A DNA stretch of 64,000 nucleotides from Phycisphaeraceae bacterium (GTDB lineage Bacteria > Planctomycetota > Phycisphaerae > Phycisphaerales > UBA1924). Positions 1 through 64,000 of this stretch are shown in pieces; positions within the stretch are counted from its first letter, which is position 1, and the number at the start of each line of letters is the position of its first letter. Both the position numbers and the translations under genes were made by a program. Below the pieces are notes generated by a model. The model had not been told where the DNA came from. It saw only the letters and a list, made by a program, of their open reading frames with translations, and made no database searches. The stretch is taken from assembly GCA_019636655.1 (NCBI GenBank), contig JAHBXB010000006.1:62001-126000 (forward strand). The letters are read 5' to 3'.

Positions 1-202
1 TGCGGTGGTTCCTCCGATGGGGAATCCCGCCATTCTGGAAGCTCATAAACTCGATGTACGATGCCGGGAGCTTGAAGCCGAGTTCATGTTCCACCGCACG
101 GACCGATTCGCTGTCGAGCGGTCGGCCCACGTATTCCTCGAGTGCGTACTCGGAGTCCTCCCAGAACCCGGCAAAGTCGAAGTCGCCAAAGACGCCTGGC
201 AT
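1..202 (-). CDS. SMI1/KNR4 (SUKH) family protein, partial
   Basis: The N-terminal 67 residues of a gene running off the left edge. After an acidic start it carries a 'VRAVEHELGFKLPASY' stretch followed by 'NGGIP', the typical opening of the SUKH (SMI1/KNR4) fold. SUKH proteins are small, often immunity proteins against contact-dependent or polymorphic toxins, though many are stand-alone with unknown roles. Start: two in-frame ATGs lie at 208 and 202; a GGAGAG sits 6 nt before the one at 202 and directly abuts the other, so 202 is chosen. It is the last of three minus-strand genes (dioxygenase, alkylation repair protein, this), 62 nt after its neighbour. No toxin gene is visible nearby, so an immunity role is not supported here. 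Confidence 0.7.
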   Translation of the reverse strand, partial: MPGVFGDFDFAGFWEDSEYALEEYVGRPLDSESVRAVEHELGFKLPASYIEFMSFQNGGIPHRRNHR

Positions 203-264
203 GATCATCTCTCCGGTACGTCATCCGGACCCAATGGGTGGCGGGGTCCTCAGACCGCTTTCCG

Positions 265-1050
265 CTAGCAGCGTAACCGCATCGGTTCGCGGGAACGCTC
301 GTGGGCGGCGGGGCCCTCGAAGCCCTTGGCTTTCGAGTGTGCCCAGCATTTCTCGATGTACGCCGCGGCATCCGGGGTTTTGCAGTCTGTGTCGCCGTGG
401 TCGACATCGACCGTGCCGATCCGTTTGGCGGCGGCCAGTGCCGCCTTGCGAAGCGTGGCGCTGCGGCAGCCGATGGAAATGAGCGCCTGATTCATGAGGT
501 AGCGGTGCGCGTTGGGCGCGGAGTGGATGCTCTTCTCGATCTGCGCGAGGCGCTCCGCGAACCAGGACTCCGCGGTCGATTCATCGATCATCGCCATCGC
601 GCCGACGAGAGACCAGGCGGCGGATCGCGTCGATTCGTTCGAAGCGGCGAGCCACTTGTCGGCCTTGGCACGGGCGTGCGGACTCTCGGCTGCCAGGTAT
701 CCGACGTAGCCCGCCCAGTTGCGGGCGATTGGTGTGGCGGCCCAGCGGTCGAGTTCACGAGAGGAGATGCTCGCGGGGTCGGCGATCTTGGCCGCGAGGT
801 TGCGGGCGTCGAAGTTCCCCGTGTCCCACAGGGACTCCGCCAGTTCCTGGTCCACGCCGATCCGCTTGCGGAGGGTCTTCAGGGTGGCGAAACTGACGCC
901 GAACATGGGGTCCGCGACGCCGTGCCGGGCGTAAGTCTTGCGAGTCTGCGCCGAACCGGCTTTCTCCAGGGCGCTCATCGCGTCCTGGAGGGTCATTCGA
1001 GTTGCTGGAGTGTTCGAAGGCTTCCTGGGTGCACGCTTCGTTGTGGGCAT
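265..1050 (-). CDS. DNA alkylation repair family protein (AlkD-like HEAT repeats)
   Basis: A 261-residue all-helical protein resembling the DNA alkylation repair (AlkC/AlkD-type) family, whose members remove N3/N7-alkylated purines with a HEAT-like superhelix. After a basic, Thr/Pro-rich 25-residue lead, helices follow from 'MTLQDAMSALEKAGS'; typical blocks are 'FGVSFATLKTLRKRIG', 'RNLAAKIADP', 'RNWAGYVGYLAAESP' and 'RSAAWSLVGAMAM'. The annotated reading frame extends far upstream, but an ATG at 1050 has GGAGG 7 nt before it and gives a protein of family length. It lies 38 nt downstream of the 3-hydroxyanthranilate dioxygenase on the same strand and may be co-transcribed. Family assignment is fairly firm; glycosylase activity is an inference. 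Confidence 0.75.
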   Translation of the reverse strand: MPTTKRAPRKPSNTPATRMTLQDAMSALEKAGSAQTRKTYARHGVADPMFGVSFATLKTLRKRIGVDQELAESLWDTGNFDARNLAAKIADPASISSRELDRWAATPIARNWAGYVGYLAAESPHARAKADKWLAASNESTRSAAWSLVGAMAMIDESTAESWFAERLAQIEKSIHSAPNAHRYLMNQALISIGCRSATLRKAALAAAKRIGTVDVDHGDTDCKTPDAAAYIEKCWAHSKAKGFEGPAAHERSREPMRLRC

Positions 1051-1088
1051 GGGGTTGCCTCCGTGTAGGCGGGCTTCGCCGCGTGGGG

Positions 1089-1718
1089 CTACCAGCGAGA
1101 TGTCATGGCAGCGCGCCGCGGGGTCTTGCGGGCCGTCTTGCCCACCGCGCGGATCTTGCCGCCCTTGAGGGCGACGGCGCCGGCTCGTTCGATGACGTGG
1201 CCGCACTTCTTGCAGGTGCGGTGCTTCGCCGGGCCATCCCAGAACTTGTGCATGATGACGGCGAGGTCCTCGTCGATCTTCTTGAGCCGCCAGCGGACCT
1301 CGTGAACGAGGGTGTCGCAGGAGGGGCAGTACCACTGGAGGCCGTCGAGGCCCCCCTTGCCGGCGACCTTCGGCCGCGGAAACTCGACGATCAGGCCGAT
1401 AGTGCCGGCGGGGCGCTGCGGGCGGTGGGGGACCCAGCGGGGGAGGAGGAAGAGTTCGCCCTCCTTGACGACGACGTCGCGCGGCGGGCTGCCGTCGAGG
1501 GGGCGGATGCGGACGGCGATGTCGCCCTTGAGTTGGTAGAAGAGTTCCTCGGTGGGGTTGACGTGGAAGTCGTTGCGGGTGTTGGGGCCGCCGGAGACGA
1601 AGAGGATGACGTCGTTCGAGTCGGTGAAGAGCTGCTTGTTGGAGACGGGGGGCTTGAGGTTGGCCCGGTTCTGGTGGATCCATTTCTGGAGGTTGAGAAT
1701 GGGGAGTCTGGTGGGCAT
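1089..1718 (-). CDS. nbaC: 3-hydroxyanthranilate 3,4-dioxygenase
   Basis: A 209-residue cupin that opens the ring of 3-hydroxyanthranilate to 2-amino-3-carboxymuconate semialdehyde, a cytosolic step of the kynurenine pathway. The Fe(II) ligands of the family are visible as His52 and Glu58 ('FHVNPTEE') and His98 ('WVPHRPQRP'). The C-terminal rubredoxin-like metal site of the bacterial/fungal type is complete: C131-P-S-C134 and C169-K-K-C172. A basic tail of about 25 residues follows. Start: ATG at 1718 has GGAG 7 nt upstream; an in-frame ATG at 1754 lacks a good site. The rest of the pathway (kynU, kmo, kynB, deaminase, dehydrogenase) lies at 23.8-29.3 kb, so the pathway is split over two places in this window. 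Confidence 0.93.
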   Translation of the reverse strand: MPTRLPILNLQKWIHQNRANLKPPVSNKQLFTDSNDVILFVSGGPNTRNDFHVNPTEELFYQLKGDIAVRIRPLDGSPPRDVVVKEGELFLLPRWVPHRPQRPAGTIGLIVEFPRPKVAGKGGLDGLQWYCPSCDTLVHEVRWRLKKIDEDLAVIMHKFWDGPAKHRTCKKCGHVIERAGAVALKGGKIRAVGKTARKTPRRAAMTSRW

Positions 1719-1844
1719 GAGCGGGCTCCGGGCGGGGTGATCGGTCCGGGTCATTAGATCGCGCCTCCGGCCGCGGGGCAAGGAGCGTGATGAAGTCGTC
1801 GTGGCGGGAGTTGCTCCGGCGCTTGGGATGATGGACAATCGAGC

Positions 1845-2750
1845 ATGACCACCGGCACACCGCGCATAGCGCTCGAGACCACCCTGCTGCTCCACGGCGT
1901 TCCGCGCGAGGCGGCGATGCCGCTGGCGGCGGCGCTGCGGGGGATCGTGCGGGAGAACGGGGCGGAGGCGGCGCTGGTGGGGGTGATCAGGGGCGAGCCG
2001 ACGGTGGGGGTGAGCGATGAACAGTTGCAGGGGATGCTCGATGAGGTCGCGGCGGCGGGGGCGGACGGGGTTGGGGTGCCCAAGCTCAATACGTCGAACA
2101 TCGGGGTGGCGATGCACCGGGGGCTGACGGGGGCGACGACGGTCTCGACGACGATGGAGATCGCCGCGGCGCGGGGCGTGATGACGTTTGCGACCGGGGG
2201 GCTTGGGGGGGTGCACAAGGGGTACGGGGTGACGCTGGACATCTCGGCGGACCTGGCGGCGTTCACGCGGTTTCCGGTCGCGGTGGTGACGGCGGGGGTG
2301 AAGTCGATCCTGGATGTCGCGGCGACGCGCGAGGCGCTGGAGGCGCTGGGTGTGCCGGTCATCGGGTTCCGGACGGACTGGTTCCCGGCGTTCTACCTGA
2401 GGAAGACGGACCCGCTGATCGCGGTGGATGCAAGGTTCGACGACGCCGCGGAGCTCGGGCGCTTCGCGAGGCGGGAGATCCACAGGACCGGGCGGGGGAT
2501 GGTGATCGTGAACCCGATCCCCGAGGGGCAGGAGATCGCGCCGGCGCAGTGGGACCAGTGGCTGAGCACCTCGATGAAGCGGGCGCTCGCGGCGGGGGTG
2601 ATGGGGCGCGCAGTGACGCCGTTCGTGCTCAAGACGCTGCACGAGGTTTCGGAGGGGGTTACGCTGCGGGCGAACGTTGACCTGGTCAAGAGCAACGCGG
2701 CGGTGGCGGCGCAGGTGGCGCGGGCGATGCTCGCGGAGCGCGCGGGGTAG
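1845..2750 (+). CDS. psuG: Pseudouridine-5'-phosphate glycosidase
   Basis: A 301-residue enzyme that cleaves the C-glycosidic bond of pseudouridine 5'-phosphate to uracil and ribose 5-phosphate (reversible), used in pseudouridine breakdown. The whole family pattern is present: 'ALETTLLLHGVP' with Glu11, 'IRENGAEAALVGVIRGEPTVG', 'GATTVSTTMEIAAARGV', 'TGGLGGVHKG', 'DISADL' with the metal-site Asp136, 'VTAGVKSILD' with Lys153, 'VIGFRTDWFPAFY' and 'ANVDLVKSNA'. Length matches the family. It is divergent from the 3-hydroxyanthranilate dioxygenase. No pseudouridine kinase (psuK) is next to it. Confidence 0.95.
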   Translation: MTTGTPRIALETTLLLHGVPREAAMPLAAALRGIVRENGAEAALVGVIRGEPTVGVSDEQLQGMLDEVAAAGADGVGVPKLNTSNIGVAMHRGLTGATTVSTTMEIAAARGVMTFATGGLGGVHKGYGVTLDISADLAAFTRFPVAVVTAGVKSILDVAATREALEALGVPVIGFRTDWFPAFYLRKTDPLIAVDARFDDAAELGRFARREIHRTGRGMVIVNPIPEGQEIAPAQWDQWLSTSMKRALAAGVMGRAVTPFVLKTLHEVSEGVTLRANVDLVKSNAAVAAQVARAMLAERAG

Positions 2751-2864
2751 TTGGGACCGTGGTGATCGGTCGTTGTTCGAAGAATCGGCGGATTGGGCGG
2801 GGTTTGGGCGTGATCGCCGAACCATTGAAACCGGTGGGGTGTAGTTCCAAAGAAGGTCTACACC

Positions 2865-3605
2865 ATGATCGACATCACTCCGCTCATTCTGATCGGGACG
2901 GGTTTGGCCCTCGGCGGTCTGGGGGTGTGGTTCGTCACGCGGAAGTTCCGCGGCTGGAGCGGCTCGCGCCGCCGGCAGGAGCGCATCGTCACGCAGACCA
3001 TTGCGGAACGGGTGCGCGCAGTGGGCAAGCTGGTGGCGCTGGAGGTGTTCGCGAAGGAGATCGCGACCGCGACGACCGGCTGGGCGTGGCTGCCGCCGCT
3101 GCTGCTGAGCCAGGCCCGCCTGGCGATGATCTTCAACTTCGAGAAGCAGTACTTCGTCGACCTGTCGCGCGTGCGGACCGAGGACGTTGAGCGCCTGGAG
3201 CCGGAGGTGGCGGCGGGTGTGCCGACCGGGGGCGGGCGGTTCAGGGTGCGGCTGCCGAAGATCGAGGGGTCATTGCGGACGATTGACATCACGCCGTACG
3301 ACATCCAGAACGCACGGGTGCTCGGGTTGCTGGACGTGATCCCGATGACGGCGGACCGGCAGCGCGACCTGATGAAGCGGGCCCAGGAGCAGGCCGCCGA
3401 GTTGTACAAGTCCAACGACGAGCGGTACCTGCGCGAGGCCAAGCTCAGCGCGGAGCGGCATCTCAAGTCGCTGATGGAGCTCTTTGGCGTTCGCGTCGAG
3501 GTGGTGTGGGACGAGGGCGTCCCGTTCGCGGCTCGGCTGTCGGGGGATGCGCCGGCGGAGCGGTCGGCTGACCGGGCGATCGAAGCGGCGAGCGCCGCGG
3601 CGTAG
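2865..3605 (+). CDS. DUF4230 domain-containing membrane-anchored protein
   Basis: A 246-residue protein with one N-terminal membrane segment (about residues 5-24, 'PLILIGTGLALGGLGVWFV') followed by a basic stretch and a soluble domain. The block 'VGKLVALEVFAKEIATATT' then 'ARLAMIFNFEKQYFVDLSRVR' and the later 'DVIPMTADRQRDLMKRAQEQAA' match the DUF4230 pattern, a family of unknown function. The charged tail (from about residue 165) is helical and could be coiled-coil. GAAGG lies 8 nt before the ATG. It precedes the ABC exporter operon by 199 nt with a hairpin between, so it is probably a separate unit. Function unknown. Confidence 0.7.
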   Translation: MIDITPLILIGTGLALGGLGVWFVTRKFRGWSGSRRRQERIVTQTIAERVRAVGKLVALEVFAKEIATATTGWAWLPPLLLSQARLAMIFNFEKQYFVDLSRVRTEDVERLEPEVAAGVPTGGGRFRVRLPKIEGSLRTIDITPYDIQNARVLGLLDVIPMTADRQRDLMKRAQEQAAELYKSNDERYLREAKLSAERHLKSLMELFGVRVEVVWDEGVPFAARLSGDAPAERSADRAIEAASAAA

Positions 3606-3641
3606 CCCGGCAACGGGCACCTTCATTCCAAGTTGGCGTCG

Positions 3642-3663
3642 CCGCGGGCTTTTCGGCCCGCGG
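3642..3663 (+). terminator. Perfect hairpin between DUF4230 gene and ABC operon
   Basis: An 8-bp perfect inverted repeat (CCGCGGGC / GCCCGCGG) around a 6-nt TTTTCG loop, 36 nt after the DUF4230 stop codon. There is no run of T after it, so it is not a textbook intrinsic terminator; it may still act as a stop or as an RNA stabiliser. Confidence 0.35.
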
Positions 3664-3804
3664 TCGTGCACGTGACGGATCGTCCTCGGTGGCGCGTCCC
3701 GATGCGTGGTCGGGCTGCGCTTGCCGACCGGGGGTGGAGGGGGATACCAATCAGATCGCTGGTTTGCGGGTGAGTGTTCGGAGTCTGATCTGAGCAGAGC
3801 CACC

Positions 3805-4815
3805 ATGATCGACATTCGAAAGTTGACCAAGCGGTTCGGGCCCTTTGTCGCGGTGGACGGGGTTTCACTTCAGGTGCAGAGGGGCGAGGTGCTCGGGTTC
3901 CTGGGGCCTAACGGCGCCGGGAAATCCACGACGATGAAGATGGTGACCGGTTTCCTGACACCCACCAGCGGCACGGCCGTGGTGTGCGGGTTTGACGTCA
4001 CCGAGTCGCCGCTGGCAGTGAAGGAGAAGATTGGCTACCTGCCGGAGGGCGCGCCCGCGTACCCGGAGATGACGCCCGAGTCGTTCCTTCGGTTCGTGGC
4101 GGAGGTGCGCGGGCTCAAGGGGGCGGCGCGGGCCAAGCGGGTTGCCGAGGTGACCGACACGGTGCACCTGGAGGGGGTGATGCGGCAGCCGATCGAGACA
4201 CTGTCGAAGGGGTACAAGCGTCGGGTCGGGCTCGCCGCGGCAATCCTGCATGATCCGGATGTGCTGATCATGGATGAGCCGACGGACGGGCTGGACCCGA
4301 ACCAGAAGGCGGAGGTGCGGGGGTTGATTTCGGAGATGTCGCCGCGGAAGGCGATCCTGCTGTCGACGCACATCCTGGAGGAGGTGGAGGCGGTGTGCAC
4401 ACGGGCGGTAATCATCGCCCGCGGGCGCGTGGTGGCCGATGGGACGCCGGCGCAGTTGCAGGCGCGGTCGCGGTACCACAACGCGGTGGCGATGAGTGTC
4501 CGGGGCGGCGCGGCGGGGGCGATCACCAGCGAGTTGTCGCGAGTGGCTGGCGTGGCAGGGGTGCAGGAGATGACGGGGGAGCGGTCCGCGGCGGCCGGGA
4601 ACGGGACGGTTCGCGTGATCGTGTTCCCTCGTGATGGGAGGGCCATCCTGGGCGAGGTCAGCCAGGCGGCGAGGGTAAAGGGGTGGGAGGTGGACGAAAT
4701 CAGGGTCGAGACCGGGCGGCTCGACGAGGTGTTCCGATCGATCACCGGCGGGCCGGGCGGGGGCGGTGCCGAGTCGGGGAGCGGCGGCGGGGCTGTGAAG
4801 GGAGGCGGGCAATGA
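3805..4815 (+). CDS. ABC transporter ATP-binding protein (GldA-like)
   Basis: A 336-residue ATPase of the drug/Gld-type exporter class that drives the permease encoded next. Walker A is GPNGAGKS at residues 34-41, the signature LSKGYKRR at 133-140, Walker B VLIMDEPT at 153-160 and the switch His189 in 'STHI'. The C-terminal 100 residues form the accessory domain typical of such ATPases, ending in a Gly/Ser-rich tail. The ATG at 3805 is chosen over upstream in-frame starts because the homologous region begins with 'MIDIRKLTKRFG'. Its stop overlaps the start of the permease gene (ATGA at 4812-4815), indicating translational coupling. Confidence 0.92.
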   Translation: MIDIRKLTKRFGPFVAVDGVSLQVQRGEVLGFLGPNGAGKSTTMKMVTGFLTPTSGTAVVCGFDVTESPLAVKEKIGYLPEGAPAYPEMTPESFLRFVAEVRGLKGAARAKRVAEVTDTVHLEGVMRQPIETLSKGYKRRVGLAAAILHDPDVLIMDEPTDGLDPNQKAEVRGLISEMSPRKAILLSTHILEEVEAVCTRAVIIARGRVVADGTPAQLQARSRYHNAVAMSVRGGAAGAITSELSRVAGVAGVQEMTGERSAAAGNGTVRVIVFPRDGRAILGEVSQAARVKGWEVDEIRVETGRLDEVFRSITGGPGGGGAESGSGGGAVKGGGQ

Positions 4816-5558
4816 CCGGCGTGGCGCGCACGTGGGCGGTGTGCAAGCGGGAACTGGGCGGGTACTTCGTCACGCCGGTGGCGTACGTGTTCATCGTGAT
4901 CTTCCTGCTGGTGACGGGGATGTTCACCTTCTCCGGGGCGCTCGGGGCGTTCTTCGAGCGGGGGCAGGCGGACCTTTCGAGTTTCTTTGGGTTTCATCCG
5001 TGGCTGTACCTGTTCCTGATCCCGGCGGTGTCGATGCGGCTGTGGGCGGAGGAGCGCAAGCAGGGGACGCTGGAGCTGCTGCTGACGCTGCCGATCCCGC
5101 TGCCGGCCGCGGTAGCCGGGAAGTTCCTGGCGGCGTGGTTGTTCACGGCGGTGGCGTTGGCGCTGACGTTCCCGGTGTGGATCACGGTGAACTACCTCGG
5201 CAAGCCGGACAACGGCGTGATCGTGGCCGGGTACGTCGGCAGCCTCCTGATGGCGGGGGGGTACCTGGCGATCGGATCGTTCGTTTCGGCGATGACGCGG
5301 AACCAGGTGATCGCGTTCGTGATCACAGTGGTGGTCTGTTTCCTGTTCCTGATCGCGGGGTTCGACCCGGTGATGAGCGCCGTGACGGGGTGGGCTCCGC
5401 AGGCGGTGGTGGACGCGATCGCGTCGTTCTCGTTCCTGACGCGGTTCGACTCGATCAGCAAGGGAGTGATCGATGCGCGGGACCTGGTGTTCTTCGTGTC
5501 GCTGATGACGGTGTTCCTGATCGGGACGGCGGTCGTGGTCGAGTCGAAGAAGTCGTAG
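4812..5558 (+). CDS. ABC-2 type permease (GldF-like)
   Basis: A 248-residue integral membrane protein with about six hydrophobic segments. It starts 'VCKRELGGYFVTPVAYVFI', and the first loop carries 'MRLWAEERKQGTLELLLTLPI', the hallmark of GldF/NosY-like ABC-2 permeases. It partners the ATPase upstream, with which it overlaps by 4 nt, and the GldG-like protein 18 nt downstream. In Bacteroidetes the homologous GldA-GldF-GldG set is needed for gliding and secretion, but related sets are widespread in non-gliding bacteria. The substrate here cannot be read from sequence. Confidence 0.88.
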   Translation: MTGVARTWAVCKRELGGYFVTPVAYVFIVIFLLVTGMFTFSGALGAFFERGQADLSSFFGFHPWLYLFLIPAVSMRLWAEERKQGTLELLLTLPIPLPAAVAGKFLAAWLFTAVALALTFPVWITVNYLGKPDNGVIVAGYVGSLLMAGGYLAIGSFVSAMTRNQVIAFVITVVVCFLFLIAGFDPVMSAVTGWAPQAVVDAIASFSFLTRFDSISKGVIDARDLVFFVSLMTVFLIGTAVVVESKKS

Positions 5559-5576
5559 AGGAAGGGGCGTGAGGCC

Positions 5577-7523
5577 ATGAGCAAGGGACTTGTGTCGCTC
5601 ATCGTGCTCGCCGTGCTGGCGGTGCTCTTCGTCGGCGTGAACGTGCTCGCGGGGGCGGGGCTGCGGTCCACGCGGATCGATCTGACGCAGGGCAAGCTCT
5701 ACACGCTCGCCCCCGGGTCGCGTGCGATTGCCTCCAAACTGGACGAGCCGATCACCCTCACGCTGTACTACTCGGAGAAGACGGCCAACGAACTGCCCGC
5801 GCCGTACAAGGCGTACGCCGCCCGGGTCAAGGAGGTCCTGCGCGAGTTCGTGAGCGCCTCGAAGGGGAAGATCAGGCTCGAGGTGGTCAGTCCGGACGCC
5901 TCCCCGGAGGCGGAGGACAAGGCCGCTGAGGCGGGGCTGATGGGCGCCGAGACGGGGCGGCCCGGGAGCGACCGCTTCTATTTCGGACTCGTCGGGCGCA
6001 ACGCCACGGACCGCACCGAGACCGTGCCGTTCTTCCGGCCGGACCGGGAGCAGTTCCTGGAATACGAGATCACGCGGCTGGTGTACCTGCTGTCGGACCC
6101 GGCAAAGAAGACGGTCGGGCTGATGACGTGGCTGCCGGTGGAGGGGATGCAGGCCAACCCGATGACGCGCGGCCAGGGGATGCCGCCGTGGCAGATCGTC
6201 CGACAGATGCGGGAGTTCTTCGATGTGAAGTCGGTGCCGAGCGACGCCGCGGAGATCCCGGCGGATGTGCAGGTGCTCATGATCATCCACCCCAAGGCGA
6301 TGAGCGAGGCGACGCAGTACGCCGTCGATCAGTTCGTGATGAGGGGCGGCCGGGTGCTCCTGTTCGTGGATCCGCTCTGCGTCGTCGATGTGCCGCCCGG
6401 GATCAACCCGATGCAGGCGATGGGGATCCCCAAGTCGTCCAACCTGCCGGCACTGATGGAGGCGTGGGGCCTGGAGATGGAGCCGCAACGGGTCGCGGCG
6501 GACCTTGGATCGGCGCTGCAGGTCAGCGCCGGGGCGCACTTCGTGGCATGGATCGGCCTTGGACCCGAGAATATGGACGCGTCCGATCCGGTGACGGGCC
6601 AGCTCAAGTCGCTCAACATGGCCGCCGCGGGGGTGCTCAAGGCGAAGGACGGCGCGGGCTCGCAGTTCACGCCGCTGGTGCGGACGAGTTCGGACGCGGC
6701 GCCGATGGATGTGCAGGCGGTCGAAACGGCGTTGATGGAGCGTGATGGGCCCAAGACGCTGCTGAGCCAGTTCGTTTCGGGGGGCAAGCCGCTGGCCGTC
6801 GCCGCGAGAGTCACCGGGAAGTTCAAGACCGCCTTCCCCGGCGGACGTCCCGCCCAACCGCCCCCGAAGGAGGGCGAGGCGCCCAATCCGCCGCCGGCCG
6901 GGGGAACACACCTGAGCGAGTGCTCCGAGCCGGCGAGCATCATCGTCGTGGCGGATTGCGACATGCTCTCGGATGGCTTCTGGTCCCAGGAGGAGCGGAT
7001 CGGCAACATGCTGATCGGCTACACGAAACTCGCCGACAACGGCGACCTGGTGATCGGGGCCCTCGACAACCTCTCGGGTTCGAGCGACCTGATCGGGGTG
7101 CGGGCGCGGGGCCGCTCTGCGAGGCCGTTCGACCGCGTAAAGGAGATCCAGAAACAGGCCGAGCAGGAGTACCAGCAGAAGGAGGCGGAACTCCAGACCA
7201 AGCTGCGGGAGACCGAGCAGCGCATCACCGAACTGCAGCGCCAGCGGCCCGACGGCAGCCAGGCGCTGCTGCTGACGCCGCAGCAGCAGGCCGAGATCGA
7301 GAAGTACCGTGTCCAGGCGGTGGAGACCCGCAAGGAACTCCGCAATGTCCGGCACCAGATGCGCAAGGACATCGAGGGGCTCGGGACGCGGCTGAAGGTG
7401 CTGAACATCGCGCTGGTCCCGGCACTGGTCGGGTGCGCCGCGATCGGGCTGAGCCTGTGGCGGGTGCAGCGGCGGCGGGTGGACCGCCGTCGCGATGAGG
7501 GAAGGCCCGAGGCGCGGACCTGA
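5577..7523 (+). CDS. GldG-family ABC transporter auxiliary protein
   Basis: A 648-residue protein with an N-terminal membrane segment (about 5-27), a large extracytoplasmic region of the GldG/IFT52-like kind, and a second membrane segment near the C-terminus (about 610-630). 'RIDLTQGKLYTLAPGSRAIASKLDEPITLTLYYS' is the diagnostic N-terminal pattern of this family. Residues about 518-590 are a charged, Gln/Glu-rich coiled coil ('EQEYQQKEAELQTKLRETEQ'). GGAAGGGG precedes the ATG. It sits between the permease and the DUF4340 gene, an order seen in many bacteria, and likely forms part of the same membrane complex. The substrate is unknown. Confidence 0.85.
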   Translation: MSKGLVSLIVLAVLAVLFVGVNVLAGAGLRSTRIDLTQGKLYTLAPGSRAIASKLDEPITLTLYYSEKTANELPAPYKAYAARVKEVLREFVSASKGKIRLEVVSPDASPEAEDKAAEAGLMGAETGRPGSDRFYFGLVGRNATDRTETVPFFRPDREQFLEYEITRLVYLLSDPAKKTVGLMTWLPVEGMQANPMTRGQGMPPWQIVRQMREFFDVKSVPSDAAEIPADVQVLMIIHPKAMSEATQYAVDQFVMRGGRVLLFVDPLCVVDVPPGINPMQAMGIPKSSNLPALMEAWGLEMEPQRVAADLGSALQVSAGAHFVAWIGLGPENMDASDPVTGQLKSLNMAAAGVLKAKDGAGSQFTPLVRTSSDAAPMDVQAVETALMERDGPKTLLSQFVSGGKPLAVAARVTGKFKTAFPGGRPAQPPPKEGEAPNPPPAGGTHLSECSEPASIIVVADCDMLSDGFWSQEERIGNMLIGYTKLADNGDLVIGALDNLSGSSDLIGVRARGRSARPFDRVKEIQKQAEQEYQQKEAELQTKLRETEQRITELQRQRPDGSQALLLTPQQQAEIEKYRVQAVETRKELRNVRHQMRKDIEGLGTRLKVLNIALVPALVGCAAIGLSLWRVQRRRVDRRRDEGRPEART

Positions 7524-7543
7524 GCCCGCGGGAGAACCTTGAG

Positions 7544-8743
7544 ATGAAGAACTCCAACGTGCTGGTGCTGGCGGGGGTGGCGGCGGCGGTCGTGGTCGCG
7601 GCGGTGGTCGTGACCCGCAGTGCACGCGAGGAAACAGCGGTCCACCGGGATGAGAGCGCCAGGCTGTTCCCGGCGCTGGGGGATCGGATCAACGACGTCG
7701 CGTCGGTCACGATCAGGCGAGCCGGAAAGGAGTGGACCGTCGCTCGAAAGGACGGCTCCTGGGGACTCTCGGAACGCAACGGCTATCCGGTGCAGTTCGA
7801 GGCGCTCAAGGCGACGCTCGTGGGAATGGCGGACCTCCGGCCTGTGGAGCCCAAGACCAGCAAGCCCGAGTCCTATTCAAAGATCGGCGTGCAGGACCCG
7901 GGCGCGGAGCCCGCGACCGAAGCGGCCGCGGCGGCGGGCGGCGCGCTGATCACTCTCCGCGACGACAAGGGGCAGGAACTGGCCTCGCTGATCGTCGGTA
8001 CTGCCAAGTTTGGCCAGGTGCCGGAGGTCTTTGTGCGCAAGGCCGGGGAGGCGCAGTCGTGGCTCGCGCAGGGCAGCGTTGATGTTCCGAGCGAGCCGAT
8101 GGCATGGGTCGACCGGCAGATCATGAACGTGTCGCGCGAACGGGTTCACACTGCGAGCGTGCAGCATCCCGATGGCGAGCGGCTCTCGGTCTCGCGGAGC
8201 AAGCCCGAGACGCCCGTGTTCGGGGTCGATGACGTCCCGCAGGGGCGGGACCTGACCAGCCCGTCGATCGGGGAGAACCTCGGCGGCGCGATCACCTATC
8301 TCACCCTCGCCGATGTGCAGCCGGCGACCGCGGTCGACATGGAGTCCAATCCCGGCCCGGCGTCGGAGTTCAGGACGTTCGACGGGCTCGTGGTCAAGGT
8401 CGCTACGACGAACAAGGACGGCCGGACCTGGGCGACGTTCTGGGCGGGCTTCGACCCCGCGGCGCGAACACCCGAGGCCGACGCCACGGATGCCGTGCCC
8501 GAGCCGACACCGGCGGACCAGCCGCCGCCGGACGACCGCGCCCGCAAGGCGCTCAGGCCGGTGGACGAGGTGAAGAAGGAGGCCGAACAACTCAACGCCA
8601 AGCTCTCGGGCTGGGTGTTTGAACTGCCCGACTACAAGGCCGCGGTGCTGACGCCGCGGATGGAGAAGTGGCTCAAGCCGACTGCTCCGCCGCCCGCCGC
8701 ATCGGAGCCGCCGACGCCGTTGGCGCCGACACCGGGCGGTTGA
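7544..8743 (+). CDS. DUF4340 domain-containing protein
   Basis: A 399-residue protein anchored by one N-terminal membrane helix (about residues 4-23) with an extracytoplasmic region carrying 'SVTIRRAGKEWTVARKDGSWGLSERNGYPV', the repeating beta-strand pattern of DUF4340. The C-terminus is Pro/Ala-rich. DUF4340 genes are typically the last gene of GldA/F/G-type ABC operons, as here (20 nt after the GldG-like gene). They presumably act as a periplasmic component of that exporter. The molecular role is not established. Confidence 0.8.
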   Translation: MKNSNVLVLAGVAAAVVVAAVVVTRSAREETAVHRDESARLFPALGDRINDVASVTIRRAGKEWTVARKDGSWGLSERNGYPVQFEALKATLVGMADLRPVEPKTSKPESYSKIGVQDPGAEPATEAAAAAGGALITLRDDKGQELASLIVGTAKFGQVPEVFVRKAGEAQSWLAQGSVDVPSEPMAWVDRQIMNVSRERVHTASVQHPDGERLSVSRSKPETPVFGVDDVPQGRDLTSPSIGENLGGAITYLTLADVQPATAVDMESNPGPASEFRTFDGLVVKVATTNKDGRTWATFWAGFDPAARTPEADATDAVPEPTPADQPPPDDRARKALRPVDEVKKEAEQLNAKLSGWVFELPDYKAAVLTPRMEKWLKPTAPPPAASEPPTPLAPTPGG

Positions 8744-8759
8744 GACGGCTAGACAGTCG

Positions 8760-9149
8760 CTACGACGCAGGGGCAATCGATTCGGCGACCAGGATCGTCC
8801 GCTCGCCACGCTCCACCGACTTCTTCTGGATCAGCCTGCCGCGGATGGTGACGGGCATGGAGTCCAGCGCGGCGGCGTCGCTCGCCACGCGGGAGACGTC
8901 GACCTCGATCGGCTTGGCGTCGTCACTCGGCGGCTGGAGGATCCAGCCGGTGTGCTCTCCCCCTATTGCCATGATGCCGCCGCGAAGGCGACCTGTGCGC
9001 TCAACCATGCCGGCATCGTTGGCAGGCGCTGGCGTGCCTGGTTCCGCGGCGGCCGGGGTGGACTGGCCGGATGGTGCTGGGGCAGGCGTTGGTGCCGGTG
9101 CGGCGCACGCGGCGAGGGGCACGAGGAGTGCAAGCAGCAAACGCTTCAT
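8760..9149 (-). CDS. Putative lipoprotein, small beta-rich domain
   Basis: A 129-residue protein with a clear lipoprotein signal (MKRLLLALLVPLAAC, lipidated Cys15), then about 35 residues rich in Pro/Ala/Thr, then a compact domain of about 75 residues ('GRLRGGIMAIGGEHTGWIL ... VTIRGRLIQKKSVERGERTILVAESI'). That domain reads like a small OB-type barrel of the kind used to describe one substance relative to a reference. AGGA lies 6 nt before the ATG at 9149. It converges with the DUF4340 gene with only 16 nt between them. I do not recognise a named family. Confidence 0.6.
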   Translation of the reverse strand: MKRLLLALLVPLAACAAPAPTPAPAPSGQSTPAAAEPGTPAPANDAGMVERTGRLRGGIMAIGGEHTGWILQPPSDDAKPIEVDVSRVASDAAALDSMPVTIRGRLIQKKSVERGERTILVAESIAPAS

Positions 9150-9185
9150 GGGGTGATCCTGTGAGGCCAGGGTCGAGCGAGGGCC

Positions 9186-9869
9186 TCATCCCGAGGATAC
9201 CGCGCCGATCGGTCGCGGCGTCACCGCGACTGGTAGAGCGTTCCCGCACTCCGAGCAGTGGGGGGACTGGCCGATGGGGTAGCCGCATCGCTCGCACTGG
9301 GATCTGGAACGCCGCCAGCGACGCCGGAACGCACCAATGCCGAGCACGAGCGCCGCCGGGAGACCACCGTACAGCAGCACGCCATACAGAAACCCCGGCC
9401 ACACCGGCTGAACAGGCAGCCGCTTGTTGGCGATGTGCCATGTCATCCCGTTTGGTTCGACGGTGGTCCACGCCTGCGAGCCGAGGCCAACCCCGGATCG
9501 TGCGAACGAGGAGTCACCGGTGTCGATCAGCCCCTGTGTGCCATGGAACGCGTCGCAGGCGAGCGCGGGAAAGGGCCAGCCCGCGACCAGGATCTCCCGG
9601 CGGCACCACGCGATGTCACCGGCTCCGAGGGCCTGGTCCTCCCGGAGCAGGGGGACGTAGCCAACCATGACCAGCACCGAGAGGCCGCGGGCGGAGCGTC
9701 CATCCACCGTGGAGACCTCGAGAAACCCTTCCCGCTCGGGCCACTGCGTCCATTCCGGTCGTTCGTACGAGAGGTCGCTGTTCAGGAGGATGCAGAGCCA
9801 CGCGGCGGCGACGTTCGCCAGCACTCCGATCGCGAGGAATCCAGCCAGGATGATCGCTGCCCGCTTCAT
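9186..9869 (-). CDS. Membrane protein with C-terminal zinc ribbon (paralogue B)
   Basis: A 227-residue hypothetical protein: N-terminal membrane helix (about residues 4-30), a soluble loop region, a second membrane helix at about 160-185 ('WPGFLYGVLLYGGLPAALVLGIGAF'), a basic stretch, and a C-terminal zinc ribbon CERCGYPIGQSPHCSECG. Its start codon overlaps the stop of the neighbour (ATGA at 9866-9869), so it is translationally coupled to it. The two proteins share the same layout, including the 'VWPGFL' motif before the second helix, which points to a tandem duplication. Similar ribbon-tailed membrane proteins are common in planctomycetes; their function is unknown. Confidence 0.7.
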   Translation of the reverse strand: MKRAAIILAGFLAIGVLANVAAAWLCILLNSDLSYERPEWTQWPEREGFLEVSTVDGRSARGLSVLVMVGYVPLLREDQALGAGDIAWCRREILVAGWPFPALACDAFHGTQGLIDTGDSSFARSGVGLGSQAWTTVEPNGMTWHIANKRLPVQPVWPGFLYGVLLYGGLPAALVLGIGAFRRRWRRSRSQCERCGYPIGQSPHCSECGNALPVAVTPRPIGAVSSG

Positions 9870-10492
9870 GGACGGGTGTGCCCGCACTCGGGGCACTGCG
9901 CGAGGTTGCCGACTGCATATGCGCACCGCGCGCACAAGCCCCGGCGCACGCGGGCCCCGCGCCGCCATGCGATCGGAACGGCGGTCAGTACCCACAGCGC
10001 CGCCCCGAAGGTGACCGAATCGATGAGAAACCCGGGCCACACGGGGACCCACGGCAACGCGCTGGCGCGAATCCGGGAAGCGATAGCGTCAGGCAGTTCG
10101 ATGACCCCGCGGCGAGCGACGATCGAAGCGCCGCCGGTGGCGATCAGCGGCCCGTGGTCCGCGAGGTAGGTCATCTCCAGTGCCCGGACCGGGAACCCGA
10201 AGGACCACGTGTTGACCTCAAACCTCGGAACCGGGGCCCTCGTTCCTCCGGGGGGGCCGAACTCGCCGGCGCTGCGAGTCTGAGCGCACGTCCGCCACAG
10301 GTTCCATGAAACGACCGTCGAGCCCGGCGCCTCCCAGTGCCCGGGCACGCTGCAGGGCCACTTCGACGCTGGAAGCGTGGCCTCGCCGGTCATCTGGCGG
10401 TCCAGGAGCAGGAACGACGACCACGATGCGGCGACTGTGGCCAAGGCGCCAAGCAGCAGGAACAACCCGAGGATCGAGAGGCGACGGCTCAT
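9866..10492 (-). CDS. Membrane protein with C-terminal zinc ribbon (paralogue A)
   Basis: A 208-residue hypothetical protein with an N-terminal membrane helix ('LSILGLFLLLGALATVAASW'), a soluble middle of about 110 residues, a second membrane helix after 'VPVWPGFLIDSVTFGAALWVL', a basic stop-transfer stretch and a C-terminal zinc ribbon CARCAYAVGNLAQCPECG. It overlaps the paralogue that follows by 4 nt. The ribbon is on the cytoplasmic side if the positive-inside rule holds. Function unknown; no enzyme motif is visible. Confidence 0.7.
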   Translation of the reverse strand: MSRRLSILGLFLLLGALATVAASWSSFLLLDRQMTGEATLPASKWPCSVPGHWEAPGSTVVSWNLWRTCAQTRSAGEFGPPGGTRAPVPRFEVNTWSFGFPVRALEMTYLADHGPLIATGGASIVARRGVIELPDAIASRIRASALPWVPVWPGFLIDSVTFGAALWVLTAVPIAWRRGARVRRGLCARCAYAVGNLAQCPECGHTRP

Positions 10493-10540
10493 AGGCGATC
10501 CGATCGCTGTGGGCGCGGCCCGGCGCTCGCGAGCCGGTTG

Positions 10541-11482
10541 CTACGCCTCCGAGAAGTCGTACCGCGCCGAGTAGACACCGGTGGTGAGCCAGCGGATCTG
10601 GCGGAGGATGTCGTTGGCGAGGCTGGAGGCGCCGAAGCGGAACCACTCCGGAGTCAGCCAGCGATCGCCGAGGGTCTCCTTGACCATGACCAGGTAGTGA
10701 AGGGAGAGCTTCGCGGAGGCGATGCCGCCCGCTGGCTTCATGCCGACCATGTGACCGGTAGCGAGATGGTGGTCGCGGATGGCCTCGAGCATGATGAGCG
10801 TGACGGGGAGCGTCGCCGCGGGCTGGACCTTGCCGGTGGACGTCTTGATGAACCCGCCGCGGCAATCGCCGGACGAATCGGCCATGGCCTCGATGGCCAG
10901 GTCGCTGGCTCGCCGAACACTGTCGTAGGTCTCGAGCTCGCCGGTCTCGAGGATGACCTTGAGGTGCGCGTGGGTGCCGTCGCAGCGCTCGCACGCGGCG
11001 TGGACCTCGCGGATCTCCCGGGCCACCTCGTCGTAGCGGCCCGCGAGGAACGCGCCGCGGTTGATGACCATGTCGATCTCGTCCGCGCCGTCGTCCACGG
11101 CCCGGCGTGTGTCCTCGAGGCGTACGTCGAGCGGGTACTGGCCGCTGGGAAACCCTGTTGCCACCGAGGCGACCTTGATGTGGCGCCCGCCGGCTCGGGC
11201 CAGTTCTTCTTTCGCGAGCGCGACGAACGTGGGGTAGACACAGACCGCGGCGACCGATGGCAGTTCGGCCGATTCCAGCGCCAGCCCGTCGCCGGGACGG
11301 ATCGCCTTGCGGCACAGAGCTCGGACCTTCTCCGGCGTGTCCTTTCCCTCGAGGGTGGTCAGGTCGATCATCGACATGGCCAGCAGCAGCCCGGCGAGCT
11401 TCGCGGGCTGCTTGATCGATCGCGCCTGGAACGACGCGGCGCGAGCCTCGAGCATGACACGATCAACGGTCCGCAGTTTCAT
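10541..11482 (-). CDS. deoC: Deoxyribose-phosphate aldolase
   Basis: A 313-residue class I aldolase that splits 2-deoxyribose 5-phosphate to acetaldehyde and glyceraldehyde 3-phosphate in nucleoside breakdown. The family blocks are present: 'SVAAVCVYPTFV', 'KVASVATGFPSG', 'DEIDMVINRGAFLAG', 'LKVILETGEL', the Schiff-base lysine in 'GFIKTSTGK' and 'GMKPAGGIAS'. It is longer than the E. coli enzyme, like the eukaryote-type DeoC. The ATG at 11482 has GAGA about 7 nt upstream; an in-frame ATG at 11512 would add ten residues. It lies 26 nt downstream of the cyclophilin gene. In other bacteria deoC often sits with aldehyde dehydrogenases that remove the acetaldehyde; here an ALDH16-like pair lies at 52-56 kb. 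Confidence 0.95.
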   Translation of the reverse strand: MKLRTVDRVMLEARAASFQARSIKQPAKLAGLLLAMSMIDLTTLEGKDTPEKVRALCRKAIRPGDGLALESAELPSVAAVCVYPTFVALAKEELARAGGRHIKVASVATGFPSGQYPLDVRLEDTRRAVDDGADEIDMVINRGAFLAGRYDEVAREIREVHAACERCDGTHAHLKVILETGELETYDSVRRASDLAIEAMADSSGDCRGGFIKTSTGKVQPAATLPVTLIMLEAIRDHHLATGHMVGMKPAGGIASAKLSLHYLVMVKETLGDRWLTPEWFRFGASSLANDILRQIRWLTTGVYSARYDFSEA

Positions 11483-11508
11483 GGCCGGTCTCTGGGAAAC
11501 CTCGGGGA

Positions 11509-12525
11509 TCACTTTCGGATGGGGACGGTGCGAGGGTCCTGCAGCGGCCGCGGGCCCTCGCCGTACGGGGGCGCATCAACAAGTTTCGCGGTGCGGATGA
11601 CCGGCGGGTTCGCGGGGCGGTCGCGTCCGTCCGACCCCGGCGGGAGGATCGGCGTCCGCGCGATGGCAAGGATTGTCTCCGCACCGCTGACACAGCGTCC
11701 AAACGACGTGTACCGGCCGTCGAGTGCCGCCGTGCCGTCGCGGCTGAGGCAGAGGAAGAACTGCGAGCCCGCGGTGTTCGGGTCGTCGTTCCTCGCCATC
11801 GAGACCACGCCGAAGTCATGGGGCAGCGTGCTGGGCTCCAAGTCGATGTTGTAGCCCGGGCCCCCTTCGCCCTTGCCCGTGGGGTCGCCGACCTGGATAA
11901 CAAAGGGGTTGCCCTGCTGGTTGACGGCCACGACGCGGTGGAAGATCACGTCCGTGTAGAACCCGCCCTCGACCAGTTCGCGGAAGTTCCACGCGGTCGT
12001 CGGGGCGGCGTCGGGCCGGAGTTCGATCTCGATCGATCCCGCCGTGGTGTCGAGCACCACGTGCTTGTCGACGTAGGCGCGGAAACCGGAGTAGACCCGG
12101 CGGCGCGAGTCGAGGGGGAACCGGGGCATCCCGGAGACAGGGTCGATGACGACCGGGTAGGCGGCCGAAACCATGGGCTGGATGACTACGGCGGGACCGA
12201 CCTTCTTGCCGCCGACGAGCAGCTGGGCGTAGACGACCTTGGGAGTCTGCGTCGTCCACAGCGACGGGAAGATCGCGGCGATGTCGACCCCGCCGGGCTG
12301 CACCGGCTTCTGGTCGAGGACCTTGGCGGTTTCGGGTTCGAGCAGCGCGATCTCGGCGGCGCCATCGACACCGGCGGGCATCGCCACCGTCATCGGCGCG
12401 GCACGGTTGATCCCGTAATAGGTGCGGTCGGGCGAGAGCTGGGCATTGGCAAGGTGCGCCCAAAGCCCAAGGCAGACCGCGGCGACGAGGGCCGCGCGGG
12501 CTCGGTCAAGCATGTCGTGGCGCAT
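11509..12525 (-). CDS. Exported peptidylprolyl isomerase, cyclophilin type
   Basis: A 338-residue protein with a Sec signal peptide (hydrophobic 'AALVAAVCLGLWAHLANA' near the N-terminus), about 140 residues of an N-terminal domain with no family I recognise, then a cyclophilin domain at about residues 165-320. Cyclophilin active-site elements are seen: 'IFHRVV' (catalytic Arg), 'IQVGDPTGKGEGGPGY', 'GVVSMARNDDPNTAGSQFFL'. It probably helps fold exported proteins in the periplasm. AGGAGG lies 9 nt before the ATG at 12525. deoC follows 26 nt downstream. Confidence 0.88.
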   Translation of the reverse strand: MRHDMLDRARAALVAAVCLGLWAHLANAQLSPDRTYYGINRAAPMTVAMPAGVDGAAEIALLEPETAKVLDQKPVQPGGVDIAAIFPSLWTTQTPKVVYAQLLVGGKKVGPAVVIQPMVSAAYPVVIDPVSGMPRFPLDSRRRVYSGFRAYVDKHVVLDTTAGSIEIELRPDAAPTTAWNFRELVEGGFYTDVIFHRVVAVNQQGNPFVIQVGDPTGKGEGGPGYNIDLEPSTLPHDFGVVSMARNDDPNTAGSQFFLCLSRDGTAALDGRYTSFGRCVSGAETILAIARTPILPPGSDGRDRPANPPVIRTAKLVDAPPYGEGPRPLQDPRTVPIRK

Positions 12526-12661
12526 TCGCGGGGTCCTCCTGGGCGGCTGGAATAGGACTGTACCGCCTGGGCCGCAGAGCGTCTCGACATTGGAGGTCGG
12601 AAGTTGGCACCGCGACACGCTGAATATGGGGCGTGTCAGTTCGCGGAACATCGCAACGCGA

Positions 12662-13420
12662 TTAGCGAGAGGCCGACGACGTGGCCGGGCCATCGAGCAT
12701 GTTCCACGCGCCCTCGATCTTCTCCTGGGCTCGTGGATCGACATCGTTGGTCGGCAGCATCGCGATGAACCGGGAAGCCGAGTCGGCAAACCAGGCGACG
12801 CTCATGTCCACGCGCATCACGTTGGTCCCCACCCGGTGGCTGAAATCGGCGTAGGTGCGCATGCTGTCTGAGACGACGGCGAGCGTCGGCTGGCTGAACA
12901 AGGTAAACCTCCGCCCATCCGAGGTGGACGAGCGGTAGTGGTAGTTGCCGATGATCTGCCCGTCCTCAAGGCCGTTCCAGCGGCGCGAGTAGCGTGCCAG
13001 CGAGTGCTCGCCGCGATGAGATGGGCAGTAGAAGACGCCGGGTGCATCCAGGTACTGGCCGGCGTAGAGGTGACCAAGGCCATCCCAGGCATCCGCGGGT
13101 GCTTCGAGTCGCAGCGTGTCCATCTGTTCCGGGGAACCAGCATCCCGGTACTGCGCCGAGAAAACGCTCGGTGGGAACTGATCGTGGTAATCCTCAACGT
13201 ACATCGCCACACCAAGGCCATGCTGGCGCACGTTCGATGAGCACACCACCCTGCGGGCCGTCTCGCGGACCATCGCGAGGCTGGGCATCAGCAGGCTGAT
13301 CAGAACGCCGATAACCCCAATGCTGACCAGAATGTCAGCAAGGGTAAACCCTCGCCGATTCGAAGGGCCTGCCTTTACAAATGTTGCGCGGGATGAGTGG
13401 CCGGACGCCATGCGTGCCAC
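12662..13420 (-). CDS. Pseudopilin-like protein with prepilin N-terminus
   Basis: A protein of about 252 residues with a type IV prepilin/pseudopilin leader: a basic lead ending in RRG, cleavage before FTLADILVSIGVIGVLISLLMPSL, then the long hydrophobic helix. The body has 'ARRVVCSSNVRQHGLGVAMYVEDYHDQFPPS', close to the DUF1559/H-X9-DG pseudopilins that are abundant in planctomycetes, but a final DG motif is not clear. Start: a GTG at 13420 has GGAGGG 5 nt upstream; ATG at 13411 is the alternative, 14 nt from the same site. The gene is divergent from the sigma factor gene. Confidence 0.82.
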   Translation of the reverse strand: MARMASGHSSRATFVKAGPSNRRGFTLADILVSIGVIGVLISLLMPSLAMVRETARRVVCSSNVRQHGLGVAMYVEDYHDQFPPSVFSAQYRDAGSPEQMDTLRLEAPADAWDGLGHLYAGQYLDAPGVFYCPSHRGEHSLARYSRRWNGLEDGQIIGNYHYRSSTSDGRRFTLFSQPTLAVVSDSMRTYADFSHRVGTNVMRVDMSVAWFADSASRFIAMLPTNDVDPRAQEKIEGAWNMLDGPATSSASR

Positions 13421-13730
13421 TTGAACCCTCCAGCGATACCCCACCTGTTGAGACTGTACAAAGAGCCGACGCTTGGAGCAAGAGCCTTGTTCGCTCTCGG
13501 GCGAAAAAAACGCCGTCTACCCTAACGTTTTCCTTTTTCGCCCTTCACAATGAAGGCAGGTCCGGGTTACGCTACATTAGCGATTTCAGTGGGTGGGAAA
13601 CACGATCAGGGGACGCATCCGTGACACCGAGTTTGTCGTATCAAGTGGCGTGGCCGTGTTTTGCGGCCAAGGCATCTCCACGAATCGAGTGCCGTTCCTG
13701 GTTGACTGCATCGGGCGCAGCCCGAATCGG
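13421..13730. other. Divergent intergenic region, pseudopilin / sigma factor
   Basis: No gene is seen in this 310-nt stretch, although an open frame for the sigma factor continues upstream to 13593. It is clearly richer in A and T than its surroundings around 13490-13580. It holds an inverted repeat and a small hairpin (listed separately) and must contain promoters for both directions. I could not assign a convincing -35/-10 pair. Confidence 0.6.
13499..13556. promoter_or_regulatory. Inverted repeat plus hairpin, possible operator
   Basis: A perfect 10-bp inverted repeat, GGGCGAAAAA (13499-13508) and TTTTTCGCCC (13534-13543), separated by 25 nt. It runs directly into a second perfect element, CCTTCA-CAA-TGAAGG (13542-13556). 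The pair lies between the divergent pseudopilin and sigma/anti-sigma genes and could bind a dimeric regulator. No T-run follows either stem in the right place, so a terminator is unlikely. Regulatory role is inference from position and symmetry. Confidence 0.4.
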
Positions 13731-14324
13731 ATGAGCGCGATGACCTCGTCTCCTTCCGATGCGATCCATGAAGCCGATCTGCGCTTGATGCAGCGTGTCG
13801 CGAGCAACGATCAATCGGCGGTCGCCGATCTGTACGACCGGTTCGGTTCTTTGGTGTATCGCTTGGCTGTTCAGGCGATGCCGACCCGGGCGGATGCGGA
13901 AGACGCGGTACAGGAGATCTTTGTCCGCTTGTGGCGCACGGCGGGTCGGTACGACCCCAAGCGAGCAGCCCTGGTGACCTGGGTCATGCTGATCTCGCGG
14001 CGGCATCTGGTGGATCGGTTGCGGAGGGCCAAGGCCCGGCTCAAGCCCTCGGCGCTGGACGAACGCCAGGCCCAGCCGGAAGCGATGACCGATGTGGTCG
14101 GAAGGAACATGGACCGGGACGAGCGATTCAACGCCTTGCTGGCGCGAGTCTCGAAGTTGCCGGAACTGCAGAAGACGGTGGTGATCAGGGCATATCTGGG
14201 GGGCCAGACCCTCAGGCAGATCGGGGAAGAACTCAACACGCCGATTGGAACGGTTAAATCGGCCCTCAGCCGCGCCCTCGTACGACTTCGAGAGCGCGGG
14301 CCTACCGAGGAACTTTCGCCATGA
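13731..14324 (+). CDS. RNA polymerase ECF-type sigma factor
   Basis: A 197-residue sigma-70 family factor with region 2 ('LYDRFGSLVYRLAVQAMPTRADAEDAVQEIFVRLWR') and region 4 ('LPELQKTVVIRAYLGGQTLRQIGEELNTPIGTVKSALSRALVRLRE'), joined by a short linker; no regions 1 or 3, as in the extracytoplasmic-function class. It resembles the SigK-type group, which pairs with RskA-like anti-sigma factors, and such a gene follows with a 4-nt overlap (ATGA at 14321-14324). The start is uncertain: ATG 13731 and 13740 fit the homologous region, no good ribosome site is seen, and the frame stays open upstream. Confidence 0.92.
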   Translation: MSAMTSSPSDAIHEADLRLMQRVASNDQSAVADLYDRFGSLVYRLAVQAMPTRADAEDAVQEIFVRLWRTAGRYDPKRAALVTWVMLISRRHLVDRLRRAKARLKPSALDERQAQPEAMTDVVGRNMDRDERFNALLARVSKLPELQKTVVIRAYLGGQTLRQIGEELNTPIGTVKSALSRALVRLRERGPTEELSP

Positions 14325-15115
14325 CGACGTACGAACTCTTGGAAATGGCAACCCTGGACGCGATGGGCCTGCTCGACGACGAAGAGCGGGAATCGTTCGA
14401 ACGGGCGTTCTTCGCCGCGGCGCCGGCGGTGCAGGCCCAGATCCGTCGGGAGCAGGCCCGGTTGGCGCGCAACGACGCCATCCTCCCCGCGGGCGAGCCG
14501 CCGGCGGGGCTGCGCGCCCGCGTGCTCGCGGCGGTCCGTGATGCCATGCAGGCCGTCTCCGGCCGGACGATTGCCGGTCGCATCTCGCCGGCGATCCTGC
14601 CGAGCCGCGGGGTCTCGCCGGTGTGGCGTGCCGCGGCGATCGGGTGTGTGGCCGCGTCGATCGTTTTCGGGCTGACGACCGCCCACATGCGCAGCCAGTT
14701 CGACAACATCACCAAGCAGCTGAGCCTGGATCTCGAGACCGCTGCGTGGATCAGGGATTGGGGACCGCGGTTCGAGCAGCGTCTGTTCGATCCAGGCACC
14801 CGCTTCGTGTCATTCTCGGGCGAGGCCAGCGGGCGCGCGGTGCTGCTGATGGACAACGCCACGGGCAGCGGGCAGCTCCTGTTCAAGGACCTGCCGGCAT
14901 CCGAGGGCACCTACTCGCTGGCGATCGTCGACAGCGAGGGGAACCCCGTCGGGACCGCGGTGCTGACGTTCAAGTCCGCGGGGAACAAGTCGTTCCAGCC
15001 GATCAAGGGGTTGGACCTCAAGTCGATCCCGGAAGGGTGCTCGCTGGCAATCCTGGCGCCTTCGGAAAAAGCCGCTGGCCGGCAGACCCCGCTCCTCCGG
15101 AGCGCGGGAACCTGA
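14321..15115 (+). CDS. Anti-sigma factor, RskA-like
   Basis: A 264-residue membrane protein that likely binds and inhibits the sigma factor encoded just upstream. The N-terminus ('TYELLEMATLDAMGLLDDEERESFERAF') is the helical RskA-type sigma-binding segment. A single membrane helix lies at about residues 102-122 ('SPVWRAAAIGCVAASIVFGL'), and the C-terminal extracytoplasmic part carries the RskA_C pattern ('GRAVLLMDNATGSGQLLFKDLPASEGTYSLAIVDSEGNPV'). No zinc-binding HxxxCxxC motif is seen. The gene overlaps the sigma gene by 4 nt and is followed by a strong terminator, making a two-gene unit. Confidence 0.85.
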   Translation: MTTYELLEMATLDAMGLLDDEERESFERAFFAAAPAVQAQIRREQARLARNDAILPAGEPPAGLRARVLAAVRDAMQAVSGRTIAGRISPAILPSRGVSPVWRAAAIGCVAASIVFGLTTAHMRSQFDNITKQLSLDLETAAWIRDWGPRFEQRLFDPGTRFVSFSGEASGRAVLLMDNATGSGQLLFKDLPASEGTYSLAIVDSEGNPVGTAVLTFKSAGNKSFQPIKGLDLKSIPEGCSLAILAPSEKAAGRQTPLLRSAGT

Positions 15116-15138
15116 GTTGATCACGAATCAAGAATGGA

Positions 15139-15175
15139 GCGGGCCGGGCGAGCGTCGCCCGGCCCGCTTTCGTTT
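15139..15175 (+). terminator. Strong intrinsic terminator after anti-sigma gene
   Basis: A perfect 13-bp GC-rich stem (left arm 15139-15151, right arm 15155-15167, 3-nt loop GCG) followed by TTTCGTTT. It ends the sigma/anti-sigma transcript. The convergent coiled-coil gene ends at 15206, so the stem may also stop read-through from that side, though its T-run favours the plus strand. Confidence 0.85.
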
Positions 15176-15205
15176 GATCCCTGCGGGATTCACCGGGTTG
15201 ATCGG

Positions 15206-17836
15206 CTAGCGCGCTGCGGGCGGCTGCGGGGCCGGGCGGTGGGGGGCTGTGGGCACACCTTCCCAGGACAGGCCGCCCATGGCCTCGCCGATGCGCTGAT
15301 CCTCTTCATACTGGGATTTGGAGCGGGATAGCCGGCTCCAGATCATGACCCCCAGCAGACCCGCGGCGAGCATGCCACCGCCCGCGAAGCCGAGGGCATA
15401 CGTCAGGCGAGGATCTTCAACCGGCTCATGGCCGACTTTGGCCGACTGGGCGATCGTGGTCGCCAATCCGTCGGGACGTCCGGAGCGGGACGCGTTCGCG
15501 ACCGCCGCCACGGCCGTGACGAAGGTGTCGAGCTCGCGTGCCGTCCGCTCGGTGCCCTTGCCCTTGAGTTCGAGGACAAGCACGCCGTCGCCCTTGGTCT
15601 GCAGGGCGAGATCCTGCTTGAGGCGGGCGGCGAGTTCCTGCGGGACGGCCAGGGTGGCCATGCCGCGCTTGCCGTACCGCTCCGCGGCGGTGTTGATCAT
15701 CTTCGGGTCAACAAGCAACCCCTCGTGGTACTGCTGCCAGCCGGCGAGCTCACCCTCACCCGCCTCGCGGCCCTGGGTGTCGGCCGAGAGAATGGCGGTG
15801 GCGATGTACGTTGCGGGGACGATCTGGTTGGTGACCGCCCAGGAGACCATCCCGAGGAGCGCCGCGATGCCGATGCTGTAGAACACGATCGCCGCGGCCC
15901 CCACGCCGGCGCGCTTGGCGGCGAGGTGCCGCTCGCGGGCGCGGATTGCCTCGACGGCCTCGGCGAGCTTGACGCGCTGGGCGAGCACCGTGTCGCACTC
16001 GGCTCGACGTTTGGCGAGGGCCTCCTTCGCGGTGAGGATCTTGCGGGCCTGAACCTGCAGCAGGGACTTGTACTTGGCCAGCCGGACGCGCCGGAGGGCC
16101 ACCCACTGCGCATCGGCCGAGAGTGCGGCCGGAACGGATGGTGCAGGCGCGGCATCGTTCCGCGTGACACCACCGGCGGGTTCGGACGCATCGGTCGGCG
16201 ACTCGGGCTTGGAGGCGAGTTCGGCCTCGAGCATCTTGCCCCACTCGCGGGCCTCGTCGAGTTGCTTGGAGAGGGCCTCGATGGCCATGTCCCGCTTCTG
16301 GATGTCCTCGGGCGACACGGCGGACGCCTGCTCCAGTTTCGCCAGCGTGTCAGCGAGCGTGGTCGCCGCCTGCACCGCCTCGTCCTCGAGGGAGATGATG
16401 CGGGCCTCGAGCGTGGTGCGGACCTGCGCGGCCTCGGCCAGTCGCGTCGAGAGATCCTCAGTGAGTTGCTTGACCTGCTCGCGGAGGTCGGCGGCCTGGG
16501 CCTCCAGCTGCTCGGCCCGAGCGATCGCCGCGTTGGCCCTCCCGGCGCTGGCCTCGGAGTCCTCGCGAGCACGATCAAGGGCGGTGGAGGCAACCTCGGA
16601 TGCTGAGGTGGCGCCGGAGCGGAGCCCGTCGAGTTCGCGCTCGACGGCCGTGAGACGCTCCGCGGCGCGCTGCGCCCCGGCGATCGCCTCGTCACGCTTG
16701 CGGGAAGCCTCCAGGACGCTCTCGGCCGCGAGACGCTCGACCTGGCGCATCCGCTCCTCGCGGGCCTCCAGTTCTTCGGCCTGCTGCTTGAGTTCCAGGG
16801 AGCGTCGCTCGGCCTGCTGCGATGACTCGGCGCGGAGCTCCTCGGCCTGGCGCCGGAGCGATTCGGCCTGCCGGCGCTGCGCGGCCACATGCTCCCGCTC
16901 CCGGTCCGCGTCGGCTTGTCTCGCATCCATGGCCGCGCGGGCCTTGTCGAGTTCAGCGTTGCGGGCCTCGGCCTGCTTGAGCATCTCCTGCGACTCGTTC
17001 CGGGCGGCCTCGGCCTCCAGCCGCTTGGCCTCGATGCGGGCCTGCACCTGGTCCAGCTCCGCCGCGCGGGCCTGGAGTTCGGCATGAGTCGACGCCATCG
17101 ATGCGGAGCGGGCGTCGAGCTCGGCGCGCTGCGCCTCGATCGCCGCGGTCATCTGCGAGAGTTGCGCGTCGCGGGACTGGATTGAGGCCTCCAGGTCGGC
17201 AACCTGCTTCTCCTTGGCCTCGACGGCGGCACGCCGGGAATCGAGATCCCGCTTCTGCGATTCGATCTCCTTCGCCTCCGCGGCCAACTGTTCCTGCTGC
17301 AACTTGAGCGATGCGGCGCGGCCGTCGACCTCCTGGCGCTCCGCCGCCAGGGCGGCGGCCCGCTTGTCGATCTCGCCGTTCTTCAGGTCCACGCGGTTGG
17401 CCCGCGCGTCCAGTTCCTTGCGATCGTTCTCGATCAGCCTCAACTGGTCGGCGACGCCGCGCTGCTGCTGATCGATCTCCTGCGCCCTGGCCTCGAGCTC
17501 CGCGGCGCGGGCCTCGATCTGTTTGCGCTCGGCGGCGACGCGACGGTCGCGCTCCTGCAGTTCCTTGGTCTTCTCCGCCAAGCCGGCGCGACCGAGTTCG
17601 AGCTCTTCCGACCGGGCAGCGAGCTTGGACTCGGCGCTCTCGATCGCCTCGCGTCGACGGTCCAGGTCCCGCTCGAGACGCTGGGTCTCCTCGCGTGCCC
17701 AGCGGAGCCCGCCGAGTTGCTGCTCCATCTCGCCGATCGTCCGCAGGATCGCATCCGAATCGGCGGAGAATGTGGGGCTGGGATGAGTGCCGGGCTTGGC
17801 GCGGTCCGCATTCGTCTTGGCCGGGTCGGTCGACAT
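15206..17836 (-). CDS. Large coiled-coil protein with Wzz-like C-terminal topology
   Basis: An 876-residue protein. Residues about 45-560 are an almost unbroken, charged heptad-rich coiled coil (repeated 'LEARAAEL', 'AAERQ', 'RAELDARSA'-like blocks). A basic region follows, then a membrane helix at about 643-668 ('AAAIVFYSIGIAALLGMVSWAV'), about 140 extracytoplasmic residues ('GYLATAILSADTQGREAG'-like start and 'VLELKGKGTERTARELDTFVTAVA') and a second helix at about 810-836 with a basic cytoplasmic tail. The last third resembles the two-helix layout of Wzz/chain-length proteins. ATG 17836 has GGAG 5 nt upstream. Monocistronic; function unknown. A scaffold linking envelope and cytoplasm is a guess. 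Confidence 0.75.
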   Translation of the reverse strand: MSTDPAKTNADRAKPGTHPSPTFSADSDAILRTIGEMEQQLGGLRWAREETQRLERDLDRRREAIESAESKLAARSEELELGRAGLAEKTKELQERDRRVAAERKQIEARAAELEARAQEIDQQQRGVADQLRLIENDRKELDARANRVDLKNGEIDKRAAALAAERQEVDGRAASLKLQQEQLAAEAKEIESQKRDLDSRRAAVEAKEKQVADLEASIQSRDAQLSQMTAAIEAQRAELDARSASMASTHAELQARAAELDQVQARIEAKRLEAEAARNESQEMLKQAEARNAELDKARAAMDARQADADREREHVAAQRRQAESLRRQAEELRAESSQQAERRSLELKQQAEELEAREERMRQVERLAAESVLEASRKRDEAIAGAQRAAERLTAVERELDGLRSGATSASEVASTALDRAREDSEASAGRANAAIARAEQLEAQAADLREQVKQLTEDLSTRLAEAAQVRTTLEARIISLEDEAVQAATTLADTLAKLEQASAVSPEDIQKRDMAIEALSKQLDEAREWGKMLEAELASKPESPTDASEPAGGVTRNDAAPAPSVPAALSADAQWVALRRVRLAKYKSLLQVQARKILTAKEALAKRRAECDTVLAQRVKLAEAVEAIRARERHLAAKRAGVGAAAIVFYSIGIAALLGMVSWAVTNQIVPATYIATAILSADTQGREAGEGELAGWQQYHEGLLVDPKMINTAAERYGKRGMATLAVPQELAARLKQDLALQTKGDGVLVLELKGKGTERTARELDTFVTAVAAVANASRSGRPDGLATTIAQSAKVGHEPVEDPRLTYALGFAGGGMLAAGLLGVMIWSRLSRSKSQYEEDQRIGEAMGGLSWEGVPTAPHRPAPQPPAAR

Positions 17837-18044
17837 GCACGCTCCGTCGATTCGAATGTCCGAGAATGTCGCCGCTCGGCCGCGGCGCACGTGCCGCCGG
17901 TGAGGGATCGGCACCCGGGTCTATCGGCGCGTGGCACGGGGCGCTGAAAGCCCCGAACCGGAACTTCGCACGACGGCCCCCGACGGAGCCGTCACGAACG
18001 GGCGAGTCGGCGCGATGGGGCGGGCTCCGCTAGGCTTTGGCACC

Positions 18045-18476
18045 ATGGCCTCATTCCTGTTCAAGACCGAACCGGGCGAATACTCGTTCTCGGACCTCGT
18101 GCACGAAGGCACGACGATGTGGAGCGGCGTGACGAACAACGCCGCGCTCGGGCACCTCAGGAGTGTCCGCAAGGGCGACCGCGTCTTCGTGTACCACACC
18201 GGGGACGAACGGGCCGTGGTCGGTCTGGCAAAAGCAGTGAGCGGCCCCTACGAGGACCCGGCGAACCCGGGCACGAACGCCGCGGGTGCGCCCAAGTTCG
18301 CGGTCGTGGACCTCAAGCCGGTGAAGGCCGCACGTTCGCCCGTCACGCTGGATCAGGTCAAGGCGGACAAGCGGTTTGCGGTGCCCGGGTTCGACCTCGT
18401 CCGCCTGCCGCGGCTGAGCGTGATGCCGGTCCCCGAGTCGGTCGCGGACCTGATCAGCACACTCGCAGGGCTTTGA
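18045..18476 (+). CDS. EVE domain-containing protein
   Basis: A 143-residue single-domain protein beginning 'MASFLFKTEPGEYSFSDL', the usual opening of EVE/thymocyte nuclear protein 1-like proteins, with 'MWSGVTNNAALGHLRSVRKGDRVFVYHTGDERAVVGLAKAV' following the PUA-like fold. EVE domains are thought to recognise modified bases in DNA or RNA; some occur in defence contexts, but here it is a stand-alone housekeeping-type gene. The upstream open frame to 17931 is out of family and no ribosome site is clear at ATG 18045. The M61 peptidase starts 15 nt after its stop. Confidence 0.92.
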   Translation: MASFLFKTEPGEYSFSDLVHEGTTMWSGVTNNAALGHLRSVRKGDRVFVYHTGDERAVVGLAKAVSGPYEDPANPGTNAAGAPKFAVVDLKPVKAARSPVTLDQVKADKRFAVPGFDLVRLPRLSVMPVPESVADLISTLAGL

Positions 18477-18491
18477 GGAGGACACCCGTCG

Positions 18492-20408
18492 ATGCCGAGC
18501 GTGATTCATGTGGGAGCGGTAGTCGCCGCGGCGCTTCTCGCCGTTGCAGCGTGCGCGATGCAGGCCGGCGGTCCACGGACCCCGAGCGGGGCGGGCGGCG
18601 GGTCGCCACGCATCAGGTACACCGTCTCGCTCCCCGATCCCCAGACGCAGATGATCGATGTGCGCATGACGATCGAGGGGGTCGATGCGCCGGCGCTGGA
18701 CCTCGCGCTCCCGGTGTGGCGGCCGGGTAAATACCTGGTGCTGGATCCCGCCGGTGGTATCCGCGGCATGAGCGCCACCGGGGCTGATGGACGATCGCTG
18801 CCGGTCGAGAAAACGGACAAGGCGACGTGGCGGATCACGACCGAGGGGAGCCATGCCGTCATCGCGTCCTACCGGGTCTACGCCAATGCGCTCGGGGACC
18901 GCACCCGGCACGTGGACGACACCCACGCGTTCATCTCCCCCTCAACCGTGCTGATGTACGTGCCGGATCGGCGTGGCGAGCCCGTCGCCGTGCGGATCGA
19001 GGCGCCGGGCGGCTGGCAGGTCGCGACGGGTCTCGACGCGGTCCCCGGGATGCCGCACGAGTACGCCGCGCCCGATTACGACACGCTGGTGGACTCGCCG
19101 CTGGAGATCGGGCGGTTCCAGCGGATCGACTTTGAGGTCGATTCGGTGCCGCACGAGATCGTGGTCTGGACCGGACGAGGCGGGGGCGATGGGGCCTCCG
19201 TGCGGGATCCGGAGCGATTGGCGCGGGACTTCGCCGCGATCGTGCGTGCGCAGCGAGACATCTTCGGGGACCTGCCCTACGCGCGCTACGTGTACATCAT
19301 CCACCTGACGGCCGGGGCCTCCGGCGGCACGGAGCACCTCAACTCGTTCGTGGCGCAGGGACCCCGGAACGCGCTCGACGATCCGAAGGCCTACGACAAG
19401 TTCCTGGGCCTGATCTCGCACGAGATGTTCCACACCTGGAACGTCAAGCGGCTGCGCCCCGCGGACCTGACACCCTACGACTACGCCCACGAGAACTACA
19501 CGAAACTGCTCTGGGTCGCGGAGGGGACCACCTCCTACTACGACGACCTCTGCCTCGTCCGGGCCGGGATCATCAAGCCGGACGACTACCTGGCCTTGCT
19601 GCAACGGGCCATCGCGGCGGAGGCCGACCGCCCCGGGGCCGCGGAGCAGTCGCTGGAGGAGTCGTCGTTCGACGCCTGGATCAAGTTCAACCGCCCCGAC
19701 CCGGACGCGGTGAACTCGACGGTATCGTTCTACGGCAAGGGGGCGCTGGCGTCGCTGTACCTGGACCTGCTGGTGCGGGAGCGCACGGACGGCAGGGTTT
19801 CGCTCGACGACGTGATGCGGGACCTGTACCGCCGGCATCCGCTCGGGTCCGCCGGGTACACCACGGCCGATGTGCTGGCGGCGCTCAACGAACTCACCGG
19901 GTCCGACATGGCGCCCGTGCTGCGGGACCACATCGCCGGGAGACAGCCGATGGACTTCGCCGCGCACACCGGCGTGGTCGGGCTTGAGCTCGTGTTCGAG
20001 CCGGAGAAAAAGGACGGTGAGCCGCTTCCGCCCGCCGCCTACCTCGGCCTGAACCTCGCGGAGAAGTCGGGGCGGACGGTGGTCCAGTCGATCCCGAGCG
20101 ACGGGCCCGCGTACGCGGCGGGGGTGAACGCGGACGATGAGATCGTCGCCCTCAACGGCGTGCGGCTCGGCGCCAACGACCTCGCCGGACGGCTCAAGCC
20201 GCTCAGACCCGGCGAGGTGGTCCGGCTGACGGTGCTGCGGCGCGACGCGTTGAAGGAGATCCCGGTCACGCTCGCGTCAAAGCCCGCGGGGTCATGGAAA
20301 CTCAGGCGGGTGGAGCACCCGAGCGATCAGCAGCGTGCCCAGTATTCCTCGTGGCTCGGCCAGGGGTGGCCGGGACCCGCGGCCGAGGCCAAGGCGGATT
20401 CCAACTGA
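18492..20408 (+). CDS. M61 family metallopeptidase with PDZ domain
   Basis: A 638-residue exported peptidase related to glycyl aminopeptidases. The N-terminus is hydrophobic and ends in VAAC (Cys21), a possible lipobox, though it lacks the usual basic start. Catalytic zinc residues are His310, Glu311 and His314 in 'SHEMFHTWN' and Glu344 in 'WVAEGTTSYY'. A PDZ domain occupies about residues 515-600 ('GRTVVQSIPSDGPAYAAGVNADDEIVALNGVRL'). The layout (beta-domain, catalytic domain, PDZ) and length are those of the family. GAGGAGG precedes the ATG. It converges with the SpoIID-like gene with a 19-nt gap. Confidence 0.93.
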   Translation: MPSVIHVGAVVAAALLAVAACAMQAGGPRTPSGAGGGSPRIRYTVSLPDPQTQMIDVRMTIEGVDAPALDLALPVWRPGKYLVLDPAGGIRGMSATGADGRSLPVEKTDKATWRITTEGSHAVIASYRVYANALGDRTRHVDDTHAFISPSTVLMYVPDRRGEPVAVRIEAPGGWQVATGLDAVPGMPHEYAAPDYDTLVDSPLEIGRFQRIDFEVDSVPHEIVVWTGRGGGDGASVRDPERLARDFAAIVRAQRDIFGDLPYARYVYIIHLTAGASGGTEHLNSFVAQGPRNALDDPKAYDKFLGLISHEMFHTWNVKRLRPADLTPYDYAHENYTKLLWVAEGTTSYYDDLCLVRAGIIKPDDYLALLQRAIAAEADRPGAAEQSLEESSFDAWIKFNRPDPDAVNSTVSFYGKGALASLYLDLLVRERTDGRVSLDDVMRDLYRRHPLGSAGYTTADVLAALNELTGSDMAPVLRDHIAGRQPMDFAAHTGVVGLELVFEPEKKDGEPLPPAAYLGLNLAEKSGRTVVQSIPSDGPAYAAGVNADDEIVALNGVRLGANDLAGRLKPLRPGEVVRLTVLRRDALKEIPVTLASKPAGSWKLRRVEHPSDQQRAQYSSWLGQGWPGPAAEAKADSN

Positions 20409-20427
20409 CGCGGGCGCCACGGGCTGA

Positions 20428-21936
20428 TCAGTACGCCTTGACGACGCGGGCGCCCGGGTAGAACGCGTGCAACATGTCCTGCCAGTCGGTGCCGCGCTTC
20501 GACATCGCGTTGGTGCAGTACTGGCACATGCCGACGCCGTGCCCGAACCCGCGTCCGGAGAAGACGACCGTCGATCCCTCGACGACGACCTCGAAGTCGC
20601 TGGAGTTGACGCGAGTCGCGCGGGTGATCGGGGGGAGGCCGGCCGACACGCCGGCGATCGGCGGCTCCTCCGTGTTGCAGGCCAGCCGCAGTTCCTCGCC
20701 CTTGAGGATGTACGACTTGCCGCCGGGCTCGATGATCTTGTACTCCGCCGGACGCCCCGTGGCGTTCGTTCGGACCACCTCGATCTTCGCCAGGTCCCGG
20801 ATCTGCCGGATCAGGTAGTTGTTGCGTTCGCCGAAGACGGCGAAGCGGCGGACCAGTTCGTCCTTCGGTCGTTCGACCGTCCACGTGTACAGCGGCGAGG
20901 CCTGGCAATAGTGGGCCCGCTCGTACGCCTGCAGCGGCGGAACGAGGTTGAACTCGAAGCCCTTCGACGTAGGCCACGTGTCCCTGGCCGCGGCGGTCCG
21001 CCCGCCGCACGTGCTGGAGTAGTACGCCCGGAGCACCGCCCCGTCCGTAGTCAGGATGATGCCGCGGGTCTGCGCCACCGCGTCGATCGCGTTCGGCAGC
21101 GTGGTCGCGCCCGCGTACGCCTGGTCCCGGGTGGAGGCCTCGACGTCGAACGCCCGCCCCGTCGCGGCGGATCGGTTCCGCTCGTGGATGGCGTAGCTGC
21201 GGGCGCACACCGCCTGGACCATGCACGCCGCGAGGTTCCAGTCCTTCGGCAGCTCCTTGGCCAGGACCCCGGGGAGGTACTCCTCCATCGGGATGTACTC
21301 GATCACGTCGAAACTCGAGGGAAGCGTCACGGGCGCCGGTTGCGACACATCGGCCGTCGGCCGGCGGGCGGCCGCGGGCGCGAGCCGGAAACGCCCTGCG
21401 AACCGCTGGCCGTTCACGGCCGTGGATGCGGGCTTGTTGTCCCGCATCACTCCCTCGACCTCCAACTCGCGGGCCTGCGCCCCGCGGGCGGGCAGTCGCC
21501 TCTCCTGGCCGGCATTGTCGCGGACGACCCAGGAGTCCGCGGCGAGCACAACCTCGACCGGGGGCGTGAAGTAGGCGCCCCGCGTGCGTTCCGCAGCGCC
21601 GGCGGACCCGCTGCCGATGACCGGGCCAAGCCAAATGGAATCAACCCCGGAGAACGTCGCCCGTGGCGCGGACTCGAGGATGCGGATGCGCATCTCGGGT
21701 TCACCCTTGATCCCCGCGACGGCGAAGACATTCCCGACAGCGTCCGGCGCGGCGGGCGTCGGACGGGTGACGGGATCGGCAATCCGAGTGGACCGGTAGG
21801 ACGATCGACTGGCGTCGCACGAGGTCAGCGTGATCCCAAGCATCAGCGACGACGCACCGAGGATGACCGAACCGACCGCGATCACTGTGTTGGGCCTGCG
21901 CTCCAGCGACATAAGCAGCGTCCTTGCAAAGTCCAT
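20428..21936 (-). CDS. SpoIID/LytB domain-containing protein
   Basis: A 502-residue membrane-anchored or lipid-anchored protein (hydrophobic segment 'VIAVGSVILGASSLMLGITLTSC', lipobox-like end) with a SpoIID/LytB domain at about residues 205-440: 'IEYIPMEEYLPGVLAKELPKDWNLAACMVQAVCARSYAI', 'YYSSTCGGRTA'. SpoIID of Bacillus is a lytic transglycosylase acting on stem-peptide-free glycan; in non-sporulating bacteria the role is probably in cell-wall remodelling. The C-terminus 'GFGHGVGMCQYCTNAMSKRGTDWQDMLHAFYPGA' is the family's end block. ATG 21912 is an alternative start with AGGA 9 nt upstream. Confidence 0.9.
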   Translation of the reverse strand: MDFARTLLMSLERRPNTVIAVGSVILGASSLMLGITLTSCDASRSSYRSTRIADPVTRPTPAAPDAVGNVFAVAGIKGEPEMRIRILESAPRATFSGVDSIWLGPVIGSGSAGAAERTRGAYFTPPVEVVLAADSWVVRDNAGQERRLPARGAQARELEVEGVMRDNKPASTAVNGQRFAGRFRLAPAAARRPTADVSQPAPVTLPSSFDVIEYIPMEEYLPGVLAKELPKDWNLAACMVQAVCARSYAIHERNRSAATGRAFDVEASTRDQAYAGATTLPNAIDAVAQTRGIILTTDGAVLRAYYSSTCGGRTAAARDTWPTSKGFEFNLVPPLQAYERAHYCQASPLYTWTVERPKDELVRRFAVFGERNNYLIRQIRDLAKIEVVRTNATGRPAEYKIIEPGGKSYILKGEELRLACNTEEPPIAGVSAGLPPITRATRVNSSDFEVVVEGSTVVFSGRGFGHGVGMCQYCTNAMSKRGTDWQDMLHAFYPGARVVKAY

Positions 21937-21988
21937 GGGGAAGCCTGTGTTGATCGGCCGGTGCCCTCGCCCGGGAGCAGGATTGGCG

Positions 21989-22501
21989 CTAGGACCTGTG
22001 CCCGCGGAGCGGCGACGGGTTGGACTCGGGCGCGATCTCGTCCGGGACCCCGATGTCTTCGTTCCACAGCCCGGGGTTGTCCCGGATCGCTGCCTGCATC
22101 AGATCAATGCATCGCTGATCGTTCATCAGGACAATCTCGACCCGCTCGTGCCTCAACCAGTCCTCCCGGCCGAGGAACGTCGTGTGCTCCCCGATGACAA
22201 GCCTCGGGATCCGGTAGAGCACCGCGGTGCCCGAGCACATGGCGCACGGGCTGAGGGTGGTCGCCAGGGTGAGTTCGTGCCAGTCGCGCCGGCGGCCGGC
22301 GTTGCGGATGCAGACAGTTTCCGCGTGGGCAGTCGGGTCGCCGGTCTGGACGCGCTGATTGTGGCCCAGCGCCACGATTGTCCCCCGGGGATCCATCAGG
22401 GCCGATCCTATGGGCAACCCGCCTTCCCGCAAGGATTTGCGCGCCTGCTCTAGGGCGGCCTCAAACACCATCGAATCGAGGGTGGCACGGTCCATGGTCA
22501 T
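21989..22501 (-). CDS. Cytosine deaminase, yeast Fcy1-like (CDA fold)
   Basis: A 170-residue zinc deaminase. His59-Ala-Glu61 and the Cys86-x2-Cys89 pair ('TTLSPCAMCSG') form the catalytic zinc site. Beyond this core it follows yeast cytosine deaminase rather than TadA: 'GGLPIGSALMDPRGTIVALGHNQRVQTGDPTAHAE', 'YRIPRLVIGEHTTFLG' and a C-terminal 'ERVEIVLMNDQRCIDLM ... PGLWNEDIG'. Expected reaction: cytosine to uracil plus ammonia (pyrimidine salvage). GGA lies 7 nt upstream of ATG 22501; an in-frame ATG at 22516 exists. Guanine or other nucleobase deaminase activity cannot be excluded. Confidence 0.82.
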   Translation of the reverse strand: MTMDRATLDSMVFEAALEQARKSLREGGLPIGSALMDPRGTIVALGHNQRVQTGDPTAHAETVCIRNAGRRRDWHELTLATTLSPCAMCSGTAVLYRIPRLVIGEHTTFLGREDWLRHERVEIVLMNDQRCIDLMQAAIRDNPGLWNEDIGVPDEIAPESNPSPLRGHRS

Positions 22502-22575
22502 CGTCGGTCCTCTCATGGCAGGGGGTTCGCGGGATGGAGTTGCAACACAGGGTAGTTTCAGTACAATCCGTTCGA

Positions 22576-23793
22576 ATGCCGAACATCGATCCAAGCACGT
22601 TTGATCTTCTCACCCTCACCCTGGTGCCCGGCCTCGGCCCTGTACTCATTGGGCGAGCCGTCGAGGCGCTCGGCTCCCCGGCGGCCGCCGTCGCGGCCTC
22701 GGAGACCACCCTGCGGGGGATCAAGGGACTCGGAGCGGATCGCGCTCGAAAGGCCGCATCGGGTCTGCGCGAGGCGTCGCGACTCGCGGAGCGGGAGTGC
22801 GCCGAAGCGGAGCGGCTTGGTGCTCGCATCATCGGCTGGGATGAACCGGCGTACCCATCTCTGCTTCGCACGATTCCCGGCGCCCCGCCGGTGCTCTACG
22901 TGCTGGGGCGGGCCGAAGCCTTGTCATCCGATGGCTACCCGGTGGCGATCGTCGGCTCCCGCTCATGCACTCCCTACGGCATCGAGCAGTCGGAGCGGTT
23001 CGCGATGCACTTGGCGCAGGCCGGCCTCACGGTCGTGTCCGGAGGGGCCCGAGGCATCGACACCGCCGCGCACCGCGGGGCTATGCGGGCGGGGGCGGGC
23101 TCGTCCGGCGGGGTGACGGTCGCGGTCCTCGGCTGCGGCCTCACTCATCGCTACCCGCCCGACAACGTCCAGTTGTTCGATTCGATGATCTCCTCCGGCG
23201 GGGCGCTGGTGTCGGAGCTTCCCCTGTCGACTCCGCCCACTGCGGAGAACTTCCCCGCGCGCAACCGGATCATCTCGGGCCTCTCGCTCGGCGTCATCGT
23301 GATCGAGGCGGGGCGCAAGTCAGGGGCGTTGATCACGGCCCGCGACGCCGCGGAGTCCCACGGCCGCGAGGTCTTCGCCGTGCCCGGCCGGGTAGATTCT
23401 GCCGCGAGCGAGGGGACGCTTTCGCTTCTGAAGTCCGGAGGAGCCGCCTTGGTAACCCACCCGGCCGATGTCGTCGAGGCTCTCGAGGGGCCGGCGCGGC
23501 ACCAGTTCCTGGGGACGCACGCGGCGAGGTTCCAACTGGCCCCGTGCGATGGGGAGGGCGTCGGCGAAGACTTGCCTGCCGCGACCCACGCCGAATCGAG
23601 CGGCGGACCGTGGAATGGAGTCGGACTCAGCGACTCTCAGCGGGTGATCGTCGAGGCGCTCGCCGACGCGATGACGGTCGATGAACTGTCGCGGGCTACG
23701 GGGATGGACGTCGGTGCGCTCCGGGGGGAGGTCACGATGCTGGAGATCCAGCGGCGGGTCAGGCGAGTGGGCACTCGCATCGCCAGGGTGTGA
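22576..23793 (+). CDS. dprA: DNA-processing protein DprA
   Basis: A 405-residue protein that loads RecA on incoming single-stranded DNA during transformation. Order: N-terminal helix-hairpin-helix/SAM-like part ('LTLVPGLGPVLIGRAVEALG', 'IKGLGADRARK'), Rossmann-like core ('VAIVGSRSCTPYGIEQS', 'VVSGGARGIDTAAHRGAM', 'VAVLGCGLTHRYPPDN', 'FPARNRIISGLSLGVIVIEA', 'FAVPGRVDSAASEGTLSLLKSGGAAL'), and a C-terminal winged helix ('VIVEALADAMTVDELSRATGMDVGALRGEVTMLEIQ'). No ribosome site is obvious at ATG 22576; ATG 22534 is in frame. It is divergent from the deaminase and 29 nt before kynU. Confidence 0.95.
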   Translation: MPNIDPSTFDLLTLTLVPGLGPVLIGRAVEALGSPAAAVAASETTLRGIKGLGADRARKAASGLREASRLAERECAEAERLGARIIGWDEPAYPSLLRTIPGAPPVLYVLGRAEALSSDGYPVAIVGSRSCTPYGIEQSERFAMHLAQAGLTVVSGGARGIDTAAHRGAMRAGAGSSGGVTVAVLGCGLTHRYPPDNVQLFDSMISSGGALVSELPLSTPPTAENFPARNRIISGLSLGVIVIEAGRKSGALITARDAAESHGREVFAVPGRVDSAASEGTLSLLKSGGAALVTHPADVVEALEGPARHQFLGTHAARFQLAPCDGEGVGEDLPAATHAESSGGPWNGVGLSDSQRVIVEALADAMTVDELSRATGMDVGALRGEVTMLEIQRRVRRVGTRIARV

Positions 23794-23822
23794 CCCCGCA
23801 CGACCGCGAGCGCCGTGCCATA

Positions 23823-25181
23823 ATGGCCTGCATGGCACACGCGGCGAGCGCAGGCACGGCACGACGAACGGACTACCGCAACGACGAGGCGTTCGCCCGG
23901 TCGATGGACCGGGCCGATCCGCTCGCGCCCTGGCGCCGGGAGTTCGAGTTTCCATCCCGCCTGGCGACTGGCAAGGGGGCAAGCCGGCGAGACTGCGTCT
24001 ACCTGGTCGGCAACTCGCTGGGCCTGATGCCGCGATCGGCGCGGGCGGCCGTTGAGCAGGAGCTGGACGACTGGGCCAGCCTGGGGGTCGAGGCGCACCT
24101 GAAGGGCCGCCAGCCGTGGTTCTCGTACCACGAGGTCTTCCGCGAGATGGGTGCCCGCTTGGTCGGGGCCAAGCCCGGCGAGGCGGTGATGATGAACTCC
24201 CTCACGGCCAACCTGCACCTGATGATGGTGTCGTTCTACCGGCCCACGAGTTTCCGCTACAAGATCGTCGTTGAGGACTCCCTCTTCCCGTCGGACAGCT
24301 ACGCGGTCGCCAGCCAGGCCGCGTTCCACGGGTTCGACCCGGACCAGGCGGTCGTCCGGCTCAAGCCCCGGCAGGGCGAACAGACCCTGCGCACCGAGGA
24401 CATCGTCGACTACCTCCGCGACGAGGGCGAGACCGTGGCCCTGGTCATGCTGGGCGCGGTGAACTACCTGACCGGGCAGTGGTTCGAGATGGAGAAGATC
24501 ACCGCAGCGGGCAAGGAACAGGGCTGCATGGTCGGCTGGGACCTCGCCCATGCCGCGGGCAACGTGCCGATGCGGCTGCACGACTGGGGCGTCGATTTCG
24601 CCGCGTGGTGCTCGTACAAGTACCTCAACTCCGGTCCCGGCGCAGTCGCCGGCTGCTTCGTCCACCAGCGACACGCCAAGGACTCCTCCCTGCCGCGGTT
24701 CGCCGGCTGGTGGGGGAACGATCCGAAGACTCGCTTCCGCATGGAGCCCGGGTTTGTTGCCAGGCCCGGGGCGGACGGCTGGCAGCTCAGCAACCCGCCG
24801 ATCCTGGCGATGGCCCCGCTCAAAGCCTCCCTCGAGATCTTCGACCAGGTCGGGATGGCGGCGCTGCGGAAGAAGTCGCTCGCCCTGACCGGGTACCTTG
24901 AGTGGATCGTGGACACCGTCGCGGGACAGGCTGTTGAAATCGTGACGCCGCGGGATCCGCGGCAGCGGGGGGCCCACCTCTCCCTCGCGGTGCGCGCCGG
25001 GGACGGCGGGGCTCGGGCGAAGAAGAACCCGAGCCGCTCGCTCTTCGACCGCCTGACCCAAGCCGGGGTGGTGTGCGATTTCCGCGAGCCGAACGTGATC
25101 CGCGCCGCGCCGGCGCCGCTGTACTGTTCGTTCCACGACGTGTGGCGCTTCGGCAAGGCGCTCGAATCCGCCCTGACGTGA
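23823..25181 (+). CDS. kynU: Kynureninase
   Basis: A PLP enzyme of about 452 residues that cleaves kynurenine or 3-hydroxykynurenine to (3-hydroxy)anthranilate and alanine. The PLP lysine is Lys266 in 'CSYKYLNSGPG'; other family blocks are 'YLVGNSLGLMP', 'MNSLTANLHLMMVSFYRPT', 'FPSDSYAVASQ', 'GWDLAHAAGNVPMRLHDWGVDFA' and 'WQLSNPPIL'. The start is uncertain: GTG 23790 overlaps the dprA stop, and ATGs at 23823 and 23832 follow; none has a clear ribosome site. kmo begins 19 nt downstream, forming a kynU-kmo-kynB operon. Confidence 0.96.
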   Translation: MACMAHAASAGTARRTDYRNDEAFARSMDRADPLAPWRREFEFPSRLATGKGASRRDCVYLVGNSLGLMPRSARAAVEQELDDWASLGVEAHLKGRQPWFSYHEVFREMGARLVGAKPGEAVMMNSLTANLHLMMVSFYRPTSFRYKIVVEDSLFPSDSYAVASQAAFHGFDPDQAVVRLKPRQGEQTLRTEDIVDYLRDEGETVALVMLGAVNYLTGQWFEMEKITAAGKEQGCMVGWDLAHAAGNVPMRLHDWGVDFAAWCSYKYLNSGPGAVAGCFVHQRHAKDSSLPRFAGWWGNDPKTRFRMEPGFVARPGADGWQLSNPPILAMAPLKASLEIFDQVGMAALRKKSLALTGYLEWIVDTVAGQAVEIVTPRDPRQRGAHLSLAVRAGDGGARAKKNPSRSLFDRLTQAGVVCDFREPNVIRAAPAPLYCSFHDVWRFGKALESALT

Positions 25182-25200
25182 GCGACTCCCAGGAGCCCCG

Positions 25201-26616
25201 ATGGCCATCGGAGACGGCAAGAAGGTCGTGATCGTCGGGGCCGGGCTCGCCGGTTCGCTCATGGCGTGCTACCTCGCGGACCTGGGCTACGAGATCCACG
25301 TCTACGAGCGCCGCCCGGACCCGCGCAAGAAGGGGTACGTCGGCGGACGATCGATCAACCTCGCCCTCTCGGCGCGGGGCATCAAGGGCCTCGCCGGCGC
25401 TGGGCTCGACAAAAAAGTCCTTGCCGAGGCCATCCCGATGCGCGGCCGGATGGTGCACCCCGTCTCGGGCCCCCTCGCTTTCCAGGCCTACAGCAAGAAT
25501 CGCTCCGACGCGATCAACTCGATCTCCCGCGGCGGACTCAACCTCCTCCTGATCGAGGCCGCGGCGAAACGCCCCGGCGTGAAGTTCTACTTTGACCAGC
25601 GGTGCCTCGACGTCGGCCTCGACGCACCGAGCGTGACCTTCAAGGACCAGCGGCCGGCCGAGGAAGGCGGCGCCGGGCTCACCGGCAGGGTCGAGGCCGA
25701 CCTGGTCATCGGGGCCGACGGCGCCTTCTCCGCGGTCCGCGCCCGGATGCAGATCCAGGACCGCTTCGAGTACAGCCAGTCATACCTCGGTCACGGGTAC
25801 AAGGAACTCCACATCCCCGCCCGCCGGGGGCGCTCCGGGCCCGAGTTCGCGATGGAGCCCAACGCGCTGCACATCTGGCCGCGGGGCGGCTCGATGATGA
25901 TCGCGCTGCCGAACCCGGACAAGAGCTTCACCTGCACGCTCTTCTGGCCCTTCGAAGGGCCTCACGGGTTCGGTAACCTCAAGACGCCCGAGCAGGTCGA
26001 GCGGTTCTTCAAGGGGAACTACCCCGACTTCCCCGCCCTCAGCCCCTCCTTCGTGCAGGACTATCTGACCAACCCGGTCAGTTCGCTGGTCACAGTGCGG
26101 TGCGCACCTTGGTGGACGCCGGGCTCCAAGCCGCGGCAGATCACGGGCGGTGTCGGCGGGACCGTCCTGATCGGCGATGCCGCCCACGCGATCGTCCCGT
26201 TCTTCGGGCAGGGAATGAACTGCGCGTTCGAGGACTGCACCGCGCTCGCCGAGTGCCTCAAGCGGTTCGGCGGCGACCTGACCAGGGCCCTGCCGCAGTA
26301 CGGCGAGGATCGGACCGACAACGCCGAGGCGATCGCCGACATGGCGATCACCAACTTCATCGAGATGCGGGACAAGGTTGCGTCACGGGCATTCCGGGCA
26401 AAGAAGAAGCTCGAGCACGCCCTCCATGCGATTCTTCCCGGTCACTTCGTGCCGCTCTACAACATGGTGAGCTTCTCGACCATCCCTTACGCCGAGGCGC
26501 GCCGGCGGGCGCAGCGGCAATCCCAGGTGATCCAGGCCGTGGCCATCTGGGCTGGCGTTGTCGTCGGTGGGCTTGCGCTGGGCATGCTCATCGGACGCCT
26601 GCGCGCCGGCGGGTGA
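25201..26616 (+). CDS. kmo: Kynurenine 3-monooxygenase
   Basis: A 471-residue FAD enzyme that hydroxylates kynurenine with NADPH and O2. The dinucleotide motif 'VIVGAGLAGSLMACYLADLG' is at the N-terminus, followed by 'GRSINLALSARG'; 'DLVIGADGAFSAVR', 'HGYKELHIP' and 'VLIGDAAHAIVPFFGQGMNCAFEDC' are the other diagnostic blocks. A hydrophobic helix at the very C-terminus (about 447-467, 'AVAIWAGVVVGGLALGMLIG') suggests membrane tethering, as in the mitochondrial enzyme. AGGAG precedes the ATG by about 5 nt. Second gene of the kyn operon. Confidence 0.95.
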   Translation: MAIGDGKKVVIVGAGLAGSLMACYLADLGYEIHVYERRPDPRKKGYVGGRSINLALSARGIKGLAGAGLDKKVLAEAIPMRGRMVHPVSGPLAFQAYSKNRSDAINSISRGGLNLLLIEAAAKRPGVKFYFDQRCLDVGLDAPSVTFKDQRPAEEGGAGLTGRVEADLVIGADGAFSAVRARMQIQDRFEYSQSYLGHGYKELHIPARRGRSGPEFAMEPNALHIWPRGGSMMIALPNPDKSFTCTLFWPFEGPHGFGNLKTPEQVERFFKGNYPDFPALSPSFVQDYLTNPVSSLVTVRCAPWWTPGSKPRQITGGVGGTVLIGDAAHAIVPFFGQGMNCAFEDCTALAECLKRFGGDLTRALPQYGEDRTDNAEAIADMAITNFIEMRDKVASRAFRAKKKLEHALHAILPGHFVPLYNMVSFSTIPYAEARRRAQRQSQVIQAVAIWAGVVVGGLALGMLIGRLRAGG

Positions 26617-26648
26617 GGATGCCGTCATTCTCCACAGGAGAGATTGCC

Positions 26649-27296
26649 ATGCCGCCGAAGATCTACGACATCACTCCACCGGTCACGGAGCGGCTCGGCG
26701 TCTGGCCCGGCGACACGCCGATGTCGCGCGAGGTGCTGTGCGAGATCGAGAAGGGGGCGAGCATCACCCTCAGCACGATCCGCGCCACCGTCCACCTGGG
26801 GGCTCACGCCGATGGTCCCAACCACTACGGCGCCGGCGCCCCCGCGATCAGCGAGCGGTCCCTCGACTACTACCTCGGGTCGTGCGATGTGGTCGAGGCC
26901 GGTGTCGCGCGGGGCCTCCGCGTGGAACCGGACGACATCAGAACGCAGGCCGGCCGCGGCCTCGCGGCGATTCGCCACCCTCGCATACTCATCCGCACCG
27001 GTACCTACCCCGATGCCGAGGACTTCAGCAGAGACTTTGCCGGGCTCTCGGTTGAGCTGATCGACGCCCTTGCGGCCCGGGGCGTGGTGACAGTCGGCAT
27101 CGACACTCCCAGCGTCGACCTCTTCGATTCCAAGAACCTCCCCGCGCACAAGGCGATCCTGGCTCATGACATGGCGATCCTCGAGGGGATCGACCTTCGC
27201 GGGGTTCCGCTCGGGTCCTATGAACTGATCGCCCTGCCGCTGAAACTCGTCGGGTTCGACGCCAGCCCGGTCCGGGCCGTGCTCCGCAGCCTGTAG
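26649..27296 (+). CDS. kynB: Kynurenine formamidase (arylformamidase, KynB type)
   Basis: A 215-residue metal-dependent cyclase-family hydrolase that converts N-formylkynurenine to kynurenine. The metal motif is His49, His53, Asp55 and His59 in 'VHLGAHADGPNHYG'; 'GVWPGDTP' near residue 20 and 'GIDTPSVDLFDSKNLPAH' are typical of bacterial KynB. AGGAGA is 7 nt before ATG 26649. It is the last gene of kynU-kmo-kynB. No tryptophan 2,3-dioxygenase, the preceding step, is in the window. Confidence 0.94.
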   Translation: MPPKIYDITPPVTERLGVWPGDTPMSREVLCEIEKGASITLSTIRATVHLGAHADGPNHYGAGAPAISERSLDYYLGSCDVVEAGVARGLRVEPDDIRTQAGRGLAAIRHPRILIRTGTYPDAEDFSRDFAGLSVELIDALAARGVVTVGIDTPSVDLFDSKNLPAHKAILAHDMAILEGIDLRGVPLGSYELIALPLKLVGFDASPVRAVLRSL

Positions 27297-27316
27297 GCCC
27301 GCCCCGCGCGCCGCCG

Positions 27317-27754
27317 TCACGGAACCGTTGCGACAATCTTCACTTCAAAGGCGATCGGCGCGTTGCCGCCCTGCGGGAGGGCCCCGATCTGAATCGTCGT
27401 GCGCGTCGGCTGGTTCGGGCCCGGCGGGAAGTACTCAGCCCACAAGCGGTTGTATACGGCGAAATCCCGCTTCATGTCCGTGAGGAACACGAGCACGTCG
27501 ACGATCCGGTCCCACGACGACCCCGCCTCGGCGAGGATCTCCCTCACGTTGTCGAAGCACGAGCGGACCTGGGCCTCGATGTCGTAGGACGCAACCACGC
27601 CGGAAGCGTCGAGCGTGACGCCGGGGATGTCCTTGCTGCCGCGCCGACGCGGGCCGACGCCCGAGAGAAACAGCAGGTTCCCCACCCGCCGTGCGTGCGG
27701 ATACGCCCCGACGGGTTCCGCCGCCTTCGCGCTGTTGGTGGCGTTGTTCGTCAT
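27317..27754 (-). CDS. RidA-family 2-aminomuconate deaminase candidate
   Basis: A 145-residue RidA/YjgF-fold protein ('GNLLFLSGVGPRRRGSKDIPGVTLD', 'FDNVREILAEAGSSWDRIVDVLVFLTDM', 'PTRTTIQIGALP'). The Arg in 'PTRTT' is the conserved substrate-carboxylate contact. The 'SGVGPRxRG' variant and its coupling to a muconic semialdehyde dehydrogenase gene resemble 2-aminomuconate deaminases of the nitrobenzoate/kynurenine routes, which hydrolyse 2-aminomuconate to 4-oxalocrotonate. GAGGAG sits 6 nt before the ATG. General imine hydrolase activity is the alternative. It converges with kynB (20 nt). Confidence 0.8.
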   Translation of the reverse strand: MTNNATNSAKAAEPVGAYPHARRVGNLLFLSGVGPRRRGSKDIPGVTLDASGVVASYDIEAQVRSCFDNVREILAEAGSSWDRIVDVLVFLTDMKRDFAVYNRLWAEYFPPGPNQPTRTTIQIGALPQGGNAPIAFEVKIVATVP

Positions 27755-27791
27755 GGTGCACTCCTCGCCGGGGTGGAGCCGTCAGCGGCCG

Positions 27792-29303
27792 CTACAGCCT
27801 CACGCACACGTTCTTGGCCTCGGTAAAGAACTTCACCGCATCCCACCCCCCCTCGCGGCCGACTCCGCTCTGCTTCATCCCCCCAAAGGGCGTCCGCAGA
27901 TCGCGCACCATCCAGCAGTTGGCCCAGATGATCCCCGCGTCCAGGACGGAGGCGACGCGGTGCAGGCGCGATGCGTCGGAGGTGAACAGCGTCGCCGCGA
28001 GCCCGTACGGAGTTCCATTGGCGAGTGCGATCGCCTCATCCTCGTCGTCAAACGGCTGCAGCGTGACGACCGGGCCGAAGATCTCCTCCTGCTCTACGCG
28101 GCAGGAAGGATTGAGCCCGCTGATCACCGTCGGCAGGTAGAACGCCCCGGCACGGACCCGCGCCGGGAGCGACGCCGGATCGGGCCGGGCCCCGCCGCAG
28201 TGCACCGTCCCGTCCAGTTCGCGGGCCGCCTTCACGAGAGAGTCCACCTTCTCCAGGTGGGCCGCGCCGACCAGCGATCCGAGTTGTGTCCGCTCGTCGC
28301 GAGGGTCGCCCGGACGCATGGCCCGAGCCATCTCGGCCAGTTGCTCCAGCACACGGGGGAACACGCGCCGGTGCACCAGCAGCCTCGAGCCGCACAGGCA
28401 GATCTGGCCCTGGTTCGTGAACGCCGCGCGGCAGGCTGTCTCGATCGCGCCCGCCGGTCCGTCGAGCCGCGCATCGTCGAACACGATGAACGGGTTCTTG
28501 CCACCCAGTTCGAGAGACACCCGCTTGAGCATCGAGCCGCCGGTCTCGCCGATCCACCGCCCAACCGGTGTCGATCCGGTGAACGAGATCGTGGGAACCT
28601 CTGGGTGGCGGACGATCTCGCTGCCGCACCCCAGGCCCGTGCCGTGCACGATGTTCACCACGCCCGGCGGCAGCCCCGCTTCGCCGAACAACTCCGCCAG
28701 CAGGTGCGCCGTCATCGGCGTCACCTCGGAGGGTTTCGCAACGCAGGTGTTCCCCGTCGCGATCGCCGGCGCGATCTTCCACGTCAGCAGGTACAGCGGC
28801 AGGTTCCACGGCGAGATCAGCCCGGCGACGCCGCGCGGCCGGCGAAGCGTGTAGTTGATCGCCCTGCCCGACTGGCCGCTCGATGGCGACGGACCCGAGG
28901 AGGCGATGTCCGTTTCGTGGAACTCCGATGATGTGTGCAGGATCGCGGTCGCGAAGAACCGGAAGTTCGCCGCGGAACGGGGCACATCCACCGCGCGGGC
29001 GAGCGAGACCGGTTTGCCGGAGTCCGTCGACTCGGCCTCGGCGAGCCGATCGAGGTTGGCATCGATCAGGTCGGCGAGCCTGAGGAGGATGCGCGCACGC
29101 TCCCCCGCGGGCGTGGCCGACCACTCCGGGAACGCGCCCGCAGCGGCATCGACCGCGGCCTGCACATCGCGTCCGTCCGAATCGGGCACGACTCCATACG
29201 CCGCGCCCGTCGCAGGCTCGATGTTGTCCAGGTAGGCTCCGCCCGCGGGCGGCACGAACCGGCCGTCGATGAAGTTCGCGAGTTGCGCAGGAAGCGTCGG
29301 CAT
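27792..29303 (-). CDS. 2-aminomuconic semialdehyde dehydrogenase
   Basis: A 503-residue NAD-dependent aldehyde dehydrogenase. Catalytic residues: Asn167 ('SPWNLPL'), Glu265 ('LELGGKN') and Cys302 ('NQGQICLCGSR'). The C-terminal 'WANCWMVRDLRTPFGGMKQSGVGREGG' is the mark of the 2-hydroxy/2-aminomuconic semialdehyde and ALDH8 group. With the deaminase 37 nt downstream and the kyn genes opposite, it should oxidise the product formed after decarboxylation of aminocarboxymuconate semialdehyde. The decarboxylase for that step is not in the window. ATG 29303 begins the homologous region; upstream open frame is not conserved. Confidence 0.88.
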   Translation of the reverse strand: MPTLPAQLANFIDGRFVPPAGGAYLDNIEPATGAAYGVVPDSDGRDVQAAVDAAAGAFPEWSATPAGERARILLRLADLIDANLDRLAEAESTDSGKPVSLARAVDVPRSAANFRFFATAILHTSSEFHETDIASSGPSPSSGQSGRAINYTLRRPRGVAGLISPWNLPLYLLTWKIAPAIATGNTCVAKPSEVTPMTAHLLAELFGEAGLPPGVVNIVHGTGLGCGSEIVRHPEVPTISFTGSTPVGRWIGETGGSMLKRVSLELGGKNPFIVFDDARLDGPAGAIETACRAAFTNQGQICLCGSRLLVHRRVFPRVLEQLAEMARAMRPGDPRDERTQLGSLVGAAHLEKVDSLVKAARELDGTVHCGGARPDPASLPARVRAGAFYLPTVISGLNPSCRVEQEEIFGPVVTLQPFDDEDEAIALANGTPYGLAATLFTSDASRLHRVASVLDAGIIWANCWMVRDLRTPFGGMKQSGVGREGGWDAVKFFTEAKNVCVRL

Positions 29304-29356
29304 GGTGGCGTCCCCCGAGCGTGTGGGGGTGCCCCAGTCTATCGCGCCGCCATCGC

Positions 29357-30385
29357 CTACAGGCGCCCGGACGCCCTCGCCGCGCCCGCGGACAGCTCGG
29401 AGAGCGCCCCGGAGAATGCACCGAGCTGCCGACTGAGTTCGTGGCGCAGCGAGTCCACAATTCCGGCAATCGCCGGCGGCAGCGGCGGCGCCTCTGCGCC
29501 GTCGGAGCCCGGCTGCGGCTCCAGCAACACCCCCCGCCACGGCTCGAGCCGCTCGATCATCTCCGCGAGCCGCGTGATCAGCTCGCGGTGCGCGGCCACC
29601 GTCTCCGACACCGACTCAGAGGCCCCACGGAGTTCGCTTGTCCTTGCCTCCAGGATCGACTGCGCCGACCTGCACAGGTCCACCGCGTCGCGCAGCGATT
29701 CCTGGAGCGAATCGTGCTCGCGCCGGAACCGATCCGTCTCGTCTGAGGCGACCACCAGCGATTGCCCAAGCACCGTCCTCGCCGACTCGGTCTGCTGGCG
29801 GATCGAATCCAGCTGCGCCGCGGCCTGCGTCGATCGCGACAGCAGCGACTCGGCCCGTGCGATCACCGCCGGCAACGCCTCGGCCGATGGCGACACGAGC
29901 ACATCGGCCCGGCTCACCAGGCCCCGCAGCGACTTGGTCTGCTCGTCCCCGACTCCCTCGATCGTCCGTGCAAAGTGGGCCGTGCGTTCCGCGATGATCT
30001 CGTCGGTGCGCTCCTGGAACTGCCGGACCGAAGAGGCCGAATCGGTCGCCCTTTCCAGCATCCTCTCGATCTGCTGCACCCGCGCATCCAGCGACGACAG
30101 CGTCGCCGCTGCCTGGTCCAGCCGGGCCTGCTGCACTTCGGCCGCGCTCCGGATCGCCTCCAGCGCCCGCTCGGCCCCGACCGTCGCGGCCCTGAGCGGC
30201 TCGATCTGTGCCGCCGCCCGCTCGATCAACGACTGCAGCGCCGCGGCGAACTCGCCGAGCGCGTTCTGGTCCACGACACGCGGCGACACAAACATCCCCG
30301 CCGGAACCTGACCGGGCAGGGGCTTCACCTCGACGGGCGCGGCGAGCGGGGCAACAGTCCGGGACGCTTGGGTCGAACGGGGCAT
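29357..30385 (-). CDS. Coiled-coil protein next to bactofilin genes
   Basis: A 342-residue soluble protein with no membrane segment and no family I recognise. A Pro-rich N-terminus (to about residue 35) is followed by a long helical coiled coil (about 40-270, e.g. 'LSSLDARVQQIERMLERATDSASSVRQFQERTDEIIAERTAHFARTIEG' in overlapping heptads), a Pro-rich linker and a C-terminal helix. The helical pattern is reminiscent of methyl-accepting chemotaxis-type or apolipoprotein-like bundles, but no signalling hairpin tip is visible. It follows two bactofilin-like genes on the same strand with a 60-nt gap, so a cytoskeletal partner role is plausible but unproven. Confidence 0.6.
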   Translation of the reverse strand: MPRSTQASRTVAPLAAPVEVKPLPGQVPAGMFVSPRVVDQNALGEFAAALQSLIERAAAQIEPLRAATVGAERALEAIRSAAEVQQARLDQAAATLSSLDARVQQIERMLERATDSASSVRQFQERTDEIIAERTAHFARTIEGVGDEQTKSLRGLVSRADVLVSPSAEALPAVIARAESLLSRSTQAAAQLDSIRQQTESARTVLGQSLVVASDETDRFRREHDSLQESLRDAVDLCRSAQSILEARTSELRGASESVSETVAAHRELITRLAEMIERLEPWRGVLLEPQPGSDGAEAPPLPPAIAGIVDSLRHELSRQLGAFSGALSELSAGAARASGRL

Positions 30386-30445
30386 GGTTCGGATCCGGGA
30401 GACCTCGGCGGGGTCCGCGAGGGACCACCGCGCACAGGCAGGTGG

Positions 30446-30976
30446 TTACGAAAACGCGGGCGCGAACAGCGATGCAAGGCGTGACCGCGGACGCGATGCT
30501 GCGGCGCGCGGGGGCTCATCGGGGACCTGGATCGGCGCGGCGGGCACACGGTCCTCGGCCGCGTCATCGACGGACTCCACAGGCGGGGTGATCTCGAAGT
30601 GCCCCGCGAGCACCGTCGAGCCCGGGTGGACGATCAGGGAGGACGCCCTGACGTTCCCGGAATGCACGGCCCCGGGCGCGAGGTAGAAGTGTCCCGGTGT
30701 CGCCGCCGACTCGGCCTGCAGCCGGCCGTGGACCTCGATGCCCCCGGATGCCTGAACAACCTTGGCGGTGACCCGTCCCCGCGCCGTGATGACCAGCCGC
30801 CCGCACGTCTGCAGCCGCGTCACCGACTGCGCCGCCTCGACGATCACGTCGGAGAGCCTCAGGTGCTGGTAGCACAGCGGGCACGTCAGCGTGATCGCCT
30901 GCGAACTCGCGGAGAACGAGCGCGAGCAGTTGTAGCAGAGGACCAGTCGTGGGGTGGGGTGGCGGGCCATCGACAT
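30446..30976 (-). CDS. Bactofilin-like protein with N-terminal zinc ribbon
   Basis: A 176-residue protein. Residues about 14-36 hold a zinc ribbon (CYNCSRSF ... CPLCYQHL), followed by a bactofilin-type beta-helix of about 100 residues with six-residue periodicity ('LVITARGRVTAKVVQASGGIEVHGRLQAE', 'SGNVRASSLIVHPGSTVLAGHFEI') and a Pro/Arg-rich tail. Bactofilins polymerise without nucleotides into filaments that position envelope enzymes. The start is uncertain between ATG 30976 and 30970; neither has a strong ribosome site. It lies 46 nt after the canonical bactofilin gene. Confidence 0.72.
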   Translation of the reverse strand: MSMARHPTPRLVLCYNCSRSFSASSQAITLTCPLCYQHLRLSDVIVEAAQSVTRLQTCGRLVITARGRVTAKVVQASGGIEVHGRLQAESAATPGHFYLAPGAVHSGNVRASSLIVHPGSTVLAGHFEITPPVESVDDAAEDRVPAAPIQVPDEPPRAAASRPRSRLASLFAPAFS

Positions 30977-31022
30977 GCGGGGTGCGAGGGACACGATCGG
31001 CCGCGAGCCTGGGCCCGGCGCC

Positions 31023-31538
31023 CTAGGCCTGCGGCGCCGCCGCCGGGCGGGGCTTTCCCATGCTGGCGAGCTTGGTCTCGAGGCCCGCAAGCGTGGCCTC
31101 CAGGTCCGCGGTGACAGTGGGGACCGGCGTCGCGCGGGCGCTGTTGTTCGTGCCCGGACGGGGCCGGGGCTGCGCGGGAGTCTCCGGGCGCGGGTTCGCC
31201 GGGGCGATCGACTCCGCCCCCGCGCCCACCCGGCAGTGGCCGATGAACGTCGCCCCCTGGACCACAACCAGCGTTCCGGCCGTGATGTTGCCGACAAGCC
31301 TCGCCTTGGCGCCCAGTTGCAGCGACTCGTGCGCCACGACATCGCCCTCGACCGAGCCGTCGATCTGGACCGTGTTGGCGGTCAGGTCGGCCTTGCACGA
31401 GCCGGTATCGCCGATGTGCAGGTCCGTCTTTGCTGAGATGGTGCCCTCGAACGTCCCCTGGATCCTCGCCGCGTTGTCAAAGGCCATGTCGCCCTTGATC
31501 ACCGAGCCGGGTCCGATGACCGTCACGTTGTCCGCCAT
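31023..31538 (-). CDS. Bactofilin family cytoskeletal protein
   Basis: A 171-residue polymer-forming protein with the standard bactofilin layout: a short N-terminal segment ('MADNVTVIGPGSVIKGDMAFDNAARIQG'), a right-handed beta-helix of repeating hydrophobic/Gly turns ('GTFEGTISAKTDLHIGDTGSCKADLTANTVQIDGSVEGDVVAHESLQLG' in overlapping turns), and a Pro-rich C-terminal tail of about 65 residues with a predicted helix. GGAGA is 8 nt before ATG 31538. It is the first gene of a three-gene minus-strand cluster (this, zinc-ribbon bactofilin, coiled-coil protein). Confidence 0.88.
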   Translation of the reverse strand: MADNVTVIGPGSVIKGDMAFDNAARIQGTFEGTISAKTDLHIGDTGSCKADLTANTVQIDGSVEGDVVAHESLQLGAKARLVGNITAGTLVVVQGATFIGHCRVGAGAESIAPANPRPETPAQPRPRPGTNNSARATPVPTVTADLEATLAGLETKLASMGKPRPAAAPQA

Positions 31539-31697
31539 GATGCATCTCTCCAGGGGCGCGTGGGGCGCGAGGGGCTCGTGCGGTGGGGGCATGGGCGCAC
31601 CCCGTGCTCAACTCATGGATCGGCCGCCACGGCGTCCCCCGGCCAGTTTTTGGGTCTTTGGCGGGGTTGCTCGCTCCACCGCCGTACGATTGCGACG

Positions 31698-32639
31698 ATG
31701 CAGCGCACCCCCGCACCGACGACCGGCCCCGGCGAGCGACTCCAGCGGATCCTGGCGGATGCCGGCGTCGGTTCGCGCCGAGCCTGCGAGGAGATGATCG
31801 AGGCCGGACGCGTCGAGGTGAACGGTGAGATTGTCCGCACCCTGCCCGTCTTCGCCCACCCCGGCGTCGACCGCATCCACGTGGACGGGCGTCCGGTCAA
31901 GACCATCGCCCCGGGCGCCGGCCGGCTCGGCAGCGTTGGGCGAGGTGTGTACGTCATGCTCTACAAGCCCGCCCGCACGGTGTGCACGACCAGCGACGAG
32001 TACGGCCGCCGGACCGTGCTGGACCTCGTCGACCATCCGACCGGCGCCCGCCTGTTTCCGGTCGGAAGGCTCGACTACGAGGCCGCCGGCCTGCTCCTGC
32101 TCACCAACGATGGCGACATGGCCCACCGCCTGACCCACGCCCGGTACGGCATCGCGCGCCGCTATCTCGTCGAGGTCGGGGGAACCGTCGAAGCCGAGAA
32201 ACTCCCAAAGATCGAGAAAGAGGCCACGCGGATCGGCCGCCTCGCGGCCAGGAGCGAGCGCAAGGCCGCCGGCCGCACCCCAGATGGCCCCGACCTGAAG
32301 AAGGGACGCGTCGGCATGCGGGTCGTCAAGGTCCCCGGCCAAGGTGAACGCAAGACCATCCTCGAGGTCACGCTGGCCGAGGGACGCAACAGGCAGGTCG
32401 GCGTTGTCCTGAAGCGGGCCGGGTACGGCGTCAAGAAGGTGCTCTGCGTGGGTCTCGGCCCCCTCTCCCTGAAAGGGCTGGCGGTCGGCCAATGGCGGGA
32501 ACTGGACCGGACCGAGGTCCGCACCCTCAAGAAGGCCGTCGGGCTGGGCGACGACAGGAAGCCGGCCGCGGCGGGCAACCGGCACAAGTCGACCAAGCCC
32601 GCTCCAGCAAAGGTCCCCTCCAACGGGAGAAGCAGGTGA
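31698..32639 (+). CDS. Pseudouridine synthase, RsuA/RluB family
   Basis: A 313-residue enzyme with an N-terminal S4 RNA-binding domain ('RLQRILADAGVGSRRACEEMIEAGRVEVNGEIV') and a catalytic domain with the nucleophile Asp126 in 'GRLDYEAAGLLLLTNDG'. It converts uridine to pseudouridine, most likely in 23S rRNA (RluB-like). Two departures: after 'EGRNRQV' the usual Arg-Arg-Met is replaced by 'GVVLKRAG', and a basic insertion of about 35 residues ('RSERKAAGRTPDGPDLKKGRVG') interrupts the domain. The C-terminal tail is lysine-rich. Its stop overlaps the start of the YihY gene. Confidence 0.9.
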   Translation: MQRTPAPTTGPGERLQRILADAGVGSRRACEEMIEAGRVEVNGEIVRTLPVFAHPGVDRIHVDGRPVKTIAPGAGRLGSVGRGVYVMLYKPARTVCTTSDEYGRRTVLDLVDHPTGARLFPVGRLDYEAAGLLLLTNDGDMAHRLTHARYGIARRYLVEVGGTVEAEKLPKIEKEATRIGRLAARSERKAAGRTPDGPDLKKGRVGMRVVKVPGQGERKTILEVTLAEGRNRQVGVVLKRAGYGVKKVLCVGLGPLSLKGLAVGQWRELDRTEVRTLKKAVGLGDDRKPAAAGNRHKSTKPAPAKVPSNGRSR

Positions 32640-34171
32640 TCGATCTCTCGGCGACAGGCCCGGCGCGCCGCACCCTGTCACGGGTGTGGACCGAGGCGAA
32701 GCGTTCCCGCATCGCCCAGCTCGCCGCCGCGCTCGCCTATCGCACCATCTTCGCCGTCGTCCCGATGCTGGTGGTCGCGCTGGTCGTGGTCCGGTCGTTC
32801 GTCTCCGATGTGCAACTCAAGAGCCTGCTCGCCTCGCTCCTGCAGTACATGGGCCTGACCGAAATCGTGCTCAACTCCGAGAAACTCGCCGGTCCGTCGG
32901 CGGACCACGGTATCACCGGTTCGCTCCAACTCGACGAATGGGTCGCCCAGGCCGTTGATCGCGCCCGCGACGTCCCGTTTACCGCCGTCGGCTTTGTCGC
33001 GGCGCTCACGCTGTTCTACGCCGCGATCTCCATGCTCTCGGAGGTCGAACGCACCTTCAACGAGGTCTACAAGGCGCCCGCCGCCCGCGGCTGGACCAAG
33101 CGGATCACCCTCTACTGGACCCTGCTCACGCTCGGCTCCATCGGCCTCTTCGCCAGTTTCTACATCGGCGAACAGTTCCAGCAATGGGCGCTGGACATTA
33201 CAGCCCGCGGCTGGTCATGGATCGGCGTTGCGCCCCCGGTCAAGGCCCTCGGCTTCATCACCACCTCCGCCATCAGCATGCTCATGCTGCTTTTGGCGTA
33301 CACAGCCGTCCCCACCGCCCGCGTCGCGTTCTGGCCCGCAGTCGGCGGCGCGATCATCGGGGCCATCCTCTGGGAAGCCACCAAGTGGGGCTTCACCCGC
33401 TACCTGGAATACTCCACGACCTACGCCCGCCTCTACGGCGCCCTCGCGCTCGTCCCTCTCTTTCTGTTGTGGGTTTATCTCACGTGGGCCGTCGTCCTCG
33501 TCGGGCTGCAGGTGAGCTACGTCATGCAGTACGGCCTCGCGCGCGATGAGCCCACCGAGACCGCCCGCGTGGTCGACCCCTCCGTCGGTGTCGCGATCAT
33601 GGCCGGGGTCTCGCGGGCCTTCGCCGAGGGCAAGCCCGTGGCCGCCCCCCAGCTGGCGCAGTGGGCTGGTGTCAGCCTCGAGGTCAGCGAGGCGATCGTC
33701 GAGAGCCTCCGCACCCGCGGATTGGTCCACTTCGTGCGGCGGGAGGAGGGCGGTCCCGAGGTCGTCACCCCCGCTCGCCCCGCAGAGGGGATCACCGTCC
33801 GAGAAGTCCTCGAAGCCTCCTTCGACGCCGTCGATCACCCGACCGCGGCCAAGCCCGTCGAGGAGGCCTCCCGGATCGCCGGGCGCTTGCGGGACGCCCA
33901 GTTCGCCGCCGCCGGTCCGACCACCCTGGCGGAACTCATCGGGATTCCGGCCGGATCGAAGAAGTCTGGAGCCCGGGGGCCGCACGCCGGTTGGTCGCCC
34001 GACCAGCCCGGGGCTAGGCTAGATGATTCCGAACAAGGAGCGGGCAATGGGTCGGCATTGGGTGATTCAGACGAGGCGGACGGCGATGATGCTGCTCGCC
34101 ATCCCGGCGGCAGGCCTGCTGATGGGGGGGTGCTACGAGCGGGTCGTCGGGGCGAAGGGCCCGGGGTCTGA
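32636..34171 (+). CDS. YihY/virulence factor BrkB family membrane protein
   Basis: A 511-residue inner-membrane protein with about six hydrophobic segments in residues 30-290 and the family blocks 'AQLAAALAYRTIFAVVPML', 'YAAISMLSEVERTFNEVYKAPAARGWTKRITLYWTLLT' and 'YLEYSTTYARLYGALALVPLFLLWVYLTW'. Residues about 320-430 form a cytoplasmic winged-helix-like domain ('LAQWAGVSLEVSEAIVESLRTRGLVHFVRR'). GTG 32636 overlaps the preceding stop (GTGA) with GGGAGA 5 nt upstream. The last 41 residues overlap the following lipoprotein gene and look like non-native, low-complexity sequence; an ancestral stop may have been lost. Function of the family is not settled. Confidence 0.85.
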   Translation: MIDLSATGPARRTLSRVWTEAKRSRIAQLAAALAYRTIFAVVPMLVVALVVVRSFVSDVQLKSLLASLLQYMGLTEIVLNSEKLAGPSADHGITGSLQLDEWVAQAVDRARDVPFTAVGFVAALTLFYAAISMLSEVERTFNEVYKAPAARGWTKRITLYWTLLTLGSIGLFASFYIGEQFQQWALDITARGWSWIGVAPPVKALGFITTSAISMLMLLLAYTAVPTARVAFWPAVGGAIIGAILWEATKWGFTRYLEYSTTYARLYGALALVPLFLLWVYLTWAVVLVGLQVSYVMQYGLARDEPTETARVVDPSVGVAIMAGVSRAFAEGKPVAAPQLAQWAGVSLEVSEAIVESLRTRGLVHFVRREEGGPEVVTPARPAEGITVREVLEASFDAVDHPTAAKPVEEASRIAGRLRDAQFAAAGPTTLAELIGIPAGSKKSGARGPHAGWSPDQPGARLDDSEQGAGNGSALGDSDEADGDDAARHPGGRPADGGVLRAGRRGEGPGV

Positions 34172-34280
34172 TCAGTACTCCGTCGAGCAGAAGTACCAGT
34201 CCAACTCGGCGGTCGACGACTGGATCTTCGGCCCCCAGAAGCAGCCCAAGAGCACGCTGCTGGACCGCAAGTCGAACTGA
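34047..34280 (+). CDS. Small putative lipoprotein
   Basis: A 77-residue protein with a basic start, hydrophobic stretch and lipobox LMGGC (Cys29), then a short polar mature part 'YERVVGAKGPGSDQYSVEQKYQ' ending 'TLLDRKSN'. AAGGAG is 6 nt before ATG 34047; a longer frame from 34023 has no site. It overlaps the end of the YihY gene by 125 nt in another frame and is 46 nt before nuoB. Function unknown. Confidence 0.7.
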   Translation: MGRHWVIQTRRTAMMLLAIPAAGLLMGGCYERVVGAKGPGSDQYSVEQKYQSNSAVDDWIFGPQKQPKSTLLDRKSN

Positions 34281-34326
34281 AGCCTGAGGCCCGCCTGAAC
34301 GGCGTCACGGACGGCAGGAGCGTGCG

Positions 34327-34893
34327 ATGGGGATCGAAGCGGCACTCACAGCGGACGGATTTGTCACCACCCAGCTGCAGCGAGTGATTAACTGGGCGCG
34401 CCGGAGTTCCCTCTGGCCGATGCCCTTCGCCACCGCCTGCTGCGGGATCGAGCTGATGGCCACCGCGGCAAGCCGCTACGACCTCGCGCGGTTCGGCATG
34501 GAGCGGATGAGCTTCTCGCCGCGACAGGCCGACCTGCTGATCGTCGCCGGGCGTGTGTCCATCAAGGCGATGCCCGTCCTGCAGCGCATCTACCTCCAGA
34601 TGCCCGAGCCCAAGTGGGTTCTCTCCATGGGCGCCTGCGCCAGCACCGGCGGGGTGTTCGACACCTACGCCGTCGTCCAGGGCGTCGACCAGTACATCCC
34701 GGTTGACGTCTACGTCCCCGGCTGCCCGCCCCGTCCCGAGCAGTTGCTCGAGGGGATCATGGCCATCCAGCGCCACATCGACCGCGAAGGAATGCCGCCA
34801 CCCGGCGGCAAGCGTGCCCCCCTTGGTCTCGTGATCGAGCCGACCCACACCGTCCGTCCGCAGCCCGTCGGGCTCACGGTCGGGGGCGCGTAG
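34327..34893 (+). CDS. nuoB: NADH-quinone oxidoreductase subunit B
   Basis: A 188-residue subunit carrying cluster N2 of respiratory complex I. All four N2 ligands are present: Cys38-Cys39 ('[11 protein letters not shown]'), Cys104 ('MGACASTGG') and Cys133 ('[10 protein letters not shown]'). Other blocks '[13 protein letters not shown]', '[14 protein letters not shown]' and '[17 protein letters not shown]' are standard. The tail after residue 155 is short and Pro-rich. It is solitary: no nuoA, nuoC or other complex I gene flanks it, whereas in most bacteria nuoB sits in a nuoA-N operon. Its 3' end overlaps the convergent VanZ-like gene by 20 nt. Confidence 0.95.
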
Positions 34894-35302
34894 CCCGGGC
34901 CTCCGCGGCCGCTGGCGGCGCGCGCCGAGCAACCACGAGCAGACCGATCGTGACGATCGTCACCCCGCCCGCATTGGCGAGCCAGTCGTCGAGTGCACAC
35001 TGCCGGTGCACGAACGGAATCGCCTGCAAACCCTCATCGATAGCCGCGTAGGCGAGCGAGATCGGGAACGCGATCATCGCCGTCCGCCGCGACAGAAACG
35101 GCCCGACCAGCCCCGAGAAGTTGAGCAGCAACGCCCACAGCCCGAACGCGCCGAAGTGAACGATCAGGTCCGGTCGCTGCACCACCGGGGGCAGTTCCAG
35201 CCGTGGCCAGTGCGTCATCGTGAACAGCAGCACTGCGTACGCGGCGAACACCGTCACGCGCAGCCTCGGAAGTATCCCCCCGCGCTCCTCAGCCTGGCTC
35301 AT
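34874..35302 (-). CDS. VanZ-like family membrane protein
   Basis: A 142-residue membrane protein with four hydrophobic segments and the VanZ-type pattern '[18 protein letters not shown]', '[18 protein letters not shown]', '[31 protein letters not shown]' (acidic residues followed by an Arg-x5-Asp motif). VanZ family members can lower teicoplanin binding, but most have unknown envelope roles. Its start overlaps the stop of parA (ATGA at 35299-35302), so the two are translationally coupled. Confidence 0.8.
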
Positions 35303-36258
35303 GCGCTCCGCTCGCCCGCGACCGCCGGCGGTCGCGGCGGGACCGTCGTCACCGTCGGCTTGGCCTCGGTCACCGCCGGCGCCGCAGCCGCGGCGCCCTG
35401 ACCCGGTGCGATCCGCGCAGTGATGCGCTCCCACTCCGAGACGATGGCGTGCCCCAACTGCCGGTAGTCGTTCGCGCCGGGGCACCACGCTGAGTAGTCG
35501 AAGATCGTCTGCCCGAACGACGGACACTCCGCAAGCTTGATGTTCCTACGAACAGGTGGTCGGTACACACGGGCCGCTCGCCACGCCACAGGTTGACCCC
35601 GCGCAGCCTCGAAGAACCCCTCGAGGTCCGCGACGACCTCCCTGGAGTGCGTCGACTGCGGATCGTGCATGCACAGGATGACGCCCGTCACCACCAGTCT
35701 GGGGTTGACCGACTGGGACACCCGCGCCACGGTCTCGAGCAGTTTTCCCACACCCTGCAGCGCCAGGAAGTGCGCCTGCATGGGGATGAAGACCTCGCGC
35801 GCCGCCGCGAGCGCGTTGAGCGTCAGCAGGCCGAGCGCCGGCGGACAATCAATCAGGATGAAGTCGAACGGGCGCGGGCCCGCCTGGATCTTGTCGATCG
35901 CCTGGCGAAGCCGCTGCAGCCGGTCCGGCTTCGCGGCCAGCTCGGACTCCGCCGCGGCCAAGTCCGTCTCCGCCGGCAGCACAAACAGGTTCGGCCTCGC
36001 CTCGTGCAGCGCGTCAGCCGGGTCAATCGTCGAGTCGGACAGCAGGTCGTAGACGCTCGCCTTCCCGTTCCCCGGCTCCACCCCCAGGTGCAGCGAGGCG
36101 TGCGACTGCGGGTCCATGTCGATGATCAGCACGCGGCGCGGACCCGTTTCGGAGGGCTCCTCCGCGATCGCCGCGCCGAGGTTGACCGTCGTGGTGGTCT
36201 TCCCGACGCCGCCCTTCTGATTGATCAGCGCGATGACCCGCGCGGGGTGAGGAGGCAT
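35299..36258 (-). CDS. ParA/Soj-family ATPase
   Basis: A 319-residue P-loop ATPase with the deviant Walker A 'NQKGGVGKTTTTVNLG' (both signature lysines, about residues 15 and 20), Walker A' 'VLIIDMDPQSHAS' and Walker B 'FDFILIDCPPALG'. It closely follows the chromosome-partitioning ParA pattern but has a C-terminal Pro/Ala/Val-rich tail of about 40 residues. No parB lies next to it; the coupled downstream gene is VanZ-like. It could partition the chromosome or position another cargo. Located 67 nt after rnc on the same strand. ATG 36258 begins the homologous region with GGAGG overlapping the upstream side weakly. Confidence 0.88.
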   Translation of the reverse strand: MPPHPARVIALINQKGGVGKTTTTVNLGAAIAEEPSETGPRRVLIIDMDPQSHASLHLGVEPGNGKASVYDLLSDSTIDPADALHEARPNLFVLPAETDLAAAESELAAKPDRLQRLRQAIDKIQAGPRPFDFILIDCPPALGLLTLNALAAAREVFIPMQAHFLALQGVGKLLETVARVSQSVNPRLVVTGVILCMHDPQSTHSREVVADLEGFFEAARGQPVAWRAARVYRPPVRRNIKLAECPSFGQTIFDYSAWCPGANDYRQLGHAIVSEWERITARIAPGQGAAAAAPAVTEAKPTVTTVPPRPPAVAGERSA

Positions 36259-36325
36259 GGCCGCAGTATAAGGAGACGCCGGGCCCGAAACAGGGGGCGT
36301 TGGCGGCGACGTGCGCATTCGTCGG

Positions 36326-37063
36326 TCAGCCGGCGTCGGTGCCCGTTCTCGCCACCCGGACGTGCCCGCCTTCATCATTTTGCACAAGGCCCAGGGCCCG
36401 CAGCGCCGCGAGCGCCGCCAGCTGCTCCGCCTGCTTCTTGCTCTGCCCCCACGCCGAGTCGAACCGCCTGGTCCCGATCTCGACGCACACCTCGAAGCAC
36501 TTGGCGTGGTCCGGCCCTTTCTCGTCGAGCACCAGGTAGATCGGAGTCTCCTGCAGCGACTGCTGCGCATGCTGCTGCAGCACGCTCTTGAAGTTCTCCT
36601 GGTGCCCCGAGGCAAACGCCCGGCGGATCAGCGGGCCCAGGATCGGCCGCAGGAACTTCCTCGCCGCCTCCAGCCCCGCGTCCAGGTACACCGCCGCGAC
36701 GATCGCCTCCAGAGCCGCCGCCGCGAGGCTCTGAGGCAGCACCGTGTGCCACTGCATTCCTCGCCCGAGCACCAGCAACTGGTCCAGCCCCAGGTCGCGT
36801 GAGACCGCGGCGCACGTCTGCCGCGAGACCACCGTCGACTTGATCTTGGTCATCTCCCCCTCCAGCAGGTCCGGGTACTCAGCGAAGATCAGTTCGCAGG
36901 TCACCAGCCCGAGCACCGCGTCGCCAAGGAACTCGAGCCGCTCATTCGAGTCCGTCCGCCGCTCGGTCACCGAGGCGTGAGTGAGCGACTGCTCAAGGAT
37001 CGCGCCATCGGTAAACACATGCCCGATGCTCGTCTCAATCTGTTGGCGTACCTGGGGGTCCAT
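36326..37063 (-). CDS. rnc: Ribonuclease III
   Basis: A 245-residue double-stranded RNA endonuclease: RNase III domain (residues about 5-150) with the signature 'NERLEFLGDAVLG' (Glu41, Glu44, Asp48) and a C-terminal dsRNA-binding domain ('FKSVLQQHAQQSLQETPIYLVLDEKGPDHAKCFEVCVEIG', ending 'SKKQAEQLAALAALRALG'). Glu119 matches E. coli Glu117, but the residue three before it, Asp114 in E. coli, is Ala116 here ('SLAAAALEAIVAA'). ATG 37063 gives the normal N-terminus; the upstream open frame is not conserved. Divergent from rpmH. Confidence 0.94.
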   Translation of the reverse strand: MDPQVRQQIETSIGHVFTDGAILEQSLTHASVTERRTDSNERLEFLGDAVLGLVTCELIFAEYPDLLEGEMTKIKSTVVSRQTCAAVSRDLGLDQLLVLGRGMQWHTVLPQSLAAAALEAIVAAVYLDAGLEAARKFLRPILGPLIRRAFASGHQENFKSVLQQHAQQSLQETPIYLVLDEKGPDHAKCFEVCVEIGTRRFDSAWGQSKKQAEQLAALAALRALGLVQNDEGGHVRVARTGTDAG

Positions 37064-37387
37064 GCGCGGGGATTGGGGAGACCACCGACAACACCCGCCG
37101 GTCGTTCCGGTCGGGTCGGGCGCGGCACGGAATCGGCCGCGGACCGTCGGACGCGCATGCTCGCAGGCCGATCCCCTCGGGCGCCAAGCCCGAAAGACCG
37201 CGGCCGGCGAGCAGACGCGCCCCCACCCACCCCGGTATCTATCGGCACGACACGAGCGTGTCCGCCGCACTCAACTATATCTGATTCGTGCCCATCCACC
37301 ACCCCGACCCATCGGCCTACTATCCCCGCCCCAAAGGCCGCCCGGCGGCCGCTGGGACCTGCCTCCCCCCGTCAGCGAGATCCATCC
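37064..37387. other. Divergent intergenic region, rnc / rpmH
   Basis: No gene is seen in this 324-nt stretch. It should hold promoters for rnc (minus) and rpmH (plus). The only A/T-rich patch is at 37271-37285, where TATATC (37276-37281) could be a -10 box for rpmH with a leader of about 100 nt; no good -35 box is visible at the right distance. Open frames crossing the region are Pro/Arg-rich shadows. Confidence 0.45.
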
Positions 37388-37528
37388 ATGCACTATCCGC
37401 ACCGTATCAGCAAGCTCAAGCGCAAGAGGGCCATCGGCTTCCGTGCCCGCATGAAGACCAAGAGTGGCCGCAAGCTCATCAACCGTCAGCGCCGGGTGGG
37501 CCGCTCGCTCAACACCGCCGATCGGTAG
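37388..37528 (+). CDS. rpmH: 50S ribosomal protein L34
   Basis: A 46-residue, strongly basic protein. 'ISKLKRKRAIGFRARMKTKSGRK' and 'LINRQRRVGR' match the L34 core, which ends at the polypeptide exit region of 23S rRNA. The ATG at 37388 gives family length; a longer open frame upstream is not conserved. In most bacteria rpmH is followed by rnpA and yidC near the replication origin; here it is alone, converging with lipA. Confidence 0.93.
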   Translation: MHYPHRISKLKRKRAIGFRARMKTKSGRKLINRQRRVGRSLNTADR

Positions 37529-37541
37529 ACTAGGGTAATTA

Positions 37542-38483
37542 CTAGGCGAGCCGTGTCTTTGCGGCTTCGATGAGGCGGTTCATGCTGCGGGCGGTTTCCC
37601 CCGGGGCGCCCGCCAGTTGCTCGGCCTGCTCGTCCGCGTGGTAACTGCTGCGGACCAGCGCCCCGCTCTCGACCACCTTGAACCCGCGAGCCAGACCCTC
37701 CTGCCTGTACCAGGCAAAGGTCTCCGGCGTGACCCACCGCTCAATCGGCAGGTGGTTCCGCGTCGGCTGCAGGTACTGGCCGATCGTGAGGATCTCGACC
37801 CCGGCGCCATTCCCGACCGACGTTGCCTGGCGGACATCATCCATCAACGCCAGGACCTCATCGTCGTTCTCTCCGATCCCGACCATGATCCCCGTCTTCG
37901 CGACGGTCCCCTGGTCCCGCACCCGCCGCAGCAACTCCAGGGATCGATCAAACTTCGCACTGGGGCGGACCGCCGGGTACATGCGGCGAACGGTCTCCAG
38001 GTTGTGATTGATGATGTGCGGCCGGGCATCGATCACCGCCTGCAGGGCCTCCCAGTTCCCCTCGAAGTCCGGGATCAGCACCTCGACCGACATGGACGGG
38101 CACGCCTCCCGTGTTCGCCGGATGGTCTCCGCCCAGATCCCAGCCCCACCGTCGGAGAGTTCGTCCCGATTGACCGACGTGATGACAACATGCCGCAGGC
38201 CCATCAGGGCCAGAGATTCCGCCACCCGCCGCGGCTCATCAGTATCCAGCGTCCCCGGGCGCCCGGTCTTCACGTTGCAGAAGCCGCAGGCGCGCGTGCA
38301 CGTGTCGCCGAGGATCATGATCGTGGCGACGCCACGGGCCCAGCACTCCCCCATGTTCGGACAACCCGCCTCCTGACACACGGTGTGGAGGCGGTGCTCA
38401 TCAATGATCCCCTTCAGGCGGGTGTACCCCGGGCCGCCGGGCACTCGGGCCCGCAGCCACGCCGGCTTCCGCTTGACCGTCAT
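37542..38483 (-). CDS. lipA: Lipoyl synthase
   Basis: A radical-SAM enzyme of about 313 residues that inserts two sulfurs into octanoyl groups on lipoyl domains. Both iron-sulfur sites are visible: the auxiliary cluster Cys triad in '[16 protein letters not shown]' and the radical-SAM CTRACGFC. Other blocks: '[17 protein letters not shown]', '[16 protein letters not shown]', '[10 protein letters not shown]', '[23 protein letters not shown]' and '[12 protein letters not shown]'. Start chosen at ATG 38483 ('[17 protein letters not shown]'); in-frame starts at 38519 and 38666 would add a non-conserved leader. No lipB is adjacent. Confidence 0.95.
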
Positions 38484-38946
38484 GTGGTCAACCGCTCCCG
38501 AAGCGTTGTTCAGGACCATCGACGACAGGCTCACCAGCGGCCGATCCACCCGTCTCAGGGGGTCACCGCCCGGCGGTCTCGGGTGTCGCAGAGCAGCCGC
38601 TGCCGACACCGCCTGTGGGGCCGGTGGGCTGGTGTGAGAGCAGTTGGGGCCCGCGTCCTGAGTCATGGCAGGCCAAGTGTAGCCGCGCGGCTTCTGCGCT
38701 CCGTGAATCCAAGAACCTTGGTCGAGTCACCGGACTTGCCCAGTTTGCCCGATATTCTTGTCGATTCAACCGTCCCCTCCGCGGGTCCGACTAACCCCGG
38801 GGTGGCGGACTGTCGATCCAAGCGATTACCGTGGTTGTCCCAAGGTGGGGTCAGGGCGTTCGAAATCGGGGGTGCGGGCGTCGGTCGGCGAGGTGTTGCC
38901 CGGCTGGCGGCGGGTAGTTCCAGATCCAGAGACGAAGGAGCGGGCT
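38484..38946. other. Divergent intergenic region, lipA / polysaccharide export gene
   Basis: This 463-nt stretch separates lipA from the exopolysaccharide locus. The lipA frame stays open to 38666, so its first part could encode an N-terminal extension, but that leader is Pro/Ala-rich and unlike the family. The rest probably carries the main promoter of the locus; I saw no convincing -35/-10 or -24/-12 pair and no structured leader. Confidence 0.5.
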
Positions 38947-40497
38947 GTGACCCAAGTCTTGCAGAGTCGAGCACACACGGCGGGTACCAGCGGGCGGTGG
39001 CGCCGGGTTCTTTCGATTGTGCTGGCCGTCGCCAGCCTCCCGGCGCTCGCCGGGTGCGATGTCGATTCATGGATGGACCCCAGCGTCCTTGGCCGCTGGG
39101 AGGTCACCCCGACGACCGTCCCCGTCCTCGACCGGATCGCCGCGGTCGAGCCGAGCGACACCGGATACGCCGAGACCTCCGATGTGACGGTCGATGACCT
39201 TGTCCCGGTCGCGGCTGAGTACCGCATCACGACCGGTGACGCCCTGACGGTCAAGATCCGCGATTTCCTCCGTCTCGGCGAAGAGGCCGAGTTCGACCGC
39301 GTGGTAGACAAGCGCGGCAACATCGACCTGCCCAGGCTGGCGCCGGTGCGCGTCGCCGGGCTGACGCCGGTGCAGGCGCGGGACGCCATCTCCCTGGCCA
39401 TCAAGAATGCCGGCCTTTTGCAGGATCCGACGGTCTCCGTCGTCCCGCAGGCCCAGCGCCAGCAGACCTTCAGCGCCTTCGGCTCGGTTCTCAACCCCGG
39501 CACGTACTTCATCCCGACCCCCGACTACCGCCTGCTGCAGGCCCTGACCGCCGCCGGCGGGTTCCAGGAGGTGGCGCCGTATGTCTACGTGATCCGGCAG
39601 GTGCCGCTTGAGTTTGGGCTCGATGGAAACGCCGAGGTGCCATTGGCTCCCGGCCAGACCCCGACGCCCCCGCCGCCGGAGAAACTGATCGACCTGATCG
39701 ACGAACTCTCGAAGCCCCAGGGCGGCGACAAGCCGTCACCCGCCGTCTACGCGGGTGACCGCCCCGCCTTCGTATCGGCCCGCGTGAACCAGCAGCCGCC
39801 CAACGGCGCCGCCGGCCGCGAGCCGCCCCCGATTGACCTGCCCGATTCTCCCGCGCCTCGCCCCGGCGCGGCGCCCTCGGTGCCGCCGACCGGCTCGGGC
39901 TACCAGTGGCAGTTCCTGAACGGGCAGTGGGTCAAAGTCGCCCCGCAGACTCCGACAGCCCCGGCCGGGTCCGACGGCAGCGCCGGCGTACTGCCGCCGC
40001 TGGTCACCCAGCGCGTCATCAAGATCCCCATGGGTCCGATGATCTCCGGCGTGTCGAAGTACAACATCGTGATCCGCCCCGGCGACATCATCCACGTGCC
40101 GCTCAACTCCGACCTGCTGTTCTACATCGGCGGCCAGATCTCCCGGCCGGGCGTGTACAACATCCCGCGCAACGGCCGCATCACCATCACCAACGCCGTG
40201 GTCGCCGCCGGCGGCCTCGGCTCGCTCGCAATCCCGGAGCGAGTCGACCTGATCCGCATGATCGGCCCGGACCGGCAGGCGACCATCCGCCTCAACCTGC
40301 GGGCCATCCAGGAAGGCACCCAGCCGAACATTTTCTTGAAGAACGACGATTCGATCAATATCGGAACGAACTTCTTCGCCTACCCGCTGGCGGTGATCCG
40401 CAACGGATTCCGGATGACGTACGGGTTCGGGTTCCTGCTCGATCGCAACTTCGGCAACGACGTCTTCGGGCCGCCGCCCGAGAGCTTCCGGTTCTAG
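38947..40497 (+). CDS. Polysaccharide export outer-membrane lipoprotein (Wza-like, SLBB)
   Basis: A 516-residue exported lipoprotein: signal peptide with lipobox LAGC ('LSIVLAVASLPALAGC'), then a polysaccharide export domain ('YRITTGDALTVKIRDFLRLGEEAEFDRVVDKRGNIDLPRLAPVRVAGLTPVQARDAI' in continuous pattern), an SLBB repeat ('FSAFGSVLNPGTYFIP'), a Pro-rich linker of about 110 residues and a second SLBB repeat ('LLFYIGGQISRPGVYNIPRNGRITITNAVVAAGGL'). It should form the outer-membrane exit of the exopolysaccharide made by this locus. GTG 38947 has AAGGAG 6 nt upstream and starts the signal peptide directly. First gene of the locus. Confidence 0.9.
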   Translation: MTQVLQSRAHTAGTSGRWRRVLSIVLAVASLPALAGCDVDSWMDPSVLGRWEVTPTTVPVLDRIAAVEPSDTGYAETSDVTVDDLVPVAAEYRITTGDALTVKIRDFLRLGEEAEFDRVVDKRGNIDLPRLAPVRVAGLTPVQARDAISLAIKNAGLLQDPTVSVVPQAQRQQTFSAFGSVLNPGTYFIPTPDYRLLQALTAAGGFQEVAPYVYVIRQVPLEFGLDGNAEVPLAPGQTPTPPPPEKLIDLIDELSKPQGGDKPSPAVYAGDRPAFVSARVNQQPPNGAAGREPPPIDLPDSPAPRPGAAPSVPPTGSGYQWQFLNGQWVKVAPQTPTAPAGSDGSAGVLPPLVTQRVIKIPMGPMISGVSKYNIVIRPGDIIHVPLNSDLLFYIGGQISRPGVYNIPRNGRITITNAVVAAGGLGSLAIPERVDLIRMIGPDRQATIRLNLRAIQEGTQPNIFLKNDDSINIGTNFFAYPLAVIRNGFRMTYGFGFLLDRNFGNDVFGPPPESFRF

Positions 40498-40615
40498 CCG
40501 CGATGGCGCGTGGTGTCCGATCGTCCCGGGGCTGGGGGCGAACCCCCGATTCCCGTGGTCGTACTACGTCTGCATCCCGCCGGTACCAGCAGCGACTCTG
40601 AGGAGAGCGTCAGGC

Positions 40616-42487
40616 GTGTCACAAGTCCTCGCCATGCCCACCAGCCAGGGAGTCGGACAAGCCCCTGACATGGGACGCGCCGGCGGTGTGACCCTCCTGC
40701 GTTCGCGGTTCACGCCCTCCGTCATCGTGGCTACGGCCCTCGTCGCCCTCGCGTTCGTCGCGCTGTTCAACTCCTGGCTCACGACGCAGATCCGCATCTC
40801 CCTCGCCTACCCCTCCGACTGGGGCCACGCGCTGCTGGTTCCGGTCATCAGCGGCTACATCATCTACCAGCGCCGCGCCGAACTGGCCCGCACACCCGCC
40901 TGCGTGTTCTGGCCCGGTCTCCCGGTGATGCTGCTGGGCATCGCAACCTACCTCTTCTCCCTCGTCGGCGTCCGCAACGACATGATCGCCGGCTGGGCCG
41001 TGATCCTCTCTCTCTTCGGGCTCGTGCTGCTCCTGCTGGGGCCCGCGATGATGCGGCTGCTCATCCTCCCGATTGCCTACCTCGTCTTCGCGGTGTCGAT
41101 CTCCGGCAAGATCATGACCCGCATCACCACCGACCTCCAGTTCGTCGCCTCCGAAGGCGCGTACGCGATGCTCCGCGTCCTCGGGCTCACCGTCGACATT
41201 AAGGGCACGGTGCTGACGATCTACTCCTCCGCCGGCGCCGCGATCCCCCTGAACATCGCCGAGCAGTGCTCGGGCCTGCGCATGCTGGTCGCGTTCGTCG
41301 CGCTGGGAGCGGCCGTGGCGCTGGTCGCCTGCCGCGAGTGGTGGCAACGGGTCGTCATGGTCATCATGGCCGTCCCCGTCGCGCTGTTCATGAACATGAT
41401 GAGGGTCGTCGTCCTCGCCGTCGCTTCGCTGTGGAACCCGCAGTTGGCCGAGGGCGAGGCCCACATGTTCATCGGCACCCTCCTGCTCATCCCCGGGTTC
41501 TTCCTCTACATGCTGATCCTCTGGATCCTGCAGCGATCCGTCACACCGGCGCCGCCATCGCCCGTCCCCGTCGCCAGGTCCGCCCCCAACACCCCGCCCA
41601 CGTGGCGGCTCCTCGCATCGCCGGCGCTGCTGACCGCCGTCATCCTCATGGGCGGCTCCGCGCTCGGGTTCAACACGGCAATGGCCTCGCTGAAGATCTA
41701 CCTCAAGAAGCAGCCGATCTACGCCCCCGGCGATCGCCAGGTCCGCGCCGTGCCCGCCGAGACCGCCTCCTGGAAGCGCATCGGCTCCGACGGCATCGAG
41801 AAGGAAGCCGTCATCGAGACGCTCGGCACCCAGAACTACCTCAACCGCCAGTACATGCCCAAGCCCGGCACCGCGGCCGAGGGCATGCCGATCCTCGATG
41901 TGCACCTCGCCTACTACACCGGCACCGTCGACACCGTTCCCCACGTCCCGGAGCGGTGCCTGGTCGGCGGCGGCATGACGATGGACGGCCAGTCCCGCAC
42001 GCTGCCCCTCCCGCTCGATTCGTCGCGCTGGATCCTCAACCGCGACGTTCCCGATGCCCTCAACGGACGGGTTTACCAGGCCCGCACCGCGGACGATCCC
42101 GCCCTCACCGACCTTCCCAGCCAGCGGATCAACCTCCCCTTCGACGCCAAGGACATCCGCTTCCGCATCACCCCGTTCATGGACCCCGAGTCAGGCCGGA
42201 AGCTGTACGCCGGGTACTTCTTCATCGCCAACGGCGGCACCGTCTCCTCCGCCGAGGGCGTCCGCGAACTGGCGTTTAACCTCACCGATGACTACGCCTA
42301 TTACTTGAAGGTGCAGATCAGCAGTTCCGGCGTCGCCTCCGAAGAGGAACTCGCCGCGGCCGCCGGGAGCCTGCTCTCCGAACTCCTGCCCGAGATCATG
42401 CGGTGTACGCCCGATTGGGTCAGCGTGACCTCCGGGACCTACCCCGACGACAACCCGCGCCGGGCCCTCTCTCCCCCGGACCGCTAG
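40616..42487 (+). CDS. Exosortase fused to EpsI domain
   Basis: A 623-residue polytopic protein. Residues about 30-310 are the exosortase domain with eight or so membrane helices; the catalytic triad of the family is Cys218 ('AEQCSGLRML'), Arg263 ('MNMMRVVV') and His283 ('EAHMFIG'). After a Pro-rich linker and another helix (about 343-362), residues 380-600 form an EpsI-like extracytoplasmic domain ('LDVHLAYYTGTVDTVPHVPERCLVGGGMTM'). Exosortases are transpeptidase-like enzymes that process C-terminal sorting signals and sit in exopolysaccharide loci. GTG 40616 has GAGGAG 10 nt upstream; ATG 40634 is the alternative. No sorted protein is obvious in this window. Confidence 0.9.
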   Translation: MSQVLAMPTSQGVGQAPDMGRAGGVTLLRSRFTPSVIVATALVALAFVALFNSWLTTQIRISLAYPSDWGHALLVPVISGYIIYQRRAELARTPACVFWPGLPVMLLGIATYLFSLVGVRNDMIAGWAVILSLFGLVLLLLGPAMMRLLILPIAYLVFAVSISGKIMTRITTDLQFVASEGAYAMLRVLGLTVDIKGTVLTIYSSAGAAIPLNIAEQCSGLRMLVAFVALGAAVALVACREWWQRVVMVIMAVPVALFMNMMRVVVLAVASLWNPQLAEGEAHMFIGTLLLIPGFFLYMLILWILQRSVTPAPPSPVPVARSAPNTPPTWRLLASPALLTAVILMGGSALGFNTAMASLKIYLKKQPIYAPGDRQVRAVPAETASWKRIGSDGIEKEAVIETLGTQNYLNRQYMPKPGTAAEGMPILDVHLAYYTGTVDTVPHVPERCLVGGGMTMDGQSRTLPLPLDSSRWILNRDVPDALNGRVYQARTADDPALTDLPSQRINLPFDAKDIRFRITPFMDPESGRKLYAGYFFIANGGTVSSAEGVRELAFNLTDDYAYYLKVQISSSGVASEEELAAAAGSLLSELLPEIMRCTPDWVSVTSGTYPDDNPRRALSPPDR

Positions 42488-42541
42488 CCTTCGCCCCCAT
42501 TCTCCGGCTCCGTCGCCGTCCCGCAAGAGGAACACCCGATT

Positions 42542-45500
42542 ATGGCTTCACGCGTCAACAAGAGCTTCGTCATCATCGTCTCGAGCGTGGTCGTCGTGCT
42601 GCTGATCGGCGTGGCCGCCATCGGCGTCCTGTCGCTGAGGAAGAGCAGCGCCCAACTCGCCGCCATCGCCGCGCAGCATGTCGCCGGCGGAAACTACGAA
42701 CTCGCCTGCGAGACCTACGCCCGCGCGGTCAACAAAGATCAGTCCAACCCCGAACTGCTTGAAAAGTGGATCGACTGCCTCGAGCACTTCACCCCCACAT
42801 CACAGCAGACCATCCGCGACAAGTACTACGCCGAGTACGTGCCCGCCCTGCAGACGCTCGCCGAGGTCCAGCGCACGAACGTCGCTGCGCACCGGCGGTT
42901 CCTTGACGAGGCCTTCTCCCCGGCGACCAAGTTCGGCGGCGACCTGGCCGCCTGGGAGGCGCTCCTACGCAAGTCCGAGGACGCCCTCCGCTTCTTTGCC
43001 GATAAGCCCGAGGATGGCGCTGTGCTCCGTCGTTACGCGGGCATGGCGAGGCTGAACGTCATCCGTGCCTCCAAGAGCCCCGACCGAGTCAAACTCGAAC
43101 GCGCCCGCGAAGACCTCACCGCCGCGATCGCCGCTGATCCCGCCGATGCCGACGCCACCATCGCCCTGGCCGATCTCGACATGGTCCGCTACGAGAACGC
43201 CAGGCTTGGCGGCGACGAGGCCGCCGCGGCCGCCGCGCTCGCCGATGCCACCGGCACGCTCGAGACCTTTACGTCCGCACACCCCGACTCGACCAAGGCC
43301 CTGGTCGCGTTGCTCCGGCTCCGCGTCAACTCCAGCGTGCGTGCCCTCCAGCGGGAGGGCAAGTCGACCCGGGACGTGATCTCGCTCCACCGCGACACCA
43401 TCGACCGCGTCATCACATCGATCCGTGAGGCCCCCCCTGCCTCGCTCGACCCCGCCGTCGTCGGCATCGCCGCGCAGTACATCCAGGCCGTGCCCGAACT
43501 CGGTCGCGATGCGGCTGTCGAGGTTCTCACGCAGGCCCTCAAGGGCCACCCCAACGACCCGATCCTGCTCAAGCAGCTCGCCGAGACCGAGGCCCGAGCC
43601 GACCGCCCCGAGGAGGCGATCGCTGCGTTCCAGAAAGTCGTCGACCTGCCGAACAGACCGGTTGGCCTCATGGCCGTCGTTCTCCAATCGATGCGGTCCT
43701 CCGCCGCGGCGAGGCAGATCGAGACGGTGATGCTGCAGATCAAAGGCAATACGCCCCCCGAGGAACGCGAGCAACTGATCGCCCGGGCCAAGAAGTTCCG
43801 CGACGACCTGGCGGCGAAGGCCGGCGAGTCGAGCAAGGAAGTCCGCCTGGCCGACGTGAAACTCAAGTACCTCGCCAACGAACTCGGCGCGGCGCGAGTC
43901 GCCGTGACCGCCTACCTCGATCGCGACGACCCCAACGACGTCCAGGCCCTCGGTCTGCTCGGCGACATCCTTCAGAAGATGAACGTCGGCGGCGAGGCCC
44001 GGAGGGTCTACGAGCGGGTCGTCGAACTCCAGCCCGCGAACGTGCAGGCGCGGCTCTACGTCGCCAACATGGCGGCCCAGGCGGGCGAGTACCCCGTCGC
44101 GATCATGCACCTCCAACAGGTCATGCTGGTCGATCCCTCCAACAAGGAGATCGAGAGACAACTCGCGGTCATCAAGGAAATGCAGCGATACAACCGCGGT
44201 CAGGGCACCACCACGGACAAGGTGCTCATCGTGCTCGACCAAGCCGAGAAAGCCTCGACCGCCGATTCCGATCCCCAGCGAGCCATCGCGATCATCCGCA
44301 AAGGAATCGTTGATCTCGGGCGCGACGACCGCCTGGTCAGCGTGCTGATCCAGTTGCTCGCGATGTCCGGCGATCGCGCCGCCGCCCTCGAGGAGGCCAA
44401 GCTGGCGGTGCAGGCCTCGCCCGACAACCGCGTTTTCAAGTCGATGGAACAGCAACTGAGTTTCACCGACCCGCTCGAGGCGGCGAAGGCGTCCGTGCTC
44501 GCGAGCGACGTCAGCGAGGTGCAGAAGCAGCTCTATCTGGCGTCGATCTACCAGCGGTTCGGAAAGAAGAGCGAGGCCGCCGCCGCACTCGCAGAGGCCA
44601 GGCGGATCGACCCCGAGAACCCCGGCGTGATCGAGCAGTCGTTCAGCGAAGCCCTCGTCGCCGGCGACCTGGACAAGGCCGCGGCGCTCGGCGCCAAGGG
44701 CACTGCCAAGAACATCGACAACGTCGACGGTCTGTCCTACAAGGGCCGTCTCGCGTGGGCCCGCGGCGAGTACCAGGAGGGCGCCGCCGCGTTCCAGCGG
44801 GCCGCCGAAATCGACCGTTTCAACCCGATCGTGTGGCGATTCCTCGGTGACTGCCGCTTCAAGCTCAAGCAGTACGAACAGGCCGCCCAGGCCTACACCC
44901 AGGCGGTGGAGATCCAGCCCAACGAGATGGCGTCCTTCAAGGGCCTCATCATGTCGCGGGTCCTCGCCAATCGGCTTGACGACGCCCTCATGATCGCCCG
45001 CCGTGCTCCCCGTGGGGCCGCGTCTGATGAGGACTTCGCGATGCTCCTGATCGGTCTGGAGACCGAGGCGCCCTCCGGCGACCGCAAGATCGCTATCGAG
45101 AAACGCCGTGAATGGGCCAAGAACCGCCCCGCCGACCGCGAGAACCGGGTGCAGCTCGCCGGTCTGCTGATCGGCCAGAAGGCACTCGACGAGGCCCGCG
45201 CCCAGATCGACCTGCTGAGCAAGGACGGGGCCGGAGTCGACGTCGCCACCCTCGACGCGGCCTGGCAGGCCGCCAAGGGGAACGTCCTGCAGGCCCGCAA
45301 GGTGCTCGAGGACTTCATCGCGACCCAGCCCGCGGGGTCGCTCACCGATGTCCCGTACGTCCGCCTCGCCGCGCTGCTGGCGCAGAACAACCTCGTCGAG
45401 GAGGCCCTCTCCGTCCTCCAGGAGGGAGCCAAGTACCAGGACCCGGTCACGATGAACTGCGACCGCCAGCGCGCCCGCCTGATGATGCTCTCCAACCGCT

Positions 45501-47095
45501 GCGACGACGCCGTGGTCGTGCTCAAGAGCATCCGCGATCGCGCGAAGTCCGATCCCAATGATGAACTGACGCGGGCAATCATCGAATGCCTGCTCAAGAC
45601 CGAGAAGTACGCCGAGGCTGAGTCGGCGATCAACAGCATCGAGTCCGCATCGAAGGACCCCGCGCTGCTGCTGGCCCAGGCCCGGGCCGCCGCCGGCCGC
45701 AACGACATGGCCCGCGCCCGCACGCTGCTCGACCGCGCCGTCGCAGCGGACCCGACGTCACCGGTTCCTTACATCACCCGCGCCGACTTCCTGTCCATGG
45801 ACGCCGAGCGCGCCCAGGACGTCGAGCAGGACCTGCAGGCCGCCATCCGTGTCGACCCCAAGGGCGTCGCCGCGAGAGTCCGGCTCGCACGCTTCTACGC
45901 CTACCGCGGCCAGTGGGACCAGGCGCTCGACCAGTGGCAGCAGGCTGTTGCCGCCGAACCGGACAACGACGGCGTGCGGCTCGATCTGCTCAACACCCTG
46001 ATGGGCCGCGGCAACTTCAAACAGGCCGCCGACCTCGTCTCGCAGGCGATCGCCCGCAAACCCGATTCAGTCCAGTGGCTCGTCTTCTCTTCCGATGTGT
46101 TTATCAAGGCCGGCACGCCCGACCCCGCGATCAAGCACTTGGAGCACGCCTGGGATCTTAACAAGTCGGCCCCGGTCGCCCTCGCGTACGTCGAGGTCCT
46201 CCTCAAGTCCAGCCGCCCCAACCTCCAAAAGGCCCGCGACGTCCTCGCCGCGCCGGAACTGGAGATCGACAAGAGCTTCCCGCTGCTCATGACGCGGGCG
46301 AGGGTCTTCAAGGAGGCGGGCCAGATGCCCCGCGCCGAGGCCGACGCCATGGCCGCCTTCGCGCTCGTGGACCAGTCGGATGCCAACGCCTGCGCCAACT
46401 TCGTCGTCGCGATGCAGGCGCTCCTCCCTACCCCGACGGATCAGGCCCGGATGCTCGCCGCGCTCAAGACCAAGTACACATTCAAGGACTGGTTCGAGTT
46501 CCAGGACTTGAAGCTGCGGGCGGCCTTGCCCGGCGGCCCGACCCCCGAGATCGTCGCGGGATTCGAGCGACTGGCCGAACGCAAGGACCGATTGGACCTC
46601 GCGCTGACCGCCCGGTCGTCGCTGGCCCGCCTGGCCATCACCGCGACGCCGCCCCGCCCCGAGGAGGCCGCGGCCCAGTTCCGCAAGGTTCTCGAGTTGG
46701 CGCCGGACGACCCGGAGACGAACAACAACCTCGCTTACATCCTCTGCGAGGATCTCGGTCGGCCCGAGGAGGCCCTGCCCTACGCCCAGCGAGGCTCCAA
46801 GGCCCGGGTCAACAGCATGAGTTACCTGGATACCCTTGGAACGATCTATCTTCGACTCGGCCGTCTTGCCGAGGCCGAAGAGACATTGCAGCGGGCTTTG
46901 GCAGCCAGCCCGAACATGGTGGAGAAGACGCCCGTATTCCTCCATCTCGGGGAGGTGCAGTTGGCCCAGGGCAATCGCACCGAGGCCAGCAAGTCCGTGC
47001 GCCGACTCGAAGAACTCCTCGCCGGAAACCCGGGTCTTCAGGCCGAATACGGGTCCAAGGTGGACCAACTCAGGCAGAAACTCTCGACGCCCTGA
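42542..47095 (+). CDS. Giant membrane-anchored TPR protein
   Basis: A 1517-residue protein with one N-terminal membrane helix (about 8-31, 'SFVIIVSSVVVVLLIGVAAIGVLSL') and then tetratricopeptide repeats to the end ('QHVAGGNYELACETYARAVNKDQSNPELL', 'YKGRLAWARGEYQEGAAAFQRAAEIDRFNPIVWRFLGDCRFKLKQYEQAAQAYTQAVEIQPNE' style blocks; the last at about 1385-1500). It lies between the exosortase and the co-polymerase, the place taken by TPR proteins (PrsT-like) in exosortase/EPS loci of proteobacteria. It probably scaffolds the synthesis and export machinery in the periplasm. It has far more repeats than the usual roughly 900-residue PrsT. Confidence 0.85.
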   Translation: MASRVNKSFVIIVSSVVVVLLIGVAAIGVLSLRKSSAQLAAIAAQHVAGGNYELACETYARAVNKDQSNPELLEKWIDCLEHFTPTSQQTIRDKYYAEYVPALQTLAEVQRTNVAAHRRFLDEAFSPATKFGGDLAAWEALLRKSEDALRFFADKPEDGAVLRRYAGMARLNVIRASKSPDRVKLERAREDLTAAIAADPADADATIALADLDMVRYENARLGGDEAAAAAALADATGTLETFTSAHPDSTKALVALLRLRVNSSVRALQREGKSTRDVISLHRDTIDRVITSIREAPPASLDPAVVGIAAQYIQAVPELGRDAAVEVLTQALKGHPNDPILLKQLAETEARADRPEEAIAAFQKVVDLPNRPVGLMAVVLQSMRSSAAARQIETVMLQIKGNTPPEEREQLIARAKKFRDDLAAKAGESSKEVRLADVKLKYLANELGAARVAVTAYLDRDDPNDVQALGLLGDILQKMNVGGEARRVYERVVELQPANVQARLYVANMAAQAGEYPVAIMHLQQVMLVDPSNKEIERQLAVIKEMQRYNRGQGTTTDKVLIVLDQAEKASTADSDPQRAIAIIRKGIVDLGRDDRLVSVLIQLLAMSGDRAAALEEAKLAVQASPDNRVFKSMEQQLSFTDPLEAAKASVLASDVSEVQKQLYLASIYQRFGKKSEAAAALAEARRIDPENPGVIEQSFSEALVAGDLDKAAALGAKGTAKNIDNVDGLSYKGRLAWARGEYQEGAAAFQRAAEIDRFNPIVWRFLGDCRFKLKQYEQAAQAYTQAVEIQPNEMASFKGLIMSRVLANRLDDALMIARRAPRGAASDEDFAMLLIGLETEAPSGDRKIAIEKRREWAKNRPADRENRVQLAGLLIGQKALDEARAQIDLLSKDGAGVDVATLDAAWQAAKGNVLQARKVLEDFIATQPAGSLTDVPYVRLAALLAQNNLVEEALSVLQEGAKYQDPVTMNCDRQRARLMMLSNRCDDAVVVLKSIRDRAKSDPNDELTRAIIECLLKTEKYAEAESAINSIESASKDPALLLAQARAAAGRNDMARARTLLDRAVAADPTSPVPYITRADFLSMDAERAQDVEQDLQAAIRVDPKGVAARVRLARFYAYRGQWDQALDQWQQAVAAEPDNDGVRLDLLNTLMGRGNFKQAADLVSQAIARKPDSVQWLVFSSDVFIKAGTPDPAIKHLEHAWDLNKSAPVALAYVEVLLKSSRPNLQKARDVLAAPELEIDKSFPLLMTRARVFKEAGQMPRAEADAMAAFALVDQSDANACANFVVAMQALLPTPTDQARMLAALKTKYTFKDWFEFQDLKLRAALPGGPTPEIVAGFERLAERKDRLDLALTARSSLARLAITATPPRPEEAAAQFRKVLELAPDDPETNNNLAYILCEDLGRPEEALPYAQRGSKARVNSMSYLDTLGTIYLRLGRLAEAEETLQRALAASPNMVEKTPVFLHLGEVQLAQGNRTEASKSVRRLEELLAGNPGLQAEYGSKVDQLRQKLSTP

Positions 47096-47219
47096 CGGCG
47101 TACGTGGGCTTCAGTCGTATCGGATCCCCGCGGGCAGCCAAAGCCGCCGGGTTTATGGGCCGAAACAGACTATGAGGGGCACAGGGCGATTGTTTGCATC
47201 ATGATAGGGAAGTGACTCA

Positions 47220-49427
47220 ATGACTACAGCCACACCACCCAGACCTTCGGTCGCCTCCCCATCGCGCCCCGTACCCGCAGGCCCCGGAGGTTCCCCAGGG
47301 GTCGCCTCGGTCGACCCCATCAAGCTGCTCAAGCAGCACGCGACGTTGCTGACGGTCTGTGTGATCGTCGGTGGGATGATCGGGCTTGCCTTTCACTTCA
47401 CCATGATGGCGACCTGGCCCGTCTACCAGTCCCAGGTGATCTACGAGTGTGCGCTGCCGATCCAGGACATGTCCAAGGTGGATGCGGCCGTCGTGTACAG
47501 CCAGGATGAGATCGATCGCTTCATGGGCACGCAGGCGGCGCTGATGACCTCCGAACTGGTCCTTCAGGCCGCGGCCAAGGACCCTGAGGTCATGGACACC
47601 AAGTGGGCCAAGGGGTTCGTGAACAGCCAGGGCGCCTACCAGTGGAGGGACGCCGCGATCCAGTTGGAAAACCGCCTCTCCGCCCGCGTGAGGCCGATGA
47701 CCATGCTCGTGCAGCTCACCTGCACGTGGAAGAACGCGGCCGAGACCGCGACCCTCGTCAACGCCGTCAACCGCGCGTACCTCGAGGATTTCCAGCGGAG
47801 CACGAGGTCGCAGACCAGCGACCGGCGCGATGCGCTCGGCCGGCGCCTCCAGGATCTCCGTGAAACGATCCAGTCGCTCGCCTCGCAGCGAGAACGGATC
47901 ATCACCGAAACCGGGCTCGATGCAGACGGCCAGCAGATCGGCGGGCAGCACATCGAGCTGCAGCAACTTTCCAGCAAGCGCACCGAGGACGCCGCCAAGG
48001 CCGCGACCCTGCTCTCGCTCCTCGAGGAGTACCGGCAGCGGGTCGGCAATATGGGCGAGGTCCAGTTTCCCGACCGCGTCCGTGACGAGGCGATGAACGA
48101 TGCGCTCGTCAAGAACATGGACAGCGAACTCGCCGATCTCCGCTCCCGCGAGCAGTCCTTTCAGAAGCAGGGGCTCGGCGACAACCACCCGGACGTCAAG
48201 GCGATCCGGACGCTGATCGCGAGCAAGGCCAACCAGCGCGACCGCGCCTTCGAGGACACCCTGCTCCGTCTCTTCAATGGCCTGATGGACTCCACCCGCT
48301 CGAGTTACGAGGCCACGATCAGTTCCGTCAGGGATCTCGATCAGAAGATTGCCGAGTCCAACAAGAAGCGAGAGCAACTCCTTCAGGCCAAGCTCCGTCT
48401 TGAGGTCATCAAGGACCAGATCGAGCGGTACACCGCCAACGTCAACGACGCCGAGAACGCCATCAAGCAGCTCGACGTTATCGGCAACCTCAAGGAGGGC
48501 AACCGCGTCCGCGTCATCCGCAGCGGCCAGACGCCGACAAAGGTCACCTTCCCCAAGCTCTATATCAGCGTCCCCGGCGGGGCCATCCTGCTCCCGCTGC
48601 TCGTCGGCGGCGCCCTGTTCCTCCGCGAGGTCTTCGACCAGCGCGTCCGCGGCCCCGCCGATCTCTCGCTCATCCCTCGCCTCAAGCTGCTCGGCATGAT
48701 CCCCGACGCGGCGGAGGACCCGGCTCGCCCGGCCAACGTCGCCCTCGCCTTCCGCGACTCCCCGCAGAGCGTGGTTACCGAGAGCATCCGCCAGCTCCGC
48801 GCCCCGCTCTCCAAGAAGCTCGAGCAGGCAGGTCACAAGTCCATGCTGGTGATGGCTGGCATGCCCGGTTCCGGTGCCACCACCACCGCGTGCAACCTGG
48901 CTATCGCCAACGCGGCGACCGATATCCGCGTCCTGGTCATCGACGCCAACTTCCGCCGCCCGGGCGTCCACAAGGTCTTCGGACTCCCCGAAGGCCCGGG
49001 GCTCGGCGATGTCCTTGCCAACCAGGCCCAGCTTGCCACCGCCACCCAGTCCACAAACGTTCCGAATCTCTCCGTCCTTGCCGCCGGCACCAGCGCCAAC
49101 CGGGCTCTCCCCGAGCGGCTGGCCACCGACACGATGACCCGCCTGCTCCGCGAGGCGGCCGACTCATACGACCTCGTGCTGGTCGATGCGCCTCCGGCGA
49201 TCGTCTCCGGCGACGGTCTGGTGCTCGCCAACCGCTGCGACGCCGTGTGTCTCGTCGTCCGCGCCCTCGCCGAGAAGCGTGGCCTGGTCGCCCGGCTCCA
49301 GGCCCAGCTCCTGGACTGCCGTGGCGAGTTCCTGGGTGTCATCGTCAACGCCGTCCGCTCCTCAGCCGGCGGCTATTTCAAGAGGAACATCAAGGCCACG
49401 CACGAGTACCAGAACGCCAAGGCTTGA
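47220..49427 (+). CDS. Wzz/BY-kinase-like polysaccharide co-polymerase, Walker A lysine lost
   Basis: A 735-residue inner-membrane protein: N-terminal Wzz domain with a helix at about 40-60 ('ATLLTVCVIVGGMIGLAFHF'), a long periplasmic coiled coil (about 190-420), a second helix at about 446-462 and a cytoplasmic BY-kinase-like ATPase domain. The ATPase keeps Walker A' ('VLVIDANFRRP', Asp575) and Walker B ('LVLVDAPP', Asp656). Its Walker A reads G547-MPGSG-A553-TTT, with Ala in place of the invariant Lys, and no C-terminal tyrosine cluster is present. It is therefore likely a pseudokinase controlling chain length. GGGAAG precedes the ATG by 8 nt. Confidence 0.88.
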   Translation: MTTATPPRPSVASPSRPVPAGPGGSPGVASVDPIKLLKQHATLLTVCVIVGGMIGLAFHFTMMATWPVYQSQVIYECALPIQDMSKVDAAVVYSQDEIDRFMGTQAALMTSELVLQAAAKDPEVMDTKWAKGFVNSQGAYQWRDAAIQLENRLSARVRPMTMLVQLTCTWKNAAETATLVNAVNRAYLEDFQRSTRSQTSDRRDALGRRLQDLRETIQSLASQRERIITETGLDADGQQIGGQHIELQQLSSKRTEDAAKAATLLSLLEEYRQRVGNMGEVQFPDRVRDEAMNDALVKNMDSELADLRSREQSFQKQGLGDNHPDVKAIRTLIASKANQRDRAFEDTLLRLFNGLMDSTRSSYEATISSVRDLDQKIAESNKKREQLLQAKLRLEVIKDQIERYTANVNDAENAIKQLDVIGNLKEGNRVRVIRSGQTPTKVTFPKLYISVPGGAILLPLLVGGALFLREVFDQRVRGPADLSLIPRLKLLGMIPDAAEDPARPANVALAFRDSPQSVVTESIRQLRAPLSKKLEQAGHKSMLVMAGMPGSGATTTACNLAIANAATDIRVLVIDANFRRPGVHKVFGLPEGPGLGDVLANQAQLATATQSTNVPNLSVLAAGTSANRALPERLATDTMTRLLREAADSYDLVLVDAPPAIVSGDGLVLANRCDAVCLVVRALAEKRGLVARLQAQLLDCRGEFLGVIVNAVRSSAGGYFKRNIKATHEYQNAKA

Positions 49428-49466
49428 TCGGTCCCGGCGCCCGGAGGTGCCGGACCGCACCGCGAC

Positions 49467-50531
49467 GTGAGTACCCCCGCGCCCACACCAACGCCACGCC
49501 GCACCCTCGTCACCGGGGGTGCGGGTTTCATTGGCTCCCACCTGACCGAGGCCCTGCTCGCACGGGGCGACCACGTCACAGTGATCGACGACCTCTCAAC
49601 GGGTCGCCGCGAGAACCTGCCACGGTCCCTGCCGGCCGGCCTCCGATTCATCGAGGCCGATCTCGCGGCGGCGCTCCAGGGATTCAGCAACGGCGAAACG
49701 TTCGACGAGATCTACCACCTCGCCGCCGCCGTCGGCGTCCGGCTCATCGTGGATGAGCCCATCAAATCGATCGAGACCAATGTCTTCCAGACCTCGGCGC
49801 TGCTCCAGTTCGCGCTGTCGCACGGCCCGGCTGGTGCCCCGGCCCCGACGCTCATCGCCTCCTCTTCGGAGGTCTACGGCAAGTCCGAGCGGTCCCCGTT
49901 CCACGAGGACGACGACGTCGTCTACGGCGCGACCACCAAGACACGCTGGTCCTACGCCTGCTCCAAGGCCATCGACGAGTACCTCGCCCTGGCCCACCAT
50001 GCCCGGCACGGACTCGGCGCGGTCGTCGTTCGCTTTTTCAATACCGTCGGGCCCAGACAGGTCGGGTCGTACGGCATGGTGCTGCCGAACTTCGTGGCCA
50101 GCGCCATCCGCGGCGAGCCGCTGACGATTCATGGCGACGGGCACCAGACGCGGTGCTTCTGCGACGTGCGCGATGTCGCCGGCGCGCTGCCGCGGCTGGT
50201 CGGCAACCGCGGCTGTCACGGTCGGGTGCTCAATCTTGGATCCGATGCGCCGATCTCGATGAACCGCTTGGCCGACTTGGTCATCCACACGCTCGGTTCC
50301 TCGTCTCATACCGTTCACGTTCCGTACGAGATCGCCTACTCGCCGGGCTTTGAGGACCTCCGCCAGCGGCGGCCCGACCTCACCCGGCTGCGCGAGGCGA
50401 TCGGCTTTGCTCCGACTCGAACGCTGGAGCAGACAATTGTCGATATCGCACACACCCTCGGGTGGTTGCCCGCGGGCGGTGCGTCCGTGACTACGGTCAC
50501 GGGAACAAGAGCTCGTGGGCCAATGCCGTGA
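49467..50531 (+). CDS. NAD-dependent sugar epimerase/dehydratase (extended SDR)
   Basis: A 354-residue nucleotide-sugar enzyme with the NAD motif 'VTGGAGFIGSHLTEALLARGDHV', Asp in 'VIDDLSTG', the active site Ser-Ser-Glu ('SSSEVYGKS') and Tyr-x3-Lys ('YACSKA'), and 'VVRFFNTVGPRQ' plus 'GMVLPNFV' downstream. The pattern is that of UDP-glucose 4-epimerase/UDP-glucuronate decarboxylase-like enzymes; the exact sugar cannot be told. It starts at a GTG with no strong ribosome site, 39 nt after the co-polymerase, and its stop overlaps the start of the next gene. Confidence 0.88.
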   Translation: MSTPAPTPTPRRTLVTGGAGFIGSHLTEALLARGDHVTVIDDLSTGRRENLPRSLPAGLRFIEADLAAALQGFSNGETFDEIYHLAAAVGVRLIVDEPIKSIETNVFQTSALLQFALSHGPAGAPAPTLIASSSEVYGKSERSPFHEDDDVVYGATTKTRWSYACSKAIDEYLALAHHARHGLGAVVVRFFNTVGPRQVGSYGMVLPNFVASAIRGEPLTIHGDGHQTRCFCDVRDVAGALPRLVGNRGCHGRVLNLGSDAPISMNRLADLVIHTLGSSSHTVHVPYEIAYSPGFEDLRQRRPDLTRLREAIGFAPTRTLEQTIVDIAHTLGWLPAGGASVTTVTGTRARGPMP

Positions 50532-52042
50532 TGACCTGGATGACCACCTTGGCGCAGGACTCGCTCGCGACCCGGCGGGCCGTGGAGATGCTGCGCTCGA
50601 TCCAGGAGGAAAGCACCAAAAGCACCGATCAGATCGACGAGGTCATCCGGGTGCTGGAACCGTCGGTCGTCCCGGGCGCCACGCGCCTTGAGATCTTCCA
50701 CGGCTACGTGGGGGTGTTTATTGTTGCATTCCTGGTGACCCTGCTCGTGACGCCCCTGATGCGCCGCCTCGCGATCGCCAACGGCGTGATCGACCGTCCG
50801 GGCGAGGCGCGGAAGGTGCACCGGATCCCGATCGCCTACATGGGCGGTGTCGCGGTCTACCTCGGCCTGCTCGGTGCGATCCTCTTCTCGTACACCGCCA
50901 AGTGGCACGGGCTGATCGCGCCGCACCCGACCAAGGGAATCGCCTCCGAGGGGCTGATCCCCGGCGGCGTGCCGGTCAGCATCCTGCTGGGCATGACGGT
51001 CATCATGATCGTCGGCCTGCTCGACGACGTGCTGAAGATCTCGCCGCGGATCAAGATCGCGGGCCAGCTTGTCGCCGCGGCGGCGCTCGCGGTCGAGAAC
51101 GTCGGCGTGAAGCTGGCGTCGCAGGTAGTCGTCCCGGTTGCGAACGCGTTCGGCATCCCGACTCAGTCTGTGGGTGATGGGATCCCCAGCGTGGTGTTCT
51201 CGATCCCGATGCCGGTGCCGGTGCTGGGGATCGACCACATCCCCATCGACGTGGTGTACTGGGTCGGCACGGCGATCATTGCGCTGGCCGTGCTGGGCGC
51301 GTGCAACGCGTCGAACCTTATCGACGGGCTGGACGGGCTGCTGACCGGTACTACCGCGATATCGGCCGTTGGCCTGCTCGTCATCGCGCTCTCGCTGGCC
51401 CTGGCGGACGACGGCGCCCGCCAGGTCAACGGCGGACTCGACGGCCCGCGGATCGTTCTTTGTCTGGCGCTGCTCGGAGCGTGTCTTGGCTTCCTGCCGC
51501 ACAACTTTAACCCGGCGACGATCTTCCTGGGCGATGCTGGGTCGCTGCTGCTTGGCTATTGCACGATTGTCATCATCCTGACGCTGGGCGACACGGGTCG
51601 GACGAACCTTGTGCTCGCCGGCCTTGTGGTGTACGCCCTCCCGATCATCGATACCACGCTGGCGATCGTCCGGCGGAAGGTCTCCGGGAAGGCCATCTCC
51701 GCGGCGGACGACCAGCACCTGCACCACATGCTCAAGCGGGCCCTTGGGGTCAAGAGTGCGGTGTTCGTGCTGTACCTGATCGCCGCGTCCTTCGCGGTAC
51801 TCGGTGTGTCGCTCGCCCTGTTCCGGTCGCGCCTGACGTACGCGGTGGTGCTCGTGTTTGCCGCGTACATCGGGGTGACGGCGTTCAAGATCGCTCGCCG
51901 GAAGCACATCGAGGAGCACGCGGAGCGGCGGGCGAAGCGGACCGGTCAGGGTCCCGCGGTCGTGAAGCAGGACGAGGCCGGGGCGCCGGCGCTCCGCGGC
52001 GTCGCGGAGTCGCAGCCGGTCGGCGCGGCGGAGTCTCGCTGA
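50531..52042 (+). CDS. Undecaprenyl-phosphate glycosyl-1-phosphate transferase (WecA/TagO family)
   Basis: A 503-residue membrane enzyme with about eleven helices that starts polymer synthesis by loading a sugar phosphate (GlcNAc-1-P in the family type) on undecaprenyl phosphate. Catalytic blocks: 'RKVHRIPIAYMGGVAVYL', 'IVGLLDDVLKISPRIKI', 'NASNLIDGLDGLLTG', 'NPATIFLGDAGSLLLGY' and the His motif 'DQHLHHMLKRALG'. An amphipathic N-terminal segment of about 55 residues ('LATRRAVEMLRSIQEESTKSTDQIDEVIRVLE') precedes the family start and is unusual. GTG 50528 overlaps the upstream stop; ATG 50531 is used here. Last gene of the exopolysaccharide locus. Confidence 0.92.
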   Translation: MTWMTTLAQDSLATRRAVEMLRSIQEESTKSTDQIDEVIRVLEPSVVPGATRLEIFHGYVGVFIVAFLVTLLVTPLMRRLAIANGVIDRPGEARKVHRIPIAYMGGVAVYLGLLGAILFSYTAKWHGLIAPHPTKGIASEGLIPGGVPVSILLGMTVIMIVGLLDDVLKISPRIKIAGQLVAAAALAVENVGVKLASQVVVPVANAFGIPTQSVGDGIPSVVFSIPMPVPVLGIDHIPIDVVYWVGTAIIALAVLGACNASNLIDGLDGLLTGTTAISAVGLLVIALSLALADDGARQVNGGLDGPRIVLCLALLGACLGFLPHNFNPATIFLGDAGSLLLGYCTIVIILTLGDTGRTNLVLAGLVVYALPIIDTTLAIVRRKVSGKAISAADDQHLHHMLKRALGVKSAVFVLYLIAASFAVLGVSLALFRSRLTYAVVLVFAAYIGVTAFKIARRKHIEEHAERRAKRTGQGPAVVKQDEAGAPALRGVAESQPVGAAESR

Positions 52043-52047
52043 GCGCA

Positions 52048-52977
52048 TCAGGCGCCGCTCGGGTGCCAGACAGTTTTAAACTCGACAAACGGCTCGATGG
52101 ACCAGGGGCTTTCCCAGGCTGTGGTGTCGTGCCAGTCGATGGCCGGGGGCTTGGAGGAGGACTTCCTGGCGGCGGGGGCCGGGGCGCCGAGGATCACCAC
52201 GCGCTTGACGTTCTCCGCCGCGCCCTCGCGGAGGGTGGCCGCGTGCGCTGGCGAGAGACCGGCGCCGACCAGGGAATCGACGTCGCGGTGCGAGGCGAAG
52301 ACCGGGATCAGTTCGTCGCGGCTGCCGGTGAGGAGGTTGACGACACCGCCGGGCAGGTCGCTGGTGGCCAGCACCTCGCCGAGGACTGCGGCGGGCAGGG
52401 GGTTGGCTTCCGCGGCGAGGGCGACGACGGCGTTGCCGGCGCACAGCGGGGGGGCGATGAGGGTGATGAGCCCGAGCAGCGAGGGCTCGTCGGGGGCGAT
52501 GACGCCGACGACGCCGGTCGGCTCGGGGGTGGTGAAGTTGTAGTAGGGCCCGGCGACGGGGTTGTTGCAACCGAGAACCTGCGCGTACTTGTCGGCCCAG
52601 CCGGCGAAGGCAACCAGGCGCTCGATCGTGGCGGCGACCTCCACGCGGGCGGCGGTGCGGTGGGCTGCGGTCGGCTTGGGGCGGGCGCCTGCGATGAGCG
52701 ATTCGAAGAGGGCGCGGTGGCCCTCGAGCATCTCGGCCATGCGGTAGAAGATCTGGCCGCGGAGGTACGCCGTGGCGCCGGCCCACGGTTCCTGGGCCTT
52801 GCGCGCGGCGGTGACGGCGTCACGGAGATCCTTGCGGGAGGCGCGGCAGACGTGGACGACGGTGGGCTCGGCGTGGCCGTCGGAGGTGGCGACTGGAGTG
52901 GTGCGGCCGCTCTCGGAGCGGGGGAACTTGCCGTTGATGAAGAGCTTGTAGGTCTTGGCGACTTCGAGGCGGGTCAT
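52048..52977 (-). CDS. Stand-alone ALDH16-type pseudo-aldehyde dehydrogenase domain
   Basis: A 309-residue protein matching the second, non-catalytic half of ALDH16. It opens 'KTYKLFINGKFPRSESGR', then 'AVTAARKAQEPWAGATAYLRGQIFYRMAEMLE', 'EPTGVVGVIAPDEPSLLGLITLIAPPLCAGNAVVALAAEANPLPA', 'DLPGGVVNLLTGSRDELIPVFASHRDVDSL' and ends soon after. It keeps much of the NAD-binding half but lacks the catalytic Cys region, the Glu-Leu-Gly-Gly motif and the C-terminal oligomerisation part. It probably pairs with the catalytic ALDH encoded at 54863-56416. Its start overlaps the stop of the peroxiredoxin-GNAT gene (ATGA at 52974-52977). It ends 5 nt from the WecA-like gene, convergent. Confidence 0.8.
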   Translation of the reverse strand: MTRLEVAKTYKLFINGKFPRSESGRTTPVATSDGHAEPTVVHVCRASRKDLRDAVTAARKAQEPWAGATAYLRGQIFYRMAEMLEGHRALFESLIAGARPKPTAAHRTAARVEVAATIERLVAFAGWADKYAQVLGCNNPVAGPYYNFTTPEPTGVVGVIAPDEPSLLGLITLIAPPLCAGNAVVALAAEANPLPAAVLGEVLATSDLPGGVVNLLTGSRDELIPVFASHRDVDSLVGAGLSPAHAATLREGAAENVKRVVILGAPAPAARKSSSKPPAIDWHDTTAWESPWSIEPFVEFKTVWHPSGA

Positions 52978-54116
52978 GGCTTGGTTCCTGGGTGGTCGCC
53001 GCGGCTTTCGGGTGGGGGCGAGCAGGAGAAAGCGTATTCCAGTTCGACCTCGTCGCGCAGCGGGATGCCGTTCTGGCCGATCCGCGGCAGGCCGGGCAGG
53101 TAGCGGTCGCGGTAGCGGGCCATCATGCCGCGGTGCACGGTGACGAGGGACATGCCTCGGAGTTGGTAGAACGCGAGGGCGCGGAGGTTGTCGTTGGTGG
53201 TTGTGAGGAAGACGCGGCGGGCGCCCGCCGAGCGGGCGTGGTCGAACGCGGCGTCGAGCAGGGCGGAGCCGGCGCCCTGGCCGTCCTGGTCGGTGCTGAG
53301 GGTGACGACCTCGCACTCGCGGGCGGCTTCATCGAAGGAGAGCGTGATGTGGCCGGCGTGACGCCCGGCGCGGAGGGCGACGAATCCCGGGAGATAGTCG
53401 GCGGCGAAAGCGCGGTCGCGCGAGTGGATGGTGGTCGAGAGCCAGTGCCTGCGGAGGTCGGCATCGATGGACGCGGCGTCGGAGGGTGATATCGGGCGGA
53501 TGGTCAGGGCGAGGCGGCGGCGTGTCCATTCAAGGACGACCTCGGCGTTGCGGTCGGGTGGGAAGACGGGGTACCAGACCTTGCGGATGCGGCCGGCGTG
53601 GGCGAACCACGCCATGCGCCGGATCAGCGTGGTGGGGCCGCCGCTCTCGACGGGGAACTCGAAGGTGGGGAGGTTCAGCGCGCGGGTGAGGCGCAGGTCG
53701 GCATCGCTGAGCAGGTCGAAGGGGATGTGGTTGCGCTCGATGAACTCGCGCTGGTGATCGGTGGTGTTGGTGCTGACACCCAGCACGCGGACCCCGAGGG
53801 AAGCGAACTGGGCATGGAGATCGCGGAAGCCGCAGGACTGGGGCGTGCAGCCGCGGGCGCCGGGGATGGAGTCCCAGTCCTCGCCGCTCAAGCCGAGGCT
53901 GGGCGGCTGGCCTGGGATGCCCGTACGTGGATAGAAGAAGAGAACGGCGGGTTCGGTGGCGAGGGCGCGCAGGTTGATGCCTAAGCCGCCGGTCGAGGGG
54001 AGCGGAAGGTCGGGGAGCGCGGCGTGGAGGAGGTGGGCCGCGGCGCCATCGTCCGTGGGGACGGGGAGATCCGGCGGCAGCGAGTAGGGGCTTGAGGTGT
54101 CGGCGGGGTCTGTCAT
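52974..54116 (-). CDS. Peroxiredoxin-GNAT acetyltransferase fusion
   Basis: A 380-residue two-domain protein. Residues about 30-205 are a BCP/Prx-type peroxiredoxin with the peroxidatic and resolving Cys90 and Cys95 in 'GARGCTPQSCGFRDL', then 'LGVRVLGVSTNTTDHQREF', 'PFDLLSDADLRLTRALNLPTFE' and 'KVWYPVFPPDRNAEVVLEW'. Residues about 210-350 are a GNAT N-acetyltransferase ('LTIRPISPSDAASIDADL', acetyl-CoA loop 'STDQDGQGAGSALLDAAFDHA', 'FLTTTNDNLRALAFYQLRGM'). CGGAG is 6 nt before ATG 54116. It is coupled to the pseudo-ALDH gene by overlap. The fusion is unusual; substrate of the acetyltransferase unknown. Confidence 0.85.
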   Translation of the reverse strand: MTDPADTSSPYSLPPDLPVPTDDGAAAHLLHAALPDLPLPSTGGLGINLRALATEPAVLFFYPRTGIPGQPPSLGLSGEDWDSIPGARGCTPQSCGFRDLHAQFASLGVRVLGVSTNTTDHQREFIERNHIPFDLLSDADLRLTRALNLPTFEFPVESGGPTTLIRRMAWFAHAGRIRKVWYPVFPPDRNAEVVLEWTRRRLALTIRPISPSDAASIDADLRRHWLSTTIHSRDRAFAADYLPGFVALRAGRHAGHITLSFDEAARECEVVTLSTDQDGQGAGSALLDAAFDHARSAGARRVFLTTTNDNLRALAFYQLRGMSLVTVHRGMMARYRDRYLPGLPRIGQNGIPLRDEVELEYAFSCSPPPESRGDHPGTKP

Positions 54117-54171
54117 TCCCAACTCCGGTGGCTTGACGCTAAACCCCGTGACGGTAGCGGACCGTACGAAA

Positions 54172-54738
54172 TCAGGTTGGTGCCGCAGCCGCGCCGGCGC
54201 GCGAGAGCAAACTGGCGGCGGGAGTCCGGAGTCGCGGGTTCAGGAGGGCTTGGTCGCCGCGGCGGGTCGGTGTCGGAGTGGCGACGCTGGTGCGGGCGGG
54301 GGGCGGGGTGGGGGTTGGTTGGGAGATCACCGCGGGGGTGACGGGGTCGGCGGGGCGGGAGGTGGGGAGCGAGGTTGTGCGCGTGAGGGACGCCCGGGGG
54401 CTGGTGGCCTCGGGGGAAGGGGATGGGAGTTGGAGAGGCTGGAGAGGGAAAAAGCGGAGGATCGTGGTTGCGGCGCGGCGGCGCTCCTCGGGGGCGACGG
54501 TCTGATTGTTGATCAGGGCGTCGAGGGAGGTGATGGCGTTGAGGTGGGCGGCGGCGAGGCGGAGGCGGGTGGCCGCGGCGAGGAGTTGGTCGAGATCAGG
54601 GATCGCCGCGATGGAGCGGAGGAGGGTGGGGATGTCGAGTTTGAAGCGGGCGGCTAGTTCGGCGATGGAAGGTGGGGAGGTGGTGTTGAGGAGGGCGGAG
54701 AGGAGGGAGGTCTCCGGCGCTGGGTGTGAAGCGTGCAT
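54172..54738 (-). CDS. Hypothetical protein with helix-turn-helix-like N-terminus
   Basis: A 188-residue protein of no family I recognise. The first 95 residues are helical ('LLSALLNTTSPPSIAELAARFKLDIPTLLRSIAAIPDLDQLLAAATRLRLAAAHL' in continuous pattern), with a possible helix-turn-helix at about 28-48. The second half is Pro/Thr/Ser-rich, low-complexity and probably disordered. It sits between the catalytic ALDH gene (124 nt upstream) and the peroxiredoxin-GNAT gene (55 nt downstream) on the same strand, so it belongs to the cluster by position. No strong ribosome site is seen at ATG 54738; a coding role is likely but not certain. Confidence 0.5.
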   Translation of the reverse strand: MHASHPAPETSLLSALLNTTSPPSIAELAARFKLDIPTLLRSIAAIPDLDQLLAAATRLRLAAAHLNAITSLDALINNQTVAPEERRRAATTILRFFPLQPLQLPSPSPEATSPRASLTRTTSLPTSRPADPVTPAVISQPTPTPPPARTSVATPTPTRRGDQALLNPRLRTPAASLLSRAGAAAAPT

Positions 54739-54862
54739 TCAATCAATGTACGGCAAATAATCGGATTGTCAAGGTGTTTGGGTGGATTTTGTAAGGATCA
54801 ATAGAAAGAGGAGAGTTGCACGCATCCCGGGAGGCTTCGGGAGACAGACTTGCTGACCCGAC

Positions 54863-56416
54863 TTAGAGCGTGACGTACGCGCGGAGGCCCTGGAGGCCGC
54901 CCTCGCGGCCGAAGCCGGACTCCTTGAAGCCGCCGAAGGGGCTCGCGGGATCGAAGCGGTTGTAGGTGTTGAGCCAGACGACGCCGGCCTTGAGGCGGCG
55001 GGCGATCTCGAAGATCTTGGAGCCCTTGTCGGTCCAGACGCCCGCCGCGAGGCCGTAGGCGGAGTTGTTGGCGCGGGTGAGGGCCTCTTCGGGGGTGCGG
55101 AAGGACATGACGGCGAGGACGGGGCCGAAGACTTCTTCGCGGGCGATGACGTGGGAGGGCTGGACGTTGGTGAGGAAGCATGGGCGGTGCCAGTAGCCCT
55201 TGGCCGGGAGGGTGAGGTCGCCGCCATTGAGGGAGCGACCGCCCTGGTGGAGTTGCGCGCCTTCCTCCTTGCCGAGATCGACGTAGCGGCGGATGCGGCT
55301 GAGTTGCTCGCCGGAGTTGATGGCGCCGAGGTCGGTGTTCTTGTCCATCGGGTCGCCGACGCGGACGGAGGCGAGGCGGATGGTGAGCTTGGCGATGACC
55401 TCGCCGAGGACGGACTCCTGGACGAGGAGGCGGGAGCCGGCGCAGCAGACGTGGCCCTGGTTGAAGAAGATGCCGGCGATGATGCCCTCGACGGCCTGGT
55501 CGAGGGAGGCGTCCTCGAAGATGATGTTGGGGGACTTGCCGCCGAGTTCGAGCGTGAGGCGCTTGGGGGTGCCGGCGACGGCCTTGGCGATGCGCTTGCC
55601 GACGTCGGTGGAGCCGGTGAAGGCGATCTTGTCGACGCCGGGGTGTTCGACGAGGGCGGCGCCGGTGCGGCCATCGCCGGTGACGATGTTGACCACGCCG
55701 GGGGGCAGGCCGCACTCCTCGATGATCTCCGCGAGTTTGAGGGCGGTGAGCGGGGTGGTCTCGGCGGGCTTGAGGACGATGGTGTTGCCGCAGGCCAGGG
55801 CGGGCGCGAGTTTCCACGCGGCCATTAGGAGGGGGAAGTTCCAGGGGATGATCTGCCCGCAGACGCCGACGGGGCGCGGTGTGCGGCCGGGGAAGGCGTA
55901 GGGGAGTTTGTCGGCCCAGCCGGCGTGGTAGAAGAAGTGGGCCGCGGCGAGGGGGACATCAACGTCGCGGGATTCCTTGATGGGCTTGCCGCCGTCCATG
56001 GTTTCGAGGACGGCGAGTTCGCGGGCCCGTTCCTGGATGCGGCGGGCGATGCGGAAGATGTGCTTGGCGCGTTCGGCGGGCTTGAGGCCGGCCCACTTGG
56101 GGAGGGCGTCGCGGGCGGCGGTGACGGCAGCGTCGACGTCTGCCGCGGTGCCCTGGCTAACGAGCGCGATCGGCTCTTCGGTGGCGGGATTGATGGAGGC
56201 GAAGGGCTCGGCGCGGTTGGCTTTGGTGAACGAGCCGCGGATGAAGTGGGTGTAGCGGGGCTTGAGGTCGACCTTCACGCGCTCGGGCGCGGGGGCGTAA
56301 TCCCAGGCGAGGCCGAAATCGAGGCCGGGAGCGGCGGGGGCCCGCGGGGGGGAGACGATCGCTCCGGACGGGCGGGGCGCGAGGGCGTGATCGCTTGGGA
56401 CGGCCTGATCGGTCAT
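54863..56416 (-). CDS. Aldehyde dehydrogenase, ALDH16-like catalytic half
   Basis: A 517-residue NAD-dependent aldehyde dehydrogenase with the full catalytic set: Asn193 ('IIPWNFPLL'), Glu290 ('LELGGKSPN') and Cys324 ('NQGHVCCAGSR'). The N-terminus ('LDFGLAWDYAPAPE ... RYTHFIRGSF') and the end ('FDPASPFGGFKESGFGREGGLQGLRAYV') resemble the first domain of ALDH16 rather than ordinary ALDHs. The matching second domain is encoded separately at 52048-52977. Acetaldehyde from deoC-type deoxynucleoside breakdown is a possible substrate, since such pairs often neighbour deoC elsewhere. GAGG is 6 nt before ATG 56416. Confidence 0.88.
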   Translation of the reverse strand: MTDQAVPSDHALAPRPSGAIVSPPRAPAAPGLDFGLAWDYAPAPERVKVDLKPRYTHFIRGSFTKANRAEPFASINPATEEPIALVSQGTAADVDAAVTAARDALPKWAGLKPAERAKHIFRIARRIQERARELAVLETMDGGKPIKESRDVDVPLAAAHFFYHAGWADKLPYAFPGRTPRPVGVCGQIIPWNFPLLMAAWKLAPALACGNTIVLKPAETTPLTALKLAEIIEECGLPPGVVNIVTGDGRTGAALVEHPGVDKIAFTGSTDVGKRIAKAVAGTPKRLTLELGGKSPNIIFEDASLDQAVEGIIAGIFFNQGHVCCAGSRLLVQESVLGEVIAKLTIRLASVRVGDPMDKNTDLGAINSGEQLSRIRRYVDLGKEEGAQLHQGGRSLNGGDLTLPAKGYWHRPCFLTNVQPSHVIAREEVFGPVLAVMSFRTPEEALTRANNSAYGLAAGVWTDKGSKIFEIARRLKAGVVWLNTYNRFDPASPFGGFKESGFGREGGLQGLRAYVTL

Positions 56417-56699
56417 TGGGTACCTCGGGGGTATCCTAAGCGGTCGTGGGATGGGCAGCAGGTGGGAGGAGGAGGCCACCCGGGCACGCCCGAGGGCCTG
56501 TTTTAGTCGATGAAGAGGGTGGGCATTGGCTTGGAAATGGGGGGTGGCGATCCTGCGCAGGGGCAGTACATTTGAGGGGCACCCGGTGAGGAGGTTATCG
56601 GTTGCCGTGGGCGTGGCGGGGGAGGGGGGAGAGGGGCGGATCCGCCGCGTGGGGACGGCGAATGATGACGTGCACGGTGGACAGTGGATGGAGGCCAGG

Positions 56700-58910
56700 A
56701 TGCGGGCAAGGTCGATCACGGTGTGCATCGCGGCGGCGGCCCTTGCCGGAGCGGCTGCGCGCGCGGGTGCGGGCGTGATCTATGTTCGCGCCGGGGCATC
56801 CGGGGCGGGGAATGGGGCGTCGTGGGCGGATGCGTTCACGGGTGTGCAGGCGGCGCTGGATGCGGCGCAGGCGGGGGACCAGATCTGGGTCGCGGCGGGG
56901 GTGTACCGGCCGGGGGTGAGTGGGGGCAGCCGCGAGTCGTCGTTCCTGATGAAGACGGGGGTGGCGTTGTACGGCGGGTTCGCGGGGACGGAGGGTTCGC
57001 TGGGGCAGCGTGACTGGCGGGTGAACGTCACGACGCTGAGCGGGGACCTGAACGGTGATGACGGGCCGGAGTTCTCGAATCGCGCAGATAACGCATACCA
57101 CGTGGTGGTGGCGCTGAACGTTGCGGACACGGCGGTGATCGACGGGTTTGTGGTGCGCGGGGGGCACGCGGACGGGCCGGGGTTTGGTGCGCTGCCGACG
57201 AGCAAGAACCAGGGGAGCGGGATCAATGTTTATGATGCGCAGCCGCGGATCGTGAACTGCACGCTGGTGGACAACTACGCGTCGGACCATGGGACGATCA
57301 ACGATCACGGCGATTCGACGGTGATCGACTGCGTGTTCGATTCGAACTACGCGGGGGATCACGGGGCGGGGCTGTACTCGCACAACCACGCGATGACGAT
57401 GGCGATGGGGTGCACGTTCAGGAACAACGTGACGCCGGGGAAGGGCGGGGGCTCGTACACGCAGAGCGGGCACGCGCAGTGGATCGACTGCGTGTTCACC
57501 GGAAACGTGGCGGAGCGGGGGGCGGGGTTTTATCACCACACGGGGAGCGCGACGGCGGTGACGGGGTGCACCTTCACCGGGAACACGGGGACGGTGGGCG
57601 GGGGCGGGGTGTACTGCGACGTAGCGGACGCGACGATCACCGGGTGCACGTTCACGCAGAATGTCGCGGGGTTGGGCGTCGAGGGGGGTTCGGCGGGGGC
57701 GGGCGGGAGCGGCGGCGCGGGGGTGTGGTGCTCGGGCGGGGCGCCGCGGGTGCTGGGGTGCACGTTCACGAACAACGCGGCGTCGTTCGGGGCGGGGGTG
57801 TACAACAACGACTTCACCGTGGCGGTGATCTCCGACTGCGTGTTCAACAGCAACCACGCCAACGAGGGGGCGGGGGTGTACACGCTGTTCAGCGACGTGA
57901 CGGTGACCAACTGCACGTTCACATCGAACACGGCGTCGCAGGGGGCGTTCCCGGTGGGGGGCGGGGTGAGCAGTTACTTCGCGAACTCCACGTTCACGGG
58001 GTGCACGTTCGTGGGGAACACGGCGGAGCTGGGCGGGGGCGCGGTGTATGTCGAGGGGGAGAGCCCGCGGGTGACCTCGTGCACGATGCGGGCGAATGCG
58101 GCCATCGGGGGGAACGACTGTTGCGGGAGCGATGGGTGGGGCGGCGCGCTGATGGTGGCGTACTTCACGACGCCGGTGATCTCCAACTGCGTGATGACGA
58201 GCAACACGGCGGACCTGGGCGGCGCGGTGTTCAACCTGGCATTCGGCGATCCGCTGATCGTGAACTGCACGATGATCGGCAACTCGGCGCGGGTGGCTGG
58301 GGCGGTGTATGGGTTCGGGAACAGCGAGGGGACGATTGTGTCCAGCGTGATCTCGGACAACACGCCGCATCCGCAGATCGACGGGGAGGTGGTGGCGCCG
58401 GTGCGGTACTCGCTGGTGCGGGGCGTGGCGGCGTCGGCGGGGGCGGGCGTGGTCAATGCTGATCCGATGCTGGTGCGGTTGCCGGGTCCGGGGCCGGATG
58501 GGGTGTGGTTCACGGTGGATGACGATGGGGGCGACCCGCGGCCGCGGTCCGGATCGCCGTGCATCGATGCGGGGGACACGGGCGCGGTGCCGGCGTTCCT
58601 GACGGGGGATGCGGCGGGGTTGGCGCGGGTGCGGAACGACGCGGGGATGCCGGACGCCGGTGTGCCGGGAATGGGGGGCGTGGTGGACCTCGGGGCGTTC
58701 GAGTTCCAGGGGACCTCGTGCAGGGCGGATGTTGATGGGAACGGGGTGGTGGAGCCGGTGGATATCGCCGCGTTCATTCAGAAGTGGATCGCGGGCGTGA
58801 CCGGTGGAAACCAGAACGGGGACTTCGATCGAAGCGGGGTGACGGAGCCGGTGGATTTGGCGGCGTTCGTGCAGGCGTGGATCAGCGGTGTAGGGGCGGG
58901 CTGCCCGTAG
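56700..58910 (+). CDS. Secreted parallel beta-helix protein with PMP-like repeats and C-terminal dockerin-like domain
   Basis: A 736-residue exported protein: signal peptide ('SITVCIAAAALAGAAARAGAG'), a conserved beta-helix entry ('IYVRAGASGAGNGASWADAFTGVQAALDAAQAGDQIWVAAGVYRP'-type pattern), then about twelve repeats of about 25-45 residues each with a Cys-[TV]-[FM]-x2-Asn core such as 'GCTFTGNTG', 'DCVFDSNYA', 'NCTMIGNSA', like chlamydial polymorphic membrane protein repeats. The last 60 residues hold two EF-hand-like dockerin repeats ('DVDGNGVVEPVDIAAFIQKW', 'DFDRSGVTEPVDLAAFVQAW') and end in Gly-Cys-Pro. GGAGG is 5 nt before ATG 56700. Likely displayed on the cell surface. Confidence 0.85.
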   Translation: MRARSITVCIAAAALAGAAARAGAGVIYVRAGASGAGNGASWADAFTGVQAALDAAQAGDQIWVAAGVYRPGVSGGSRESSFLMKTGVALYGGFAGTEGSLGQRDWRVNVTTLSGDLNGDDGPEFSNRADNAYHVVVALNVADTAVIDGFVVRGGHADGPGFGALPTSKNQGSGINVYDAQPRIVNCTLVDNYASDHGTINDHGDSTVIDCVFDSNYAGDHGAGLYSHNHAMTMAMGCTFRNNVTPGKGGGSYTQSGHAQWIDCVFTGNVAERGAGFYHHTGSATAVTGCTFTGNTGTVGGGGVYCDVADATITGCTFTQNVAGLGVEGGSAGAGGSGGAGVWCSGGAPRVLGCTFTNNAASFGAGVYNNDFTVAVISDCVFNSNHANEGAGVYTLFSDVTVTNCTFTSNTASQGAFPVGGGVSSYFANSTFTGCTFVGNTAELGGGAVYVEGESPRVTSCTMRANAAIGGNDCCGSDGWGGALMVAYFTTPVISNCVMTSNTADLGGAVFNLAFGDPLIVNCTMIGNSARVAGAVYGFGNSEGTIVSSVISDNTPHPQIDGEVVAPVRYSLVRGVAASAGAGVVNADPMLVRLPGPGPDGVWFTVDDDGGDPRPRSGSPCIDAGDTGAVPAFLTGDAAGLARVRNDAGMPDAGVPGMGGVVDLGAFEFQGTSCRADVDGNGVVEPVDIAAFIQKWIAGVTGGNQNGDFDRSGVTEPVDLAAFVQAWISGVGAGCP

Positions 58911-58952
58911 GATGAGGCTCGAGGGCGGGGTTGCGGGGCGTGGAGCGGCGTG

Positions 58953-60125
58953 ATGACGGTCCCGTATTGGCGTTGCGCGCTGCGCCCGGCGGACGCGGTG
59001 GCGGTTGATGCGGTGGTGGTGGGCGCGGGCGTGTGTGGTGTCTCGGCGGCGTTGCGGCTGGAGCGGCGCGGGCTGCGGGTGGCGGTGGTGGAGGCGCGGG
59101 GGCTCGGGGCGGGGGCGTCGTCGCGGAACGCGGGGTTCCTGATGCGCGGCGCGGCGGATCACTACGCGGATGTGGCGCGGCGGTACGGGCGGGAGACGGC
59201 GCGGATGGTGTGGCGGTGGACGGAGGAGAACCTGGCCGCGCTGCGCGAGGAGGGAATCGAGGAGCTGGCGTCATATCGGCGCGTGCCGTCGTGCCTGTTG
59301 GCGCTGAGCGAGGGGCAGGCGGAGGAGTTGCAAGAGTCGCGGCGGATGATGGAGGAGGATGGGTTCGAGGTGCCGTGGGTGGAATCGGGGGATGACTCGG
59401 CGTGGCGGGCGGCGCACCCGGTGGGAGGGCTGGTGAATCCGGCGGATGCCGCGGCGAATCCGGTGGAGGTGCTGGGGCTACTGGCGTCGAAGGTGGCGGG
59501 GCCGATTCTCGCGAACGAGGAGGTGTACGGGATCGAGGGAGGGCCGGGGGAATGGGTGGTGCGTACCGCGTCGCTGCGGGTGGCGGCGGCGCACGTGGTG
59601 GTGTGCACGAACGCGTACGCGGGGCTTGTGCTGCCGGGGCTTGCCGGGGTGGTGCGGCCCAACCGCGGGCAGATGCTGGCGGTGAGGAACCCATCGCGAC
59701 GTGTGTCGCTCGCGCATTCCTACTACGTCAACCACGGCTCGGAGTACTTCCGGCAGACGGCGGAGGGGTCGATCGTGGTGGGGGGGTGCCGGACGTACTT
59801 CGCGGAGCAGGAAGCGGGGTATGGCGAGGGGACGTCGGCGCCGGTGCAGGCGGCGATCGAGGCGTTCGCGTCGAGGATGCTCGGGCCGGGATGGGATGAG
59901 GGGGGAATCATCGCGAGGTGGGCGGGGACGATGGGGTTCTCGCCTGACGGGCTGCCGCTGGTCGGGCCGGTGGGCGGCGGGCAGGGGCCGTGGTTCTGCG
60001 GCGGCTTCACGGGGCACGGGATGTCGATGGCGTTTGTGACGGCGCGGGCGGCGGTGGACGCGATGCTCGACGGCACGCCAGCGCCGTTTCCGTTGGCGCG
60101 GGTGGCCGCGAACAATCCGGCGTGA
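58953..60125 (+). CDS. FAD-dependent amine/D-amino-acid oxidase family protein
   Basis: A 390-residue DAO-family flavoenzyme. The FAD motif 'VDAVVVGAGVCGVSAALRLERRG' is at about residues 17-39, followed by 'GAGASSRNAGFLMRG'; the C-terminus has 'RWAGTMGFSPDGLPLVGPV' and 'GPWFCGGFTGHGMSMAFVTARAAVD', standard for glycine oxidase/sarcosine oxidase/gamma-glutamylputrescine oxidase relatives. The substrate is some secondary amine or amino acid that cannot be named from sequence. GGAG lies about 7 nt before ATG 58953, and GTG 58950 is also possible. Its stop overlaps the hrpA start (GTGA at 60122-60125). Confidence 0.87.
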   Translation: MTVPYWRCALRPADAVAVDAVVVGAGVCGVSAALRLERRGLRVAVVEARGLGAGASSRNAGFLMRGAADHYADVARRYGRETARMVWRWTEENLAALREEGIEELASYRRVPSCLLALSEGQAEELQESRRMMEEDGFEVPWVESGDDSAWRAAHPVGGLVNPADAAANPVEVLGLLASKVAGPILANEEVYGIEGGPGEWVVRTASLRVAAAHVVVCTNAYAGLVLPGLAGVVRPNRGQMLAVRNPSRRVSLAHSYYVNHGSEYFRQTAEGSIVVGGCRTYFAEQEAGYGEGTSAPVQAAIEAFASRMLGPGWDEGGIIARWAGTMGFSPDGLPLVGPVGGGQGPWFCGGFTGHGMSMAFVTARAAVDAMLDGTPAPFPLARVAANNPA

Positions 60126-63100
60126 ACGACGCCCTGGCCATGGTGCGGGATCTGCGGTCGCGGGCCGGCGACTGCATGCTGATCGACCGGCGCGACATCC
60201 GCCGCCGGCTGAGCGGCATCGAGCGCGCCATCGCCGGTGGGAGGGAAATGGACGCGGCGGTGCTGCGGATCGGGGAGCGGGTAGAGCGGTCCTGCCGCGT
60301 CCTGGCGCAGCGTGCGGCGGGGGTGCCGAGGATCGCATACCCGGAGGAACTGCCGGTCTCGCAGAAGAAGGACGAGATCGCACGGGCGATTGAGTCGGCG
60401 CAGGTGGTGGTGGTGTGCGGCGAGACGGGGTCGGGGAAGAGCACGCAGTTGCCGAAGATCTGCCTGGAGATGGGGCGCGGGGTGGCGGGGATGATCGGGC
60501 ACACGCAGCCGCGGCGGATTGCGGCGAGGTCGGTGGCGTCGCGGGTGGCGGAGGAGTTGGGGTCGGCGGTCGGTGGAGCGGTGGGGTACAAGGTGCGGTT
60601 CGGTGACCAGACCGGCCCGGGGACGTACATCAAGGTGATGACCGACGGCATCCTGCTGGCCGAGACGCAGGGCGACCGGATGCTGGAGGCGTACGACACG
60701 ATCATCGTGGACGAGGCGCACGAGCGGAGCCTCAACATCGACTTCCTGCTGGGCTACCTGAGGCTGCTGCTGCCGCGCCGGCCGGACCTGAAGGTGATCA
60801 TCACTTCGGCGACGATCGACCCCAAGCGGCTCAGCGGGCACTTCGCGGGGCCCGACGGGCGTGGGGCGCCGATCGTCGAGGTGTCCGGGCGGACGTACCC
60901 GGTGGAGGTGCGGTACCGCGCCGCGCAGGTCGCCGAGCCGGAGGAGCACGAGGACGAGCGGGAGGAGATGATCGAGTTCGGCGTGGTGGACGCGGTGAAG
61001 GAGCTCGCGGCGGAGGGGCCTGGGGACATCCTTGTGTTCTTCTCCGGGGAGCGGGAGATCCACGAGACGGCGGAGTTGCTGGAGCGGGCATTCCCGCGGG
61101 GCGTGGAGGTGCTGCCGCTGTACGCGAGGCTCTCCGGGGCGGAGCAGATGCGGGTGTTCAAGCGGCCGCCGGAGGGGAGCGGGGTGCGCCGGATCGTGCT
61201 GGCCACGAACGTTGCGGAGACGAGCGTGACGGTGCCGGGGATCCGGTACGTGGTGGACACCGGGCAGGCGAGGATCAGCCGGTATTCGCCGCGGACGAAG
61301 GTGCAGCGGCTGCCGATCGAGGCGGTCTCGCAGGCGAGCGCGGACCAGCGGAAGGGGCGGTGCGGGCGGCTGGGGCCGGGGGTGTGCATCAGGCTGTATT
61401 CGGAGGCGGACTACCAGGGGCGGGCGAGGTTCACCGAGCCGGAGGTGCTGCGGACGAACCTGGCGAGCGTGATCCTGCAGATGGCGGCGCTGAACCTGGG
61501 GAAGCCGGCGGACTTTCCGTTCGTCGATCCGCCGGACGATCGGCTGATCCGTGACGGGTACGACACGCTGTTCGAACTCGGGGCGATCGACGACGCCGGG
61601 GAGTTGACCGGTCTGGGGCGGGAGTTGTCGCGATTGCCGATCGATCCGCGGATCGGGCGGATGATCCTGGCGGCGCGGGAGGAGCACTGCCTGACGGAGG
61701 TGCTGGTCATCGCGGCGGCGCTGAGCGTGCAGGACCCGCGCGAGCGGCCGATGGAGCGGGCGCAGGAGGCGGATGCGTCGCACGCGAGGTTCCGGGATCC
61801 GCAGTCGGACTTCGTGGGCTATCTGCGGCTGTGGGCGCACTGGCAAAAGTGCCGGAAGGAACTCTCGGGGAGCAGGGTCAGGAAGATGTGCCGGTCGGAC
61901 TTCCTGTCGTACGTCCGGCTGCGCGAGTGGGAGGATGTGCACCGCCAGCTGTCGGAGATGGCGAAGGAGATGGGGTGCCGCCCGAACACGCGGCAGGCGG
62001 AGTACGAGCAGGTGCACCGGGCGCTGCTTGCCGGGCTGCTGAGCACCATCGGGCGCAAGACCGAGACGCCCGAGTACGCGGGGGCGCGGGACACGCGGTT
62101 CTACATCTTCCCGGGCTCGACGCTGTTCGAGAGCCGGCCGAAGTGGGTGATGGCGGCGGAACTGGTCAAGACGACGAGGCTGTACGCGCGGTGCGCGGCG
62201 GGGATCAAGCCGTTGTGGATCGAGCGGGCGGCGCCGCACCTGGTCAAGCGGACGCACTCGGCGCCGTGGTGGGACGCTTCGACGGCCCGGGTGATGGCGC
62301 CCGAGCGGGTGACGCTGTTCGGGCTGGAGGTGATCGCGGGGCGGCAGGTGCACTTCGGTCCGATCGACCCGGTGAAGGCGCGGGCGATCTTTATCCACCA
62401 CGGGCTGGTGGAGGGGGCGATGATCACCGATGGGGAGTTCGCCCGCCACAACCAGGAACTGATCGAGAGGGTGCGGCGGCTGGAGGCGAAGGCACGCCGG
62501 CCCGGCCTGCTCGCAGAGGTGGGTGCGCGGTTCGAGTTCTTCGACAAGCGGATCCCGCCGGAGGTGTACAGCGGGGAGGCGTTCGAGCGGTGGCGGCGGT
62601 TTGCCGAGAAGGGGCGGCGCGACCTGCTGTTCATGACCGAGGCGGATGTGCTGGCGGCGAGCGTGGAGGGAATCACGGCGGAGCGATTCCCCGATCAGGT
62701 GATGGTCGGCGGCACGAAACTGAACCTGACCTACACCGCCGATCCGGTGAGCGACGACGACGGCGTGACGCTGACAGCGCCGGTCGAGACGCTGGCGACC
62801 ATCAGTGAGAAGCGGGGCGACTGGCTGGTGCCGGGGCTGCTGCTGGAGAAGGTGGAGGCGATGATCCGGTCGCTCCCCAAGGCGGTGCGGGTGAACTTCG
62901 TGCCGGTGCCCGAGTACGCGGCGAGGTGCGTGGAGGCGATGACCGATCATGCCCGCCCGTTGAAGGAGGCCGTGGCCGAGGCGCTCGGCCGGCTGAGCGG
63001 GGTCGGAGTGTCACCGGAGGCGTTCAAGGACGACCAGATCCCGCGGCACCTGCAGATGAACTACCGGGTGGTCGACCGCACGGGTGCGGTGCTCGCCTCG

Positions 63101-64000
63101 GGGCGGGACCTGCGGGCGATCCGGCGTGAGTTGGCGGGACGGATTGAGAGGACGCTCGCGAAGGTTCCGTCGGTGTGGAACCGCGGTGCGGTGGCGGCGT
63201 GGGATTTCGGTGACCTGCCCGAGAGCGTGCAGATCGACGTCGGCGGCGCTTCGATGCTGGCGTTCCCGGCGCTGATCGATGAGCGGTCCCCGCGCAAGGG
63301 CGCCAACGGGCAGAGCGCCGGATCGGCGGCGGTGTCGCTGCGGCTGCTTCCATCGCTCGAGGAGGCGAGTGCCCGGCATGCGCAGGGCGTCCGCAGGCTG
63401 ATGGTCGTCGAGTCGAAGCACGAGATCGACCGGGCGGTCCGGCAGGCCGAGGACATGCAGCAACTCGTGCTGAAGTACGCGACGATCGGGACGGCCGATG
63501 AGCTGCGGTCATCGATCGCGGCGAGGGCGTGCGAGGCGGCGTTCCTGGCCGGGGCCGATGCGGGATCGATCCGGACGAAAGCGGAGTTTGATCGACGCCT
63601 GGCGGAAGGCGAGGGGCGTCTGCCCGGCGCGGTGCGCCGGCTGGTGGGGGTGGCGTCGGCGGTGCTTCACGAATACCAGGGAGCGCTGCTGGCCCTGGAG
63701 AAGGTGGCGTTCAAAGGGATGCGGCCCCCGGCGGACGACATGGCGGCGCAGATCGGGCGGCTGGTCTTCCGCGGGTTTCTCGGCGAGGTGCCTCCCGAGC
63801 GGCTCGCGGACTACCCGCGGTACCTGCGCGCGATCGAGCGGCGGGCGAGGAAGCTGCTCTCCGGCGGGGCGGGGCGCGATGCCGAGTTGATGCAGCAGAT
63901 CATGCCGAGGTGGCGCTCGTGCCTGGCGCTGACGGACCAGGACCGCCAGCGGGCGCACCGCGATCCGATGCTGGAGGAGCACCGGTGGATGCTGGAGGAA
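60122..64000 (+). CDS. hrpA: ATP-dependent RNA helicase HrpA, 3' end beyond window
   Basis: 1293 residues of a DEAH-box helicase that runs off the right edge; full-length HrpA is about 1300, so only a few dozen residues should be missing. Walker A GETGSGKS is at residues 100-107, DEAH at 197-200 ('VDEAHERS'), SAT at 229-231, and motif VI reads 'QRKGRCGR'. The helicase-associated and OB-fold regions follow, then the long HrpA-specific C-terminal region ('LWIERAAPHLVKRTHSAPWWD', 'DQIPRHLQMNYRVVDRTGAVLASGRDL'). It acts on RNA structure, in E. coli linked to stalled translation. The GTG start overlaps the preceding stop; an in-frame ATG lies at 60140. Confidence 0.93.
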   Translation, partial: MNDALAMVRDLRSRAGDCMLIDRRDIRRRLSGIERAIAGGREMDAAVLRIGERVERSCRVLAQRAAGVPRIAYPEELPVSQKKDEIARAIESAQVVVVCGETGSGKSTQLPKICLEMGRGVAGMIGHTQPRRIAARSVASRVAEELGSAVGGAVGYKVRFGDQTGPGTYIKVMTDGILLAETQGDRMLEAYDTIIVDEAHERSLNIDFLLGYLRLLLPRRPDLKVIITSATIDPKRLSGHFAGPDGRGAPIVEVSGRTYPVEVRYRAAQVAEPEEHEDEREEMIEFGVVDAVKELAAEGPGDILVFFSGEREIHETAELLERAFPRGVEVLPLYARLSGAEQMRVFKRPPEGSGVRRIVLATNVAETSVTVPGIRYVVDTGQARISRYSPRTKVQRLPIEAVSQASADQRKGRCGRLGPGVCIRLYSEADYQGRARFTEPEVLRTNLASVILQMAALNLGKPADFPFVDPPDDRLIRDGYDTLFELGAIDDAGELTGLGRELSRLPIDPRIGRMILAAREEHCLTEVLVIAAALSVQDPRERPMERAQEADASHARFRDPQSDFVGYLRLWAHWQKCRKELSGSRVRKMCRSDFLSYVRLREWEDVHRQLSEMAKEMGCRPNTRQAEYEQVHRALLAGLLSTIGRKTETPEYAGARDTRFYIFPGSTLFESRPKWVMAAELVKTTRLYARCAAGIKPLWIERAAPHLVKRTHSAPWWDASTARVMAPERVTLFGLEVIAGRQVHFGPIDPVKARAIFIHHGLVEGAMITDGEFARHNQELIERVRRLEAKARRPGLLAEVGARFEFFDKRIPPEVYSGEAFERWRRFAEKGRRDLLFMTEADVLAASVEGITAERFPDQVMVGGTKLNLTYTADPVSDDDGVTLTAPVETLATISEKRGDWLVPGLLLEKVEAMIRSLPKAVRVNFVPVPEYAARCVEAMTDHARPLKEAVAEALGRLSGVGVSPEAFKDDQIPRHLQMNYRVVDRTGAVLASGRDLRAIRRELAGRIERTLAKVPSVWNRGAVAAWDFGDLPESVQIDVGGASMLAFPALIDERSPRKGANGQSAGSAAVSLRLLPSLEEASARHAQGVRRLMVVESKHEIDRAVRQAEDMQQLVLKYATIGTADELRSSIAARACEAAFLAGADAGSIRTKAEFDRRLAEGEGRLPGAVRRLVGVASAVLHEYQGALLALEKVAFKGMRPPADDMAAQIGRLVFRGFLGEVPPERLADYPRYLRAIERRARKLLSGGAGRDAELMQQIMPRWRSCLALTDQDRQRAHRDPMLEEHRWMLEE

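Follow-up and report, generated by a model that had tools for sequence, protein, structure and literature searches.

Bactofilins build non-polar filaments that do not need nucleotide (PMC10945521 and PMC12364344, both accessible in excerpts), and for this reason it is an open point how cells limit and place them. According to the excerpts of PMC12364344, bactofilin subunits meet through N-to-N and C-to-C interfaces. The C-to-C interface includes F134 of A. biprosthecum, corresponding to F130 in C. crescentus, L110 in H. pylori, and F105 in T. thermophilus. L46 and I56 of A. biprosthecum belong to the N-to-N interface, and the I56R mutant of its BacA still forms filaments. In H. neptunium, the gene of the bactofilin BacA adjoins that of a functional partner, the M23 peptidase LmdC (excerpts of PMC10945521). 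A small N-terminal zinc finger, ZnR (zinc_ribbon_5), is part of ZitP of Caulobacter and interacts with the cytoplasmic scaffold PopZ (PMC5182065, likewise in excerpts). In titles and opening lines of abstracts from the accessible part of the open-access literature, no description of a ribbon-bearing bactofilin was found. The preliminary description of the locus presented here had likewise known of no characterised example.

The DNA analysed, termed the window, is a stretch of 64,000 nucleotides (G000:C6:62001-126000). At positions 29357-31538 it contains three genes in tandem on the minus strand, and their coordinates and order are as initially described. The first, designated BacA (31023..31538, minus strand, 171 aa), specifies a canonical bactofilin, as judged from Pfam PF04519 and its AlphaFold model. 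It is followed by the gene for a zinc-ribbon bactofilin, ZRB (30446..30970, minus strand, 174 aa), and by that for a coiled-coil-like protein of 342 aa from an unnamed family, CC (29357..30385, minus strand). An in-frame ATG at 30976 would extend ZRB to 176 aa; judging from the sequence, the methionine at 30970 is probably the start (MARH..., compare the MAK/MAR starts of many relatives). Upstream of BacA, an open frame for an RluB-like 23S rRNA pseudouridine synthase is transcribed divergently (31560..32639, plus strand), and a kynurenine-pathway cluster borders the downstream side of the three genes. Viral contigs, searched with strict peptide patterns, and plasmids gave no match, and a viral or plasmid origin was therefore rejected. 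The source genome harbors a second pair on contig C2 (L004), a bactofilin gene (4366-4806) followed on the same strand by a ZRB gene (4882-5292). The second ZRB is 35% identical to that of the window. In a tree of 65 distinct ZRB rows, in which deep support was weak and the bootstrap had not settled, it belonged to a group of 16 rows (81/82), and the window copy was placed elsewhere, with the CC-linked ZRBs. Nine loci without the pattern are absent from this tree (L117, L120-L124, L127-L129); long rows such as L126 were kept.

Assignment of BacA was straightforward. PF04519 was matched with 91.2 bits (E 5.2e-26) against a cut-off of 27.9, which bears out the canonical bactofilin named in the preliminary description. 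The AlphaFold model, built with 28 relatives, aligned over residues 5-105 to residues 12-112 of the T. thermophilus bactofilin (Z 19.5, rmsd 0.8, 100 residues aligned), and the three solved bactofilin entries (6rib, 6ria, 2n3d) were its top three structural matches. Residues 5-105 constitute the beta-helix polymerisation domain (31224..31526, minus strand). Phe98 corresponds in position to T. thermophilus F105 (offset +7), and phenylalanine occupies this C-to-C column in 28 of 29 sequences of an alignment comprising 28 of the 33 BacA loci and the window. The C-terminal tail was modelled with low confidence, and a short helix is predicted at residues 147-158.

For ZRB the picture was more complex. 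Its match to the Pfam bactofilin model (22.5 bits, E 1.4e-4, residues 54-122 of the 176-aa form) is below the cut-off of 27.9; the sister protein L020 reaches 30.7 bits, above that cut-off, and the model matches all 31 members of the ZRB alignment A1 at E<=0.01. Alignment A1 consists of rows chosen by a pattern requiring four cysteines and CG, present at 31 of 44 match places. In the listed ZRBs the Pfam profile was matched from position 11-31, as opposed to 1-5 in canonical bactofilins, and a profile-profile comparison of ZRB with BacA backed homology over the last 54 columns only (93%, E 3e-7). A search of PDB sequences with ZRB gave nothing relevant. The AlphaFold model of ZRB, built with 30 relatives, had pLDDT block means of 92-98 over residues 11-130, the ribbon included; for the C-terminal tail (30449..30583, minus strand) they were 52-63, and this part is probably disordered. 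Model residues 37-128 aligned to residues 26-112 of the T. thermophilus bactofilin (6rib_A) with Z 14.8, rmsd 1.4, and 87 residues aligned, and three solved bactofilin entries lead the structural list (Z 14.8, 13.4, 12.0). Foldseek alone found bactofilins at E 0.1 and nothing at E<=0.001; the case for a bactofilin beta-helix fold of the predicted model rests on the second structural aligner and the Pfam matches. The second bactofilin-like protein with an N-terminal four-cysteine ribbon, as initially described, is supported by the Pfam matches at E<=0.01 among the 31 members and by the predicted fold.

The two models, with that of BacA serving as control, differ at their N-terminal ends. Both reach T. 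thermophilus residue 112; the ZRB model starts at residue 26, as opposed to 12 for BacA, which indicates that about 14 residues at the start of the domain are missing from ZRB. In the predicted structure, the ribbon stands in place of these residues, ahead of a shortened beta-helix (residues 37-128; 30587..30862, minus strand) from which the N-terminal portion of the bactofilin domain is missing. We therefore call ZRB, on the strength of its model, a putative bactofilin-derived paralogue, not a canonical bactofilin. Judged from the aligned ranges of monomer models, ZRB does not have a complete domain with both polymerisation faces; the ribbon would lie near the N-to-N polymer contact, and the C-terminal end appears to be kept. 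ZRB aligns to C. crescentus BacA from residue 54 on only, past L46, and the L46 region would therefore have no counterpart in ZRB; from the offsets, I56 is expected right at the limit of the aligned residues. At the C-to-C position ZRBs have isoleucine or valine in 29 of 31 members, with phenylalanine and leucine once each, and five residues further on a phenylalanine is nearly invariant (28/31). Since H. pylori has leucine at this position, an aliphatic residue may, by analogy, still allow C-to-C pairing of ZRB.

An even sample of 392 Planctomycetota genomes, the phylum draw, and 61 related genomes were searched. Among the matches listed, 80 genomes of the draw have a strong full-length bactofilin match, defined by E<=1e-18, and in 64 of these a ZRB gene is located directly downstream on the same strand, with 100-595 bp between the domain matches. 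The 64 genomes span 16 families. No ZRB was found in the other 312 genomes, of which nearly all were scored with their best nine candidates, and 16 of the 80 bactofilin genomes gave no ZRB match, an absence that is soft with the best nine candidates scored per genome. At least 14 further genomes of the draw show weaker or partial bactofilin matches, the one in G108 being nearly full-length with 30.1 bits. In total, the ZRB profile matched in 74 of the 392 genomes, including the ribbon part in 64 and the bactofilin part only in 10; in G331 the match begins at model position 23, where the assembly contains Ns. The related genomes gave a similar result: ZRB matches were detected in 41 of 61, a strong full-length bactofilin in 42, and both in 40, the exceptions being G035 and G045 with a bactofilin only and G025 with ZRB only. 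The sequence of G025 ends about 100 bases upstream of its ZRB gene (L031), and a fragment of a bactofilin is located at the edge of a contig in G005. When named genomes were scanned with a closer alignment, 33 loci were obtained, all from Planctomycetota and 26 labelled Phycisphaerae or below, and at every one of them a bactofilin gene is found just upstream of ZRB on the same strand (gaps of 14-198 bp). Overall, a bactofilin is located upstream in 126 of 128 ribbon-bearing loci. The exceptions are L031 and L010; the genome of the latter, G034, has its full-length bactofilin on another contig. The counts of 64, 80, 42, 40, 23, and 26 were taken by reading tables. The possibility that a third gene regularly accompanies the pair was also considered and rejected: in an all-against-all comparison of the 33 named loci and the second pair of the source genome, no other cluster extended to more than 7 of 34 loci. 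It is the BacA-ZRB pair, not the trio, that forms the conserved unit; among Planctomycetota genomes the pair is widespread and the trio a special case.

The ribbon itself has the arrangement C12-x2-C15-x14-C30-x2-C33 in the 174-aa numbering (30872..30937, minus strand). It is present in 31 of 31 rows of A1, by selection, and was followed through 108 distinct sequences. Two CxxC knuckles were detected in 128 of 129 loci, and the spacing between them is 14 residues in all 128, with 10-24 allowed in the search; the single remaining locus has Ns at the place of the ribbon. The 128 loci do not equal 128 species, as named contigs and our own locus numbers overlap, and 108 distinct sequences are left after removal of repeats. 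A lack of conservation of the cysteines, which according to the preliminary description would have spoken against the proposal, was therefore not observed. In 20000 shuffles of the window ZRB, C-x2-C-x14-C-x2-C did not occur once; the four cysteines are not there by chance. The pLDDT block means were 92-96 over residues 11-40, and Foldseek placed 32 columns of the ribbon on the RBR of HOIP (1.5 A, probability 0.96, but E 0.89). By fold type, the predicted model identifies the N terminus of ZRB as a C4 zinc ribbon, with zinc as the presumed metal. A curated family search with the window ZRB or L020 revealed no named ribbon family above cut-off; the N terminus of the window ZRB showed weak similarity to zinc-ribbon models. 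Weak NCBIfam matches at E<=1 were obtained to the MJ0042-type finger (10 of 31 members), to DmmA (27 of 31), and to a model of a putative Zn-ribbon RNA-binding protein (14 of 31). The net charge of the ribbon stretch is +2 in the window, with a median of +3 per 30 residues and a range from -1 to +7 in the 108 distinct sequences. A fifth cysteine (C56 in the 174-aa numbering, within TCG) was considered as a further metal ligand. It is invariant in A1, by selection, and in alignment A3, from which L069, L074, and L076 with GTG/TTG starts are absent; TCG is found in no more than 63 of the 108 distinct sequences, the pattern found no motif in 27, and a universal site was rejected.

In 14 loci (L161-L174), two ribbons are found in tandem. 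These loci represent all ZRB-bearing genomes of two families, f50 and f95, in the phylum draw. The hydrazine synthase alpha domain PF18582, which we take to be a marker of anammox bacteria, was detected in 10 of 10 genomes tested from these families and in one of four others (G116), and it was missing from all 14 control genomes; on this basis the two families look like anammox bacteria. A strict link between two ribbons and the anammox enzyme was rejected, as G116 has a PF18582 match but a single ribbon (L125).

The third gene of the tandem encodes CC. As the preliminary description had it, CC has 342 residues and belongs to no named family: among the Pfam and NCBIfam families shown none exceeded its cut-off, the weak matches were mostly to coiled-coil families, and among the 25 Pfam families shown none matched more than two of 26 CC members. 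Its highest mean hydropathy over 19 residues is 1.01, and no long hydrophobic stretch is present. Alignment A5 and the profile derived an N-terminal box, MFVSPRVVD with the following stretch (residues 31-59; 30209..30295, minus strand), for which the family consensus is VFLSPRVxD-x2-AF-x-E-x-A-x2-LR-x-LI; P, R, and D are invariant by construction, being part of the selecting pattern. L052 and L059 without the pattern were dropped, as were L064 and L066, repeats of L040 and L044. A C-terminal segment with LEPWRGVLL (29360..29548, minus strand) was detected by pattern in 9 of 26 members, including that of the window. CC belongs to a real family marked by the N-terminal box. With the box profile, CC was detected in 31 of the 61 related genomes, 30 of them among the 37 from the family of the window and one outside it, and, with the best 16 candidates per genome, in 11 of 392 of the phylum draw, ten from the same family and a weak one from f2. 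An rluB match is present on the strand facing CC in 17 of 26 motif-bearing loci, directly in 15; in the other two, G000 and G031, the bactofilin pair lies between CC and rluB. The tandem BacA-ZRB-CC was found in G000, G017, G031, and G374, and ZRB-CC in G034. About 6 kb upstream of the bactofilins in G017 and G034 contain no rluB match, nor do the roughly 700 bases available in G374. CC follows ZRB in 5 of 26 genomes found with both, a soft count with limited candidates per genome. Finally, CC occurs where the bactofilin search gave nothing, namely in six related genomes (G011, G012, G022, G024, G033, G036) and, among the matches listed, in five of the draw (G093, G153, G229, G321, G368), so that CC cannot generally require a bactofilin. 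Conservation of the trio, which the preliminary description had proposed to check, does not hold as a general rule and the trio was rejected as a general conserved unit; ZRB and CC stand in tandem in four genomes besides that of the window.

From these data we propose, at somewhat less than an even chance, that BacA and ZRB form a two-component module in which ZRB, an anciently diverged bactofilin paralogue with one polymer face, caps or joins BacA filaments and its ribbon docks clients. BacA would polymerise in the usual way, using both its N-to-N and its C-to-C face. In ZRB, the ribbon would have displaced the N-terminal portion of the beta-helix, a region that holds the N-to-N face at least in part, and for that reason ZRB should not polymerise by itself. 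The C-terminal end, with isoleucine or valine for the polymerisation phenylalanine, would be retained, so that ZRB should use its C-to-C face to bind the end of a BacA filament, or to pair, and limit filament length. The ribbon would be displayed as a docking site, doubled in the two families with the anammox enzyme domain, and CC would be a candidate client in the lineage of the window. The gene pairing, the conservation of the cysteines, and, in a predicted model, the replacement within the domain are observations, whereas zinc, hetero-association, capping, and docking are what we infer; the doubled ribbon of two families argues that the ribbon is a binding module too. An extended version is the more doubtful: Planctomycetota would have an undescribed two-subunit bactofilin cytoskeleton, whose one-faced, metal-bearing member ZRB sets filament length and offers its ribbons as receptors to client proteins; these receptors would be doubled in anammox-type lineages, and CC would be a client encoded in the same operon in one lineage of Phycisphaerales.

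Several points speak against capping. Polymerisation may survive a partly lost N-to-N face, since the I56R protein is still filamentous and I56 is located at the limit of the residues that align; C-to-C pairing of ZRB may be weak, as the near-invariant phenylalanine of BacA is missing; and the ribbon could form a new contact. Moreover, 16 of the 80 bactofilin genomes get by with no ZRB match, and, with no third gene kept in more than 7 of 34 loci, the gene neighbourhood points to no client. Alternatively, ZRB could be an ordinary bactofilin co-polymerising along the BacA filament, with the ribbon decorating or stabilising it and perhaps a ribbon-ribbon contact replacing the N-to-N one. Its confidently modelled beta-helix, which resembles that of solved bactofilins (Z 14.8), and the filaments of A. 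biprosthecum BacA I56R (PMC12364344, in excerpts) are consistent with this, but the model lacks the N-terminal portion of the domain and the polymerisation phenylalanine is replaced, which makes co-polymerisation rather unlikely. Binding of nucleic acid by the ribbon, which the preliminary description suggested and which would tether a filament to the nucleoid or to RNA, appears improbable: the stretch is mildly basic and 14 of 31 members resemble the RNA-binding Zn-ribbon model weakly, but the charge is modest, and other weak matches are to the MJ0042-type finger, to which the ZitP ribbon is presumably related in type. The ZitP ribbon binds a protein (PMC5182065, in excerpts). Least probable of all is that the ribbon is solely a structural N-cap and ZRB a simple filament terminator. 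Its position where the beta-helix would begin and its strict spacing would fit such a role, but a second complete ribbon, as in the 14 loci of two families, would be needless for a cap.

A further question is whether CC is the dedicated partner of ZRB, the three genes being one operon with one function. The ZRB-CC tandem is found in five genera, its persistence in G017 and G034 away from rluB suggests that the tandem was kept when its surroundings changed, and the five CC-linked ZRBs group with two others (support 86/89). Against this, CC is present in 31 of the related genomes, six of them without a bactofilin match, faces rluB directly in 15 of 26 motif-bearing loci, and is located on a different contig from ZRB or far from it in 21 of the 26 genomes where both were found. 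A dedicated partnership is therefore unlikely, and a working link between CC and ZRB in one lineage is possible. Under the capping and docking module, a partner without part of one polymer face, encoded together with the polymer, would be a natural answer to how bactofilin filaments are limited, and ZRB is encoded with the bactofilin in most bactofilin-bearing planctomycetes examined. If true, the module would also help to study how cells are organised in Planctomycetota, lineages with the anammox enzyme domain among them. By structural alignment, the ribbon takes over the N-terminal portion of the polymerising domain and is not an addition in front of a complete one, and this alters the likely mechanism.

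ZRB is a conserved variant of a known cytoskeletal family, undescribed as far as our literature searches reach. Compared with the canonical bactofilins of T. thermophilus (6rib/6ria) and C. crescentus (BacA, 2n3d), its top three structural matches, the predicted model has the same beta-helix, but about 14 N-terminal residues of the domain are missing, the ribbon is found there, and isoleucine or valine substitutes for phenylalanine. For docking, the closest precedent is the ZnR-PopZ interaction as presented in the excerpts of PMC5182065, a small N-terminal zinc finger combined with a cytoplasmic scaffold; by this analogy, a protein-docking role of the ribbon may be envisaged. ZitP, however, is a membrane protein with DUF3426, whereas the ribbon of ZRB is on the scaffold-like protein itself. 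Two bactofilin paralogues per cell are also reported for Hyphomonas in the excerpts of PMC10945521, but there both BacA and BacD are of typical architecture and bacD lies apart. The arrangement of a bactofilin gene beside a partner gene is shared with bacA and lmdC of H. neptunium as given in the same excerpts; in contrast to the M23 peptidase found there, the constant neighbour in Planctomycetota is a second, ribbon-bearing bactofilin.

The C-terminus of the canonical bactofilin, BacA, carries an LE-x-TLAGLE-x-(K/R)L motif (window 31065-31100). This motif is common to the window and a few relatives (loci L093 and L097-L099), is helical in the predicted model of the window protein, and is possibly a partner-binding peptide.

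For the coiled-coil (CC) family, comparison of loci L037-L063 revealed a variable length of 241 to 689 residues from the N-terminal box (MFVSPRVVD in the window protein) onward, as far as the sequence extends, while the box itself is retained despite this variation. On the facing side of these genes, rluB, specifying an RluB-like 23S rRNA pseudouridine synthase, is often located. Five genomes of the window's family (G093, G153, G229, G321, and G368), 96-100% complete, harbor a CC gene, but no bactofilin was among the matches listed for them. In the window, CC is followed downstream by a kynurenine-pathway cluster (23790-29303). Its kynureninase matched the family above the cut-off, whereas matches to a FAD monooxygenase resembling VioC, an arylformamidase-like protein, a Rid-family hydrolase, and a hydroxymuconic semialdehyde dehydrogenase-like protein were below theirs.

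Another pair of a bactofilin and a zinc-ribbon bactofilin (ZRB) is present in the window's own genome (L004, G000:C2, 4366-5292), and the two ZRBs belong to different groups of the ZRB tree. ZRBs of loci L161-L174 contain two complete zinc ribbons each, in tandem. These double-ribbon proteins all come from two planctomycete families, f50 and f95, whose tested genomes encode the hydrazine synthase alpha domain (PF18582). A match to this domain was also detected in G116 (contig C2:111083-111379, E 2.7e-19). This genome is assigned to the window's class and could represent an anammox relative outside f50 and f95.
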